From the NCBI GenBank assembly GCA_031213475.1, contig JARUPZ010000001.1, positions 21,234,933 to 21,298,932 on the forward strand: DNA of 64,000 bases, given 5' to 3'. Shown in pieces: positions 1-64,000 of this stretch; position 1 is the stretch's first letter; each line of letters opens with the position of its first letter. The stretch comes from Nereocystis luetkeana. Taxonomy: Eukaryota; Sar; Phaeophyceae; Laminariales; Laminariaceae. The notes beneath the pieces were generated by a model, which ran no database searches, was not told where the DNA came from, and saw only the letters and a program-made list of their open reading frames with translations. Both the position numbers and the translations under genes were made by a program.

Positions 1-2
1 TG

Positions 3-373
3 ATCGTTTTCGACTCTGATCCGACGGCCCACGTCAAGACGATACGGGCCCTTTTCGAACGCCTGCGCAAACACAACCTCAACTCTCCCCCTCGAAGGCT
101 CGCCTCGGCGCCACGGACGCTAATTTTCTGGGCCACTCCATTTCGCCCGCGGGTATACGCCCCAATGAGGGAAAAGTTTCGCCTTTGTTGAAAATGCCCA
201 TGCCCAAGAACCTCGAGCAGGTCCGAGCATTGATGGGCCGCGTGGGATATTATCGCAAATTCCTCCCCGACCTGTCTAAAAAGATCCGGCCTATCACTGC
301 CCTCCACCGGAAGGGGGTTAGGTACGTCTTTACGCCGGCCATGGAAGTTATCGTTCGCCAGATCATCGCCTAG
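3..373 (+). pseudogene. Gypsy A reverse transcriptase, C-terminal end
   Basis: The first bases read 'IVFDSDPTAHVKTIRALFERL', the stretch that normally follows the YxDD box in gypsy RTs, so the catalytic box should lie just left of the window. After a frame change near position 90 it reads 'FLGHSISPAGIRPNEGKV' and then 'LEQVRALMGRVGYYRKFLPD', the classic connection to the thumb. An in-frame TAG at 371-373 separates it from the RNase H, which continues in the same frame. Confidence 0.88.
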
Positions 374-2226
374 CTCGCTGCCCCACCAATTTTGGTCTTC
401 CCGGACTGGGACGCTGTAGCCGACGGCTCCCGCCCCTTTCGCGTGTACTGTGACGCCTGCATCGACTGGTTTGGTGCCGCGCTTGAACAAAAACAACTGG
501 ACGGCTCGGTACGGCCCATTGATTATATCAGCCGCGCTACGCTCGATTCCGAGAGAAACTGGACCCCGTTGGACCTCGAAGCGGGCAGCATTGTCTGGGC
601 TATCAAGCGACTCCGCGGCTACCTATGGGGGACAAAGTTTCGCATCTTTTTGGACCACAAGGCACTTGAGAACATCGGCAAAGTAGGGGATCACAACGCG
701 CGAGTTGAGTGGTGGCTCGAGTTCCTCACAGCGTTCGACTACACCCTCGAGTACCGTAAGGGCACCGCCAACGGCAACGCTGATTGTCTCTCCCGCTTGC
801 CAGACCCGGCCACCACGGAACACGACCGCAGTGGGTCCAGCAGCCTCACACCCGTAGAGGACGGGGGTATCTTCCTCTTCCAGGCCTGCGGGCTTCGCAC
901 TCGCTCTTCCCCGACCCCCGGTGTCGGTTTGGGTGGGCTGGTGCCCCGCATCGAACGTGCCGTCGTGGGTGGGCTGCCTTTCACCTCTTCGGTTTTTCGC
1001 GATTTTCGCACACACGGGCCACGTATGAGGATTGACGACCTCTCTGCTCCTTCGGGGAGATTCGTCGCTCGTGCCTCTGCTTCCGTCGCCACCGTCAATC
1101 GCCGTCCTGGCATGCGGGTTTTTTCACCTGCCGCCAACACCGCTTTCGCTTCGGTTTTCGTCGTACCCTCCGAGGGCGACCAGGGCTCTGCAGAAGCCCC
1201 CGCTGCAGCGACGACTGTCGCCCATCGCGCTCCTCCCCCGACGAGCACTTTACAGGGACAAGATTCCGCCGGGAGCACTGCTCCGTCCGCATCTGCCCCT
1301 CCAGACCTGGGCAATGCAAAAGCCCCCGTTGCAGAGACGATTGTCGCCCAGCACGCTCCTCCCCCGACGAGCACTTGACAGGGCGAAGATTCCGCCGTGA
1401 GCACTGCTCCGGCCGCGTCAGTCCCTTCAGGCCAGGGCAATGCAGAAGCCCTCGCTGCAGCGACAACTGTCGCCCAGCGCGCTCCTCCCCCGACGAGCAA
1501 TATTCAGGGAGAAGATTCCGCTGTGATCACTGATCCGGCCGCGTCTACTACATCGCCGCCTGGCACCCCGGCGCCCCCGAACGTTTTGTCGTCTTCCGGC
1601 ATCATCTTCACTCGGACGCGCCGACGAACAGCCGCCGCCGCTGGCTCCATGCCGCCTGCTGTTGATTATGGCTTCGGGCCCGGCGGGACCCCTAGACCAT
1701 CCGCCAGGCGTGCTATCACCCCGCCGCGAGCCCCACGACCGCGACCGACCGCGCCAGTCGTTCTGACCCCGGCTCCTGCCACTTCGTTGGTCCCGACGGT
1801 ACCCATCCCGTCAGACCGCGACCGCGCCGAGCCCGTGGGAACCACTCTTTTGCGGCTTCCGCTGCCAACTGACGAACCGCCCGTTCCCAAGAATGAGTCC
1901 GACGCTCTCGGCGCAGCTGCCGACTTTTAATTTGGTGATTCTGCAGCGCGCTATTCGCACACCGATTGGGCACGGGAACAACAGGCCGAGCCCGCGTGCA
2001 ACTCCGCCATGCGCTACATAGCCCTTGGCCGGCCGGAAATTTTGCCAGCCGACTTTTGGTCGTGTTCCCCTTCCCACCAGCGCCCGTTTTTTTCGGAGGT
2101 TCAGAAGCTGGCTCCCAAACGCCCTTTACACACTACCGACGCGGGTATCGTTCTACTCGTCCGGCAGCCGCCCCCCCCCCCCCTGCGTCAGGCACGCAAG
2201 GCCCGGTGGGTCGTGCGGCCTGTTGA
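374..2226 (+). pseudogene. Gypsy A RNase H domain and long linker
   Basis: The RNase H would degrade the RNA of the cDNA hybrid. It shows 'FRVYCDACIDWFGAAL' (first catalytic Asp), 'RNWTPLDLEAGSIVWAI' (Glu), 'FRIFLDHKAL' (Asp) and 'NGNADCLSRLP' (final Asp). The same frame then continues through a Pro/Ala/Ser/Thr-rich linker to about 2226, with in-frame stops at 1376-1378 and 1928-1930. Near its end comes 'RPFFSEVQKLAPKRPLHTTD', which has a counterpart in the second copy ('RPLLSEVLALAAKGQLHTTD' near 28.85 kb). A C-run at about 2169-2182 coincides with a frame change into the integrase. Confidence 0.87.
1190..1567 (+). repeat. Three 126-bp tandem units in the gypsy A linker
   Basis: Units begin at 1190, 1316 and 1442 ('gcagaagcccccgctgcagc', with small changes). 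The 126-bp period is 42 codons, so the repeat keeps the reading frame and each unit carries 'APPPTS'. The middle unit contains the TGA stop at 1376-1378 where its neighbour has TTA. Confidence 0.9.
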
Positions 2227-3107
2227 TTGAATGACGAGCCTATCCGCATTTATGTGCCGCTCCTCATGCGCCCTTGGGTCATGCAGGCTTGCCATTCCAC
2301 GGATTCCTGCTACCTAGGAACAGCGCGCACCCTACGTATACTCGAACGTTTCTACTGGTGGATCGGTATGAGCATCTGCACCCGGTGGTGGTTACGCCAC
2401 TGCTTGAAGTGCCAGGCACGGCAAACGTCGCGGCAGACGGTCCGGTGGCCATCATTACATTGCCCTTGCCAGAAGGGCCCGGCATCGCCGTCAGCATCGA
2501 CTATTTCGGCCCCCTCCCAGTGACGCCTCGAAGAAATAAGTACATCTTGCTTTTCACTGATCGTTTCAGCCGCCGAGCCGACATGTACGCCGTCACTGCG
2601 GCAGAGTTCACCGCTGAGGGCACGGCTAACATTGCCATCAACCGGTATATTCCTCTCTGGGGGTGCCCGCGCAGCATCCTCTCGGACAACGGCCTCCAAT
2701 TCTGCTCCAAGCTTTCACACGCCGTATATCAGCTTCTCGGGGTTCGAAAAATTGCCATCAGCTCCTACCACCCAAACGGCAACGGCGGGGTGGAACGTGT
2801 CAACCACACGATGGCCCATATGCTGGCAATGGTCGTCAACGATCTCCAGAACAACTGGGATGAACACCTCCCTCATGTCGAATTTGCGTACAACAATTCG
2901 GTCAGTGCCGCCACGGGATTGGCTCCCAACGAGGTACATATGGGTCGGCTGCCACGCCTCCCCCTCACGATTTCGGGCGTGCTGGCGTCGCCGGCCACCA
3001 AAGCTTGGCCCGCGACCACCTCCCCTATTGCGACTTGGCGATGGACCGCCAGCAGCGCGCGTATGATATCGTTCGCGAACACCACGCCTACACTGTTGCC
3101 CGTGTGA
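2227..3107 (+). pseudogene. Gypsy A integrase: zinc finger and DDE core
   Basis: The N-terminal part reads 'MRPWVMQACHSTDSCYLGTA' followed by 'WWLRHCLKCQARQ'. The CxxC pair is kept, but the second His of the HHCC finger is Tyr; the copy near 29.04 kb still has His. A frame change in about 2420-2480 leads to the core in the frame starting at 2274: 'SIDYFGPLPV' (first D), 'SILSDNGLQF' (second D) and 'NGNGGVERVNHTMA' (E), then 'HLPHVEFAYNNSVSAATGLA'. All three DDE residues are visible, but the frame breaks make the gene dead. The enzyme would insert element cDNA into chromosomes. Confidence 0.92.
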
Positions 3108-3832
3108 ACCGCCGCAGCTCCACCCTCGCCGACGCTCCGCGTCCGGTCCCCAGGTTTGACGTAGGCGGCTGGGCGTGGGTGTACAATACCGCGGCCACCA
3201 TCCGCCAGGGGGCAAAACCCGACACGGACGCCAAGGTCCTCAAGGCCAAACTCTCACTCAACTGGACAGGCCCCTACAAAGTTCTCGCAGTTGGCCCCTG
3301 CTCCGCAGCGGACACCCCGGACGGGTCTCCTCTTGGGGCCAAGGTCCTGTATTTGGATCTTCCCTCCGACATGCCCGGCGCGGATGCCCGTCGGCGCGTT
3401 TCAGTTCAACGCTGCAAGCCCTGTGCCAACCCCCACGACCGTGGCGACAGGCCGAAGTATTTGCCGGCGGGGTTCACGCAGTATGTGCTCGACAACTTCT
3501 CCAAGAAATCTCCCCCGTACCGCGTCACCCAGGACGACGTCTCGACACCTCATCACCGACTCGAAGTGGAAAAGATTACCGGACACTAATTGGTTCGAGG
3601 TCGAGGTGGCGTCATCGCAGTGACGTACAAAATGCACTGGACTGGACTCTCCCGTCCATCCTGGGAAGGGGAAATGGACCTTCAGCTTTCTCGCCAAGCA
3701 ATTTTGCGCTACTGGGCCGGCACCCCGAACCAGCATCGTCAAACCAACCGCCTGTACCGCCGAATAAGAATCGGCGGGGCACAACGGGAGCTCTCTCGTA
3801 ATAACGGCCAGCGGTTTCCGGCATCCGGCTAA
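3005..3832 (+). pseudogene. Gypsy A integrase C-terminus and chromodomain
   Basis: After another frame change the integrase C-terminal barrel continues: 'RQQRAYDIVREHHAYTVARV', 'FDVGGWAWVYNTAATIRQGA', 'LKAKLSLNWTGPYKVLAVGP' and 'SVQRCKPCANPHD'. A TAA at 3587-3589 interrupts the frame, which then gives a chromodomain-like 'VIAVTYKMHWTGLSRPSWEG' and 'QAILRYWAGTPNQHRQTNR'. Chromodomains in this position (chromoviruses) direct integration to particular chromatin. The second copy reads through the equivalent position without the stop. Confidence 0.85.
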
Positions 3833-3896
3833 TAGCTATGGCTGCGTCTCGCACGCCGACTGGCTCCGCCGATACTGCAACACCGTGCTTCCCAAC

Positions 3897-4096
3897 GGGG
3901 CCCATTTTTGTTACAAGCGCGACGACGGGCTGTGGTGGCTCGGGAAAATCAGCGCGACTACGCCCACGGATGGAGTATATTTAGATCGATTTTAGGACGA
4001 CCCGGGACCGATCAAGCTTCATCTTTCTCCTGCGCGCTACACTACTTTGACGAGAGCTGTACGTGGCTTTTGGTGTCTCCAAATTCACTTGGCTAG
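3897..4096 (+). pseudogene. Gypsy A C-terminal Tudor-like tail
   Basis: A frame not joined to the preceding one reads 'GAHFCYKRDDGLWWLGKIS', then 'VYLDRF', a TAG stop near 3994, and 'DDPGPIKLHLSPARYTT'. The second copy has the same module uninterrupted at 30615-30813. The pattern of a WW-GKI strand, a variable loop and an 'RFLDDPGP' strand looks like a Tudor/Agenet-type barrel (inference). I know no better family name. Confidence 0.55.
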
Positions 4097-4140
4097 CGCA
4101 TTTGCACGGGGGGTCCAGCGTAACGTAGACGAATCTCGAG

Positions 4141-6414
4141 GCGCCGCCGTGAATAGCTGATTTTCTCTTCTTGGCTGCGCTCGTTTTTTTTTTTTCTTGA
4201 CGTTTTCCTGGATTTTAAGCGGTGGTCTTCCTCGTTGTTGACGTCTTCCGACTTTTCGGGTCGATTTTTTCTTCTGGCAGGTATGTTCCTGGGTTGTTTG
4301 TTTGAGTGTTTTTCTTGGGCTTGGCTAGGGATGTTTTTCACGTATTCTGTCCTGCCTACCCCCCCCCGCTCAGTGTCGGGGCTGGTTTGGGTAATCGTGC
4401 CACTCACTGTGGCACAGGACACGTTTCCCGAGTAGTAGGCCGGGTTTTCGATGTCTCTTGATATCTTCCTTGATTTTTTACTTCTCGTTTTTTTTTTATG
4501 TTCCCTTTTCACTTTCCCTGCATCTTCCTCGCCCCCCCCGTCGCGGGTGACATGGCGATGGTTTTTCGTTGGCGATTTCTTCCTGCCCCTTGAGGCTAGG
4601 CTTCCTTTCAATTATTTTTACGTACTTTGCCGGCTTCGTTGCCTTGCCGGTCAGAGGTGTGGGAGTGGGTTTTGAGGAGCCGCATCTTCGACTAATGTTC
4701 TAGTTGTGGAATCGGGGTTTTCATGAATTTCCCATAATTCTGCATATACGGCTCATCAGAGTCGGCTAGTGTTATGATACTAATTTGTATGAGGTTGAAA
4801 GCCCGGTAATTACCTAGGTTCTGGCACTGGGATCGTATTTGTAGTACTTGGAAGGCGTATCTTAGGTGGAAAACCAGGGTTTTTCCAGAGAGGCACGAGC
4901 GTGGCCCCAGTCTCCGTCGTTCACGAAAGGAATAAGGTGGCTCTTCTATCTCTAAGCGAACAGCAACGTGAGTACCAACGAGTGCCGGCTTAATAGGCAG
5001 GCCTGTCCAGGGATACAAGGTGTCTCGCTCTCAGTGTTCTCAACAAAGGGCTATGGTTGGGATGAGGGAAATAACGCGCACACACACATATTGTCTAAAT
5101 TAGGGTGACCCTTGCGAGTGCAAGATATTCCGACCAGTCCAGACCCTCAAGACTTTAACGAAAATAGAGCAGCACTTCGAAAAACAATATTTAAAGGGGT
5201 TATCACAGAAAGCTACAGAAGAAACACATGTTGCATAACACCATGATGCTGCACTTTTTCCGGCCAAGCCAAAAAAATTGAAGTTTTCCTCGTGATAGCA
5301 TTACCAGTAGTCCGGCAGTACGTACAAATGTGCTCGGGTTCCGACGTCATGAAGTGGCCACAAAACAAGACTCTTCAACCCGCGCACGCAAAACAGGTGT
5401 TTTCAAGCAGCGGGGACCCTTCCTATGTCTCATGTGGCAAATCGTGTGGGGCAACCGTGGTTTGTCCCGACCGCATAATATTCCCACTTTAGACACGTCG
5501 AGTTGGGCATTGAACAGGTCCGGACGAATTGCCCCGTATAAAAAACACAATGTATGTGGTCCGCGAAATGACCGCCGATGTATTGCTTCAAAAATGTACG
5601 TTGATGTATCTGCTTGCTGCCGAGGATACCAGGTGCATTTATCGTTGTTTCGATTCCCTAGGGGCAAGATTTACGAGTATAGTTCCGTCCATTGAGGCCC
5701 CAGGAGCGAATAGAGAGGGTTGACACGCATATTCTCTTCGAGTACCTTCACCTCGTGTCCTCGGACTGTATTTCGCTCTTGGACATTCTGATATATTGAT
5801 CAGTTAGTGTCGCGGGCCTAGCATACGTAGTCAACCGGGTGGGCTCGACTTCCCACTTCAATATAGCGCAGAGCTAGAAATACGCGCCAAAACCGTCCAT
5901 TTATCACTAAGGACACATGGAGAGAGCATGTACGTAAAAGCGCCAATCCTCCAGCTATCTCAAACGATATCGCAACTATCTTTTGACTCCTTGTGAACTT
6001 GGCCGGGGTGGTGCGGACTGCAGGCTTCTACGAAAAATACTGTTCATTGATTGCTGACCCACTGTAGACGCATCCAAGGTGATGCCCTCGACACCCAAAC
6101 AAACTTGACGGTACTACGGTGGAGCCCTACCCATTGCATACGCTGCTCTTCGCACTCTTGATGGCTTTGTGCCCAGGTCGAAAGCGATGACCAAGGCAAT
6201 ATGTAGGACAACCCGAGAGGAGGAGGAAAATAAGAAGAAGAAGGAGAAAAAAAAGAAGGGGAAGAAGAAGTGGCAATCCACATAATGAGGAGGGACCGTA
6301 AACGACGCGGCCCCTACCGATACGAAAATGCATGTCGTCGTAACTCCTGAAAGGGTCCTGAACCGTAACAGAACGTCGAGACGACCACCCCCAGACCTAT
6401 TGTGTTTTCGGTGG
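4141..6414. other. T-rich stretch and gene-free sequence
   Basis: The first 500 bases are strongly T-rich on the plus strand and may be remains of the element A 3' LTR, since they follow the coding tail directly. No second LTR is in the window to prove it. The rest (about 4690-6414) holds no convincing gene. A purine block of GAA/GGA repeats lies at about 6217-6272. Confidence 0.4.
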
Positions 6415-6920
6415 TCGTCGCAAGAAAAAGCAAGGTGCGATTTACCAGTCGGGATGTTCGGTGCCATGGATGATTGGGCAAACTCGGCACCTGTCGGACG
6501 GTTCAAGACTTGACGATGATGATGATGATGATAGTCGAAGCCATCAGAGCGTTCTGAGCCACGGAAGGATCAACGGAACGCACCACCTTAGCGGCTCGAG
6601 CTTAGACCGTGCTGTGGTCTACTTCAGTAAGCCAACGGGCAAATTGTACCCAAGGGTAACTTGAGCCGTTCCTGGTGAAGTGAAACAAGGTTGCAGATCA
6701 GCCGAGTAGGTCGCGCCGGGCATCCGCCGTAGCTGGTACCCAAGTAAGTAGGTGCCGGGAAAGTTACAGGAAGAGTAGTGTAAGACAGCCCGACTAGGTA
6801 AGTGGGGACATGGGAGCAACATAAGTAAAAGAAAAGCATCGATGGCCGAAAGTGATCGGAGACGGCCAACAGGGCGGCGAGGCACCAGACCGATGAGTAC
6901 GCGAAACATGGTAACCCTAC
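6415..6920 (+). mobile_element. Old LINE fragment (copy R1)
   Basis: Plus-strand sequence here aligns by eye with the C-terminal coding end of the LINE at 8.9-13.1 kb: 'gcgatttaccagtcggga' against 'gcgattacccaatcgggt', then 'gcatccgccgtagctggta' against 'gcatccgccgtggatggtg', and 'ggcggcgaggcacc' against 'ggtagcaaggcacc'. No frame remains open. A short further piece ('gggtggcaaggcaccaaag') lies near 7127. A GATGAT microsatellite sits inside it at about 6514-6532. Confidence 0.6.
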
Positions 6921-8477
6921 ACGTACCGGCAACTGCGGCAACTGATTGACATTCGATCGTCCATTGCTTTGTTCTTCTCTTTGCTCCTCTATCATCTTCG
7001 ATTTTCGGTTTGTTACACTCGTTTTCGTTGGTCTGGTTTTTGTTCTACAATAGTTCTATTATTGTTTTAGGTGGATGATGAAGATCCGCGTGAGGGGTGT
7101 TGCTGACGACAGCAGAAATAGGACGTCCGAAAGGGTGGCAAGGCACCAAAGGGACTGGCAAGTAGCATATATATGTGTAAATAATGTATTGAATACGCAC
7201 TCAGATGGCTTACCGACGAGGGTCTTCAGAGGCTAACGCAGAGCCGTTGTTGGACAAGCTCGAGCATCACTGATGTAGAAGATGCATGTTGGGTAGAACG
7301 GGGCGCTCGATGGGCCAATGAAAGCTTAAGGAACGATAAACTGTAAGACGTTCAGATGCGGTTGAGAAGAGTGAACGTGGGTGTGTGTGCAAACACTCCA
7401 GTTCCTCAATCTCGATGTCCTCTTAGAGCAACGTCTATCGACGACTTGTCGCTGCAACTTGTCGATTACAAGAACTGCTGAAAGGTCTTCTAAATATCCC
7501 GTTACTCACAATGCGGTGTAATCTATTTGAACCGCAACTTACGAAGCATTGACTCAATAGGCTATGCAATTACTGCCTATTTCTTAACAACATGTGTATT
7601 ACCTTACACGAACCACCAGCTTCTGCGGCCGCTTGGAGTATGCTCTTGGTATTATTATTGTTTGTTTTCGCTTCGATTTGCCTGTTTTTGTATTGGTTCA
7701 TGGTTATACTCTGTACATAAATTTATGATGACTCAAAGATTTTACATTTATTTTTGTGATTTGTTGTCCGCCACACCCCCCACTTGTAGTTGGTTTTAAT
7801 TATAATTTGTTTCGTGCCTTCTAACTTTTATCAGTAGTATTCGTGTTTGTTGGCTTTTTATAAAACTAGTACCCACAAAAAGGAAAACAAAAAAAAGCGT
7901 CCCCGGACAAACTTGTACATGGAAATCTTTTAGAGCCAATCAAAGAGAAATACAGGAGGAAATTCGCATTGCATCGGCACCAGGGATGTATAAAGAGCTG
8001 TTTTGGCTGTTGCGCTGGCGCAACACTTTCATCAAAAGAGCCGTTTTCCGCTATATATAGCCGCGCAGGGTATGATTGTGCCCGGCACAAAACACGAGTT
8101 CGTGCGCGCAATGGTCAGCAGATCCAAACATGATTGGGCCCATTTTTGTTCGCGGAGAAAATATTTTGCAAACGTTTTTCAAATTTGCTTTCGACTGAAA
8201 AAACATTTGGACCCCATTCTTTGTATTCGACGGAGGTGAATTTGGTTTTTATGCGCCTGTTGTAGATCGAACAAAGTTAAGACGGTATTGATCACGTTTC
8301 ACGCCTTTTCGTGGTTGGGGCATAGCGTACTTTGTGACTTTGATTTTCTGGCATATTTTCCTGCAGAATCCCAAATGTGGTTTTTACAGCGGTCCTCCCG
8401 GGCTAATTGTACATACATGTGATTGGCCTCCTGTTGCCTCACGTACACTCCCTTGGCCATGAAATTAATCAATTTTC
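6921..8477. other. Gene-free sequence
   Basis: AT-rich DNA in which I recognise no coding or RNA gene on either strand. A weak LINE-like scrap near 7127 is the only repeat match I see within the window. Confidence 0.5.
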
Positions 8478-8585
8478 TGAAGTCGCAGTCGGAGTTGGTG
8501 CGAGTGTGGATAGAGACCAGTCGCCACCGATACAGACTGCACCTTAGCTCTCAGACTGAACGCCTGTTTTTCTTCCTTGGAACCA
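8478..8585 (+). repeat. Dispersed repeat F, copy 1
   Basis: A stretch with 'gagttggtgcgagtg', 'gagaccagtcg' and 'gactgaacgcctg' matches 42870-42990 in the same orientation with scattered differences. Identity ends on both sides. It is too short and gapped to name a family. The next 340 bases, up to the LINE, hold nothing I recognise. Confidence 0.6.
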
Positions 8586-9702
8586 AGAACGAAAGGCTCG
8601 CGCTTCGCGCTCGCGCGCCTCAGAGTGAAATACGACTACTATACCACGGGACAGAGTGTTATACCAGTACAGCAGTACGATAGCACGGTGAGAGTAGGAC
8701 CCAACAGCCATCAATAGGTTGTGGCTTGCCTGGTCCGTACGGTGGTGATGTAGACGGGCAAGCACGCCTTCTGCCGATATATTTATATCGCAGAATATCT
8801 CCCCTCGCCTCTAAGACAAAGCCACACGGCGCAACAGTTTAAACGTGACAACCACACACAGAAACACTGCAAAATGTTTGAAATACTCCCTGTAAATGTT
8901 GCAGCAGATATTGATGTATCAGCACATGTGTGTGTGTGTTCTTCACATTAAACCGTTCTTTCTACCCGTCGACATCCAGCACAACCAGTGTCCGTGCCGA
9001 TTCTTCCATCCTAGAAGAGATACAAGTTCTGTGGTCACAAAGCTACGCCACAGAGATACTACGTTGCCACGTGTGCAGTGTGAACTGGAGTGGGCAATGC
9101 AAAGCCATGTCATCATACTAGATACGACAGGCACGACATACGCAATCTATGAAATAGTGAAACGAAAAGAAACAATCAAAGAGAAAACAAAACAAGGTAG
9201 ACAAGTCGAAAAAGAAAAAGAAGAAAAATGAAAGCAAAATCTAAGAGAAACAATCTGTCGTGCCCCCCCCCCCGCAGGCGAGGTGGCCTACACTTGAAAA
9301 AGAACGAGCTGGAAAAAAGAAGAAATAACAAAAGACACCACTGCTTGTGAACAGAGTAAGACAAAGAACCAAGGAGAAAGTAACAAGGAAAAATAACAAA
9401 GGGGAAATAACAGGCAGACCAAAGCCCAAAGCACCTTCTAGGTGGCGGCAGCAGCTTGTGGTACGAGTAGTATAGCCAGGTTCTCCCTGCTAATCCGCCT
9501 GGTACCTTGCTACCCAGACTGCCGTCTCCGCCCTGCGTTCGTCAACTATGCCCAGCCCCTTGGCGTCAGACAATACGAGCCGAGCAGAGCAGGTTCGTCT
9601 TCCAACCACGCCACACGGCTCCTTGAGTACGGCTTATCAATCAGAAAAGGAAGAGGAAGAGAAAAAATGAAATGAAAATCACGGAGAGTCAGCGCAAGAG
9701 AG

Positions 9703-9749
<47 letters not shown>
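9703..9749 (+). repeat. 47-bp poly(A) run in a LINE 3' UTR
   Basis: An uninterrupted A run sits where copy R3 has only short A-rich tracts (about 11147-11172). On the LINE sense strand it is poly(T), so it is not the LINE tail. It looks like slippage expansion. Confidence 0.9.
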
Positions 9750-9751
<2 letters not shown>

Positions 9752-9831
9752 AAAAGAGAAGACAAGGGAAGACCACGTTCGAGCCAGCTGCACCAGTTGG
9801 TAGCACTAGTAGTATGGTCATATTCTACTTC

Positions 9832-10340
9832 CTAGTCGACTTGGTGCCTTGCTACCCTGTCTGCCATCTCCTTCCTACTTTCGTCTACCGCCGTTTCCCT
9901 TCTACCCCTCCTGTTCCCCCCCCTCTCCGCATTCACTCGGTCGGGCTTTATGCCACTTCTCCTGTTGCCCCCTCCCCCCCCGTTCCTTTGGGCACCATCC
10001 ACGGCGGATGCGCGGCGCTGTCTACTCATCTCAGCCTCAGCCTCGTGCCACCTCACCATGAACCGTTCGGCTGCTTCAAGGATCCCCCGGTACCACTTCC
10101 CCGCCTTTTTGGCTGCTGTGGACCACAACGCGGTCTCAACTCCAAACACCAAGGGGGCAACTTCCGTTGACCCTTCGGTGGCTCGGAACTCCCTAAGGTC
10201 TTCGACTATGCATCTATGCCAAGTCTTACACTGTCCGCCTGGTCTCGGGTTCTCCCCACCAGCTATCGTCCCGAGCATTACCCGATTGGGTAATCGCTCC
10301 TTGCTTTGCCGTGCCACGCCCCCTGCAAAGAAGAGCCGCC
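9832..10340 (-). pseudogene. LINE ORF2 C-terminal fragment (R2)
   Basis: It encodes the last ~165 codons of the LINE protein: '[20 protein letters not shown]', '[20 protein letters not shown]', then a Gly/Arg-rich end. It lacks the whole RT domain. It differs from R3 by a few substitutions and ends slightly later, with three extra codons before the stop. Confidence 0.88.
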
Positions 10341-10370
10341 GTCAGTACGTACGTACTTACGTACGTGTTT
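10341..10370 (+). repeat. GTAC microsatellite at a LINE junction
   Basis: 'gtacgtacgtacttacgtac' lies exactly between the truncated 5' end of R2 and the (AC)n tail of R3. It may be filler or target sequence. Confidence 0.75.
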
Positions 10371-10375
10371 GCTGG

Positions 10376-13147
10376 TGTGTGTGTGTGTTCTTCACATTAA
10401 ACCGTTCTTTCTACCCGTCGACATCCAGCACAACCAGTGTCCGTGCCGATTCTTCAATCCTAGAAGAGATACAAGTTCTGTGGTCACAAAGCTACGCCAC
10501 AGAGATACTACGTTGCCACGTGTGCAGTGTGAACTGCAGTGGGCAATGCAAAGCCATGTCATCATACTAGATACGACAGGCACGACATACGCGATCTATG
10601 AAATAGTGAAACGAAAAGAAACAATCAAAGAGAAAACAAAAACAAGGTAGACAAATCGAAAAAGAAAAAGAAGAAAAATGAAAGCAAAATCTAAGAGAAA
10701 CAATCTGTCGTGCCCCCCCCCCCGCAGGCGAGGTGGCCAACACTTGAAAAAGAACGAGCTGGAAAAAAGAAGAAATAACAAAAAACACCACTGCTTGTGA
10801 ACAGAGTAAGACAAAGAACCAAGGAGAAAGTAACAAAGAAAAATAACAAAGGGGAAATAACAGGTAGACCAAAGCCCAAAGCACCTTCCAGGTGGCGGCA
10901 GCAGCTTGTGATACGAGTAGTATAGCCAGGTTCTCCCTGCTAATCCGCCTGGTACCTTGCTACCCAGACTGCCGTCTCCGCCCTGCGTTCGTCAACTATG
11001 CCCAGCCCCTTGGCGTCAGACAATACGAGCCGAGCAGAGCAGGTTCGTCTTCCAACCACGCCACACGGCTCCTTGAGTACGGCTTATCAATCAGAAAAGG
11101 AAGAGGAAGAGAAAAAATGAAATGAAAATCACGGAGAGTCAGCGCAAAAAAGAAAAAAAAACAAAACAAAAAGAGAAGACAAGGGAAGACCACGTTCGAG
11201 CCAGCTGCACCAGTTGGTAGCACTAGTAGTATGGTCATATTCTACTTCCTAGTCGACTTAATGCCTTGCTACCCTGTCTGCCATCTCCTTCCTACTTTCG
11301 TCTACCGCCGTTTCCCTTCTACCCCTCCTGTTCCCCCCCCTCTCCGCATTCCCTCGGTCGGGCTTTATGCCACTTCTCCTGTTGCCCCCTCCCCCCCCGT
11401 TCCTTTGGGCACCATCCACGGCGGATGCGCGGCGCTGTCTACTCATCTCAGCCTCAGCCTCGTGCCACCTCACCATTAACCGTTCGGCTGCTTCAAGGAT
11501 CCCCCGGTACCACTTCCCCACCTTTTTGGCTGCAGTGGACCACAACGCGGTCTCAACTCCAAACACCAAGGGGGCAACTTCCGTTGACCCTTCGGTGGCT
11601 CGGAACTCCCTAAGGTCTTCGAGTATGCATCTATGCCAAGTCTTACACTGTCCGCCTGGTCTCGGGTTCTCCCCACCAGCTATCGTCCCGAGCAACACCC
11701 GATTGGGTAATCGCTCTTTGCTTTGCCGTGCCACGCCCCCCGCAAAGAAGAGCCGCCGTTTACGAATGGTCGTTTCGATGCTCTCGCAACGTGTCATCTT
11801 GAGGGCCTTCGCGTACGAGAGGGTGGCATGGTCAATATGAAGTCGGCGCTGGAAGCCAATGACTCGCAACAGGACTTGGTGGTGAGCCGTTCGAAGCTTG
11901 GCAAAGTGTTCCGCTCTGAGGGTCCACGTCACACACCCGTACAGCAGGGTCTCAATCACCTCGGCCTTCAGCATTCGGACTTTAAGGCTAAGGGGGGCGG
12001 TCGTCCTGTCATACAACTCCGGGCCGAACCGTTTGAGGCATGCTCGCATGAGGCGGATCCGTCGGTCGATTTCGAGCGAGAGGTCAGCGTTTTCGTGGAT
12101 AACGCCGCCTAGGTATAAGAACTGGGTCGTCTGCTTATACCTCTGACCTGCCGCTTCGATGACGAGCGGTGGTGCGAGGGTTGTCCGGTCTGGTGTTTGT
12201 AGGACCATTGTCTCAGTCTTCTTTTCCGACACCGTGAGGCCTGCTGCTTCGAAGACAGTCACGATGACTGTCATCATTTTTGCGAGCCCTTCAGCCGACT
12301 TCGAGACAAGTCCTGCATCGTCGGCGTACAACATGCCCCATACAGACCGTCGCACCCACGCCAATGGCTCCTCCTTCCCTGTTCCAACTACTCCAGCTTC
12401 CCAGAGTTGGACCAAATCCCGTACAATGGCTTCGTCTTGGCTGAAGCGTACTAGTACGACGTGTAACGCAGCAGCGAAGAACACGTTGAACAGTAACGGT
12501 GATAGTACACAGCCTTGCCGCAGCCCCTGCGTGACATCAAACCATTCCGAGAGCTCGCCGTCATCAGTACGCACGCGAGCCCGCATGCCATCGTGGAAAT
12601 TACGGATAATTCTCAGCATCTTGGTTGGTACGCCAAAGCGTGTGAGTACCTTCCATAACAGCTCTCGGTCGACAGAGTCGTACGCTTTCTGCAGATCGAT
12701 GAAGCACACATATAAGGGGATTTTCCTCTGTCGTCCGAGCTCTTGCAGCCGGCGCACGACGAACAACATATCAATCGTTGATCGTGCGGGGCGGAAGCCG
12801 CACTGTTCCTCGGGGAGTAGTTCCTCGGTCTCGCAGTAGTTGCTGAGGCGGGACGCGACGATTTTCAACAACACTTTGCCTGCGTGGGCAACAAGCGAAG
12901 TCCCTCTATAGTTGTTGCAGTCAGTTCGATCCTTCTTTTTGTGAAGGACCTTGATGATCGCATCTTTCCATTGCTGAGGGACTTCTCCTGTTAACCAAAC
13001 ATTGACAAGGATGTTGTGAAAGCGCTGGGCGAATGCCGGGTGGTCGATTTTTAGGAGTTCGACCGGGAGACCATCTGGCCCGACAGCTTTCCAATTCGAC
13101 ATCCCCTTAAGTGCTTCGGTCATCTCGTCTATGGATGGTTCATCTTC
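10376..13147 (-). mobile_element. LINE copy R3, longest copy in the window
   Basis: Minus-strand LINE from about 13147 to an (AC)n tail at 10376-10390. It keeps the RT domain and C-terminal region but lacks the endonuclease domain expected upstream. The 5' break abuts the 3' tail of another copy (R4), giving a head-to-tail series R4-R3-R2. RTE-like affiliation is inferred from the RT C-terminal region ('LLYGCVTW', '[14 protein letters not shown]') and the microsatellite tail. Confidence 0.9.
11258..13123 (-). pseudogene. LINE reverse transcriptase, 621 codons, N-terminally truncated
   Basis: It copies LINE RNA into DNA at a nicked target site. RT motifs in order: '[15 protein letters not shown]' (residues 11-25), 'CNNYRGTSL' (69-77), '[12 protein letters not shown]' (141-152, catalytic Asp), '[13 protein letters not shown]' (201-213) and 'MLYADDAGL' (264-272, catalytic YADD). 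A thumb and the LINE C-terminal region '[12 protein letters not shown]' to '[13 protein letters not shown]' follow, then a Gly/Arg-rich end. The frame is open throughout. The first Met is only the first one in the frame; no endonuclease, start context or promoter precedes it, because the copy is cut at about 13147. Intact catalytic residues suggest recent activity, but this copy cannot move on its own. Confidence 0.95.
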
Positions 13148-13476
13148 AAGCGTGTGTTCTTCACATTAAACCGTTCTTTCTACCCGTCAACATCCACCAC
13201 AACCAGTGTCCATGCCGATTCTTCAATCCTAGAAGAGATACGACTTATGTGGTCACAAAGCTACGCCACAGAGATACTACGTTGCCACGTGTGCAGTGTG
13301 CACTGCAGTGGGCAATGCAAAGCCATGTCATCATACTAGATACGACAGGCACGACATACGCAATCTATGAAATAGTGAAACGAAAGAAACAATCAAAGAG
13401 AAAACAAAAACAAGGTAGACAAATCGAAAAAGAAAAAGAACAAAAAAAAATGAAACCAAAATCTAAGAGAAACGAG
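13148..13476 (-). mobile_element. LINE copy R4, 3' tail only
   Basis: It matches the 3' UTR end of R2 and R3, from 'gtgtgttcttcacattaaac' to 'aaaatctaagagaaac' on plus, with a few substitutions. It contains no coding sequence. Its tail joins the 5' break of R3 directly. Confidence 0.88.
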
Positions 13477-13513
13477 TCTCGATCACTATGATGATATTCG
13501 TACATGGTCTTGG

Positions 13514-13889
13514 TGTGGGATTTGCTCGTACCAAAGTCTCATTTTCTGATTGTACTGAATTGTGTGATTCTTGTAAATGTAATATATCTACGGAGATTGC
13601 GGCGGGATTAGTGTTTCCCCGAGGAGTTGCATAAAATTGTGTTTGACCTGCTTTCAGGGGTCTTATAGAGTCTAGGGGAACGTGGCCCCCTTGCTCTCAG
13701 TCCATCAGTACACTATTAATAGTCCACGAGTACGATAAAGGATAAGATATATATTTCTCTTCTCTCCTTCCACCGCCTTATGGCGCGAATGCTCCCGTTC
13801 GACCGCTCTCCGTGAGCAAGGCTCTCCGCCCCAGGGCAAGCCTCACCCGCGCATCACCCAAGCGCACCCGGTGCTCGAATTGATCCCTT
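13514..13889 (+). repeat. Copia LTR 1 (5')
   Basis: It starts with TG at 'tgtgggatttgctcgtacc' and matches the LTR at 17282. The 3' end is placed near 'ttgatccctt', where all copies stop agreeing; the exact end and the primer binding site are not certain. TATA-like 'gataagatatatatttctc' at about 13740-13758 could be the promoter. Confidence 0.8.
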
Positions 13890-13933
13890 TCGCTATATGG
13901 TCACGGTCGCTCGGGCACGGGGTGTAGCGCACC

Positions 13934-14084
13934 ATGGTGGGTTTTGTGGTTTTAGGGGAGGAGCTTCCTTGGATGACAAGGATCCTCGATCAGGAGAGGC
14001 GACACCGCGAGGGAGCGGACATCGGGTTGGGGATATGGACTCCTGAAGAATGGAAGGAGCTACAGGAAACAGCAGCAGCCCCAT

Positions 14085-14126
<42 letters not shown>

Positions 14127-14986
14127 CAGCGGCGGCAGCGGCAGCAGCAGCAAAGCAGCAGAAGCAGGAGCAGGAGCAGGAGGAGCGTCACGGTAGGCCG
14201 GGCGCAGGATGCCGCATGGATTTATCATCTTTCCACTTGCTTACCGTCAAGGAGCAACAAGAAGCCATTGAAAAACATGTTGACCAGCAGCTGAGAGCTA
14301 GGAGGGGTTACGCAACCGCCGCGAATGCACGAGAGGAGGCAAGGAAAAAGACAGAGAACACGCACCAAGCCCAGGACAATGGTTCGAGGAGCTGCGACAA
14401 CTCGTCACCCGCCGACCCAGTGCTATCGAGAGCAAAAAGTGCGGCCCAACAGCAACAGCAGCAGCAACAACAAGTACGGGCTTCTACGTACGTCAAGAAA
14501 GGCGACGAGGAGGAGTTGATGGATATTACTGAGGAGGAGGAGTCGGATGAGGAGGAACAGCACGGTTTGGAGCGTGAAGTGGTACCGGTGGATGGCATGG
14601 GAATGGTGAGGGAGACGGAACTGGAGGAGGAGTCGGATGAGGAGGAGCAGCATGGTTTGGAGCGTGAAGTGGTACCGGTGGATGGCATGGGAATGGTGAG
14701 GGAGACGGAACTGGAGGAGTCGGATGAGGAGGAGCAACACGGTTTGGAACGTGAGGGGGTCCCAATGGATGGCATGGGTCTGGTGGGGGAGATTGGTATG
14801 ATGGAAGGAGCTGTCGGGTGTTCGGAGAACATTGACGAGGACGACGGTGCGCCGAATGGAAGCGCTTGGGAGCGAGTTGGGATCGGTACGGGTTGGTCAT
14901 GCAGCGGCACCTTCGTGGGGTGGGGGTTTGAGGTGGCCGGTCGGCGTCCGACTCGGCTACGGCGGGCGCGCGTGCGAGAAAAGTGA
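13934..14986 (+). CDS. Copia composite ORF1, poly-Ala and acidic-repeat protein (copy 1)
   Basis: A 350-residue frame begins 44 bases after the LTR. It has an N-terminal 'MTRILDQERRHREGAD' region, a poly-Ala tract (about residues 50-73, from a GCA repeat), a Gln/Glu stretch, a helical 'LLTVKEQQEAIEKHVDQQLR', a poly-Gln tract, then three tandem acidic units 'ESDEEEQHGLEREVVPVDG' of 30, 29 and about 29 residues. It ends in 'RRPTRLRRARVREK'. I do not recognise a family. The position suggests a gag remnant fused to the acidic spacer that lies between integrase and RT in copia elements (inference). No zinc knuckle is present. An identical copy follows at 17702, and shorter ones lie at 53623 and 56020 on minus. 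Confidence 0.65.
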
Positions 14987-15889
14987 AGGACCATCATCTT
15001 CGAGCAATTGCTCATCAGGCACGTTCTTGCTGTCTGTGTTTGGTTTGTTTTTAGAAACGTGATACTCGTACGAGTACGAGTAGTCTAGTCTTCGCTGTGG
15101 ATTTGATCTTGTATTTTTTTCTTTGTTTTGCAGCGTTTCGAGACTTGTCATAATTTGGTGATGGCCATTTGATGCGTGGCGTGTGTGACTGCAACTTTTG
15201 GAACTTTGAGCTTTCATTTACGAATATACGTATCAAGTTCCGGACATATGTACGATTCACGTAGTATACGATACACGTAACGTGTTGGATCACAAAAACG
15301 CAGTTCGTATACGAGTAAAAACTACTGAGACGAGCGCGGCTGGAGGATAGAAAACTTGACTGGTATATATAATGTTTGCGATGGGCACAAACTAGGGAGG
15401 GTAGTATGAGAGTTCAGTTTGAGCACATCGGAAATTCACACGGAATACCGGGTATCTTGATTGATAGTTTGCATGACCCTGGTTGCTCCCCCCACAGACA
15501 ATATTTGAGGTGTACACAGGCCATGCGGGTGATATTCTCTTCCAACTATATATCACCAAGCTATTAATGTTTCGTCCGATAGGATGAAGAGTCACCAGAT
15601 TCCCTCATTCGAGTACCTTTGCTTTTCCCCCCTTTCGCTGTCGATGATTTGCCGAATCTCTGCTTGGAGACTGCACTGCGTTGATTGCATCAGGTGGACG
15701 GTTGACGAGAGGACCAAATCACGACCGGGCATGGTGAACGGAGAAAATGAGGTGGATGCTCGACGGTCGTGATGTGTGGTTGTAGTGGTACTATTATATT
15801 GGGTAACGGTTGGTATTGATAGTGTTTTTGTTGTGTCTTTTTTATTATTTTGCTCGGTACTGCTATGTAAAAAGCGCAGGTAGTGGTTC
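14987..15889 (+). other. Non-coding part of copia internal region, copy 1
   Basis: About 0.9 kb between ORF1 and the RT remnant, without a convincing frame. It includes a palindromic 'actcgtacgagtacgagta' near 15064-15082. The same sequence recurs at 18758-19660 and inverted at 52750-53622. Confidence 0.6.
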
Positions 15890-17023
15890 GTTTTTGCTTG
15901 ACATTGTGTGTAGCTTCTTCCAGTCAGATCTTGCCGACACAAGTTCTACTGCCATTTTGACTGTTGAGCAGGCTTTCGTGCAGTCTGATCTTGAGGAAAA
16001 TGTTTTCATGCGTCTGATGCATGCGTATTTCGTTTGATGGATGAGGGGAGAGTAGTGATGACTATAGTGGTGCATGTGGATGATATTTTTGCGGTAGGGG
16101 AGAAGGCAAGGTGTGACCAGTTTGGCAAGGAATTGGACAAGATGGTTCCAGTTAAGAACCTGGGAGAGTTGCGTTGGTATTCGGGGTGTTTCTACGAGAG
16201 GGATTGGGAAAAGGGGGTGCTGAAGATTTCCCAGCAGACATTCGCTGAACAATTGGCGGATGAATACGGGATAGAGTTTGGTAAGAGTGTTCCGCTCCCT
16301 GTTGGCACAAAACTTGCGGACTTTGACCAGGATGAAGCGCCAGGGAGCTGGCCGTTTCGCGAGTTGGTTGGCTCACTGATGTGGCTTTCAACTCAGACTC
16401 GGCCAGACATCTCCAACGCAGTAAGAGCAGTGGCTAGGTACTGCGCTGCTCCCAAGTTAGTGCACTGGAGGGCAGCACTTGGTATTTTAGGGTATGTGAG
16501 GAGGACTAGTTCTTTCGGAGTCACTTTTCAGAGAGGTACGGACGGGGGGCTGAGCTTGCAGGTGTTTGCTGACGCAGACTATGCAAGCAAGGCGGCTGAC
16601 AGAAGGTCAGTTTCAGGAGGATTGGTGATGTGTGGGGGTGCATACGTGTCTTGGTTTTCTAGGACTCAGAAATGCGTCACACTTTCCACGACGGAGGCAG
16701 AGTACGTGGCACTTGCAGACGTCATTAAGGAAGTGTTGTTCTTGAGGCAGGTTTGGCGCTTCATGTTGCCTGATGTAGGCATGCCGTGCATACCGGTGTT
16801 CGAGGATAATCAGGGTGCGGTGCAGCTTGCACAGAACCCTATCACCAACTCAAACTCCAAGCACATCGACGTGCGACACCACTTCCTCAGGGAACTGGTT
16901 GGGAGGAAAGAGATATCGATCATCCACGTACCGTCCCCTTTTCAGCATGCGGATTTTCTAACCAAGGCCATCTCGCGAGAATCGTTCGAGTTCCACCGTA
17001 GCCTTGCGATGAATATGTGGTGA
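15890..17023 (+). pseudogene. Copia RT (deleted) and intact-looking RNase H
   Basis: The first part reads 'TAILTVEQAFVQSDLEENVF', the copia RT region holding 'vkTAFlngdLee'. About 139 bp is then missing compared with the inverted copy at 52.6 kb: the 'SLYGLKQASRQWHAH' box is lost and the frame shifts. From 16034 an open frame of 329 codons continues: 'VVHVDDIFAVG' (catalytic box, HVDD for YVDD), 'GELRWYSGCFYERDWEKGVL', 'GSLMWLSTQTRPDISNAV', and copia RNase H 'VFADADYASKAADRRSVSGG', 'STTEAEYVAL', 'SKHIDVRHHFLREL' and 'HADFLTKAI'. The RNase H looks intact, but the RT cannot work. Confidence 0.9.
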
Positions 17024-17269
17024 CTCTATTGGTGTGGTATTGATTCCATCGGGTACTGGTGATCGTTAGCCATGGCCAGTACCTTAGTAAAATTCGTGTT
17101 AATCCCAACGGGTGTCGATGATCGTTAGCCATGATTGACACTTTAGTGACCTTCCTTCGGACTGTGTTATTTTATTTTGAGATTTCAGGGTGTTATCATT
17201 AAAGGCGTTGGATGCATAGGTTTTATTTTTGATATTTTGACCGGACGAGAGTTATCAGGACTGTGAAAC
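17024..17269 (+). other. 3' untranslated part with a duplicated motif
   Basis: Directly after the RNase H stop, 'gatcgttagccatgg' and 'gatcgttagccatga' recur about 56 bp apart (17062 and 17118) within a degenerate tandem pair. Function unknown. It is also present inverted at 55.1-55.2 kb. Confidence 0.6.
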
Positions 17270-17281
17270 GAGCAGGGGGAA
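17270..17281 (+). promoter_or_regulatory. Polypurine tract
   Basis: 'gagcagggggaa' lies immediately before the 5'-TG of the LTR at 17282, as expected for the plus-strand primer in LTR elements. The same junction is seen inverted at 54987-54998. Confidence 0.8.
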
Positions 17282-17658
17282 TGTGGGATTTGCTCGTACC
17301 AAAGTCTGATTTTCTGATTGTACTGAATTGTGTGATTCTTGTAAATGTAATATATCTACGGAGATTGCGGCGGGATTAGTGTTTCCCCGAGGAGTTGCAT
17401 AAAATTGTGTTTGACCTGCTTTCAGGGGTCTTATAGAGTCTAGGGGAACGTGGCCCCCTTGCTCTCAGTCCATCAGTACACTATTAATAGTCCACGAGTA
17501 CGATAAAGGATAAGATATATATTTCTCTTCTCTCCTTCCACCGCCTTATGGCGCGAATGCTCCCGTTCGACCGCTCTCCGTGAGCAAGGCTCTCCGCCCC
17601 AGGGCAAGCCTCACCCGCGCATCACCCAAGCGCACCCGGTGCTCGAATTGATCCCTTT
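17282..17658 (+). repeat. Copia LTR 2 (central, shared)
   Basis: Same type as LTR 1. It serves as the 3' LTR of unit 1 and the 5' LTR of unit 2, the layout produced by LTR-LTR recombination between neighbouring copies. Confidence 0.85.
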
Positions 17659-17701
17659 CGCTATATGGTCACGGTCGCTCGGGCACGGGGTGTAGCGCAC
17701 C

Positions 17702-17852
17702 ATGGTGGGTTTTGTGGTTTTAGGGGAGGAGCTTCCTTGGATGACAAGGATCCTCGATCAGGAGAGGCGACACCGCGAGGGAGCGGACATCGGGTTGGGG
17801 ATATGGACTCCTGAAGAATGGAAGGAGCTACAGGAAACAGCAGCAGCCCCAT

Positions 17853-17897
<45 letters not shown>

Positions 17898-18757
17898 CAG
17901 CGGCGGCAGCGGCAGCAGCAGCAAAGCAGCAGAAGCAGGAGCAGGAGCAGGAGGAGCGTCACGGTAGGCCGGGCGCAGGATGCCGCATGGATTTATCATC
18001 TTTCCACTTGCTTACCGTCAAGGAGCAACAAGAAGCCATTGAAAAACATGTTGACCAGCAGCTGAGAGCTAGGAGGGGTTACGCAACCGCCGCGAATGCA
18101 CGAGAGGAGGCAAGGAAAAAGACAGAGAACACGCACCAAGCCCAGGACAATGGTTCGAGGAGCTGCGACAACTCGTCACCCGCCGACCCAGTGCTATCGA
18201 GAGCAAAAAGTGCGGCCCAACAGCAACAGCAGCAGCAACAACAAGTACGGGCTTCTACGTACGTCAAGAAAGGCGACGAGGAGGAGTTGATGGATATTAC
18301 TGAGGAGGAGGAGTCGGATGAGGAGGAACAGCACGGTTTGGAGCGTGAAGTGGTACCGGTGGATGGCATGGGAATGGTGAGGGAGACGGAACTGGAGGAG
18401 GAGTCGGATGAGGAGGAGCAGCATGGTTTGGAGCGTGAAGTGGTACCGGTGGATGGCATGGGAATGGTGAGGGAGACGGAACTGGAGGAGTCGGATGAGG
18501 AGGAGCAACACGGTTTGGAACGTGAGGGGGTCCCAATGGATGGCATGGGTCTGGTGGGGGAGATTGGTATGATGGAAGGAGCTGTCGGGTGTTCGGAGAA
18601 CATTGACGAGGACGACGGTGCGCCGAATGGAAGCGCTTGGGAGCGAGTTGGGATCGGTACGGGTTGGTCATGCAGCGGCACCTTCGTGGGGTGGGGGTTT
18701 GAGGTGGCCGGTCGGCGTCCGACTCGGCTACGGCGGGCGCGCGTGCGAGAAAAGTGA
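17702..18757 (+). CDS. Copia composite ORF1 (copy 2)
   Basis: Same 350-odd-residue frame as at 13934, with one extra Ala codon (351 residues). The otherwise unchanged sequence shows that the duplication is young. The acidic triple repeat is identical. No known domain. Confidence 0.65.
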
Positions 18758-19660
18758 AGGACCATCATCTTCGAGCAATTGCTCATCAGGCACGTTCTTG
18801 CTGTCTGTGTTTGGTTTGTTTTTAGAAACGTGATACTCGTACGAGTACGAGTAGTCTAGTCTTCGCTGTGGATTTGATCTTGTATTTTTTTCTTTGTTTT
18901 GCAGCGTTTCGAGACTTGTCATAATTTGGTGATGGCCATTTGATGCGTGGCGTGTGTGACTGCAACTTTTGGAACTTTGAGCTTTCATTTACGAATATAC
19001 GTATCAAGTTCCGGACATATGTACGATTCACGTAGTATACGATACACGTAACGTGTTGGATCACAAAAACGCAGTTCGTATACGAGTAAAAACTACTGAG
19101 ACGAGCGCGGCTGGAGGATAGAAAACTTGACTGGTATATATAATGTTTGCGATGGGCACAAACTAGGGAGGGTAGTATGAGAGTTCAGTTTGAGCACATC
19201 GGAAATTCACACGGAATACCGGGTATCTTGATTGATAGTTTGCATGACCCTGGTTGCTCCCCCCACAGACAATATTTGAGGTGTACACAGGCCATGCGGG
19301 TGATATTCTCTTCCAACTATATATCACCAAGCTATTAATGTTTCGTCCGATAGGATGAAGAGTCACCAGATTCCCTCATTCGAGTACCTTTGCTTTTCCC
19401 CCCTTTCGCTGTCGATGATTTGCCGAATCTCTGCTTGGAGACTGCACTGCGTTGATTGCATCAGGTGGACGGTTGACGAGAGGACCAAATCACGACCGGG
19501 CATGGTGAACGGAGAAAATGAGGTGGATGCTCGACGGTCGTGATGTGTGGTTGTAGTGGTACTATTATATTGGGTAACGGTTGGTATTGATAGTGTTTTT
19601 GTTGTGTCTTTTTTATTATTTTGCTCGGTACTGCTATGTAAAAAGCGCAGGTAGTGGTTC
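18758..19660 (+). other. Non-coding part of copia internal region, copy 2
   Basis: Identical by eye to 14987-15889; no gene. Confidence 0.6.
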
Positions 19661-20047
19661 GTTTTTGCTTGACATTGTGTGTAGCTTCTTCCAGTCAGAT
19701 CTTGCCGACACAAGTTCTACTGCCATTTTGACTGTTGAGCAGGCTTTCGTGCAGTCTGATCTTGAGGAAAATGTTTTCATGCGTCTGATGCATGCGTATT
19801 TCGTTTGATGGATGAGGGGAGAGTAGTGATGACTATAGTGGTGCATGTGGATGATATTTTTGCGGTAGGGGAGAAGGCAAGGTGTGACCAGTTTGGCAAG
19901 GAATTGGACAAGATGGTTCCAGTTAAGAACCTGGGAGAGTTGCGTTGGTATTCGGGGTGTTTCTACGAGAAGATTGGTACATGTGCTGGTATAGTTTTTG
20001 GGCATGCCCTATTGCATGAGTCGAATCTCACCGTACAACTCTGGTGA
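19661..20047 (+). pseudogene. Copia RT remnant fused to unrelated tail
   Basis: Same RT remnant as at 15890, with the same ~139-bp deletion, then 'VVHVDDIFAVG' and 'GELRWYSGCFYE'. At 19971 the sequence leaves the copia pol and becomes 'KIGTCAGIVFGHALLHE' and a stop shortly after. Thumb and RNase H are absent. Confidence 0.85.
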
Positions 20048-20690
20048 GCTCTATACCCATACCCGGCTTGCAGGACCGCAGTGTGTTGGTCAATGAGATG
20101 TTTGACGCTTTTCTTGAATGTTATTAAATGTGTGCCCACAGAAGAGAGGCTATAGGCTTTGAGTGGTACATGGTTATTGAATGACAAGCTGGTATGATAG
20201 TTGAGGGAATAATATTGATTTGGTATTCGACTGATATGGATGAATTTCAGAGTCTTTCATTTTTGAGATTATATTGAGATTGGTACTGAAATCTGGAAGG
20301 CCAATCTACTATTTTTCCTATTTCATGCAGTTGAACCTACCATAGGGAAGGCTGTATGTTGATTACCGGAAAGAGGTTGGAGTAAGGCCAATATTTTGTT
20401 TCACCTTGATTGAATTGGTTTGAGTCTGGGTTTTGGAGGTTTTGGTGTTTTGACAGCAGGGAGGCAGCTGTTTGGTTCTATAGTGGGTTTTGGAATTTCT
20501 GTTTTTGGGGTGAATACACTGCTACTTGTAGTGTCACGACAAGAGGATTTTAATGTGTTGGATGAGTGTGGACCTGGTACGGAATAGGCACAATTATCCT
20601 GACAGTGTGCTACGTCTAGGAAGGCTGTCGGACATGGTCGTATGATGTAGCCGTACACATGTCTGATACGTGTCATTGTCGTATTAGTTC
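19971..20690 (+). other. Unrelated 0.7-kb segment X before the variant LTR
   Basis: AT-rich DNA without a clear gene. It joins truncated RT to the variant LTR and occurs again, inverted, at about 51550-52270 with a few changes. It may be the 3' end of another copia subfamily. Confidence 0.6.
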
Positions 20691-21018
20691 AAGTGTCTTG
20701 AGTAACTGTTGTGTCACTGCAATCCATTTACGGAGATTGTGATGATAACTATGTTTCCCCGAGGGGTTGCATAAAATTGTGTTTGACCTGCTTTCAGGGG
20801 TCTTATAGAGTCTAGGGGAACGTGGCCCCCTTGCTCTCAGTCCACCAGTACACTATTAATAGTACGCTAAAATAATTGATATTTATCTTCTCTCCTTCCA
20901 CCGCCTTATGGCGCGAATGCTCCCGATCGACCGCTCTCCGTGAGCAAGGCTCTCCGCCCCAGGGCAAGCCTCACCCGCGCATCCCCCAAGCGCACCCGGT
21001 GCTCGAATTGATCCCTTA
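20690..21018 (+). repeat. Variant copia LTR (LTR 4)
   Basis: From 'gcataaaattgtgtttgacc' to 'gaattgatccctta' it matches LTR 1, but its first ~70 bases and its TATA-proximal part ('acgctaaaataattgatatt') differ. The left limit is approximate. Confidence 0.7.
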
Positions 21019-21791
21019 CTTGGCCCCTCTTCTGCAATTAATTGTTCTTGATTCATGAAAAACGCAGTATACCCACACCTGTAAGACTGCAGGGAGGGGT
21101 GGTCCAACAGCGCAGGAAGAGGTGATGTTCGTGTTTCCTGTAGGCAGGCTAGCGAGTGGCGCATTTGATCTTACAGCTATTAATAGTTTTTTGTTTCTTA
21201 GGTTGGACGAAATATACGAGGGTAACAACAAAGTGATCAACACAGAGACGAGCATCCTATATGCATATATATATATATGTATGTCTGTACTACTCAGAGG
21301 CTTTGGAAAGTAGAAGCGAACTATTATTAGTAATATTTTTCGTCTTGAAGTTGATACGAACTAGCTTCTAGACTACTACTACGTAAAGTAGTGGTGATGC
21401 ACACTCTTTATCAGCCTATTATTAGGGGGGACCATAATTTATGGTAAAACACACAAAATGTTGTGAGAAAAAAAAAGGGAAATATACAGGTTTTTGTATT
21501 CACTGCAGGTCCTATTTTACATGGCCTCCCGTAATATTATTATACTACAAGAAAGAGTGGGAATGACGGAAGTGACAGATCTATCTACCGTGATTGCCAT
21601 TCCTATTATTGGTGACACAGCAGCGGCGGTGGTCTACGGCGGGGTTTCTTGACATATATTATTGCGCTTATACGCACGACGGTTACAAAGTATCCAACAC
21701 TGTACTCGCGTTCTATATATATATAACTAATAATACCAGGCAACCGTCAGCCTCTCGTATGCATTCAAATTTCAAGTAGTTTGTTCCCAGC
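21019..21791. other. Gene-free sequence between composite and SINE
   Basis: Low-complexity AT-rich DNA, with a TA tract near 21270. The string 'tttcgtcttgaagttgat' at about 21337 recurs right of the SINE near 22189, so the flanks share an older repeat. Confidence 0.5.
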
Positions 21792-22114
21792 CGGTCGCCC
21801 CGGTGGTTCAAGTGGTTAACCTCGAATTCTACTTGTTTGAGTCCTGGGTTCGAGCCCTAGGAGGGTCGGACTTTGACTTTATTTGCAAAAATAAAAAAAA
21901 GGGATTCAATTGTTGAGAGCGCCTTGCAGCGTGGGTAGGCACAATTCGATGCGAGTCGACGAGGGAAGAAAAGGCTGAAATCTTCTCGCGATAAAAATGA
22001 AGGCACGTACCGTAGCGGGAAGGGGGGAGAAGAGCCTGCTATGTGACCCCGGATCTGAGTTACGAGTTGGAAGGAGAGAGAGAAGAAGATGTGCGAAGAT
22101 AATGAATGGGAGGG

Positions 22115-22154
<40 letters not shown>
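21792..22154 (+). mobile_element. tRNA-derived SINE, copy 1
   Basis: A ~360-bp element with a tRNA-like head, an unrelated body and a 40-bp poly(A) tail (22115-22154). The head carries pol III boxes with tRNA-like spacing (A box 21804-21815, B box 21847-21857). Body and head match 46581-46925 almost base for base. SINEs are moved by LINE machinery. The poly(A) tail here differs from the (AC)n tail of the LINE in this window, so a different partner LINE is likely (inference). No clear target duplication was seen. Confidence 0.85.
21804..21857 (+). promoter_or_regulatory. Internal RNA polymerase III promoter (A and B boxes)
   Basis: 'tggttcaagtgg' fits the tRNA A-box consensus TRGYNNARNNGG, and 'ggttcgagccc' fits the B-box GGTTCGANNCC. 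They are 31 bp apart, and the B box sits in a potential T-arm stem (perfect in copy 2). Confidence 0.85.
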
Positions 22155-22156
<2 letters not shown>

Positions 22157-22814
22157 ATCTTGAAAGTAACAAGTAAGCAAACTACTTTTTTTCGTCTTGA
22201 AGTTGATGCGAATTAGACTTTATAGTTGGTCAGTGAAACAAATGTGGTGGGTTGTTCACTGTTCACACGTCATACGACAGATTGACATGTTTTCTCAACT
22301 GCCGGATTATCTACGAGTACCGAAACATAGGACGAGGATCGCAAGACATTAATATAGGCAAAGTAAAATGTAATTCACTGCTGCTGTCTCCTTACCGCCG
22401 CCGTGCTCGGCTGCAGGCGGCGCAATATGTTTTTTCTGTCGGAAAGTGTCAAAAAGCTGCTGGTAACGATCGGCTCATGCGACGATAGACGCTTGATCTC
22501 GACGTAGGCTCAGCCCACGGCCAACCCGCTTCGTGGCGAGCAAGGCCAACTACGGTAGTATGTAGGACGGGCTCGAAGAAACCAGGCGGATCGATGCTCT
22601 AGCGGGCAAGAGCTTGCCGACGGCGTCTTACGGTATCCTCCCAAAAACCTGAAAAAAAAACTATTCTTCGCCATTCGTGACGGATATACCTGAAAAAACA
22701 AAATCATCCATCTCCCCGAATTACCTCTATTATTATAATAATTCCTGGTAAAATTTCATTTGAATCAGCTCTGGTACTGCACTACCACGATTCATTCAAC
22801 TGCTGCTAATACAC
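22155..22814. other. Gene-free sequence
   Basis: No coding or RNA gene recognised. Confidence 0.5.
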
Positions 22815-22851
<37 letters not shown>

Positions 22852-22858
22852 AACAACA

Positions 22859-22890
<32 letters not shown>

Positions 22891-22918
22891 CATTGCAACA
22901 ACTACTACTTACTACTAT
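22815..22918 (+). repeat. CTA/CAA trinucleotide microsatellite
   Basis: Runs of (CTA)n at 22815-22851 and 22863-22891 flank a (CAA)n stretch, followed by further imperfect CTA units. Confidence 0.9.
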
Positions 22919-23139
22919 TGATACTACAGCGGCCAATAGCTTTTTATCATACATACGCCTGACCACAGCCCACCACACGTCACCGATCGATCTTTTACCC
23001 CTATAGCTCAGTAGATAGCACCTTCACAGAGGGAGGTCGGGAGAGGGGGCCATGGAGACGTGGAGGTGCGATATAGATTGCAGTGCCATTTATTTGGAGA
23101 ATCAGCGTCGGCAGTGTCGATCGGTGCCATGCTATCCAC

Positions 23140-23540
23140 CTGTGACCCTGGCAGAACCCCGGAGGTTCGAAGGACATATTGTAGTAGAGACTCTCCTGTG
23201 GGTGCGAGGAAGAGGAAAGTACTCCTCGGATGAGCCGCGGCAAAACCCCGGAGTGTAGATGCTCGCAGAAGAGGTGAGGGTAGGGTTAGGGTTAGGGTTA
23301 GGGTAGCCCCCTCTGGTGACGGGTAGTAACACCTGAAAGTGTTGACACACTGAACTTTTTACGACCGGTGGAAACCTCTGCGTATAGACGCTCGCAGCAC
23401 AGGGAAGAGTAGAGACGCTCCCCTGGTGGCCCCAGTAAGTAGTCTTGTGATGGCCGTGGTGAAGCCTGGAAGTATGGAGACACTCCCCTCGTGACCTCGG
23501 GCAGAATCTGTCGTCGAAGCCCCTTGCACGTCATGAACTT
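23140..23540 (+). repeat. Degenerate minisatellite with an internal TTAGGG tract
   Basis: Loose repeats of the type 'gtagagacgctcccctggtg' (23171, 23408, 23477 and others) surround a short telomere-like tract at 23276-23305 ('tagggttagggttagggtta'). TTAGGG is the vertebrate-type repeat that brown algae are also known to use. Confidence 0.65.
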
Positions 23541-24579
23541 GGGCTAGAGTCGTAGAGGGATCGAACTCGGAGGGGGAGGAGGGGAAAAAAAAAAACATTA
23601 CTAATAAAAAAGGGGGTGCCCGTGCCTGGCAATGGAGGGGTAACTAGAGATCCTGTGTGAAGGGCGTTGACGGGAGACGCGGGCGTGGATGAAATTTTGA
23701 GCAGGGAGTGTAGAGGTGGGCGGTGGAGTAGACGCGGTTGCGCCGATTTAGACGTAGTACGTCATGAGGCAAGGGGGGGGGCACGGGGTTGAGAATAAAC
23801 TCACAGATAGATGGTACCGAGCCATGGACGCCAAAATACTCAATAGTTGCAAATGGTCGCCATGAACGATTTAACAGAAGAAAACTGGGGCATTATTACC
23901 TGATCTTAACTATCCACCAAGAGCATTGATCTCACCAACTAAGTATACCTTGGATATCATCACTCTCATCCACAAGGCCTACGGAGTCTCATACATAATA
24001 GAACTACGAATTATCGCACGCTAGGTTGTTTGAGGTTGTGGTGGTGTGCACTGATCTAGAAGTATACAGGCCAATCAACAATTCAGAACTGGACGAGGAA
24101 CTGTCAAACCAAAACAGAACATGTCCTCAAGCTGCTCTGTTCGAAATGACCAAACGCGTTAGGCGGCATGCTGCCGTACAGCAGTAGATCGAGCGAAAGT
24201 ATAATTATACCAGTAAAAAAACGAACCAAAACACAACGTGTTTCTCGACGTTATTTTCCTGTATCCGAAGGGTCAACACGATAGACGGCATTCTGCTATT
24301 TTATACCAGGTACCGTATCTACATGCAGAAAAAAGGTGCTTCTTATCAAATTGCTCAATTCATGGGCAAAACATGATAAACAGCATGCTGCTGGACAGTA
24401 GTACGTAGTATCCCGAAGAAGAAGTGCTATCTCTTTTTCGCGATCGAATCACTCAAACAACAAGTAAGTAGTAGAGATAAATATGAATGAGCGTATATAA
24501 CGCAGACAGGACGTATGCGACACTATGCGTACGGCGTACGTGTGTGTACTGCTCTGCACTACAGGATCTACGTGTCGTA
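23541..24579. other. Gene-free sequence with weak repeats
   Basis: Three weakly similar motifs ('ggcggcatgctgccgtacag' near 24162, 'gacggcattctgctat' near 24283, 'aacagcatgctgctgg' near 24380) suggest an old tandem repeat of about 100-120 bp. No gene recognised. Confidence 0.4.
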
Positions 24580-24659
24580 TTAAGGGAGAAAATACCTCAC
24601 AACATCGTACTGGGTATGATTTGGGCGAACTTCCCGTAGACCCCAAATGAGCGGAACCT

Positions 24660-24819
24660 CGTTACTGATGCTGTTTCGTGTTTTGGCGGAAACAATGTGT
24701 ACGGGTGCGCTTATCTCTGCTATATCTTCTACATTCTGACCGGCAGCCAGATATTGGTCGATCACAGCGTCGGCCTTTTTGACGAGGATAGGGTTGATGC
24801 GGTAAGGGCGGGAATACAC
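24660..24819 (-). pseudogene. Gypsy RT, extreme N-terminus
   Basis: 'PYRINPILVKKADAVIDQYL' is the segment that opens gypsy RT domains (typically 'PyRlnP...l...i..ll..G'). After 'AAGQ' the similarity fades, and no 'SPY.SP' or later RT motif is visible. The break at about 24.6 kb removes the rest. Confidence 0.7.
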
Positions 24820-25039
24820 GGGGGCGATATCCGGGGGGATGGAAATTTTGAACGGAATAGGGGAGCACGAGGCGATGTCAGTTTTGGACGTGGAGAAAAC
24901 GTCGGGGAACTCGCAAATAACTTCTCCGAGCGCCGTGATGACCGAAGGAGGCCAACCAGAGCCGCGGAGGTCAAAGGAGACGTCACGAAAGTGCAGCGGG
25001 AGCTGGTCCCAGACGCGGAGAAAGCTTGTTTGTTGATCA

Positions 25040-25640
25040 ACAGTCAGACGTCCCAGGAGTTTGTCTCAAGGAGTCCTGTGGGTGTCAGCCGGAGGTGTAT
25101 CGTCGTCGTGTACAGAAATGTTGTCGTGCAGGGCGTGGACGTCGATAACAGCGGAGGCTGGGGGTGACGTCATAAGGAGAACTTGTATGAGGGGAGAGAC
25201 CGGTGAATACCGAGAGCGGGATAATCGGGTAGCCATTGGCGACGAAGATTCCTGTTTCGGAGAAGAGACCGTCGCGGGGAAGCATGTCGACGAGGTAATG
25301 GCCAGCGGGCGCCGGAAGGCCGGAGGACCGCTCCAAATTAGCCGGAACGAAAGACGGCGTAGCCGAAACGGGGACTGGGTGAACGCCAGCGAGCTCGAGG
25401 TGGATGATGTCTTGCGAAGGACGGCTGTCGCGAACGAAAGTGGAGAGACCATCCTTGTATGGGGTGGCTAGGGGGAGCTCACGAAAGAGAGGTCGCGAAT
25501 GGAGGCGTGGCAGGGTGGTCTACGGGCGTTGTTCGAACCGCACCCAGCAGTCGCGTCCCAGTAGAACGGGATTTTGCATAGTCCCATGTTGCACGATGCA
25601 CACCCATTCGGCGAGTTCGGCGGAAGGAGTGCTGTTGCGT
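25040..25640 (-). pseudogene. Retropepsin C-terminal part and protease-RT linker
   Basis: In one frame 'AEWVCIVQHGTMQNPVLLGR' continues 'DCWVRFEQR', the usual end of a gypsy protease ('PvLLGrD.w.rf'). Further along, 'GLSTFVRDSRPSQDIIHLEL', 'APAGHYLVDMLPRDG' and 'GIFVANGYPIIPLSV' resemble the linker between protease and RT in gypsy elements. The frame differs from that of the catalytic DTG, so at least one break lies near 25650. Premature stops follow. Confidence 0.7.
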
Positions 25641-25657
25641 TAGAACTGGATGCTGAG

Positions 25658-26160
25658 TCAGACGGAAATCGAAGTTAAGAGCGGAACGGATTCACCAAAC
25701 CCACCCCAGGAACGAGGGGAAGCGTGTTGTTCACACGCGTCCGACGCGGCGACGCTGCGCTTCATACAGGCCCAAGCTTCAGCGGAGATGAAGGTCTGAG
25801 GAGAACCGGTATCCAGGAGAGCTACTAGGCCGTAGCGGTTGGATGAGCAGGGCCCACTGTGTATTTTGATCCTGGTCGTGAAGGAGGCGTCGTCAACGAT
25901 AACTATACCGCTCGAGTGGGCCGATCCGTGTTCGGCAATGAGGGAGGGGAGTGCAGGAGACAAAGTAGCTCCGGACGAAATGGCAGAGATCAATGCGTGC
26001 GGAGGAGTGGCTTCAGGAAGGAAAGGCGGCCGTAGGTGGTCCAGAGTGGAGTGCGGTGTAGGAGCTGGGACGGTTGCGCTCCTCTCGTGAACGCCAGTTT
26101 CGGAGTGTAAGACGCGAGAGGCGCGAAGGGGGAGCGGGAGGGAAGAAGGGGAGGCTAGCT
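25658..26160 (-). pseudogene. Retropepsin catalytic region with upstream linker
   Basis: The open frame carries on from the NADAR domain through a Ser/Pro-rich linker into 'IKIHSGPCSSNRYGLVALLD' then 'TGSPQTFISAEAW'. The DTG catalytic triplet lies at 25805-25813. This is an aspartic protease of retroviral type, active as a dimer, that would cut the polyprotein. Because NADAR's end ('GDILMKLRHQL') and DTG share one uninterrupted frame, the fusion is directly visible. The frame stops at 25658. Confidence 0.85.
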
Positions 26161-26600
26161 GGTGGCGGAGCTTCATGAGGATGTCGCCCAACAGGTTGAG
26201 TCCCGGCCAGAATGGAGGTTGGAAGGCTCGCGTATCGTCACACCTAAAGCCGATTCCCCAGATGAGGTCGTAAGGACTTGCTTCGGTGAGTAACTTGTCG
26301 CCGGTGTCTACGAGTTGTTCTAGGAAGGGGGGAGCCGAAACCTTGGCGAGGTTGCCCCTGAAAAACGATGTCGTACCGATTCTGTACCCAACGTTTTTGG
26401 TTAAAAGTGGAAACGGAGCGGCCGAGGCGATTTTGTTGTGCGGGATTCGGAGAGGGCATGATCTTCCGGCGAATTGCTGTATCGCCGAAAAGCTTGGCCT
26501 GTTCCGACATCATGTACTGTTCCGCACAGTTGTAGCGCTCGTTGTCTACGGTGAACGTCGAAGGGTACCACTGCGAAAAGACCGAAGAATGATCTAAAAA
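26161..26600 (-). pseudogene. NADAR (YbiA / DUF1768) domain within a gypsy polyprotein
   Basis: Motifs match the NADAR family in order: 'FSQWYPSTFTVDNERYNCAE' then 'QYMMSEQAKLFGD', 'NRLGRSVSTFNQKRW', and after a frame break 'LVDTGDKLLTEASPYDLIWG' then 'IGF', ending 'WPGLNLLGDILMKLRH'. The conserved Glu of the AEQYMM box and the SPYD-WGIG box are both kept. Family members are N-glycosidases acting on riboflavin-pathway intermediates (YbiA/COG3236) or removing ADP-ribose from guanine in nucleic acid. A one-base frame difference coincides with a run of five T on the sense strand (about 26359-26363). The domain is about 145 residues, near the usual family length. Upstream is a Pro/Ser-rich linker; downstream is the protease. 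Confidence 0.9.
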
Positions 26601-26606
26601 TATTGG

Positions 26607-27900
26607 AATTTGGGAGGGGCTCAGGGTCGAGGGGAGTGGAGAGTGGGACGTTGTGTGGTCGTGAGTGAGACGGCTTCGCTCCCCGTTAACGTGTGGTGTA
26701 AGGTCGGTTGTGACGAGGCCCCGGGAAGATGTACGTGACGGCGAGACGCTCGTGACGGAGCACCCTGGGAGTCCCTGTTAACAGCATTCAACGTATGCGG
26801 ACGAGGGAAAAACTCGGAAGAACATGCAGTACCTTTAGCAGGCCGTGACCGTGGTGTGGGTGTCGGTATGGGTGGCGCCTGGCATAATCTTGGTGACTTG
26901 ATCAAGTCGTTCGCGGGTGAGTCCGCGGGAAACCGTCCGTTGGTCCCAGGGAGAGTGATGTGGTCAGCGCGGGCAGCTACGAGTCCCGGAGATCCTGCAG
27001 AACCAACGGAGTTCGAAGTATGTGCTGCCCGGGATCTACGGACGCCGGTTGACGTGCGCCGAAAACATCGTTCGTCAGAGGAGGTGGATGAGTTGGGAGT
27101 CGATGGGCCTGGGGGAGGAGCAGAGCCTGAGAGGGAATGGATACCGCTGTTGACAGTGGTTGTCGTGTCGCCCACAAGATTGGCAAAAGCCGTAGACATT
27201 TCGGCAATGTTAGGCAAGGCGCGGCGTCGCACATCGACTGGGGACACCGAGGGGAGCGTTGAGGGAGTGCTCGGTGTGCCCACCTCCTCCTGCCCACACC
27301 TCAAACCAACCGCTTGAACAAGGGAGCCAACCCTAGATCGAGGGGTTGATATTGAAGATAGGTTAGACGGGGGGATAAAAGAGGGGGAGAGGTCGTGAGA
27401 GAAAGTAGAGCCGGCGGCTCCTGAACAATACGGTGCACGAGGTTCCAGAGAGGTACCCGGAGCGGTCGCGAGGGTGCCGCTGGTGACGTCGCGAGCGGTT
27501 ATTCACCATCGGCTGGTCAGTTAGTACGGAAGGTGCCCGGTTGCCGGGAGGTTTGATCACCTCCGTGTTGTGAAGGGCCGAGGCGCATGTTGGCTGGGGT
27601 AGTGGGGGTCTGGGTTGTGGGACCGGTTACGGTAAGGGCAGATGAGGGAGGTCCTTGAGGGGCGGGAGGAGTACGCTGGGGTGCCGAATTATCCACAGAG
27701 TGTTGGTTGTTGGGAAAGTAGTTCGTCCACTGAGAGCCTGCAGCACAGCCAGAGTTGCCGTGGGAGCGCTCGTTCTTAGAATGGTAGTTGTGCCGGCGGT
27801 TGTTATTGGAATTGCCCGCAGAGTTGTGTCCCCTCGGGTTCGGCTTACCCAGAACACCGGCGGGGTAGATAAAGGATTCTTGGCTCGGTTTTACGTAGTG
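26607..27900 (-). pseudogene. Gag-like low-complexity region upstream of NADAR
   Basis: From the right, one frame reads 'GVLGKPNPRGHNSAGNSNNN', then Asn/Gln/Pro-rich sequence to a stop near 27515. A second frame (27304-26621) is Ser/Pro/Thr/Arg-rich. This fits the tail of a gag protein behind the zinc knuckle; no CCHC motif remains, so the true gag core was probably lost at the 27.9-kb junction (inference). Confidence 0.55.
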
Positions 27901-28020
27901 ACCCCGTCCGCCGTGGTCGAGGGGTTATCCGCTAAAAGGGCAAAAGGCGATCGCTCGAGCGAAACCAGTGGGGAGGGGACTCCAAGGGGAAGTGTTATAA
28001 GGATCGCTCTTGGAGGGCCT

Positions 28021-28190
28021 CACAGCCCTCCCGCCGGCCACCGCCTTGCTCAAGAACTCACCACTGGACCGCCTCGCAGCCGTCCCGCCGGCCACCGCCT
28101 TGCCAAAGAACTCGCCGCTGGAGCGCCTCGCAGCCCTCCTGCCGGCCCCCGCTTTGCCCAAGAACTCGCTGGACCGCCTTGCTCCGCAAC
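28021..28190 (+). repeat. Three 54-bp tandem units in the gypsy B linker
   Basis: Units begin at 28021, 28075 and 28129 ('cgcagccgtcccgccggcca' type), a period of 18 codons, encoding 'ALPPATALLKNSPLDRLAAV' and variants. The repeat sequence differs from the 126-bp repeat of copy A at the same place. Confidence 0.88.
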
Positions 28191-28985
28191 GCCTCCGTCG
28201 GTCACCTATCTATCGTCGACTCCATCATCGAGTCGTCTACCAGCTCCGAGAACGCCGCCGTGGCTGCTGGCGCTCCTGCTGATGTGGCTTTCAGGCCATC
28301 CTTCGTCTCTCCATCACTCACCTTCGGCGTCTCAGCTTCGGCCGCTCCTCGTCCCTCGTCGGGCCTAATTCATTCTCGGACCCGTCTCCATTGTACCGCT
28401 GCTTCTGGGACTCCCCTCACTCCGACGAACTACGGATTTGGCCGTCGAACGTCAACTACGGCTGTCTCAAGACCGTCCCCACCTCACCGACGTCCGCCCA
28501 TCGTCGCTCCAAAACCACTCCCTCGGCGACCTGACGAAACTCGCTCGCGCCGCTCAAGACTCGCCTTCGCCAGCGACTCCAGCGCCACGGTCCCCCGCCC
28601 CAGGGCCCTCTCCCTCGCTCTCCCTCGCTCTCCCCTACTCAACATCCCCCGCTACCTGAACCCGTTGTCCAGTCTGCTGACGAGTAACACCTTAGATCCT
28701 TCGTGGAGCGCTACACCTACACCTACACAAATTGGGCGCGCGAATAGCGCACCGAACCTCGTTGCTCCGCTACCATACGCTACCTTCCCTTGGGCTCACC
28801 TTCACCGCCACCGAGCGACCCCAGCATTACATTCCTCCGACACGTCGCCCACTTCTCTCGGAGGTTCTCGCCCTCGCCGCGAAAGGTCAGCTGCATACAA
28901 CCGACGACGACGCAGCCCTTCTCGCTCACCGAACGCGCACGGCTACCCTGGGCCCAGCTCGCGCGATCACGTCGCAGGCCCTCAC
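28179..28985 (+). pseudogene. Gypsy B linker between RNase H and integrase
   Basis: Pro/Ser/Arg/Thr-rich sequence in changing frames, with 'RPLLSEVLALAAKGQLHTTD' near 28.85 kb, which is conserved with copy A. No other domain is recognised. Confidence 0.65.
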
Positions 28986-29994
28986 GTCGCCACCTCGCAT
29001 CTATGTTCCGATGTTGATGCGAACGTGGGTCCTACACACATGCCACTTCACCACCGCTTGTCACCTGGGTGTTTCTCGGACATTAAGCATGCTTATGAGC
29101 TGCTACTGGAGACCGGCATGGACATCTCAACCCGCTGGTGGCTCCGTCACTGACTCAAGTGCCAGGCGCGAAAGTATTTGCGTCAAAACATTCGTTGGCC
29201 CACTCGCTGACTGCCGCTACCAAACGGCCCCGGTATTCTCGTCAGCGTCGACTATCTCGGGCCCCTACCCAACATGCCTCGGGGAAACGCCTGTATCCTA
29301 CTTTTGACCGACCGGTTCAGCCACCGCGCACGACATGTACGCCACGACTGAGGCCGAGTTCACCGCATCCGGCGCAGGCGATATCTTCGTCGACCGTTAC
29401 ATCCCTCTCTGGGGATACCCCGTTACCCTTCCTTCCGACAACAGTCCACGATTCTGCACCAAACTCACCCGCACCCTCTTTGAGCGCCTCCGCATCATCA
29501 AAATCTTCACGAGATCTTACTACTCCTGCACCAACGGCGGAGTCGAACGCTTTAACCACACCATGGCCCTGATGCTCGCCATGGTCGGCAAAGAACTACA
29601 AAACGATTGGGACCTGCATCTTCCTCACGTCGAAAGCGCCTACAACAACTCCGTCAGCGCCGCGGCCGGGCTGGCCCGCAATAAAGCGCACATTGGCCGG
29701 CTACCTCGCCTCCCCCTCACCGTTTTCGACTCTCCCAACATCGGCGGACCTCAAAGCCTCAACCGGGACCAGCTCGCTTACATTGACCTCGCTACTACTC
29801 ATCAGCAACGGGCCTACCGCGCCGTCTGGAATCTCCACGCGGTCTATGTCTCACGCCTCGACCGCCGCAACGCCCCCATCATGGACGCCCTCCGCCTTTC
29901 CCTTCGGTTCTCTGTCGGCGGTTGGGCATGGATCTACAACACCACAGCCACTATTCGCCAGGGCGCCAAGAAGGCACCGACGCCACCGTTTTCA
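28986..29994 (+). pseudogene. Gypsy B integrase: zinc finger and DDE core
   Basis: 'IYVPMLMRTWVLHTCHFTTA' then 'CHLGVSRTLSML' keeps both His of the HHCC finger; the Cys part is frame-shifted near 29150. The core shows 'VSVDYLGPLP' (D), 'VTLPSDNSPRF' (D) and 'CTNGGVERFNHTMALML' (E), then 'HLPHVESAYNNSVSAAAGLA'. From 29335 the frame is open to 29997, including 'FSVGGWAWIYNTTATIRQGA'. Confidence 0.9.
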
Positions 29995-30479
29995 TAACCA
30001 AACTCTCCTTCAACTGGATTGGCCCGTGCAAGATTCTTGCCGTAAGCCCAGAACCAGCCCCAGCCGTTCCGGATGGACGGCCCCTTCATGACAAACTCCT
30101 GTACTTCGATCTTCCCTCGGACATGCCTGGGCGGGACACCAAGCACCGCGTCTCCGTTCTCTGCTGCAAGCCCTGCCGGAACCCCGATAACATCAACGAT
30201 CTCCCCAAACACCTACCGGCCGACCTCACTAAGCACGTGCTCAGCTCCTTCTCCACTAAGTCCCCGCCCTTCCACGTCACCTTCGACGACATCTCCCCAC
30301 CGCCCGAACACCAACTCGTTCTTGGCCGGGGAGGCGTCCTCGCCGTAATGTACGAAACACACTGGGCCGGACTCTTTAGTCCTTCTTGGGATCACGAACG
30401 AGACCTGCAGCTTCACCGACCCCACACCCTTTGCTATTGGTCGTGCACCCCTTCCCAGCATCGCCAGGCCAACCGGTAA
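29922..30479 (+). pseudogene. Gypsy B integrase C-terminus and chromodomain
   Basis: It overlaps the previous frame and continues in another: 'TKLSFNWIGPCKILAVSPEP', 'LYFDLPSDMPGRDTKHRVSV', then a chromodomain-like 'VLAVMYETHWAGLFSPSWDH' and 'HTLCYWSCTPSQHRQANR'. Unlike copy A there is no stop before the chromodomain. Confidence 0.85.
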
Positions 30480-30614
30480 TACCGCCAGATGCGCATCGTG
30501 GCCGCTCATCGCGAACCATCGCGGTCCCGGGGCGATATCTTCCTCGCTCCCGGATACAGCCTCGTACCGTGCACTCTCTGACTTCGCCGCCTCAGCTTTT
30601 CACCTCTACTCGCC

Positions 30615-30813
30615 GGGGCGCACTTCTGGCACAAGGCCCGCGATGGACTTAGGTGGTGGGGCAAAGTTGCCCCCCGCGCCTCGACTGACACCTCCTCTAC
30701 TGACTCCTACATCGTTCGCTTCCTAGACGACCCGGGCCCGATCAAGATTACTCTACTTCCGTCTCTTTACACAACTTCACGTAGCGCGACCCACGGATCC
30801 GGGTGCCTTTAGT
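30615..30813 (+). pseudogene. Gypsy B Tudor-like tail
   Basis: 'GAHFWHKARDGLRWWGKVAP', a variable Ser/Thr loop, 'SYIVRFLDDPGPIKITLLPS' and 'LYTTSR' follow the chromodomain, uninterrupted. Equivalent to 3897-4096. Confidence 0.55.
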
Positions 30814-30849
30814 GTCATCAGGCCGGAGGACTGGCACGCGGTGTACTGA

Positions 30850-31128
30850 GTTATTTCAATGCACCCCCCTCCCCACCACTCATCCTCCCGACCAGTTAAA
30901 CAATAGCTGATGGTCGGGGGATGCGTTACATTGTCGTATACTACTTTCGGGTCGCGATATTCTCTGCGTTCGCTGTCTAGGACACGCGTTCGCCTTGTGT
31001 GTTCATTCCATCTAGCACCTCACGTTCCGTTTGTTTGTTTCACTAGGACACATTTCACAATAGAAAGTGTTATTGTACCTTCAGGGTCTACCGTTCTGTT
31101 GCACCCCTTTTTGCCTTGCCGTAGGGGT
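30850..31128 (+). other. Possible start of the gypsy B 3' LTR
   Basis: Starts after 'aatagctgat' (about 30902), the string also found right after the coding tail of copy A (about 4144). The sequence after it is T-rich but not visibly alike between copies, so the LTR call is weak. Confidence 0.3.
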
Positions 31129-31192
31129 GGTATTTCGGTATTTCGGTCTTTCGGTCTTTCGGTATTTCGATCTTTCGGTATTGCGATATTTC
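31129..31192 (+). repeat. 8-bp tandem repeat, eight units
   Basis: Units 'ggtatttc' / 'ggtctttc' / 'gatatttc' follow one another without gaps. Confidence 0.9.
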
Positions 31193-31854
31193 TTCTTGTC
31201 TATATTTTTCTTCTTCTCCCTCATTTCTTTTTTCTTTGTTCCTTCTTCGTATTTGTTAACACGTAGGGACCTTGTTGTGTCCTTCTCGCTCTACCTTCAT
31301 GTGGACTTCGCCCTACCTCAAGGAGATTGACAGCTTCTTCGTTGGCTTCCAAGTTCGTACCGTACTTTGCTCGGTTCCTTGCGCCTTTCCCGTGAGCCTG
31401 CACCGCGGATAACCATGACTTGTTACATCGGGCCTACGTTTGCCGGTCGTCCCCTGGTGTATCTAGTTTCGTGTTCTATATTGGCGGGCATCCTTTTGTG
31501 CCCCTACTCTTTGGTTTTTATGTTTTCCTTCTCTAGCTCGAATGCTATCCCTACCTGAGGCATCTTAGCTTCATTTACGAGGTGTGGGTTCGTCTATGGT
31601 CTCATTGGGCTGTTGGTTTTGAGTAGCAGTATCTTCGACCCCCTCTTCGATTTTCTGGTGTCTACGTAGCCATCTCTGTATCGTCGTGAGATCTGCATCT
31701 ACGGCTATTCAGGGTGGGCTATTGTGATAGAGTACCTTGGATTTTGGTACACCAGATAGAGATCAACCATCAGTAAATAAGATAGTTGTAATTGCAGAAT
31801 GGATACGTACGCCTAATATGTATGTAGTCGAGGAGATAGAGATATACGTACGAC
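31193..31854. other. Gene-free sequence
   Basis: T-rich start, no recognised gene on either strand. Confidence 0.5.
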
Positions 31855-32100
31855 CTATGTTCATACAGAACCCACGGGGTGTTGCGCTGCATAGTATCCT
31901 CATACAGGATACTATGCTCATACAGAATTCACGGGGTATTGCGCTACATAGTATCTTCACAAGGACCCTATGTTCATACAGAACCCCCGCGGGTGTTACA
32001 CTACATAGTACCCGTAGTGCACCCATACAGGAGTCTCCGGGAGCTGCTCTATACAGTATTCTCATACAGGACTCACGAAGTATTGCACTTCATAGTACCT
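31855..32100 (+). repeat. Minisatellite, about five units of 40-57 bp
   Basis: 'ctatgttcatacagaaccca' type units start near 31855, 31912 and 31968, with shorter ones at about 32018 and 32057. Each ends in a 'tacatagtat' motif. Confidence 0.8.
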
Positions 32101-33045
32101 TTATACTTGAGGTTTAACGGGATGCCACGCTTGAAGCTGAGGGTGGTGCGTGCCCCCAGTTGAGAGTGACGCGTGCCTCCATGCAAGTCTATTATAGCCG
32201 GTTGAAAACAGATCATATTTCTGTCTTCAAAAACCAGCAGCGTCGCACCCCCCCTCCTAGCTCACCCGTCTCTTGCCCCCTTAAAGGAGAACGTCTCACG
32301 AACTCCGTCTACGTTTGGCCAAGCACAGACACCTGTGTCACACTTTTTCTGTGGATCATCATCACTGGTACCCTTGCCTTCTCTCCCACATCACAACCGG
32401 CCATTGTGTGTTGTTGTTGCGCGGATTAACTGGACGCGCACAGACGCGAGCAAACGCCGATACCATCTCTCCTGTTGTGGTCTGGTGACGCGAAGAGACG
32501 CGCTGGGTGCGCTGCACTGCGCGTAGGACCCAAGCGTCCTGGCCAACTCTGACGACCTTTCTTAGGTCTCTCGCGGCGGAGAGACGCCCCGTGTCCACTC
32601 GTTTTGGTATGTTGTAATTCGCAAAATGACTGACCGCTGCTGCTGGTTTTGCTGCTGTGCCGCTGCTGCTGTAGTCTTCTAGTACGTATCCACCGAAACG
32701 TGAGCACCGCGCGCGCTTCTCTTGTTATCCAACACGCGCCAGCCGACTGTTGTAGTTGCCACGGAGAGATGCGCCCCCCGCTGACCGCGCGTCGGGCATG
32801 AATCAACAACGCTAGTTAGTATACAGTTGTATCACCATCCAACTCATCGATCGTTCTGCTGCTGCTCGTTGTCGTGGAGAACATCTTGGAATTCAGAGAG
32901 CTTGCTCTTCTGGTGTACATACCTGGTGTGATATCACAATATGTTGGTACATGATAAGATGGTACTACGTGGCTTGGTACATACTATCTGGAACGAACAC
33001 GGTATGGGATATGTGATATGTTGGTGGTATGGTATATGGGCATAT
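32101..33045. other. Gene-free sequence
   Basis: No coding region recognised. The region 32420-32800 is rich in 'agacgcg' and CTG motifs but has no open frame with domain features. Confidence 0.45.
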
Positions 33046-33137
33046 GGGAAAACCACCGTATGTGGTATGGTGTGTATTTACGGTGTGGGACGGGAAAACC
33101 ACAGTATATGGTATGGTGCGTTTGCGGTATGGGACAA
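33046..33137 (+). repeat. 46-bp tandem duplication
   Basis: 'gggaaaaccaccgtatgtgg' at 33046 and 'gggaaaaccacagtatatgg' at 33092 start two similar units within a GGTAT-rich stretch. Confidence 0.8.
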
Positions 33138-33299
33138 TAGTACGATATCGTGGATGTATTCTATGGCAACATTTGCCTGGTGGTATGGTATGTGTCAGTA
33201 TATAAAGTCCGTAACGGTCGAATACGTCGTACGAATATCATCTGTAACGAGCCTATATATCGGTCGTTGGAAAGTGTTCAAAAATTTTACGTCTTGCGG

Positions 33300-33352
33300 A
33301 CCGACAGACTGGCGGACATGCAGACAGACAGACAGGCAGACAGACATATAAA
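33300..33352 (+). repeat. GACA microsatellite
   Basis: Imperfect (GACA)n, including 'cagacagacagacaggcaga'. Confidence 0.85.
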
Positions 33353-34720
33353 CAGACATACCATAACAGAGACTCAGTTCTACAAACTGAGAACAAATGC
33401 TACTTTCTTCCTAAACATAATGACATTTTTAGACTAATACTTAATGAATACATCCTATATATATTTGAACAGCGTGTTACATATAATGTAAGCGAACAGG
33501 TTGGGACGAATAGCCTCGTATCCAACCAACCCTAGAAGTGATCCACGAACAGTCTGTCGATGTCCCACGTCAAATTTCTTACGTGATTCCCATGTTAATC
33601 GGTGGTCGTGTTTGCGTCCTACGCGTCAGATCTAAATAAATTGTTGCGTCCAGTGGGGCGAGAGAAATTGAGTAAGATGGACAGCTTGATTCTGTACACT
33701 GATCGTGTGCTTTCGGGGCTGGCTGTGTTCCGCTGTTGCACATTATTCGAGTCTGTCCTTTGGGTTGTGGTGGTCTTCCACCGCTTTAGCACACCCCGTT
33801 TTAACGGAGCTAGCGGCCAGCGAAGCAGTGCCGTCATAACTGACGAAAACATGTTGGAGTTGTCGTACTTTTTGACTTCAATATATAGTGCTGTCTTCGC
33901 TCCTAGGCTCTCAATTTTCCACCGCAGGTCGTTTGAGAGATGAAATGTGCTGATTTGATAAGCTGGCTACGACTACAAACCATAACGCGAACAGACATTG
34001 TGCCTACTAAACCGGGCTTCTCTAGACTGCAGATTTCCGACAGACACACGCTTGATACGATAAGGATGCACCCCAAGGTTGCCACTAAACGGGCTGCTGT
34101 TGCAGCGCTACGGGCTCCAGGAGTCGCCCAGGGGGGCGACAGGGTATTCTGTGATGTACGTCGACTGACCTGACCCGTGGCGCACGGAGGGTGCATCGTG
34201 TAAGGCAGCGGTAAAGCCGTAGGGTGGCTCGCTGTCATATCGATGTAGGTATACAATGGAGTGTCCCCGGCGGGGGAGGCCATTGCCTGAGTCATGGAAA
34301 CCCCGTATCGGCTGTAGTGGTCGATACGGGTGCTCTCTGGCCCTACCTGGGGTTTAGTCAATCCCACCAACGAACGAAAGAAACAAGTCAAACCATATCC
34401 TGTTCACACACCGTGCATGATTATCGCCTATCACGTGCCTGTCTGTTAATCACACGTCGCCCTTGCTGAGCGATACCAACACTCAACTCCCGTGGCGTCT
34501 GGCCACCCCGTGGCCAGAAAGGATTCGGGAGCGAGGAACGGAGGAAATCCCCAGAAGGACTCTCTCAACGAACGACAACAGCTGGCTATCGAGGTGAGAC
34601 CGAGCCGATAGCGGCACACAAGACGCGGTCAGCTGTAACATGATGAACCCAGGCCGATGACAGAGAGAGGTCTGACGGGGACACGAGAGATCGGTACTCA
34701 TGGAATTTGTTTGGCCCCGA
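33353..34720. other. Gene-free sequence
   Basis: A 113-codon frame at 33602-33943 (plus) shows no domain and no neighbourly support. A 9-bp inverted repeat 'cccgtatcg' / 'cgatacggg' lies at 34302-34330. Nothing else recognised. Confidence 0.4.
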
Positions 34721-34900
34721 GCACCTGGGCCCGAGTTTTCTCCCGGGCGGAACGAGGGCCCGAATACCTGGGCCCGAGAGTCCTCCGGGGCGGAATGAGG
34801 CCCAAGCATCGGGGCCCGAGTTTTTCCCTGGGTGGGATCAGTGTCTCTGCTCGAGCTTCTCCGGGATGGCATCTGATGGGTGGCCAAGTATCGAGCCCCG
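34721..34900 (+). repeat. ~43-bp GC-rich minisatellite
   Basis: Units start at about 34721, 34764 and 34807 ('acctgggcccgagttttctc' type), with a weaker fourth and fifth unit up to 'gagccccgagttctgtccgg'. Confidence 0.75.
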
Positions 34901-35194
34901 AGTTCTGTCCGGGATGATGGAGTCTGAGGGGTACCAGCGGCGAGGGATACACGTAGAAGCTACGATAGAGTACATATATTCTGGTAGCATTACTGCTGTT
35001 TACAGCAGTGACCATGCATAATGTATCAGGAGACAGGAGTCACGACAGGTAGCCACCACCTCGGTATCACAGACTCGCGATAAGGAAGAACCGGAAAAAA
35101 CTAAGCTACGAACTTCTCCGTCCTGACCCTCGATTTGTTTTTCCGTTTTTTTCTTCGTTCCCGCGCACACCTTGACGATTGCTTGCGGCTGGCC

Positions 35195-35890
35195 TTCGCC
35201 TCAGGTGCAACCCTCGTTTTGCGCCCGCTCTTTGCCTCAGGCGTTACTCCCGATGTTTTTCGGCCCCGCACAACTCGTCTGCTTCTTGTGTTTTTTCTTC
35301 GACCGGTGCCCCTCAGGCGTGACTCTCGATTTTTTTTTCTTTTCGGCCCTGCACATCTCGTCTGTTATTTTCTGGCGGCCGGTTCCCCTCAGGTGATTTT
35401 GTTTTTTGGTTTCTCTCTGCCTTCGCCTCAGGTGTAACTCGTTTTGGCCGCCGTTCTTCGCCTCAGGCGCGACCCTCGATTTAGTTTTGTTTTCGGCCCC
35501 GCATATCTCGCCGTTTTTTTTCTGCGACCGGTCCCCCCCAGGTGTGACTCTCGATTTTTTTTTTCTACAGCCTCGCACATATCGGCTGTTTTTGAGGCCG
35601 TTTCCCCTCAGGCGTGACTCTCGATTTTGTTTTTCTCGCTCGCGCGCACCTCTAGGATTTATTTTTTGCGACCGTTCCTCACCGCCAGCGTACCTCTAAT
35701 TTGTTTTTCTCGTGCACATCTCGACGATTTCTGCGGCCGGCCTGCGCCTCAGGCGTAACTCGCGATTTGTTTTTCACGACCATTCTTCGCCCCAGGTGGG
35801 ACTCCCGATTTGTCTTGTTGGCCCCGCGCATCTCGTTCGTTTTTTTTCTTTGCGGCCGTTCTTCACCTCAGACGTGACTCTCGAAAACAA
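35195..35890 (+). repeat. Degenerate minisatellite with 'ctcaggcgtgactctcgat' core
   Basis: About a dozen copies of a 'cctcaggcgtgactctcgat' box (near 35200, 35239, 35308, 35427, 35463, 35540, 35608, 35744, 35866 and others), separated by T-runs and a 'ggccccgcacatctcgtctg' box. Spacing varies between roughly 35 and 75 bp. Confidence 0.8.
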
Positions 35891-36498
35891 ATTCCGTCCT
35901 CACGCTCGTTACGACTTGGGCGGCGGTTCTCAACTCACGCATGACTGTCGATGCTGTGGCGTAGCGAGTGGGTATCTCTATTAGTAGCAGGACTCCCGAA
36001 TTTTCTGTCTGACCCACGCAGCGACGGTTTTTCTTTTTGGCGGATTTAATTACGGCTCCACACCGACCGGTTCCCCCTCAAGCGCACCGTTTGGGGTATC
36101 TCTCGGACACCTTGAAGTGACACCCGTTTTCCCCGGCAGGACTCTTGAGTTTTATTTTCAACACGCATCATCACTCCATTCTGCCACGGCCGGCGTTGTG
36201 GTATTGTAGGAGGGGGTTACACGGGTCTGTCGCGGATCGGTCGAGCGGCCCCACGTAAGCCGTTCCGAAGTCGATTTTTATATCTTTCCTTTTGTTCCCG
36301 CTTGCGCCCGCTCCGCCCCACGACCCTCGCGCTACTCCGCTCAGCCCACTCGATCGTGCGATAGGGAAACAGCCAAAAAACAAAAAAGAGAAAGCAAAAA
36401 AAAAACAACAACAACAACAACAACGAAGAAACCAATAACAACCAAGACATTAGAACGGGGACAAACAAAAGGGTGAAGAAAAGGAGAAGGGCGGACAA
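35891..36498. other. Gene-free sequence upstream of gypsy C gag
   Basis: No gene. An A-rich tract with CAA repeats at 36385-36430 precedes the gag frame; an LTR would be expected around here but I cannot delimit one. Confidence 0.4.
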
Positions 36499-37881
36499 AT
36501 GGATATTCGCTATTATGGTCGCAATACCCGCTCCCGGAGCCCTGCCCGCCGCGCACGGGGCGAACGGGGACGTCGCCACGGCAAGAGCGACCGGGAAAAG
36601 GGCGGTCGCGGCCATGAACGCCAGGGGCCCCGCACACACAGGCAGAGCCACAGTCGCAGGGGTAGGCGGAGCCGCAGTCGCAGTGGCGACAGCCGCCGCA
36701 GGAGCGCCACGCGGAAGCGCACCAGCAGTATCAGCAACCGAGCGCGGCAAAGTGAACCCGGGGGACGGGGGCAATCAGGGCCATCGCCGCCGCCGCGGAG
36801 GGAGTGGCAACAGCCGCCCCAGCAAGAGGAGGAGGAGGAGGAGGAGGAGGAAGAGGAACCGCGTCAGGCGCAGCAGTTGTATCATCATCAGCCAGCCCTG
36901 CAACAGCAACAGCAACAGCAACAGCAGCAGCCGCAACAGCAGCAGTAGCCGCAGCACCAGCAACAACAGCAGCAAGGGTAGCTACAGCAGCAGCAGCAGC
37001 CGCAATATCAGCAGCCACAACAGCAGCGGCAGGCGCCGCAGTACCAGCAACAGCAGCAGTCGCCACAGCAGCAGCAGGCGCAGCAGTACCAGCAACAGCA
37101 CCAGCCACGACAGCAGCAGTACAGAGCATCAGCAGCAACGGCAACAGTCCCAGCAGCAACAACAGCAGCAGTACCTGCAGCAGCAGCCGCTGCCGCACCA
37201 GCAGCAGCACCAGCAGCAGGACCAGCATCCGCAGCCGCAACAGCAGCAGCGACCGCCGACGCTCCCGATCGAAGTGCAACCCCATCAGCAGAGGGTGGGG
37301 CATCGAGTGCCGGAGGCATTCCCACAGCAGCCTCCACTCACACATCCGTTCCAGCAGCCGCCGGCCGGGCCGATGCAGGTACAGCAACAACCGGGGCTCG
37401 TGGAGGGGAGCAACCGGGGGGAGGGGGGTATGCCAGCACGGTAGCTCCTCCCACGCAGAGGTCATACCTGTCGGCAGCCACCACAATATACGGCGCCCAA
37501 CACGAAGCCGGGAACTTTCTGCGACCGGCACCAAGGGTTTGGCAACCGAGTCTCGGCACTACAACACCGACCTCGGGGGAGGTCCACTGAGGACCACCCT
37601 TCACCGCCCAACACCTAGGGGCAACGTACAGCAATCCGGAGGGGGGACAACGAACAGTTACCAAGATAATGGCGGACATGGGGGTCTCCAAGGGCCAGGA
37701 TGCTTTCGTTGGTCTGTTCGCTGATCCTCGGGGCCAACTCTCGTGGCGAAGTGATGCCGTTTGGATCGCCGACAAGCTGGCGAAGACCATGGCATCGGTT
37801 CAGGGGTCGGTATGGACAATGCCAGTAGACGTAGAGTCGGCGGGCGAGATTAACCCAACACGGCCCGAGCCAACACCTTGA
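36499..37881 (+). pseudogene. Gypsy C gag-like protein, RS / poly-Glu / poly-Gln rich
   Basis: One frame runs 461 codons with three internal stops (TAG at 36946 and about 36979, TGA at 37588). It begins 'MDIRYYGRNTRSRSPARRAR', an Arg/Ser-rich part of about 90 residues, then poly-Glu ('EEEEEEEEEEEPRQAQQ'), then long Gln-rich and Ala/Pro-rich tracts from CAG repeats, then 'RSYLSAATTIYGAQHEAGNF' and 'VGLFADPRGQLSWRSDAVWI'. The two TAGs lie in CAG-rich sequence, so CAG-to-TAG change is an easy explanation. No CCHC knuckle is seen. Gag identity is inferred from position. Confidence 0.6.
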
Positions 37882-38157
37882 CGCCGAGACGGGTGGAATG
37901 TTTCACAAAGCTAATCGCCGACACTCTGGCGACGCGGGACATGATTCGCCCGCACACGTACATATGGTGGTCAGCAGGCTGGGCGTCCAACCCTCGGAAA
38001 CGAAGATCGAAGCGGCAGCACGGTCGAAGAGGTGAGGGCGCTCTTAGGGATGGGCAGCTACCTCAGGAAGTTCGTGAAGGGATACAGCTCGATGGTGGCG
38101 CCAATCTCGAATCTTCTCCGGGATTAATGGTTCGCGTCGAAGAGGGCCAGGAAGCTC
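37882..38157 (+). pseudogene. Gypsy C RT thumb fragment
   Basis: In shifting frames: 'VVSRLGVQPSETKIEAAARS', then 'EVRALLGMGSYLRKFVKGYS' and 'SMVAPISNLLRD' with a stop before 'WFASKRARK'. These are the primer grip to thumb residues of gypsy RT. Palm motifs are absent. Confidence 0.8.
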
Positions 38158-40296
38158 TTGGTGCCATGGTGGGAGGACCCGGATAAGGCTCTGGCGGCGC
38201 TGATAGAGGTGCTCACGTCACCACCTATCCTGGCGCTGCCGAATTTGGAAGCACCGTTCCATCTGCACACGGACGCCAGTGAACTCGGTGCGGGAGCCGC
38301 GCTCACGCAAGTCGTCAGGGGCACCGAGCGAGCGATCGGGTTCGCGAGCCACCGGTGGTCGAAGGCGGACGCCAAAAGGTCGGCAACGGAAAGAGAGGTC
38401 ATGGCGGTGTTATGGGCGATACAACAGCACCGACCGTACTTGTGGGGGAGGAAGTTCTTCCTCATTACGGACTGCTCCGCGCTCCTCTGGCTGTTCAAGA
38501 GCCAGACCCTCTCCGCGAAGCTTCATCGGTGGGCGCTCAGGCTGATGGAATATGACATGATTTTACTGTGGAGGCCGGAAGCACAGCACCGCCTCCCGGA
38601 CGCTCTATCGCGGTTGCCAATCGCAGACGCGCCAGGGGCGGATGTCGACGACTCGTGTCCGGATGACTCGTCCACCCGGACCACGTACAGGGGTCCCCAG
38701 GGACCCGTGCTCGACGGGATCCTGCTCAGCGACCTGGGAGTGGAGGAGGTGGACACACCCACAGGAAAGGACGCCGGGGTAATGGCCAGCGTGACATTCA
38801 CGCCGGGCGGAGCCGTAGGGGGGGCCGGCAAGACGAGGGACCCTGCGAACGCAGAGCAGCCAGAAACGATCCGTGCGGAGGTTACGGCGGTAGTAGAGGA
38901 GGTCCCGGGTGAGTGGGAGGCTCCGCTAGAGGGGTTGTACGCTTTGCTCAGAGGTGACCACACACACCCGCAGGTGACGCCGGCCATAACCCGTTCAAAG
39001 GCGGGGACCAGGGCACTACGGGTGACGGAGCAGCGGGCACCAGCGACTGCGGCCGGGCCGGCCGCGTCCGAGGCGCCGGGCTGGCGAAAGTCGCCGACGT
39101 CCCCGCTTGCCCCACCTCGGGGGGCAACGCCGTCGCCTAGCCCACCTGGGGGAACAACGCCCTTGCCGACGGTTGGGCCGACGCGACGGCCGGGGAAACA
39201 GGCGGCTAGTACAGAGCACCCAGGGCCGCTCGCTCCCATGATAAGTCGCGTAGCGGAGACCCTCCGCAACCCGCCCAGGTTAGCCCAGCACCAGAGGCAG
39301 GACGCCCGGCTAGGCCCGGTCGGGGGTAGGTTGCGAGGAGACGGTGACAGGCAGACACCGGAAGGAACGTTCAATTACATACTCGACGACAACGACCTAC
39401 TCTGGAATGCACCCCCCGGTGGGGAGCCGAAGTTGGCCATTTCGAGAGCGCTGGTACGAGGGGTGCTGGCATTGGTTCACAGCACCTACGGCCACCCGGG
39501 GGTGGCACGGACCCTTCTGATGGCCAGAGCCAAGTACTGGTGGCAGTCAATAGCTCGGGATGTCAGGGAATATGTGCTATTCTGTGGGTGTAGACGGAGG
39601 CAACGGGCCTGGAGCCAACGAGTAGCGATGATGCCAGCGCGGCTGCTCTGGCCGTGGGACGTGCTCGAGATGGACCTGCAGGACATGAAGAAGGTCTACA
39701 GCGCCGGAAACAGGTACTTGTTGGTAGTGGTGGATAGAGCTAGCAGGTTCCTCTTCGCGTACCCGTTAGGGTCCAAGGATTCGGTAGGCGTAGCGAAGAA
39801 GCGCTTGGAGCTCATGCATACGCTCAGGGTGCCGATGTCGGTCAGGAGCGACGCAGGGGGGGAGTTCACGGCCAAGGTAGTCGCTCACCTGTGCCAGTGG
39901 CTGAACGTTCCGCTCGGTTATGGACCCGCCGACCACCCACGCAGTCAAGGGACCGTGGAAAGGATGGGGGGGGTGGATCCACGAGGTGATAGCGGAGCTG
40001 TGCAAGAGCTGGCCAGGGCGCTGGGACGAATACGTCGAGGCAGCATGTTGGATACAACGCACGACGCCCGACCCGCGCTTACCCTCGGGAGGAACGCCGT
40101 TTCGAATCCTGTTCGGCCGCGACGCGCGTACGAACCTCGACGCTCTCACCCCTGTACTCGACGACGACTCCTTCCGCTCGGGACTCGACAAATTCGTGGC
40201 AGAGAGGCAGCAGACGTTCCGGGAGCTGAGGGGGATACTCGAGAGGCGGCAGGAGGAAAAGAAGCGCCGAACGGCGCGGCACAATGCGGCAATTAA
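38158..40296 (+). pseudogene. Gypsy C RNase H and integrase
   Basis: The RNase H has 'FHLHTDASELGAGAALTQ' (D39), 'SATEREVMAVLWAI' (E79), 'FLITDCSALLWLF' (D105) and 'HRLPDALSRLP' (D148). A ~280-residue Pro/Thr/Gly-rich linker follows. The integrase finger is 'LALVHSTYGHPGVARTLLMA' then 'YVLFCGCRRRQRAW'; the Cys pair is spaced CX1C instead of the usual CX2C. The core shows 'DVLEMDLQDMKKV' (D, about residue 504), 'SVRSDAGGEF' (D, about 564) and 'SQGTVERMG' (E, about 600). The frame is lost at a G7 run at 39966-39972, and the remaining codons to 40296 are off frame. The true path continues in the frame of 39920-40342. Confidence 0.93.
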
Positions 40297-41034
40297 AAGG
40301 GTTCCTCGGGTCAGCAAACGCGGGTGGGAGACAAGGTCTTGATCAAAGAGGCGGTTAGCAAGCTCGGAAGGGAAGGCATTCACGCCAAGCTGGCGCACGA
40401 GCACTGGGCCGGGCCATGGCGAATCACCGCCATCGAGCAGCCGGGGTTGAGTTATCAAGCAACGATGAGCGGCCGCCGGATCAGGGGAAGGGTGGCATCG
40501 GCAGCTAACATCAAGGTCTTCCATGAGCGACCGGAGCACATGAGGCACGACGTCGAGGACGAATTCGCGCAACTGACCTGGGGGGCGGATTTGAGACTGG
40601 GCAGCACCTCGACGGTGGCAGTGTCGCTGTACACCTTGACGGATCGGAAGGCAGTGGGGGACCCAGGGGGTGCGTGGGACTGGCACTACAAGGGCCGATA
40701 CCAAAGCGGAGCTGAGTCGAAGTGGCTCGAGGAAGAGGAGATCCGGGACAGCTTCACACCGTTGCAACTGGACGTTTTCCACGCCCTAAGGGAGACGTAC
40801 AGGGACCCCGGCTGTCGGCCGCGGCCGGAGCCGGCACCACCGAAGGAGAAGAGAGACACCGAGGCGCGTACACGGGCGCTACAGGACTTTCCAGTCGGTA
40901 CGCAGGTGGGGCGGCCGTTTGATGTTTGCTTCTGGAGAATTTCACGAATAGCGACAGAACGCCTCCGTATATCCATACATATCTCCAATTATTTCCAAAC
41001 TTTGGACGTTTTGGAAGAAAATCTCTCCGAGTAG
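39960..41034 (+). pseudogene. Gypsy C integrase C-terminal half and chromodomain-like end
   Basis: After the G-run: 'GWIHEVIAELCKSWPGRWDE', 'GGTPFRILFGRDARTNLDAL', then from 40324 in another frame 'HEHWAGPWRITAIEQPGLSY' (C-terminal barrel) and 'WDWHYKGRYQSGAESKWLEE' with 'SFTPLQLDVFHAL', a chromodomain-like module. After about 40915 the composition changes to AT-rich, so the natural end has probably been replaced. Confidence 0.82.
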
Positions 41035-42869
41035 TGCCTGGGCATCCAGCCGTAGAGCCGTCGTGAAGAACACACACAATGCTTTTGAGCAGAGACTATA
41101 TATACTATTTGCGGAAATTGTGTGGAAAACTATTCCTGTACAACACATATTTACTTCCCGAATCGGAGATTGTATCTCTGACCGAAACAATCGAAATAAT
41201 GGACCTGAATTTCAATTTATTTAATTCGTACTGAAAAAACAGGTAATATATTATTTCCCGTCTTGGGGCCAACGAAATAATATCGGGTACCGGTAAGTGG
41301 CGGATATTGAACCTACGGAACGGATTAATCGCGGCGATCACTTCAATGGATGCGGCGTAATCGTGAGTACAAAAAGTTGCGTAATGTCGAGGTGACGCTC
41401 TACTACTACTGTCTAATACTTGGTGGCCAGCTGAGTATCATACAGGACATACCGGGTCAATATATATCCCCCCAGAATAATGTGTTTCCCTGTGCTCGGG
41501 GTAGTCTAAAAATGTGTCACAGATAAAATGCTCGAGAACGAACCGTAGTCCGAGCACTGAGAATATTGGAGTACTGGCGGCTAAAGTATTGTCAGTACTG
41601 AGAGGCCCCATACAATGAGAGTACTGAGAGTTTGAGCAGTACCGAACCCCGAGAGCACAGGCGAGTACGCACCGAAACACGAAACACACTTGGAGTACAG
41701 GCAATATCCGCAGTACAGAACCTCAAGAGCCTGAGAGTATTTGCAGTACATATAATATTATTCCTCGCAGAGCATATATATCTCGAAATACTGCACTGCT
41801 CTGAGTACTCGAGTTTCCCTTAGCTGGCGAAGAAAACGATTTTGCTCCAACTCCCACTCGTGGAAACTCTCGTACCTGAGCGTGTTTTGTGCCGAACAAT
41901 GGGCCTAAAAGGTGCCTACACGGTGCACAGACGGTCGAGATATGCTTCACATACTCGAAGTATACTGGTCATATTGAGCGTATTTTGGTACTCCTGCGAG
42001 GACTCGTAGAGGCAGTTCGAAGACTACCAACGAACAAAATCTGCCAGACTAGCGTTCGCAATACTCTCGGTACAAAATATCAAAATACTTGAAGCACGAC
42101 AGTGAGTATCCACGACAGCAGCAATAGAAAATAACAGACAAAACGGAAAAATGGGAACGAAACAAAAAATGAGAACGGATGTTTTTTTTTAGAAAGCAAA
42201 CCCATTGTGTACAACTCCAATAAAAAAAGTTGACAGTCCTGTGGGGCTGTACATCAGCCTTCGAATGAGCTGTCGCTCAGCGGTAGCCAGCATCTAGAGA
42301 AATCACAATAAAGCCAGCGTATATCGCTTTTTGCGCCCACCCGAAGGCACGAGATGGAGCATGACCGTTCTGACGAGCTCCTCTGACAGGGCTGGTCAAG
42401 GGGTTTCGCAGGATCATTTTGGTTGTCTGATACACCACATGGTTCTGGAGATACGGCTTGGTTCTCATTTTAGGCTTCGTTCCCATTTTTCCGATTTGTC
42501 TGTTAAATCCCGAATTTGTACGCGCCCGAACGTGTACGGAGTAGTGTCTGAAGTAGGAGTACAAAACCTCCAAATACTGCGAGTACTCGCAGTATCTGGA
42601 GTAGTAGTAGTAGTAAAACCCCCCCGACATACTGCGAGAGTACGAAGTACCTATTATAGCGACAGTATTTTTCCTCGAACATAATTTGCTTTATTCCAAA
42701 GTATTGGTAGTAAGTAGCTGTGAAATATTGAGGTAGTAACGCACACGACGCGTAAGCGCGCCCAAACTCGTTGTCTTTGGTAAAAACACACAACGTCTTG
42801 TAGTATATCATTGTTGTTGCCCTCACTAAAATGCGTTTGAGCGCTGTTCTTAGTTTGCTTGTATTTTTG
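41035..42869. other. Gene-free AGTAC-rich sequence
   Basis: AGTACTG/CGAGTACT-type motifs occur many times between 41400 and 42000 and again at 42540-42660, giving many short palindromes. No open frame with recognisable features. Confidence 0.55.
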
Positions 42870-42990
42870 TTGTGAAGCCGCAGTTGGAGTTGGTGCGAGT
42901 GCGGAGAGAGATCAGTCGGCACCGGCACAGACGGCACCCCTGCAGGCTGGATTTGGCCCAGGCTGAACGCCTGCTTTTTATCCTTGGGTT
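42870..42990 (+). repeat. Dispersed repeat F, copy 2
   Basis: 'agttggtgcgagtgcggaga' and 'ggctgaacgcctgcttttta' match the copy at 8478-8585. Confidence 0.6.
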
Positions 42991-43826
42991 TGGCTCCATA
43001 TATAGGCTGACCGTCTGCGCGCTGGCTATATATATACTTTGTATGATGAGTACTTCGTGATCGTACTGAGCGGGGAGGATATAGCATGACAATCATCGTG
43101 ACTGTTTTATTCTGTTAATATGTACCGCGTGATATATACTTTGTTCACACTCACTTTCACTTCCCAGTAAAAACACACAACTTTATGAAATATATCATAC
43201 GTTCAGGAGAAAGCAATGTTGATGCACTGGTACAAAAAATGTCAGAAGCGGAGAATCAAATGCGTAGATATTGCGAGTCGAACCTCTGAAGCCAAAACTC
43301 TATCGAGCGCAGTATGCCTTCTGCCGCTAGAGCAGTGCTCGTACACCCGGTACATCGTGTTTTTTTACCCAATCCAAAGCACATTGCAGGATCTCCTACT
43401 GCAGCAGTGTACCTTGTACAGGTACGACTGCATATATACAGAGCAGTACTGCTGTAAAATGCCATGTGATTTGATACCAGTTTGACAGCAGCAGAAGATA
43501 CGCGTACTGCGACCAAGAAAGGAACGCACGTGTTCTGATCCCCTTTCATCAGGCTTTAAGATCTATTTGTCAGCCGTGCAGGAGGAGACACAGCAGTCAG
43601 TAACTACTCTAATTTTTTTGTTGACGAATGCTGCAGTACCCGATGCTTGCGCTGAACGACCGGTTTGTTTATGTCGTACTCGAGTCGATTAACATATTTA
43701 TCGTTCCGGCGAGGATCGGTACCGCGCAAAAAATGCCGGTGACACATTGCGGAAGGTACTTTCATAGATAGATAAAATAGGCCAATCAATGCCGATGGCA
43801 ACAACAACGAGTGATTTCTTAGAACC
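42991..43826. other. Gene-free sequence
   Basis: No gene recognised on either strand. Confidence 0.45.
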
Positions 43827-44290
43827 GAGGTGCTCGACACGTTGCTTTACGGTTGCGTTACTTGGAGCCCGAGCATGGCATATTTCGGTAGGCTAAGGGA
43901 GGTCCACCGCAAGATGCTCCTCCGACGCATCGGCTGACGAAAACGAAAGTGCCATGACCACATTAGATCCTATGCTAGAGCGTTTCTCAGGACAAACCTT
44001 GAGAGCGTCGGGAGGACGATACGCAGACGTGGGCTGTTGTTTGCGGGCATTGTGACACGCATCGTAGAGGAGCGTCTGTCGAAGTAGGTGATATTAAATT
44101 TGGGGAGATGGTTGGGTGTAAGGGTTACTTCGCAGGACATGAGTGGGACTGGATAACGTACCTTGAGGAGGACCTTATTTAGTTTGGAATCAAGATCGAA
44201 CGGTGGCGCGAGACAGCACAGAAAGCCGACAGATAGATGGTTCCGACGGGTCGAGGAAGGGGCGGTAGTTTTTCATGCGGAAATGTAAAT
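43827..44290 (+). pseudogene. LINE RT C-terminal fragment, divergent lineage (R5)
   Basis: The frame starting at 43827 reads '[20 protein letters not shown]' and 'GRLREVHRKMLLRRIG', a TGA, then 'HDHIRSYARAFLRTNLESVG' and 'RTIRRRGLLFAGIVTRIVEE' followed by a stop. It is clearly homologous to the C-terminal region of the 11258-13123 RT ('[12 protein letters not shown]', '[13 protein letters not shown]') but far more diverged, so it belongs to an older or different LINE subfamily. It runs on the plus strand. Confidence 0.82.
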
Positions 44291-46044
44291 GTCACAAGGA
44301 TGAAATGGAGGCATCGGCGCACGGCTCAGGATTGCTGCAACCACGACCACAACCGTTGACACCAACGAACGTGCACATAATATCAGGGAAGAAGGGGGGG
44401 ACAAAAGGGGGACGAGGGGGAATGGGGGAGGGGGGGTAAGGAGGGCAAGCGGCGGGGGGGGCGGTCTGCCCAGCAGACCGAAGCCTAAATATGGCCCTCA
44501 CCGTCATGATGCGCTCCCTTCTGTATGATGACCCAAGCAACTAGAATGGTGTGCAACTTTCGTTGTCTGTACGCTCCAGTGGCTGCGTTTCGTATAATCT
44601 TTTCCCCCCGCCGGTGTTTTTATATTTTTTTCCCCCTTTTTTTAATATCCCCTTTTTTCCCGTTTGTACCTCGTTGTGTATCTGTTTGTATCTTCCGGTA
44701 TACTTTTTGTTTGTTTCCTTCTTGCTATCTGCTTCTGTTTTTGGCGTGCTTGTTCGCTTTGCTTCGTCTTACTTTTTGTTTTTCGTCTGCTAGTTTCTTT
44801 TTCGCTTCCGTGGTGTTCTTAGTGGCGGAGTGCGTGTGTATGCTTGTTGTTTGTTCTTATATCTGTTCTACAATAATATCTGTTCTACAACCCTCGCGAA
44901 GTGTGCGAGCCTGCAAATCCGCGAAAAATATCGCATTCTCTTGTGTGGTTTCTGTCTTGATATCTTGCTCTCTAGTGCTTCCTTGCCCGACTTGAACTTC
45001 TTTCCTCGCTCTTCTCTTTTGGATGTGTGTTGTTTTCGAATTTGATTTCTATTTTTCGACGTGGAGTTGTTATTATCATCCTGTCTATTTTTTCCTGGGT
45101 AGTATGTGGTCTTCCCGGTGTCCGTGGCGACTTGTACAGCTCATATCATGTGTGTGATGCGTATGTGCGCGGACCTCTTTTTTACGTTTTGTCTGAGGTA
45201 GGTGTAGGTGTGGTTGTTCAGTTATCGTGTGTACTACTTTTCGATTGTTCTAGTGCCAAAATCAGGTACACCTGGCCACTTTTGAGCCGAAAACAGTTAT
45301 ACTATAAAAACAAGGGTTTTTGCCAAAATCAGGTATTATTATAGCTGGTTACTTTTCGGCCGAAACCAGTTACAGTCTAAAAACAAGTACAAAACACACG
45401 CCAGGGGCCCTGCTCTCGGCCAAGCTGGCATTGGAACTGATTTTGGCTCGAAAATGCGAGGTTTTCATACATACCTGTTTTTTTTCTACTCTGTCTAGCT
45501 TTTAACTGATTTTGACCAACGTGAAACCGATCAGAGAGGCCATACGTACACTGTTTTTTCTTTCCGTTTGCGTCTGCCCTCCCTCGGTTGAATTTCTTCA
45601 GTATTGACGTATAAACTCTGTGTACTCGTACGTGGTACGTAAAAATACTTACGTACGTACGTATTTTATACCTCGTATAAGAATGCAGACGTATGCTGGT
45701 TTCACTTTGTCTTATTTGTTCTGTGCGATGTGCATCAGCTGTTGTGGTGTCTACTGCTGTACTCTGTTGTTTTCTATGGTCACAGCAGCAGGCGAAAAGG
45801 TCATTATCTGCACCACCCAGCGTCAACGTGGTCTCAGATTTGGTAAGACAAGATAATTTTGTGTCGACCAGGCGATTCCGCGAGGACGGTGTAGAAGTTT
45901 ATGGGGGGGCTTACGCCAGAATCTCTGGGCGGCCCCGTCGTGGCGGAACAAAGGAAGCCTACTAGTAATGCACACCCTAAATAATACCTGGTACAAAACA
46001 ATTGTGGTTTTGGAGGCCATGTGACACGCTTCACCCATTCTTTT
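44291..46044. other. Gene-free, T-rich sequence
   Basis: A G-rich block (44395-44465), then a strongly T-rich stretch (44590-45120) that could be old LTR or UTR. No gene recognised. Confidence 0.4.
45254..45390 (+). repeat. 68-bp tandem duplication
   Basis: 'gccaaaatcaggta' at 45254 and 45322 start two units, each followed by 'acttttgagccgaaaacagt' or 'acttttcggccgaaaccagt' and 'ctataaaaacaag'. Confidence 0.8.
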
Positions 46045-46550
46045 TTCATGGACAGCTACACGTCGACATTCAGCGCAACCAGTGTCCGCGCCGATTATTC
46101 ACTGCTAGAAGAGATACAAATTATGTGGCCACAAAGCTACGCCACAGAGATACTACGTTGTCACGTATGCTGCAAGCACAGCAGCAGTGGGCAATGCAAT
46201 GCCATGCCATCATATCATCATACTCGGTTCGACAGACCCAACATACACATTCTATAAAAGAGGCAACTAAAAGGAACCTATCAAAGATAAACAAAACAAA
46301 AAAAGACAAATCGAAAAAGCAAAAGTAAGAAAATGAAAGAGAAAAAAGGAATCAATAAGTTGTGCCCCCCACCCGGAGGCGAGGTTACCAACACTTGAAG
46401 AAAACGAGCTAGAAAAAAACAGGAAAAATCTAACGAAAACACCACTACTTGTGAACAGAGTAAGACAAAAAAACAAGTGCAAAAATAACAAAGGGAAAAT
46501 AACCGGGAGACCAAAGCCCAAATCACCCTCCAGGTAGCGGCAGCTGTTTG
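46045..46550 (-). mobile_element. LINE 3' tail, copy R6
   Basis: It matches the 3' UTR of R2/R3 on the minus strand with roughly a quarter of bases changed ('acgtcgacattcagcgcaac' against 'ccgtcgacatccagcacaac'). It forms the left end of the LINE-E-LINE unit. Similarity stops at 'gtttgtggt', about 30 bp before the SINE. Confidence 0.82.
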
Positions 46551-46580
46551 TGGTTGAGAACACATACAGAGCTGTCCGAG

Positions 46581-46925
46581 CGGTCGCCCCGGTGGTTCAA
46601 GTGGTTAACCTCGAATTCTACTTGTTTGAGTCCTGGGTTCGAGCCCCAGGTGGGTCGGACTTTGACTTTATTTGCAAAAAATAAAATAAAAAAAAGATTC
46701 AATTGTTGAGAGCGCCTTGCAGCGTGGGTAGGCACAATTCGATGCGAGTCGACGAGGGAAGAAAAGGCTGAAATCTTCTCGCGATAAAAATGAAGGCACG
46801 TACCGTAGCGGGAAGGGGGGAGAAGAGCCTGCTATGTGACCCCGGATCTGAGTTACGAGTTGGAAGGAGAGAGAGAAGAAGATGTGCGAAGGTAATGAAT
46901 GGGATGAGAAAAAAATATATAAAAT
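46581..46925 (+). mobile_element. tRNA-derived SINE, copy 2
   Basis: Nearly identical to 21792-22154, including A box (46593-46604) and B box (46636-46646). The T-arm stem here is perfect (CCTGG/CCAGG around the B-box loop). The tail is shorter and mixed with TATA. It lies between LINE R6 and repeat E. Confidence 0.85.
46593..46646 (+). promoter_or_regulatory. Pol III A and B boxes of SINE copy 2
   Basis: Same boxes and same 31-bp spacing as in copy 1. Confidence 0.85.
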
Positions 46926-48070
46926 ATAAATCGCTGACTGAGTATTTGAGGGGTTTAACCTTTTTACTTCCAACCGACATCTATCTTCGGATAAACCATG
47001 GGTGCCATACGACAATCGTTTTTAGGATTAAAACAGGAAATGTCCTTGCATCAAGATTTCCTTTCCTTTCGTTGGTGCGATGTGTCAATCAAGTCTATCA
47101 ATATGAACCAGGAAACCATGCTCCCCGCTAAATTACAATTCACTAATTTCGAGACCAAGGTAGCTAGCTGCATTGTATACCGGCATCATAAACGATTTAA
47201 ATTTATGTGAGAAGACTTGGGGCTTCGAATGTTTAGGTTGCTAAGGTGTGGACAAAGACGCAAGTACTTGACTCGGGCGTTCGCCCAATACTTTCGATGT
47301 AGGCAATGATTGCGAAATATGGTGTTCGAGTGGAAGCAAAATTGAAATGGAAGCAACACACACAAAACTAAAATGCACTCGTCGCGCGAAACAAACCGCG
47401 TACCATGCGAACCCGAATACCCGTCTTTTAGAAGGGGGCCCAGGAAACCACTAAAAAAGCTAGAGCCCCTAATACTGCGCTGCCGAGTAGCGGGGACCGC
47501 TCCCCGAGATTCGGGCCGAGATCCGGGGTACGTTCTTCGCCCACGAGTATTCGTAGCGGTGCAACTCAAGTGCACCTATATTAGCCAGGGAATCGATTCA
47601 AACAAGAAGTTGGAAGGCATAGCCAACTAACACTCACTGGGTACAAAACATGTTGTTGTGCGGTTGTTCAGGACTTCAGAGCAGATACTCGTAGATATAT
47701 ATGCCGAAATAAGAAATCATAAACAACATGGAGTTTGTTTTCACGGGGCGTACTGTTTTTTCTTGAGCGCGTGTTGATTGCCCCAGAGTTCGAGAAAGGT
47801 AAATTCCCAGATTTTGCTAAAGATCGACAAGCAGCGGTTAGACATAAAAGGCACGTTCCGCGGGCAAGAAGGGACGAAAAATGTGTTCCAATATTTCTGT
47901 AAGCTGCGAAGTAAATAGAGTTGAGACAAGAAATATTTCATAAAAAAAAGTATAAGTAAGTGGTATAATACATAAATAGATCACACAGCTTGCAACTTCT
48001 ATGCATTACTGCCGACGGGAAAACAGGAGAAGAGGTGGAAGGAAACCCAATGGAGGCATTAATTTTTTTT
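46926..48070 (+). repeat. Repeat E, copy 1 (uninterrupted)
   Basis: About 1.15 kb that recurs as 50935-51236 plus 56573-57395. Shared landmarks: 'atgggtgccata', 'caactcaagtgcacctat', 'agggaatcgattca', 'gttgttcaggacttcagag', 'gctaaagatcgacaagcagc'. Frames are not conserved between the copies, so it is probably non-coding. Family unknown. Confidence 0.8.
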
Positions 48071-48374
48071 GTACATTTGTGAGGATCACTTGAACTTTCC
48101 AACCTAACATGTTGGAGGTTTAACGTTCAGCGATGTTCTCGACAAGCCGTGGTCACAGGCGTCTACCCTTCTTCCCCCCGGCATAGGGCTCACCATTCCC
48201 ACTGCTCGTCGAGGTTCATCGAATGTGGCTAACACGCGTTCTCGCGCTTTCCGCATGCCATTTTTTCATGGAAGAAAAAGTCCTTACGAGCCTGCACTCT
48301 TTGAAACTTGACCCACAAATTGATGTTGATAGTCACGCGGACCACCCATCCAGACACCGCGGACACCGGCAATA
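48071..48374. other. Spacer between repeat E and the hairpin
   Basis: No gene recognised. Confidence 0.5.
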
Positions 48375-48456
48375 CTACCCCTGCCTGCCCTCCTTGTTTT
48401 CTTTCCTAACCGGTATTGCGGGGAGGAAAGAAAACAAGGAGGGCAGGCAGGGGTAG
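48375..48456. repeat. Perfect 33-bp inverted repeat (hairpin)
   Basis: Arms 48375-48407 and 48424-48456 are exact reverse complements around a 16-bp loop. The right arm is LINE sequence (end of the coding region: 'gcaggggtagcaaggcac'). Confidence 0.95.
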
Positions 48457-49235
48457 CAAGGCACGCGGGGGACCCTTAGATAGAACGTTTTGATACTACT
48501 ACTCGTGCCGCAAACTGCTGCTTGCAGCTGGTTCGAACATACATACATGGTATTTCGTTCTTTCGTCCATGAATTTTTCGCTTGATCATCCATGAGGTAG
48601 GCTGAGATACTTCATCTTTGTTGCTTCGTGTCCTTACGGAGGAGTGGTGTCGCTTCATGACGAGCGTGGTTCAACTTTTTTTGTTTAGACTGACGCATCG
48701 TCTCCGAGTAGGGGGCACACTTGACAAACAAACGCAGGGTGGATGGAGGCCGTAGACAGGGTAGCGAAGGTACCAGGCGGACCAGCAGGGAGAAATCGGG
48801 CCATCCTACTCGTACGACAAACTGCGGCCGGTACCTGGAGGGTGCTTTGTCTTTTTGTATGCTTCGTATTTTCCCGTGGTTCTTATTTTTTGTTGTCTTC
48901 CCGCTCGTTGTTTTGACGTGTCTGCCTTATCCCCTGCGGGGGGGGCACGACAATATATTTCTGTCAATAGTTTCTTGCATTTTAAACTTCCGATCAGTCT
49001 TTGTTTTTCGTTTTTTTTTGTTTTTGTTTTCTCTACCTAAAAAAATGTATACCCCATGCCTGTCGTATCTACTTATGATGACATATCATTGCATTGCCCA
49101 CTGATCTTACTCCATGTCAAGTATGTGGCAACGTAGCATCTATTTGCCGTACCCGCGCTCTGTGACCACATAACGTTTATCTCTCGTACGACTGAAGAAG
49201 CAGCAATGGCACTCGTTCTGCTGGATGTTGACGGG
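48424..49235 (+). mobile_element. LINE 3' end, copy R7, plus strand
   Basis: Plus-strand counterpart of the R2/R3 3' UTR, from the last codons through 'ctggagggtgctttg' and 'gtgaccacataacg' to 'gctggatgttgacggg'. Diverged, no open frame. Confidence 0.82.
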
Positions 49236-49285
49236 TGTGTGTAATATTTACATTAAACCGTTCTTCCTACCCGTCGACATCCAGC
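49220..49285. repeat. Inverted repeat where two LINE tails meet
   Basis: 'gctggatgttgacggg' (49220-49235) and 'cccgtcgacatccagc' (49270-49285) are inverted with one mismatch; between them lies 'tgtgtgtaatatttacatta'. It marks the tail-to-tail junction of R7 and R8. Confidence 0.88.
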
Positions 49286-50930
49286 ACAAACCAGTTTCCG
49301 TGCCGATTCTCTTATCCTATAACTAGAAGAGATACAAGTTCCGTGGTCTCAAAGCCACGCCAGAAATGTTAGCACAGCAGTCACTAGTGGGCAACGCGAT
49401 GCCATGTCATTATACTGGAAAAGACAGTCACGAATACACATTCTATGAAAAAGAGAAACGAAAACAAACAAAAAAACAAACCAAAGCAGACGAATCGAAA
49501 TAAATGCAGTCACGAATATACATTCTATAAAAAAAAGGAGAAACGAAAAGAACCAAACGAAGACAAACCAAAACCAAAGCAGACAAATCGAAATAGAAGA
49601 GAAAAAATAAAATAAAAAATCGGCGACCCCCCCTCCTCCCCCGCAGGCGATGCGCCAAACACTAGAAAAGAACGAGCTGGAAACTAAAACAAAAGAACAA
49701 AAACACCATTACTTGAAAACAGAGTAAGGCAAATAATCAACGGAAAAATAACAAAGGGAAAACAACAAGCAAACCAAAGCACAAAGCACCCTCCAGGTAG
49801 CGGCAGCAGTTTGTGGTACGAGTAGTATAGCCGGTTTTCCCTGCTAGTCCGACTTGTGCCTTGTTACCCTTACTCCCGTCTGCGCCCAGCTTTCGTCGAC
49901 AATACAAACCAAGCAGAGCAGGCTTGTCATCCACCCACGCCACGTAACCCTTTCGCCTAATCAATCGAAAAAAAGGAAGAGAAAGCATCACAAATGACAG
50001 GAACGGAAAATCAAAACAAGAAGGGAAAACAAGAAACAAAACGAAAAGAAGACAAGAGAAGACCACGTTCGAACCACCTGCACCAGTTGGTGACACTGCT
50101 AGTATAGTCATGTTCTACTTCATAGTCGGCCTAATACCTTGCTACCCTGTCTGTCATCTCCTTCTTACTTTGGGTCGACCGCAGTTTCCCTTCTACCCCT
50201 CCTGCTCCCCCACCTCTCCGCATTCCCTTTTTCGGGTTTTCTGCCACATCCCCTGTTGCCCCCCCCCCCTCCCCTATTCACTTGGACACCATCAACGTCG
50301 GATACACGGCGCTGCCTACGCATCTCCGCCTCAGCCTCGTTCCACCTCACCATGAACCGTTCGGCTGTTTGAAGGATCCTCCGGTACCACTTCCCCGCCT
50401 TTTTTGCTGTAGTGGACCACAACGCGGTCTCAACTCCAACCACCAAGGGGGCAACTTCCGTTGACCCTTCGGTGGCTCGGAACACCCTAACGTCTTCCAC
50501 TATCCATCTATGCCAAGTCTTGAACTGTTCGCCTGGTCTCGGGTTTTCCCCACCAGCCATTGTCCCAAACATAACCCGACTGGGTAATCACTCCTTGCTT
50601 TGCCGGGCCAAGCCCCCCGCAAAGACGAGCCGCCGTTTACGAATGGTCGTTTCGATGCTCTCGCAACGTGTCATCTTGAGTGCCTTCGAGTACGAGAGGG
50701 TGGCGTGGTCAGTGTACGAAGTCGGTGCTGCAAGCCACTGAATCGCAACAGGACTCCGTGGAGAGCCATTCGAAGCTTGGAAAATTGTTCCGCTTTGAGG
50801 GTCCAAGTCATACACCCGTACAGGAGGGTCTCAAATACGTCGGCCTTCAGCGTTCCGACTATTATTAGGGTAAGGGGGCGGTTGCTCTAATATAGAACTC
50901 CGGGCCGAAGCGTTTGAGGCAGAAACAACG
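49250..50930 (-). mobile_element. LINE copy R8, minus strand, 5'-truncated
   Basis: Homologous to R3 from the 3' tail through the C-terminal coding part. It is intermediate in age: coding similarity is strong, but the UTR has many indels. Confidence 0.87.
50165..50815 (-). pseudogene. LINE ORF2 C-terminal fragment (R8)
   Basis: Two minus-strand frames, '[20 protein letters not shown]' with 'RKRRLVFAGGLARQSKE' (50815-50588) and '[20 protein letters not shown]' onward (50572-50165), match the last third of the 11258-13123 protein and are separated by a frame break near 50580. Confidence 0.85.
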
Positions 50931-50934
50931 GTTG

Positions 50935-51236
50935 GTAATAAGGCCAACACAGAACTATCCATTCGCTGACTGGGTATGTGAGTGTTGTGTATACTTCCAA
51001 CAGACATTTCAGAATATGGGTGCCATACAACATTCGTTTTTAGGTCTAAAACAGGAAATATCCTTGCATTAGGATGGTCTCGTTGGTGCGATGTGTCTGT
51101 CAAGTCTACCAACATGCACGACGAAACCATGCGCCCCGCTAACTGTCATTCATCATTTTCGAGACCTAAATAGCTTCAGTAGCTGTATTGGACACCACCA
51201 CCATCGGCGATTCGCATGTGAGAAGACTTATTATAA
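50935..51236 (+). repeat. Repeat E, copy 2, left part
   Basis: Matches 46926-47222 ('atgggtgccatacaacattc', 'gttggtgcgatgtgtc', 'atgtgagaagactt') and is cut at 51236 by the inverted copia composite; it resumes at 56573. Confidence 0.82.
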
Positions 51237-51545
51237 GGGATCAATTCGTGCACCGGGTGCGCTTGGGTGATGCGCGGGTGAGGCTTGCCCTGGGGCGGAG
51301 AGCCTTGCTCACGGAGAGCGGTCGATCGGGAGCATTCGCGCCATAAGGCGGTGGAAGGAGAGACGAGAAATATATATTTTATCCTTTATCGTACTGGTGG
51401 ACTGAGAGCAAGGGGGCCACGTTCCCCTAGACTCTATAAGACCCCTGAAAGCAGGTCAAACACAATTTTATGCAACCCCTCGGGGAAACATAGTTATCAT
51501 CACAATCTCCGTAAATGGATTGCAGTGACACAACAGTTACTCAAG
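51237..51545 (-). repeat. Copia LTR 5 (mosaic)
   Basis: Its first part matches variant LTR 4 ('gtttccccgaggggttgc' and 'gattgtgatgataac' on the element strand). Its TATA-proximal part matches LTR 1/2 ('acgataaaggataaaatata'). The left boundary on the element strand is approximate. Confidence 0.75.
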
Positions 51546-52260
51546 ACACTTGAACTAATACGACAATGACACGTATCAGACATGTGTACGGCTACATCAT
51601 ACGACCATGTCCGACAGCCTTCCTAGACGTAGCACACTGTCAGGATAATTGTGCCTATTCCGTACCAGGTCCACACTCATCCAACTCATCAAAATCCTCT
51701 TGTCGTGACAGTACAAGTAGCAGTGTATTCACCCCAAAAACAGAAATTCCAAAACCCACTATAGAACCAAACAGCTGCCTCCCTGCTGTCAAAATACCCA
51801 AACCTCCAAAACCCAGACTCAAACCAATTCAATCAATGTGAAACAAAATATTGGCCTTACTCCAACCTCTTTCCGGTAATCAACATACAGCCTTCCCTAT
51901 GGTAGGTTCAACTGCATGAAATAGGAAAAATAGTAGATTGGCCTTCCAGATTTCAGTATCAATCTCAATATAATCTCAAAAAATGAAAGACTCTGAAATT
52001 CATCCATATCAGTCGAATACCAAATCAATATTATTCCCTCAACTATCATACCAGCTTGTCATTCAATAACCATGTACCACTCAAAGCCTATAGCCTCTCT
52101 TCTGTGGGCACACATTTAATGACATTCAAGAAAAGCGTCAAACATCTCATTGACCAACACACTGCGGTCCTACAAGCCGGGTATGGGTATAGAGCACACC
52201 AGAGTTGTACGGTGAGATTCGACTCATTTCATGCAATAGGGCATGCCCAAAAACTATACC
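51546..52260 (-). other. Segment X, inverted copy
   Basis: Counterpart of 19971-20690, almost identical. No gene recognised. Confidence 0.6.
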
Positions 52261-52722
52261 AGCACATGTACCAATCTTCTCGTAGAAACACCCCGAATAC
52301 CAACGCAACTCTCCCAGGTTCTTAACTGGAACCATCTTGTCCAATTCCTTGCCAAACTGGTCACACCTTGCCTTCTCCCCTACCGCAAAAATATCATCCA
52401 CATGCACCACTATAGTCATCACTACTCTCCCCTCATCCATCAAACGAAATACGCATGCATCAGCCAGACACTGTTCAAACCCTAAAGTCAGTAAGCACCT
52501 AGTGAGGTGAGCATGCCACTGCCTCGATGCCTGCTTCAAACCGTACAAGCTCTTGTTCAGTCTTACTATCTTCCCCGACAGTCTACCGCATCCTAGAGGC
52601 AAACGCATGAAAACATTTTCCTCAAGATCAGACTGCACGAAAGCCTGCTCAACAGTCAAAATGGCAGTAGAACTTGTGTCGGCAAGATCTGATTGGAAGA
52701 ACCCACACACAATTTCAAGCAA
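52147..52722 (-). pseudogene. Copia RT with the box lost from the plus copies
   Basis: A continuous frame holds 'TAILTVEQAFVQSDLEENVF', 'MRLPLGCGRLSGKIVRLNKS', 'LYGLKQASRQWHAHL', 'LGFEQCLADACVFRLMDEG', 'VVHVDDIFAVG' and 'GELRWYSGCFYE', and then runs into segment X. It keeps the SLYGLKQ box and the catalytic HVDD in one frame but lacks the N-terminal RT, thumb and RNase H. Confidence 0.88.
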
Positions 52723-53622
52723 AAACGAACCACTACCTGCGCTTTTTACATAGCAGTACCGAGCAAAATAATAAAAAAAGACACAACAAAAACACTATCA
52801 ATACCAACCGTTACCCAATAAAATAGTACCACTACAACCACACATCACGACCGTCGAGCATCCACCTCATTTTCTCCGTTCACCATGCCCGGTCGTGATT
52901 TGGTCCTCTCGTCAACCGTCCACCTGATGCAATCAACGCAGTGTAGTCTCCAAGCAGAGATTCGGCAAATCATCGACAGCGAAAGGGGGGAAAAGCAAGG
53001 GTACTCGAATGAGGGAATCTGGTGACTCTTCATCCTATCGGACGAAACATTAATAGCTTGGTGATAGTTGGAAGAGGATATCACCCGCATGGCCTGTGTA
53101 CACCTCAAATATTGTCTGTGGGGGGAGCAACCAGGGTCATGCAAACTATCAATCAAGATACCCGGTATTCCGTGTGAATTTCCGATGTGCTCAAACTGAA
53201 CTCTCATACTACCCTCCCTAGTTTGTGCCCATCGCAAACATTATATATACCAGTCAAGTTTTCTATCCTCCAGCCGCGCTCGTCTCAGTAGTTTTTACTC
53301 GTATACGAACTGCGTTTTTGTTATCCAACACGTTACGTGTATCGTATATTACGTGAATCGTACGTATGTCCGGAACTTGACACGTATACTCGTAAATGAA
53401 AGCTCAAAGTTCCAAAAGTTGCAGTCACACACGCCACGCATCAAATGGCCATCACCAAATTATGACAAGTCTCGAAACGCTGCAAAACAAAAAAACACAA
53501 GATCAAATCCACAGCGAAGACTAGACTACTCGTACTCGTACGAGTATCACGTTTCTAAAAACAAACCAAACACAGACAGCAAGAACGTGCCTGATGAGCA
53601 ATTGCTCGAAGATGATGGTCCT
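52723..53622 (-). other. Non-coding part of copia internal region, inverted copy
   Basis: Counterpart of 14987-15889 with a few substitutions and small indels. No gene. Confidence 0.6.
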
Positions 53623-54573
53623 TCACTTTTCTCGCACGCGCGCCCGCCGTAGCCGAGTCGGACGCCGACCGGCCACCTCACACCCCCACCCCACGAAGGT
53701 GCCGCTGCATGACCAACCCGTACCGATCCCAACTCGCTCCCAAGCGCTTCCATTCGGCGCACCGTCGTCCTCGTCAATGTTCTCCGAACACCCGACAGCT
53801 CCTTCCATCACACCAATCTCCCCCACCAGACCCATGCCATCCATTGGGACCCCCTCACGTTCCAAACCGTGTTGCTCCTCCTCATCCGACTCCTCCAGTT
53901 CCGTCTCCCTCACCATTCCCATGCCATCCACCGGTACCACTTCACGCTCCAGACCGTGCTGCTCCTCCTCATCCGACTCCTCCTCCTCAGTAATATCCAT
54001 CAACTCCTCCTCGTCGCCTTTCTTGACGTACGTAGACGCCCGTACTTGTTGTTGCTGCTGCTGTTGCTGTTGGGCCGCACTTTTTGCTCTCGATAGCACT
54101 GGGTCGGCGGGTGACGAGTTGTCGCAGCTCCTCGAACCATTGTCCTGGGCTTGGTGCGTGTTCTCTGTCTTTTTCCTTGCCTCCTCTCGTGTATTCGCGG
54201 CGGTTGCGTAACCCCTCCTAGCTCTCAGCTGCTGGTCAACATGTTTTTCAATGGCTTCTTGTTGCTCCTTGACGGTAAGCAAGTGGAAAGATGATAAATC
54301 CATGCGGCATCCTGCGCCAGGCCTACCGTGACGCTCCTCCTGCTCCTGCTCCTGCTTCTGCTGCTTTGCTGCTGCTGCCGCTGCCGCCGCTGATGCTGCT
54401 GCTGCTGCTGCTGCTGCTGCTGATGGGGCTGCTGCTGTTTCCTGTAGCTCCTTCCATTCTTCAGGAGTCCATATCCCTAACCCGATGCCCGCTCCCTCGC
54501 GGTGTCGCCTCTCCTGATCAAGGATCCTTGTCATCCAAGGAAGCTCCTCCCCTGAAACCACAAAACCCACCAT
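53623..54573 (-). CDS. Copia composite ORF1, inverted copy, one acidic unit fewer
   Basis: 316 residues, same protein as at 13934 but with a shorter poly-Ala tract and two instead of three 'ESDEEEQHGLERE' units. Substitutions include Leu to Ser near the N-terminus (FVVSGEELPW). Family unknown. Confidence 0.62.
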   Translation of the reverse strand: MVGFVVSGEELPWMTRILDQERRHREGAGIGLGIWTPEEWKELQETAAAPSAAAAAAAAASAAAAAAAAKQQKQEQEQEERHGRPGAGCRMDLSSFHLLTVKEQQEAIEKHVDQQLRARRGYATAANTREEARKKTENTHQAQDNGSRSCDNSSPADPVLSRAKSAAQQQQQQQQQVRASTYVKKGDEEELMDITEEEESDEEEQHGLEREVVPVDGMGMVRETELEESDEEEQHGLEREGVPMDGMGLVGEIGVMEGAVGCSENIDEDDGAPNGSAWERVGIGTGWSCSGTFVGWGCEVAGRRPTRLRRARVREK

Positions 54574-54637
54574 GGTGCGCTACACCCCGTGCCCGAGCGA
54601 CCGTGACCATATGTCAGGCTAACGCTACGCTAGCGTA

Positions 54638-54986
54638 AGGGATCAATTCGTGCACCGGGTGCGCTTGGGTGATGCGCGGGTGAGGCTTGCCCTGGGGCGG
54701 AGAGCCTTGCTCACGGGGAGCGGTCGATCGGGAGCAATCGCGCCATAAGGCGGTGGAAGGAGAGAAGATAAATATCAATTATTTTAGCGTACTGGTGGAC
54801 TGAGAGCAAGGGGGCCACGTTCCCCTAGACTCTATAAGACCCCTGAAAGCAGGTCAAACACAATTTTATGCAACTCCTCGGGGAAACACTAATCCCGCCG
54901 CAATCTCCGTAGATATATTACATTTACAAGAATCACACAATTCAGTACAATCAGAAAATCAGACTTTGGTACGAGCAAATCCCACA
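54638..54986 (-). repeat. Copia LTR 3 (mosaic)
   Basis: Starts at 54986 on minus with the LTR 1 type end (TGTGGGATTTGCTCG), preceded by the polypurine tract (54987-54998). Its TATA-proximal part is that of LTR 4 ('acgctaaaataattgatatt'). It is the reciprocal arrangement to LTR 5. Unlike the plus copies, an extra 'acgctagcgtagcgttagcc' follows the LTR before ORF1. Confidence 0.78.
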
Positions 54987-55244
54987 TTCCCCCTGCTCGT
55001 TTCACAGTCCTGATAACTCTCGTCCGGTCAAAATATCAAAAATAAAACCTATGCATCCAACGCCTTTAATGATAACACCCTGAAATCTCAAAATAAAATA
55101 ACACAGTCCGAAGGAAGGTCACTAAAGTGTCAATCATGGCTAACGATCATCGACACCCGTTGGGATTAACACGAATTTTACTAAGGTACTGGCCATGGCT
55201 AACGATCACCAGTACCCGATGGAATCAATACCACACCAATAGAG
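54987..55244 (-). other. Polypurine tract and 3' UTR, inverted copy
   Basis: Counterpart of 17024-17281, including the duplicated 'gatcgttagccatg' motif. No gene. Confidence 0.65.
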
Positions 55245-56051
55245 TCACCACATATTCATCGCAAGGCTACGGTGGAACTCGAACGATTCTCGCGAGATGG
55301 CCTTGGTTAGAAAATCCGCATGCTGAAAAGGGGACGGTACGTGGATGATCGATATCTCTTTCCTCCCAACCAGTTCCCTGAGGAAGTGGTGTCGCACGTC
55401 GATGTGCTTGGAGTTTGAGTTGGTGATAGGGTTCTGTGCAAGCTGCACCGCACCCTGATTATCCTCGAACACCGGTATGCACGGCATGCCTACATCAGGC
55501 AACATGAAGCGCCAAACCTGCCTCAAGAACAACACTTCCTTAATGACGTCTGCAAGTGCCACGTACTCTGCCTCCGTCGTGGAAAGTGTGACGCATTTCT
55601 GAGTCCTAGAAAACCAAGACACGCATGCACCCCCACACATCACCAATCCTCCTGAAACTGACCTTCTGTCAGCTGCCTTGCTTGCATAGTCTGCGTCAGC
55701 AAACACCTGCAAGCTCAGCCCCCCGTCCGTACCTCTCTGAAAAGTGACTCCGAAAGAACTAGTCCTCCTCACATACCCTAAAATACCAAGTGCTGCCCTC
55801 CAGTGCACTAACTTGGGAGCAGCGCAGTACCTAGCCACTGCTCTTACTGCGTTGGAGATGTCTGGCCGAGTCTGAGTTGAAAGCCACATCAGTGAGCCAA
55901 CCAACTCGCGAAACGGCCAGCTCCCTGGCGCTTCATCCTGGTCAAAGTCCGCAAGTTTTGTGCCAACAGGGAGCGGAACACTCTTACCAAACTCTATCCC
56001 GTATTCATCCGCCAATTGTTCAGCGAATGTCTGCTGGGAAATCTTCAGCAC
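55245..56051 (-). pseudogene. Copia RT thumb and RNase H, inverted copy
   Basis: 268 codons from 'MLKISQQTFAEQLADEYGIE' through 'GSLMWLSTQTRPDISNAV', 'VFADADYASKAADRRSVSGG', 'STTEAEYVAL' to 'HADFLTKAI'. It is nearly identical to the end of the frame at 16034-17023 (one visible change, Tyr to Cys in 'CGGACVSWF'). The RT upstream is deleted. Confidence 0.9.
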
Positions 56052-56457
56052 CCCCTTTTCCCAATCCCTCTCGTATATTCGCGGCGGTTGCGTAACCCCT
56101 CCTAGCTCTCAGCTGCTGGTCAACATGTTTTTCAATGGCTTCTTGTTGCTCCTTGACGGTAAGCAAGTGGAAAGATGATAAATCCATGCGGCATCCTGCG
56201 CCCGGCCTACCGTGACGCTCCTCCTGCTCCTGCTCCTGCTTCTGCTGCTTTGCTGCTGCTGCCGCTGCCGCCGCTGATGCTGCTGCTGCTGCTGCTGCTG
56301 CTGCTGATGGGGCTGCTGCTGTTTCCTGTAGCTCCTTCCATTCTTCAGGAGTCCATATCCCTAACCCGATGCCCGCTCCCTCGCGGTGTCGCCTCTCCTG
56401 ATCAAGGATCCTTGTCATCCAAGGAAGCTCCTCCCCTGAAACCACAAAACCCACCAT
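56020..56457 (-). pseudogene. ORF1 N-terminus joined to RT/RNase H by deletion
   Basis: Same start and poly-Ala region as the other ORF1 copies up to 'RGYATAANIRE', then it jumps at about 56082 into the sequence that in copy 1 lies at 16194 ('GLGKGGAEDFPADIR' is RT DNA read in another frame). About 1.87 kb is missing. Confidence 0.88.
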
Positions 56458-56572
56458 GGTGCGCTACACCCCGTGCCCGAGCGACCGTGACCATATGTCA
56501 GGCTAACGCTACGCTAGCGTAAGGGATCAATTCGTGCACCGGGTGCGCTTGGGTGATGCGCGGGTGAGGCAC

Positions 56573-57395
56573 CGAGGAGTGGACAAAGAGGCATGTACTT
56601 GACTTGGGTGTTCCCCCAACAACAGGGTCGACGTAAGTGTTGATTACGAGTATTGGTATTATTAGAGAGGAAGCAGCATTGAAATGGAAGAAACACAGAC
56701 ATAAACTAAGATACACTCGTCACGCGAAACAGACCTCGTACCATGCGAAACCGAATACCCGCCTTTTAATAGGGTAGCTGGATACGCAATAAAGCTAGAG
56801 CCTCTTACACTACATTGCCGAGTACCGGAGACCTCTCCCCGTGGTTCTGGGTATGCTCGTCGGCCACGAGTACTCGTAGGGATGCAACTCAAGTGCACCT
56901 ATTTTAGTCAGGGAATCGATTCATACAAGAAGTTGGATAGCATGGCCAACCAACACATACATGAAAAACGATATGTGCAGTTGTTCAGGACTTCAGAGGA
57001 GTTCCTCGTACATACATACATGCCGAATAATAAACCCAAGAACAACGTGGAGTTTGTTTTCAGCGAGAGCCCTGTTTTTTCTTGCATATATATGTGTTGA
57101 TTGCCCCAAAACATATATTTTGTAAGTTCGCAGCGTTCGCTAAAGATCGACAAGCAGCGGAAATAAATGACGATAATACGCGATACACGTGAAAAGCACG
57201 TACCGCGGGCGAGAGGGGGGGATAACTGTATTCAAGCATTTTTTTTCCAGATGCGGGGAAGTAAATTAAGACAAAACATAATGAATAAAAGTAGAAAGTG
57301 ATGTAATACGTATATAGATCACAGAGCTTGCACTACGTACAAGCATGACCTCCGGCTGGTAAACAGCAGAAGAAGTGAAAGGAAACCCAACCAAG
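56573..57395 (+). repeat. Repeat E, copy 2, right part
   Basis: Continues the match to 47240-48070 ('gtggacaaagaggcatgtac', 'aactcaagtgcacctatttt', 'gctaaagatcgacaagcagc'). Confidence 0.82.
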
Positions 57396-58205
57396 GCGGG
57401 GAGGAAAGAAAGTAAGAAAGAGAGGGCGGGTAGGCTAGCGAAACACCAGGCCGATTCTTCACGTCTATCTATCTATTATGCCGAACTGGTGCAGTTGGCT
57501 CGAACGTGGGGTTTGTTTCATTTATTTCCTTAGTTCATTTTTGGCTTGATCTTTCGTGAGGTTCTTTTAGGTACTACAGCAGTAGACTTCAGATTTCTTT
57601 ACTCGTGTCCTCACGAAGGAGAGCTGTGGCTTGAGTTGACGACGAGCCTGCTTGATCTGTTTCGTGTAGCCTGCCGCACCTCTTCCGGTTGTGTGGCGTA
57701 TTTGACAAACGCAGGACGAAGACCGTGGACAGGGTAGCAAAGTACCCGACTGCCCCGTAGGCAGAACGCAGTTAGTTATGCTCCTCTTACTTACAACTGC
57801 TGGGGATTCTTGGCGGATGCTTTGTTCGTGTTCTGTCGTACCTAATTATTAGTGGTGCTGATTATTTCGATCATTATTATTAAGTGTCTGCCACATTTCC
57901 TGGGGAACACACGCCATAGATTTCTTTTATTTTTCCTTCCTCGTTTCCTGTTTGTCTTCGATTGGCTTATTTTCTCCCTGTTTTTGTTATCCAGTGTGTT
58001 CGATTCACTTTGGTGTATATATTTCTAAGAATGTGTATGTCGTGTCCAGCATTATGGCATGGCGTTGCGTTGAGTACTTCGCTTGCTGTATAACAAATGT
58101 AGTACCTCATTGAAGTAGGTATATGGCTTATAACTCTCTAGGATAGAAGAATCGGCACGGACACTAGTTGTGCTGCATGTCGAGACTTTTTAATGCAGAA
58201 TTTGC
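57396..58205 (+). mobile_element. LINE 3' end, copy R9, plus strand
   Basis: Diverged plus-strand LINE tail: 'ttgacaaacgcaggacgaag', 'ggatagaagaatcggcacgg' and 'actagttgtgctgcatgtcg' are the reverse complement of the 3' UTR of R2/R3. It closes the second LINE-E-LINE unit on the right. Confidence 0.78.
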
Positions 58206-58762
58206 CATAATCGAAGGATTTGATTTCACACCGGGTTTTCGTTTTTTTCCGGATACCTCAAACTAAGTATAAATATCTCCCTCTCGGAGCGTACTCGGTG
58301 GGTAAAGCCCGGGCCTCGAAGCTCCCGCTTAGATACCATGTTTTTTTTCTCGATTTCTCTTGGGACTCTTGATTTTTAATTTAGTTTTTCTTGCTTATAG
58401 TGTGCTTGCATGTACTAAGGCTACCGCACAGCGGGCGAGCCCGGCGCCGTCGCGGGTCTCAGGGGGTGCTGGCGGGTATAGGGGGGGGTGCGAAAAGCGC
58501 GGGGGCCGCTTTCGCGTCTAGGCGTCGCGTGTTCCTCTACACCAAATTGAATGCCGTCGCGTGGGTCGTCGTAATTGTTCAGACCAATGGCAAGATTCAA
58601 CTTTCCGATACTTGTCTTTTGTCATATATATGATATCTGACCCCGACGACCTATATTCCCCACCCGCGGTTTTGAACAGAATGCTGATTGACGCTATGGC
58701 TATGATCGGGGCTGGTGTTGTATTTTAAGTAGCCCGAGGGGCACGTGCAGCTTCTTGTCCAG
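58206..58762. other. Gene-free sequence before the beta-helix gene
   Basis: A GC-rich block (58430-58530) but no recognised gene. Part of it may be intron or 5' flank of the following gene. Confidence 0.4.
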
Positions 58763-59162
58763 GGGGTGTCGTCACGGTAGATATGTCTCCAGACAGCGGG
58801 GTACACCGTCTCACCGACGCATTGAACTGCACTGGGCCCGGCGTGTATAACGTCAGCGTGCAAGGCCGCCTGGAAATCGAGCAGAAAATTCATATTTCGG
58901 ACCAGAAGAATGTCACAATCATTGGGTTTGTGGACGACGACTTCAAAAGCGCCAGCAATCCTTCAGGGTACACCGTAATTAGTTTCTGGGCAGACGGCCA
59001 GCATATTCTCGGTGTCAAACGGTTCTACGCTCGACATCACCCGCTTGACGCTCGAGGGAGCGTTTTCAGGAGAGGGGGGGGCAGTTGCTGTGACGTCGTC
59101 AAGCGTCTTGCGTGTGTAGGACTGCGGTTTCGCGAACAACGAGGCTTCTTCTACCGCAGGGG
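58763..59162 (+). pseudogene. PMP-like beta-helix protein, exon with N-terminal-type module (frame broken)
   Basis: After a possible acceptor ('cttcttgtccag', 58751-58762) the frame reads 'GVVTVDMSPDSGVHRLTDAL', 'NCTGPGVYNVSVQGRLEIEQ' and 'KIHISDQKNVTIIGFVDDDF', the edge-strand pattern of right-handed beta-helix proteins of algae and oomycetes. Near 59020 the meaningful frame shifts to 'SNGSTLDITRLTLEGAFSGE', 'GGAVAVTSSSVLRV', a TAG, then 'DCGFANNEASSTAGG'. GGAV and FANN are the two signature motifs of PMP (polymorphic membrane protein) repeats. One frameshift and one stop suggest a pseudogene or errors. It is probably a secreted or surface protein, but no signal peptide is visible. An ATG at 58783 is an alternative start. 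Confidence 0.72.
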
Positions 59163-60442
59163 GTAAGAAACCAATACGAAGCTAAAATTTGTATTCTCAC
59201 TGACGCTTTGAATGGCATTTCAACGCAATTAACAGTTTAGCCGCACTTAGCCCCACAAATCTTGGGATATACGATCCACACGCCTGAGACACTGCTTGTG
59301 TTACGGTCGACTGTTCAACGCTTTTGAAAGACGGGATGAGATTCTACCCTAAAGCCATCCTAACGACTCCTGTCCTGTTTAAGCCACTGTCTAGGGCGCG
59401 CCATCGCTATGGTCACACGCCGCAGACTCTTGAGACTTTTGCGCAAAGGTTCCAGCGTGGCGCAGATACAACGGGTGAGGTGTATGCGATTCAGCGAGTT
59501 CGGATGGACAATCCAAATTAGTGCGCTCGAAATAGATTACGGGTTCAAGAGGGATAGAACGCCGCGGATTTCCGACTAAAAACATAAAGGGTTGTTCTGA
59601 GCTCTCAATATATAGCGAATTAGGAGGGTTGCCTAACTGTTCTGGCAACCTGAGTCAACTATCGTTTATTTGTACAGAGGGACAGCACGTCCGAACATGT
59701 CGACATCGAAATCTTCCACACAAACACGTATGTATGTATCCAAAGTATTGCCACTTACTTACTTAGACTTGTCGAAGCAGCCGCCCTTCGTAGTGAAGTT
59801 AGTTGCGTAATCTTTCTGATATTTGATGCTTGTAACAGTTTTGGGATTCTCCAATATATGAGGCGTTTTTCCAACCGTCAAGGTTTTCGGCCGTGAAAAT
59901 CAGGCTACGCCATGTATGTACGAGATCAGTTGATCTTGGACAAACCTCGCCATACTGCCCGCCATTTATTGGACCCCTAGGAAAGATTACCGCGCCCCCC
60001 TCTCCCTGAGCGAGATCTGCGTATCGGTCGTGTGAAGGTGTAAGATAATATTCATTTGCTGTCATTAGGTTTCTCACCAAACTGAACACAAACCACGACG
60101 CACCATTGCAGTGATTCACTGTTTCTGTATGCCGACGGCGGCGGACAACTTTCCATGTTGCGTCTGTTCTACTGCTGCAATTGCAAGCTAGGCACAGCAA
60201 ATATATATTACGATTGCTCAAACAAATAAATGTTGATGCCGCGGCCTGACTACGCTGCGTGTCAACGTTATACTTCATGTAGGTAAGCGCCAATATATTA
60301 GCGCATCGTCTTCGAAAACGTCCGTTTAGTCGAGTGCTATTGCCCTCCATTAATTCACCGCGGTATGAATGAGGTTTTCCTATATTATTCAATTTTCGTC
60401 GACAGTAATCGAATACCCTCCGGTTCCCGTGCTTTTGTGCAG
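59163..60442 (+). other. Predicted intron (GT-AG, phase 1)
   Basis: Donor 'ggggtaaga' (GT at 59163) and acceptor 'cccgtgcttttgtgcag' (AG at 60441-60442). Splicing joins a Gly codon so that the PMP motif GGAIF is formed exactly, strong support for the junction. I see no well-supported exon inside; a weak candidate near 59680 is discussed under rejected items. Confidence 0.7.
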
Positions 60443-60520
60443 GTGCAATATTTGCCGATCAATCAGACGTCTACATTACCGGCAACGTTATCTTCGGGAA
60501 TAACTCAGCTGTTTCCGGGG
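60443..60520 (+). CDS. PMP-like beta-helix gene, single-module exon
   Basis: 78 bp (26 codons) flanked by AG and GTGAGC, with phase 1 at both ends. It encodes 'GAIFADQSDVYITGNVIFGN' then 'NSAVSG', one complete PMP repeat with GGAI (completed across the intron) and FGNN. A symmetric exon holding one repeat can be duplicated or skipped without breaking the frame. No further exon was found downstream to about 61 kb, so the gene may be truncated or continue with a long intron. Confidence 0.72.
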
Positions 60521-61680
60521 GTGAGCGAAGCACCAATAAGGTTATCAATGGGAATGATTGAAGTATACTAAGTGTTTACCGATAAATGATACGGCCGCAA
60601 CTAATTTTCACAGATCATTGATATGGTCCCCAAACACGTACCAGAAATAGAACTGGTACGTGAATATTAGGTTTTTAGTCCACGTCTATTTCGTTGTATT
60701 GCGCGTAAACGGCAGTGACAGCTGTGGTTGAATCGTTTACGCGTGTGGTGTCATCGGCGTTTGTCGCAAGACAAAACAATTTAGAAACGTGGCCCTAGAG
60801 GGTCATATCCGGCAAACCTCTCGGGTCTAACGTTAGGATACGGGCCTTGCGTGGACCTCCCAGATAGTCCCAAGTCATCGTATGGGAAATATATAGCCTG
60901 GGGGTAATTCCCGCTCAATGGGCCTCGTTGTAAAAGAAGCCTATCCTCATGCGGCGGTGACACCTCAGTACAACTCGGGCAGATCGCCAAAAATATGGGT
61001 GGGATATATATATATTATATAAAAAATTATATAGATATAAATATATATATATATATATATATACAAGGGCTCCGCATGGGTGCCTGCCGGCACCCATGCT
61101 CCGGATAGGAAAATATACCCCAGTGCCAAGTCGTGTGATTACTTTTGAGGAAGTTGAAATAAATGTACCATTCGATCTTGTTACAAACAGGATCAGGGCA
61201 CGGCCAAGTGATGCAGGGAAAAGGCACTGCCGAGTGTCAGTTCTCAGTTTTCTCATCTATCTGTCTCACTCAAATTATTGACCAACTTTGTACACCATAT
61301 GTTTGGAACGTTATTATTCCTGTCTTTATCAGCCATGTACTCTGAAGCCCGGAGATCACAACAGTCTAAATATGTTATGGGCCAGGAGATCATCGATAAT
61401 TTGGAGCTCAGCTGCTGCTGTCGGGGGCAGAAGTCTGCTCAGTTCCGAGGGGTTTCTCACAGGACTGAAATTGCTTTCATTTTGTTAACGACGATAGCAG
61501 TATACTGTACCTGGTATGCAGTATTGCTGCCTTTTTGCTGCCCAGTTGCCAAGTACCCAATACCCACGCCAATATCACCCCTTTCAAGGCGAGCTGTATA
61601 CCTACGTCCAACGGCGCTTGTTTGTGCAGAGATGACCTCTGCCGCACATGAAAGCGATAGCAGCTGCAGCGCTGCAGCAC
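60521..61680. other. Gene-free sequence with AT microsatellite
   Basis: (TA)n at about 61039-61063. It could be intron or 3' flank of the beta-helix gene. No coding region recognised. Confidence 0.45.
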
Positions 61681-61689
61681 AACATAAAA

Positions 61690-61915
61690 GATAGCAGCAA
61701 CAGCAGCAGCAGCAGCAGGAGTAGTAGCAGGCATCGCTGCAGCTGCGGTCGGTTGCTGCAGCTGCTGCAGCTGCTGCTGTGCAGACCTAGCCGCAACAGC
61801 AGCTGCTGCGGTCGTTTGCTGCAGCTCCTGCAACTGCTGCTGTGCAGACCCAGCTGCAACACCAGCAGCAGCACAACAACAACAACAACAGCAGCAGCAG
61901 CGGTATGTACAGCAT
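61690..61915 (+). repeat. CAG/CTG-rich block with a 63-bp duplication
   Basis: A CAG run, then two units starting with 'ctgcggtcg' at 61743 and 61806, rich in CTGCAGCTG palindromes, then CAA/CAG repeats. CAG runs on one side and CTG runs on the other can fold into long hairpins. Confidence 0.85.
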
Positions 61916-62500
61916 CGCTGTAGACAGCAACTTGCAGTATACGCATACATTACTGGGATAACAGGGCGCGCACTGTACGCGCCTTATCGCACTCAATCCT
62001 GAGAACAGCAGGCAGCAATCGAGATACTGCAAGTATGATTAGCCGTATCGAGCACTTACCGGTTACCTGATACCTGGTACCAGGTATCGATCGGCAATAT
62101 AGAACAACCGCAAAGTACTCGTATGTCAGCATATTATATGGATGTTGACATCCATATATATTGTGATGTGCAGTCACTTCACACGATCTTACAAAGAGTA
62201 TCGTATGATAGATGCGGAGAAATACGATATGCGGCGAAACTTGAGTTTGTTCTTTCTTGCCGACGCACTGCATTAAACTTATCTCTATCATACTGATCGT
62301 AACGCAGGGTAGCTAGTCTACCACAATAGGTAGCAGGTAACGTTCCATAGAACGTTACGAGTACGCTACATAGAACGTTGCAGGGACATTGCTAGGAACG
62401 GCTCACGGAACCTTGACGGGCTGCTGTAGAATAAACCTGCCCGTAGCATGGGCATTGTCCCGTGATCACGTGATGGCAGCGCCCACCTCGATCATTCCTT
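61916..62500. other. Gene-free sequence with short palindromes
   Basis: A 10-bp perfect inverted repeat with a 2-bp loop ('atatggatgttgacatccat', 62136-62157), a 'gatacctggtaccaggtatc' palindrome near 62070, and three 'agaacgtt' repeats at 62348-62382. No gene. Confidence 0.55.
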
Positions 62501-62545
62501 CCCATTCCTTTCCATTCCTTTCCATTCCATTCCATTACATTCCTT
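62500..62545 (+). repeat. CCATT(CCTTT) microsatellite
   Basis: Repeats of 'ccattcctttccattccttt' type. Confidence 0.85.
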
Positions 62546-63427
62546 TCCTCTCCTCACCTCCATTCTTCCCTCTTCTCCTCTTGATATCAGATATATATCA
62601 AGATTCCTTCTATAATGGCCAATTAAGCGCCAATTTCAAACAAACCATCTTCTTTCTTCATCACAAGTGAGTGATCTTCACAGACACTTCAGTACCACCT
62701 CTGCCATCTCTCTTCACAGAGACAGAGCCTCGACACATGCATTATTCCTTCAGGTCATGACCCTCGAGGTTATGAGCCTTCCTTCCGGTTATTATGAGCC
62801 TCGACGTCTAGTCGACACACCGACCGGCACCAAGGAACGGAACGACATCTCCATCGGTTCGTCAAGTTCTACAGGAACAACGAAGAACGTTTTTCCGGTT
62901 TTCAAGTGCGGAGGAAAAGGTATTTTTTTGTTCTCCAACAACCACAGGATCAGCACCAACCTGGCGACATCTACATCGAATTTCGTCACGTGTGTTCTAC
63001 AGGGTTGCCTCAAGGAGTACTGCTTTCACGCTCCCATGCGCGAAGCAGGTAAATGGACTACTGGTGCGCATTCACGCGCGCAGCACGTACGAGTAAGGAG
63101 TCCGGTTTCACGCTTTCACGCGCGAAACTCGTATTCGTACGTACAACATTGTTTTCACTCTGTAAGCGCAAAATAAGTCACGCGACGATTTTCGTGCCAT
63201 CCCAAACAAAACTTCGTTTTCAATGCTGCTTTGGAGCTGTGAGCGCGAAACACGTCACACAACTATTTCTGCTCATCACACGCGAAGCTAGTCTTCATAC
63301 TGCTTCCACGCTGTAAAGTACGAAGAACGTTACAAGACTGTTTCTAGGTACGCCATCACAATCAAAGTTAGTTTCAAGCCAGTTTTCACGCCATCGAGCG
63401 CGAAGTACGGTAAAGCCACTTCTCCAA
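62546..63427 (+). other. Possible 5' part of a right-edge retroelement, degenerate repeats
   Basis: From about 63030 to 63420 motifs 'tttcacgc...gagcgcgaagtacg' recur loosely every 70-100 bp. LTR boundaries cannot be set. Open frames here (for example 62667-63176) show no domain. Confidence 0.35.
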
Positions 63428-63760
63428 GTGCATTGTTCAAGACCTACACGCGCTGTAATACACGCAGCCAGGTCTTGGACGAATCAGCTACCCAGCGTAG
63501 TATCGGGAGAACCACCTCCTGCCTATACGGGGCTTTCACGCCTATACGGGGCATTCAATTCCAGCAACGGCTTTCACGCTCCAAGCGGGGGGCACGAATT
63601 TAGACTCGGAAGTAATACTCGAACAATACTCCTGCGTAACGGGTTTTCGCTCATAGCGAAAGGGCGTCTACGCATGCGTGTACGAGTAGCAGCAGTGATC
63701 TGCTCACACTGCACAAAGCCAGGTCATCGAGTTCAAAATTGCTCTGCACGCATGAACTAG
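63428..63760 (+). pseudogene. Gag-type zinc-knuckle ORF at the right edge
   Basis: A 110-codon frame ends in 'CSHCTKPGHRVQNC' plus 'SARMN' and a TAG. This is a perfect CX2CX4HX4C retroviral zinc knuckle, the RNA-binding motif at the end of gag. The upstream part is low in recognisable features. The element would continue to the right, outside the window. Confidence 0.68.
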
Positions 63761-63764
63761 ATGA

Positions 63765-64000
63765 TTACTTTTCTTTGCACACAAGCACTCTTTGTGTAAC
63801 CTGCACCGGACGAATCCACACGTCAATAGTGCGTACATCGTTCAACAGCTTGGGAGCAAATATGGCACTAGCCATCACTTCAGCTACGGTCAACTAAACG
63901 GCCTATTCAACGTCGCAGACTACACGTCATCCACAGCGATGGAGGTACACCGCCCAGCTTCATCTACTCCATCAGCTTCTTCGACTACTGCTGTGACTAC
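63765..64000 (+). pseudogene. Continuation of gag behind the zinc knuckle
   Basis: In the next frame an open stretch to the window end reads 'HKHSLCNLHRTNPHVNSAYI' and 'VQQLGSKYGTSHHFSYGQLN', then Ser/Thr-rich sequence. The C-x2-H-x4-H pattern resembles the second Cys/His motif that follows the knuckle in many copia gag proteins, with the last Cys replaced by Tyr. The frame shift relative to the knuckle suggests decay. Truncated by the window edge. Confidence 0.5.

Follow-up and report, generated by a model that had tools for sequence, protein, structure and literature searches.

A NADAR domain as a regular, selected part of Pol in a Ty3/Gypsy retrotransposon lineage of Nereocystis luetkeana

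The window, by which we mean the whole 64,000-nucleotide stretch analyzed (Nereocystis luetkeana assembly GCA_031213475.1, contig JARUPZ010000001.1, positions 21,234,933 to 21,298,932), carries on its minus strand, in this order, the tail of gag, a UGA stop codon, a NADAR domain, a DTG protease and the start of a reverse transcriptase (RT). The arrangement had been proposed in a preliminary description made from the sequence, and it stands on matches to the NADAR profile PF08719 together with similarity to two other copies, L020 and L021, the latter intact. The features of this copy and of two further elements in the window are as follows.

27517..27924, minus strand: gag C-terminal tail, last residues RQPGTFRTN (tblastn with the L020 gag end, 56% identity)
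26621..27502, minus strand: Pro/Ser/Thr-rich Pol N-terminal stretch upstream of NADAR, weakly conserved, frame broken
26355..26591, minus strand: NADAR N-terminal half (FSQWYP, NCAEQYMM, LGR) in ORF 26244-26777 (PF08719 E 4.8e-20, 72.9 bits, profile positions 9-96)
26156..26359, minus strand: NADAR C-terminal half (EASPYDLIWGIG, NLLGDILMKLRH) in ORF 25658-26509 (PF08719 E 4.8e-15, 56.6 bits, profile positions 95-162)
25511..25915, minus strand: retropepsin (DTG) region, 63% identity to the protease piece of L021
24700..24999, minus strand: RT N-terminal part, matching the L021 RT piece (residues 1-100) at 68% identity; the similarity stops here
28717..30848, plus strand: a Gypsy element of this lineage, represented by its integrase and C-terminal domain (tblastn, integrase 53%, C-terminus 62%)
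1..4157, plus strand: RT end, RNase H, integrase and C-terminus of a further element of the lineage (similarity searches)

Both NADAR matches lie well over the PF08719 cut-off of 35.1 bits, which rules out chance or an error in the preliminary description, and the two overlapping minus-strand frames that contain them jointly span almost all of the domain, the reading frame changing in between. The C-terminal half of NADAR and the DTG motif do share one open frame, as had been claimed. The profile search that the preliminary description proposed for both domains is significant for NADAR but not for the protease, as a Pfam scan of the window copy called neither the protease nor the RT start, and both rest on similarity to L021. 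The RT start is also matched at the DNA level (24740-25027). Within the stretch upstream of NADAR, positions 26702-27322 resemble the L021 Pol N-terminus (31%, E 1e-4), and a Pfam scan of 26621..27502 returned no domain over cut-off. The window NADAR is 82% identical to that of L037 over 26355-26624, and one of its eight ADP-ribose-contact positions, the equivalent of K50, reads as Q in the sequence. Because 24742-26931 is matched at 82-87% DNA identity by four further loci of its subfamily, the arrangement is not due to chance. With its NADAR frame interrupted, the window copy is dead, truncated and broken, a remnant from a Ty3/Gypsy LTR retrotransposon lineage; a search of the window with the L021 LTR gave no match.

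The element at 28717..30848 adjoins the NADAR copy and is inverted relative to it, with 68.6% DNA identity to L021 over 28717-30677 and an H2C2 Pfam match under cut-off. Beside the element at 1..4157, immediately left of the window, lie a NADAR match (G000:C1:21233117-21233566) and a protease match (21233813-21234271).

Genome-wide, all 134 NADAR matches examined, out of 150 scored, stand in Ty3/Gypsy elements: 123 by coordinates and 11 more among fetched loci. The coordinate comparison covered all 150 NADAR matches, all 150 matches of one protease search and, from another, the first 98 of 151. Protease similarity is present in 47 of the 48 fetched NADAR loci (partly inverted in L006), and RT similarity in L008. 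We also fetched six of the 53 protease matches without a scored NADAR alongside, and all six have NADAR or its remains upstream, broken in five. The preliminary description had regarded family members lacking NADAR as evidence against its reading; none occurs among these six loci. Since every examined match is in an element and all six protease loci have NADAR, a host NADAR gene inserted on its own is ruled out as the explanation. There is good support for the uptake of NADAR by a Ty3/Gypsy element and for its standing as a regular component of the family.

The Pol of this lineage consists of a Pro/Ser-rich linker, NADAR, protease, RT, RNase H and integrase, with the longest frames reaching 2428 aa. 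In L021 and L026, which retain the protease-RT-RNase H-integrase order of Ty3/Gypsy LTR retrotransposons, Pfam places NADAR (PF08719 E 1.8e-47 in L021), RVT_1, RT_RNaseH and Integrase_H2C2 over cut-off and rve under it. The same scan of L021 and L026 pieces gave no protease or gag match; the protease is recognized by its DTG and LLGRD motifs and its conservation, and the L020 gag has a zinc knuckle, CLNCNGTDHSMKTC. The L021 LTRs (approximately 495 bp) are 99.8% identical (497 columns, 1 mismatch) and, as read from the end sequences, have TG..CA ends flanked by the 4-bp repeat ATAT. Those of L024 are 98.8% identical, and such near-identical LTRs point to recent activity; none were found within the 3-kb flanks of L026. 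The sequence common to copies after the 5' LTR starts without the TGG with which a tRNA primer-binding site usually begins. Following the integrase is a constrained C-terminal region (dN/dS 0.25); the Pfam scan of the L021 and L026 pieces matched no chromodomain, a feature of the integrase C-terminus that would be expected for the Ectocarpus lineage discussed below. An IMG/VR search for relatives of P0055 and the L021 RT confirmed none.

At the gag-pol junction, an in-frame UGA is found in all 19 subfamily A loci that include this junction, as well as in the window (27517-27519, next base C). The base after the UGA is C in 16 of the 19; in three of the 19 a second stop comes directly behind the UGA. 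A frame change between the UGA and NADAR occurs in 10/19, and in L009 and L025 a stop falls right where NADAR begins. These second stops, frame changes and NADAR-start stops count against readthrough at the UGA; they may reflect decay or an alternative route to Pol. Given the in-frame UGA, Pol, including NADAR, would be made at a low level by stop-codon readthrough and would then be packed into virus-like particles.

By its profile, predicted fold and last-strand glutamate, the domain is assigned to the YbiA subfamily of the NADAR superfamily (PF08719). The structure prediction that had been suggested gave a model of pLDDT 93.2; its best PDB match is 8bau, the complex of an oomycete NADAR with ADP-ribose (E 9.6e-11), and 2b3w also matched. 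The position corresponding to E125 of the oomycete enzyme, in the last strand, is Glu in 51 of 54 loci and Lys in the remaining three, rather than Asp or His. In 45/54 loci, every one of the eight residues that contact ADP-ribose in the solved enzyme is kept, although between subfamilies the domain as a whole is roughly half divergent. The activity usually associated with NADARs is on riboflavin intermediates (PMC11543638), and several kinds are reported to strip ADP-ribose from guanine in DNA (PMC11543638, PMC11125620). ADP-ribose on RNA guanine was removed by all NADARs of a tested panel, YbiA being weaker on RNA than the E. coli C7 NADAR (PMC11833690). The roles of eukaryotic NADARs are described as unclear (PMC11125620).

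In Nei-Gojobori counts on related copies, of which one interval almost touches 1, NADAR dN/dS is 0.49 (n=22), 0.52 (n=20), 0.47 (n=5) and 0.31 (n=3) in subfamilies A, B, C and D, respectively, with upper bounds below 1 in all four. Stop codons were skipped in this set, and gapped rows, copies covered to <85% and copies under 90% (A), 80% (B), 85% (C) or 75% (D) identity were excluded. A piecewise set for subfamily A, from which copies with <85% identity, <90% coverage or a stop in the piece were excluded, gave 0.38 for NADAR (95% interval 0.17-0.98, n=21) versus 0.40 for RT; the corresponding values are 1.05 (0.41-4.55) for the stretch after NADAR and 0.84 for the Pol N-terminus. These results show NADAR to be a regular part of Pol in the lineage, under selection and with its contact residues kept in most copies examined. 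Same-order copies elsewhere in the genome and purifying selection across them, both of which the preliminary description had proposed to look for, are found here, and its claim that the element gained a NADAR enzyme domain is well supported by the genome copies, the contact residues and the selection. The two roles it put forward, shielding RNA or cDNA from ADP-ribosylation and altering nucleotide pools, stand as proposals, so its interpretation is supported in part.

We tentatively favor a function inside the particle: NADAR would act as an ADP-ribosylhydrolase on guanines of the element RNA or single-stranded cDNA, such that a host ADP-ribosylation mark would no longer block reverse transcription. 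That readthrough-made NADAR strips ADP-ribose from the element's own nucleic acids in this way is quite possible. Counting against such an eraser, we know of no ADP-ribosyltransferase acting on nucleic-acid guanine in this host. Searches of the host genome gave no match for DarT, one exon-sized match for PARP (E 1.1e-5; the control gave no signal), no match for PF01129 (again without signal from the control) and two exon-sized matches for Macro, and the Pfam scan of the L021 and L026 pieces found no ADP-ribosyltransferase in the element. The weaker RNA hydrolysis by YbiA (PMC11833690) and the usual action of NADARs on riboflavin intermediates (PMC11543638) also speak against the eraser reading.

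It is somewhat unlikely that NADAR instead acts on small molecules, such as free ADP-ribose derivatives, reactive riboflavin-pathway intermediates or NAD-related signals, and helps the element indirectly. The N-glycosidase activity of NADAR/YbiA proteins on riboflavin intermediates (PMC11543638), the suggestion that soluble ADP-ribose derivatives may be the preferred substrates of viral NADARs (PMC9503650) and the YbiA-family glutamate kept in 51/54 loci are all consistent with this, but a Pol domain adjoining protease and RT is an odd site for a bulk metabolic enzyme, and action on macromolecules is favored for eukaryotic RNA viruses, in which NADAR is likewise part of a polymerase polyprotein (PMC9503650). 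It is unlikely that the element protease frees NADAR to work at other sites in the cell, with host proteins or chromosomal DNA as possible targets: weakly constrained flanks on both sides (dN/dS 0.84 and 1.05) would be expected of separable parts, but loose linkers also fit a tethered domain, and the intervals are wide.

Greater divergence of NADAR than of RT between subfamilies (39-53% versus 57-83% identity to L021 over the compared stretches) might suggest that the domain is retained in Pol for a structural or RNA-binding role rather than as an enzyme. The conservation of all eight contacts in most loci, despite a domain that is about half divergent, makes this quite unlikely. Least of all do we expect a functionless hitch-hiker, captured once. 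Only one of four Ectocarpus Gypsy lineages is reported to have NADAR, so others manage without it (PMC12477816), and several copies here are broken, but NADAR is present in every member examined with its contact residues mostly kept, and the dN/dS bounds make so passive a role very improbable.

The preliminary description considered NADAR to lie outside the usual gag-pol set, with no described role there. The arrangement is in fact in print: Dinatale et al. (2025, PMC12477816) reported an Ectocarpus Gypsy lineage, Gypsy-12_Ec32, in which NADAR occupies the N-terminus of Pol, and call its role there unclear, in keeping with the second part of the statement. NADAR-bearing Gypsy elements are therefore not new as a kind for a brown alga. 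The Ectocarpus element comes from a different assembly (200.2 Mb versus 465 Mb here), and we infer that the two belong to the same lineage. The parts of PMC12477816 consulted mention neither a selection test nor a count of contact residues nor the junction of gag and pol, and in the literature searched we met no report of these, of the UGA at that junction or of the second family described below.

Several known systems share features with this lineage. Tx1 LINEs of the Pacific oyster are also retrotransposons carrying a NADAR-like domain, but they are non-LTR elements with the domain in ORF1 rather than Pol (PMC12477816). Orchid Gypsy elements have likewise acquired an eraser-type enzyme for an RNA mark, the m6A demethylase AlkB; it lies in an additional open reading frame and its demethylation was shown in vitro, whereas NADAR here is within Pol and its activity is predicted (PMC9289625). 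In nidoviruses and other RNA viruses, NADAR lies inside the replicase polyprotein, as it does in Pol here (PMC9503650; structure matches), although these viruses use an RNA-dependent RNA polymerase. The DarT1-NADAR and YarT-YbiA toxin-antitoxin pairs belong to the same superfamily, the latter sharing the YbiA subfamily (PMC11543638, PMC11125620), and unlike the L021 and L026 pieces they include an ADP-ribosyltransferase.

In metagenomic sequences, we also observe a second family of NADAR-RT-RNase H proteins, with an RT different from that of the Gypsy lineage. Its profile matches the Gypsy RT profile with a probability of only 8.5, a PDB profile search with it matched no RT, and, except at the RNase H end, its structure model is poor (mean pLDDT 41.9). 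The tree of NADAR domains was built from relatives found with one Gypsy NADAR, was midpoint rooted and includes two second-family rows of odd letter make-up, so the second family cannot be placed within all NADARs. Given the different RT, NADAR was likely captured repeatedly, which makes chance harder to invoke. More speculatively, and with considerable doubt, the Gypsy lineage, the metagenomic family and the oyster Tx1 LINEs (PMC12477816) may have taken NADAR independently as a counter-defense against an undescribed guanine ADP-ribosylation of retroelement RNA or cDNA in many non-vertebrate eukaryotes.

That the lineage has kept this enzyme under constraint in four subfamilies points to ADP-ribose marks on RNA or cDNA as an object of conflict, or else to an unforeseen use of the enzyme, and the lineage offers a concrete system for probing the role of NADAR in eukaryotes.

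The decayed NADAR-bearing Ty3/Gypsy fragment in the window runs on the minus strand from 27924 to 24700 in the order gag tail, UGA, linker, NADAR, protease and RT start, and is truncated within gag and within RT. The preliminary description had read NADAR, a retropepsin and an RT N-terminus in this order from the sequence alone, and the profile and similarity searches bear it out: the Pfam NADAR profile (PF08719) matches twice, in different frames, with E-values of 4.8e-20 (profile positions 9-96) and 4.8e-15 (95-162), while the protease and RT start, which a Pfam scan of the window did not recognize, are 63% and 68% identical to those of L021, the intact reference copy from this genome. The domain content of NADAR is therefore nearly complete, but the frame change breaks it. 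The window copy groups with four other loci (L037, L059, L060 and L062; 82-87% DNA identity). Two further pieces of the lineage lie in the window:

1-4157, at the left edge: the 3' portion of another element of the NADAR-Gypsy lineage, with a NADAR match 1.4 kb outside the window
28717-30848, plus strand: integrase and C-terminal region of the same lineage, inverted relative to the NADAR copy (protein identity 53% and 62%; DNA identity 68.6% at 28717-30677)

Since the plus-strand integrase and C-terminus adjoin the minus-strand NADAR copy, the site is a rearranged pair of fragments. Elsewhere in the window, long direct repeats spaced by about 3.4-3.8 kb (15000-15299/18771-19070 and 17340-17657/20712-21017; 89-100% identical) represent a local duplication, and a distant RNase H-like match (38026-38649, plus strand, 31%) suggests another, different retroelement.

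The order seen in the window recurs across the genome. The PF08719 search of the 465 Mb assembly yields at least 150 NADAR matches above the cut-off (150 scored of 778 first-look candidates), many within open frames of about 2000-2428 aa, a count that may be inflated because equal match scores across small contigs (G000:C10:1635042, C987, C1041, C1184, C1795) suggest duplicated or uncollapsed assembly pieces. By coordinates, 123/150 have a same-strand protease match 117-353 bases downstream among the matches listed, and 11 of the 27 without one among those listed belong to retrieved loci, such that element context is covered for 134/150. In the 48 scored loci retrieved for closer comparison, protease similarity lies near NADAR in 47 (partly inverted in L006), and in the remaining one, L008, RT directly follows NADAR. 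Conversely, 53 of the 150 protease matches listed in the first search have no scored NADAR adjoining, and a sample of six of these has NADAR upstream in every case: one domain is intact and the other five are broken. We resolve at least five similarity groups, subfamilies A-E, named after L021, L003, L026, L037 and L042, respectively. Outside subfamily A, identity to L021 is 39-53% for NADAR and 57-83% for RT over the available stretches, which are short for RT in 2-kb loci.

The L021 Pol frame (2428 residues) places NADAR at 373-520, followed by DTG at about 652, LLGRD at 735, RT with YLDD at 1159, RNase H, an integrase zinc finger and an integrase core, the rve match being below its curated cut-off; L026, from another subfamily, has an identical domain order. 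The Pol C-terminal region after integrase (L021 residues 2100-2428) matched no Pfam profile at the threshold applied; a C-terminal chromodomain is named for Gypsy-12_Ec32 in the Ectocarpus paper (PMC12477816). A CCHC knuckle is present in the gag of L020. The LTR pair of L021 shows one mismatch over 497 aligned bases (about 14.4 kb end to end), and those of L024 and L023 are 98.8% and 100% identical over 492 bases and the 365 bases available, respectively; judged by these near-identical LTRs, the three copies are young insertions. A search of the available flanks of L026 revealed no LTR pair.

Constraint on NADAR, for which the preliminary description proposed a dN/dS test, is evident across the copies.

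Pooled dN/dS by Pol region in subfamily A (Nei-Gojobori; intervals by bootstrap over codons)
Pol N-terminus: 0.84 (0.52-1.49)
NADAR: 0.38 (0.17-0.98)
Linker after NADAR: 1.05 (0.41-4.55)
Protease: 0.59 (0.28-1.30)
RT: 0.40 (0.22-0.76)
RNase H: 0.45 (0.26-0.83)
Integrase: 0.52 (0.32-0.83)
C-terminus: 0.25 (0.16-0.41), the most constrained part of Pol

By these regional values, NADAR is under constraint about as strong as that on RT; the linkers flanking it look freer, with overlapping intervals. With looser inclusion, the subfamily A value is 0.49 (0.25-0.90, n=22), and subfamilies B, C and D give 0.52 (0.38-0.71, n=20), 0.47 (0.26-0.86, n=5) and 0.31 (0.20-0.48, n=3), so that NADAR spans 0.31-0.52 over A-D with upper bounds of 0.48-0.90, all pulled towards 1 by shared ancestry and the inclusion of some decayed copies.

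The active site is likewise kept in most copies counted. In 8bau, the co-crystal of the Phytophthora (oomycete) NADAR with ADP-ribose, the ligand is contacted by E43, K50, R79, W89, R93, E125, D130 and W133 (PMC11543638); we mapped these by alignment, taking the paper's numbering as the chain index minus two, upon which all eight letters match. All eight are retained in 45/54 loci, counting residues irrespective of open frame, and K50, D130 and W133 in 54/54; the remaining nine loci comprise seven with a single change, one with a stop at one of the positions, and one with two changes. The window copy, outside this count, has Q at the K50 position and the other seven contacts spread over two frames. 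At E up to 0.001, the PDB matches of the AlphaFold model of L021 NADAR (pLDDT 93.2) are confined to 8bau (E 9.6e-11) and the YbiA of E. coli (E 7.8e-8).

In all 19 subfamily A loci having the gag-pol junction (L009-L025, L027, L028), and in the window (27517-27519), gag terminates at UGA, with C as the next base in 16/19 and in the window. Pol similarity in these loci starts directly after the UGA in the gag frame, a pattern most simply read as a readthrough-type junction. Many present copies could not use such a junction as is: a second stop immediately follows the UGA in L016, L022 and L027, the frame between UGA and NADAR is kept in 9/19 and changed in 10/19, and L009 and L025 share a stop at the identical place at the start of NADAR. 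Several other genomic NADAR matches begin at profile position 8, with frames of 2054-2055 aa, as if sharing this stop; this may reflect the spread of a sub-group with a cut NADAR.

A search of 5.8 billion proteins with the Gypsy NADAR returned 49, many of them short NADAR proteins, several JGI-labelled as ribA/ribD-fused and one from a snail. Two, P0003 and P0005, extend into the L021-type linker after NADAR and probably represent elements of this kind in other datasets. Restricting the search to longer NADAR proteins found solely P0001 (1236 aa), a metagenomic protein in which NADAR precedes an RT-RNase H-like region different from that of the NADAR-Gypsy lineage. Querying with this region returned 10 proteins, five with NADAR (P0001, P0051, P0053, P0058, P0059) and five without: P0057, which at 1166 aa is long, and four short proteins of 685-775 aa. 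We read the region as RT on the basis of a Pfam RNase H match over cut-off in P0059, a weak profile alignment pairing its FLDD with the Gypsy YLDD, and matches in the window's genome at 26-37% identity. Foldseek, run on a model of poor quality except at the RNase H end, also points to RT, with Ty3 RT as best match (E 1.1e-4) ahead of RNase H and the RT of cauliflower mosaic virus. Near the N-terminus of P0051 there is, in addition, a weak match to an OTU protease. In a midpoint-rooted tree of 57 NADARs, the five members group apart from all others (99/99), and the Gypsy NADARs fall among the relatives found with L021. Two separate captures of NADAR are the simplest reading of this tree, whose relatives were gathered with one Gypsy NADAR and in which two second-family rows have odd letter make-up, a sampling that cannot place the second family within all NADARs. 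Among the papers listed by literature searches, none had a title pointing to this NADAR-RT-RNase H family.

Given the Ectocarpus Gypsy lineage with NADAR at the Pol N-terminus reported by Dinatale et al. 2025 (PMC12477816), the present element is one more instance of such a retrotransposon, in a different genome; the nearest conceptual parallel is the AlkB RNA demethylase of orchid Gypsy elements (PMC9289625). NADAR enzymes remove ADP-ribose from guanine by hydrolysis, in DNA (PMC11543638, PMC11125620) as well as in RNA (PMC11833690). One exon-sized PARP match is the only hint of a host enzyme placing this mark. This Gypsy lineage, some of whose insertions are young, carries in Pol a constrained NADAR whose ligand contacts are kept in most copies examined. 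As a working proposal that we consider possible rather than probable, NADAR would be delivered to the particle along with RT and would there clear guanine-ADP-ribose from the template or cDNA.
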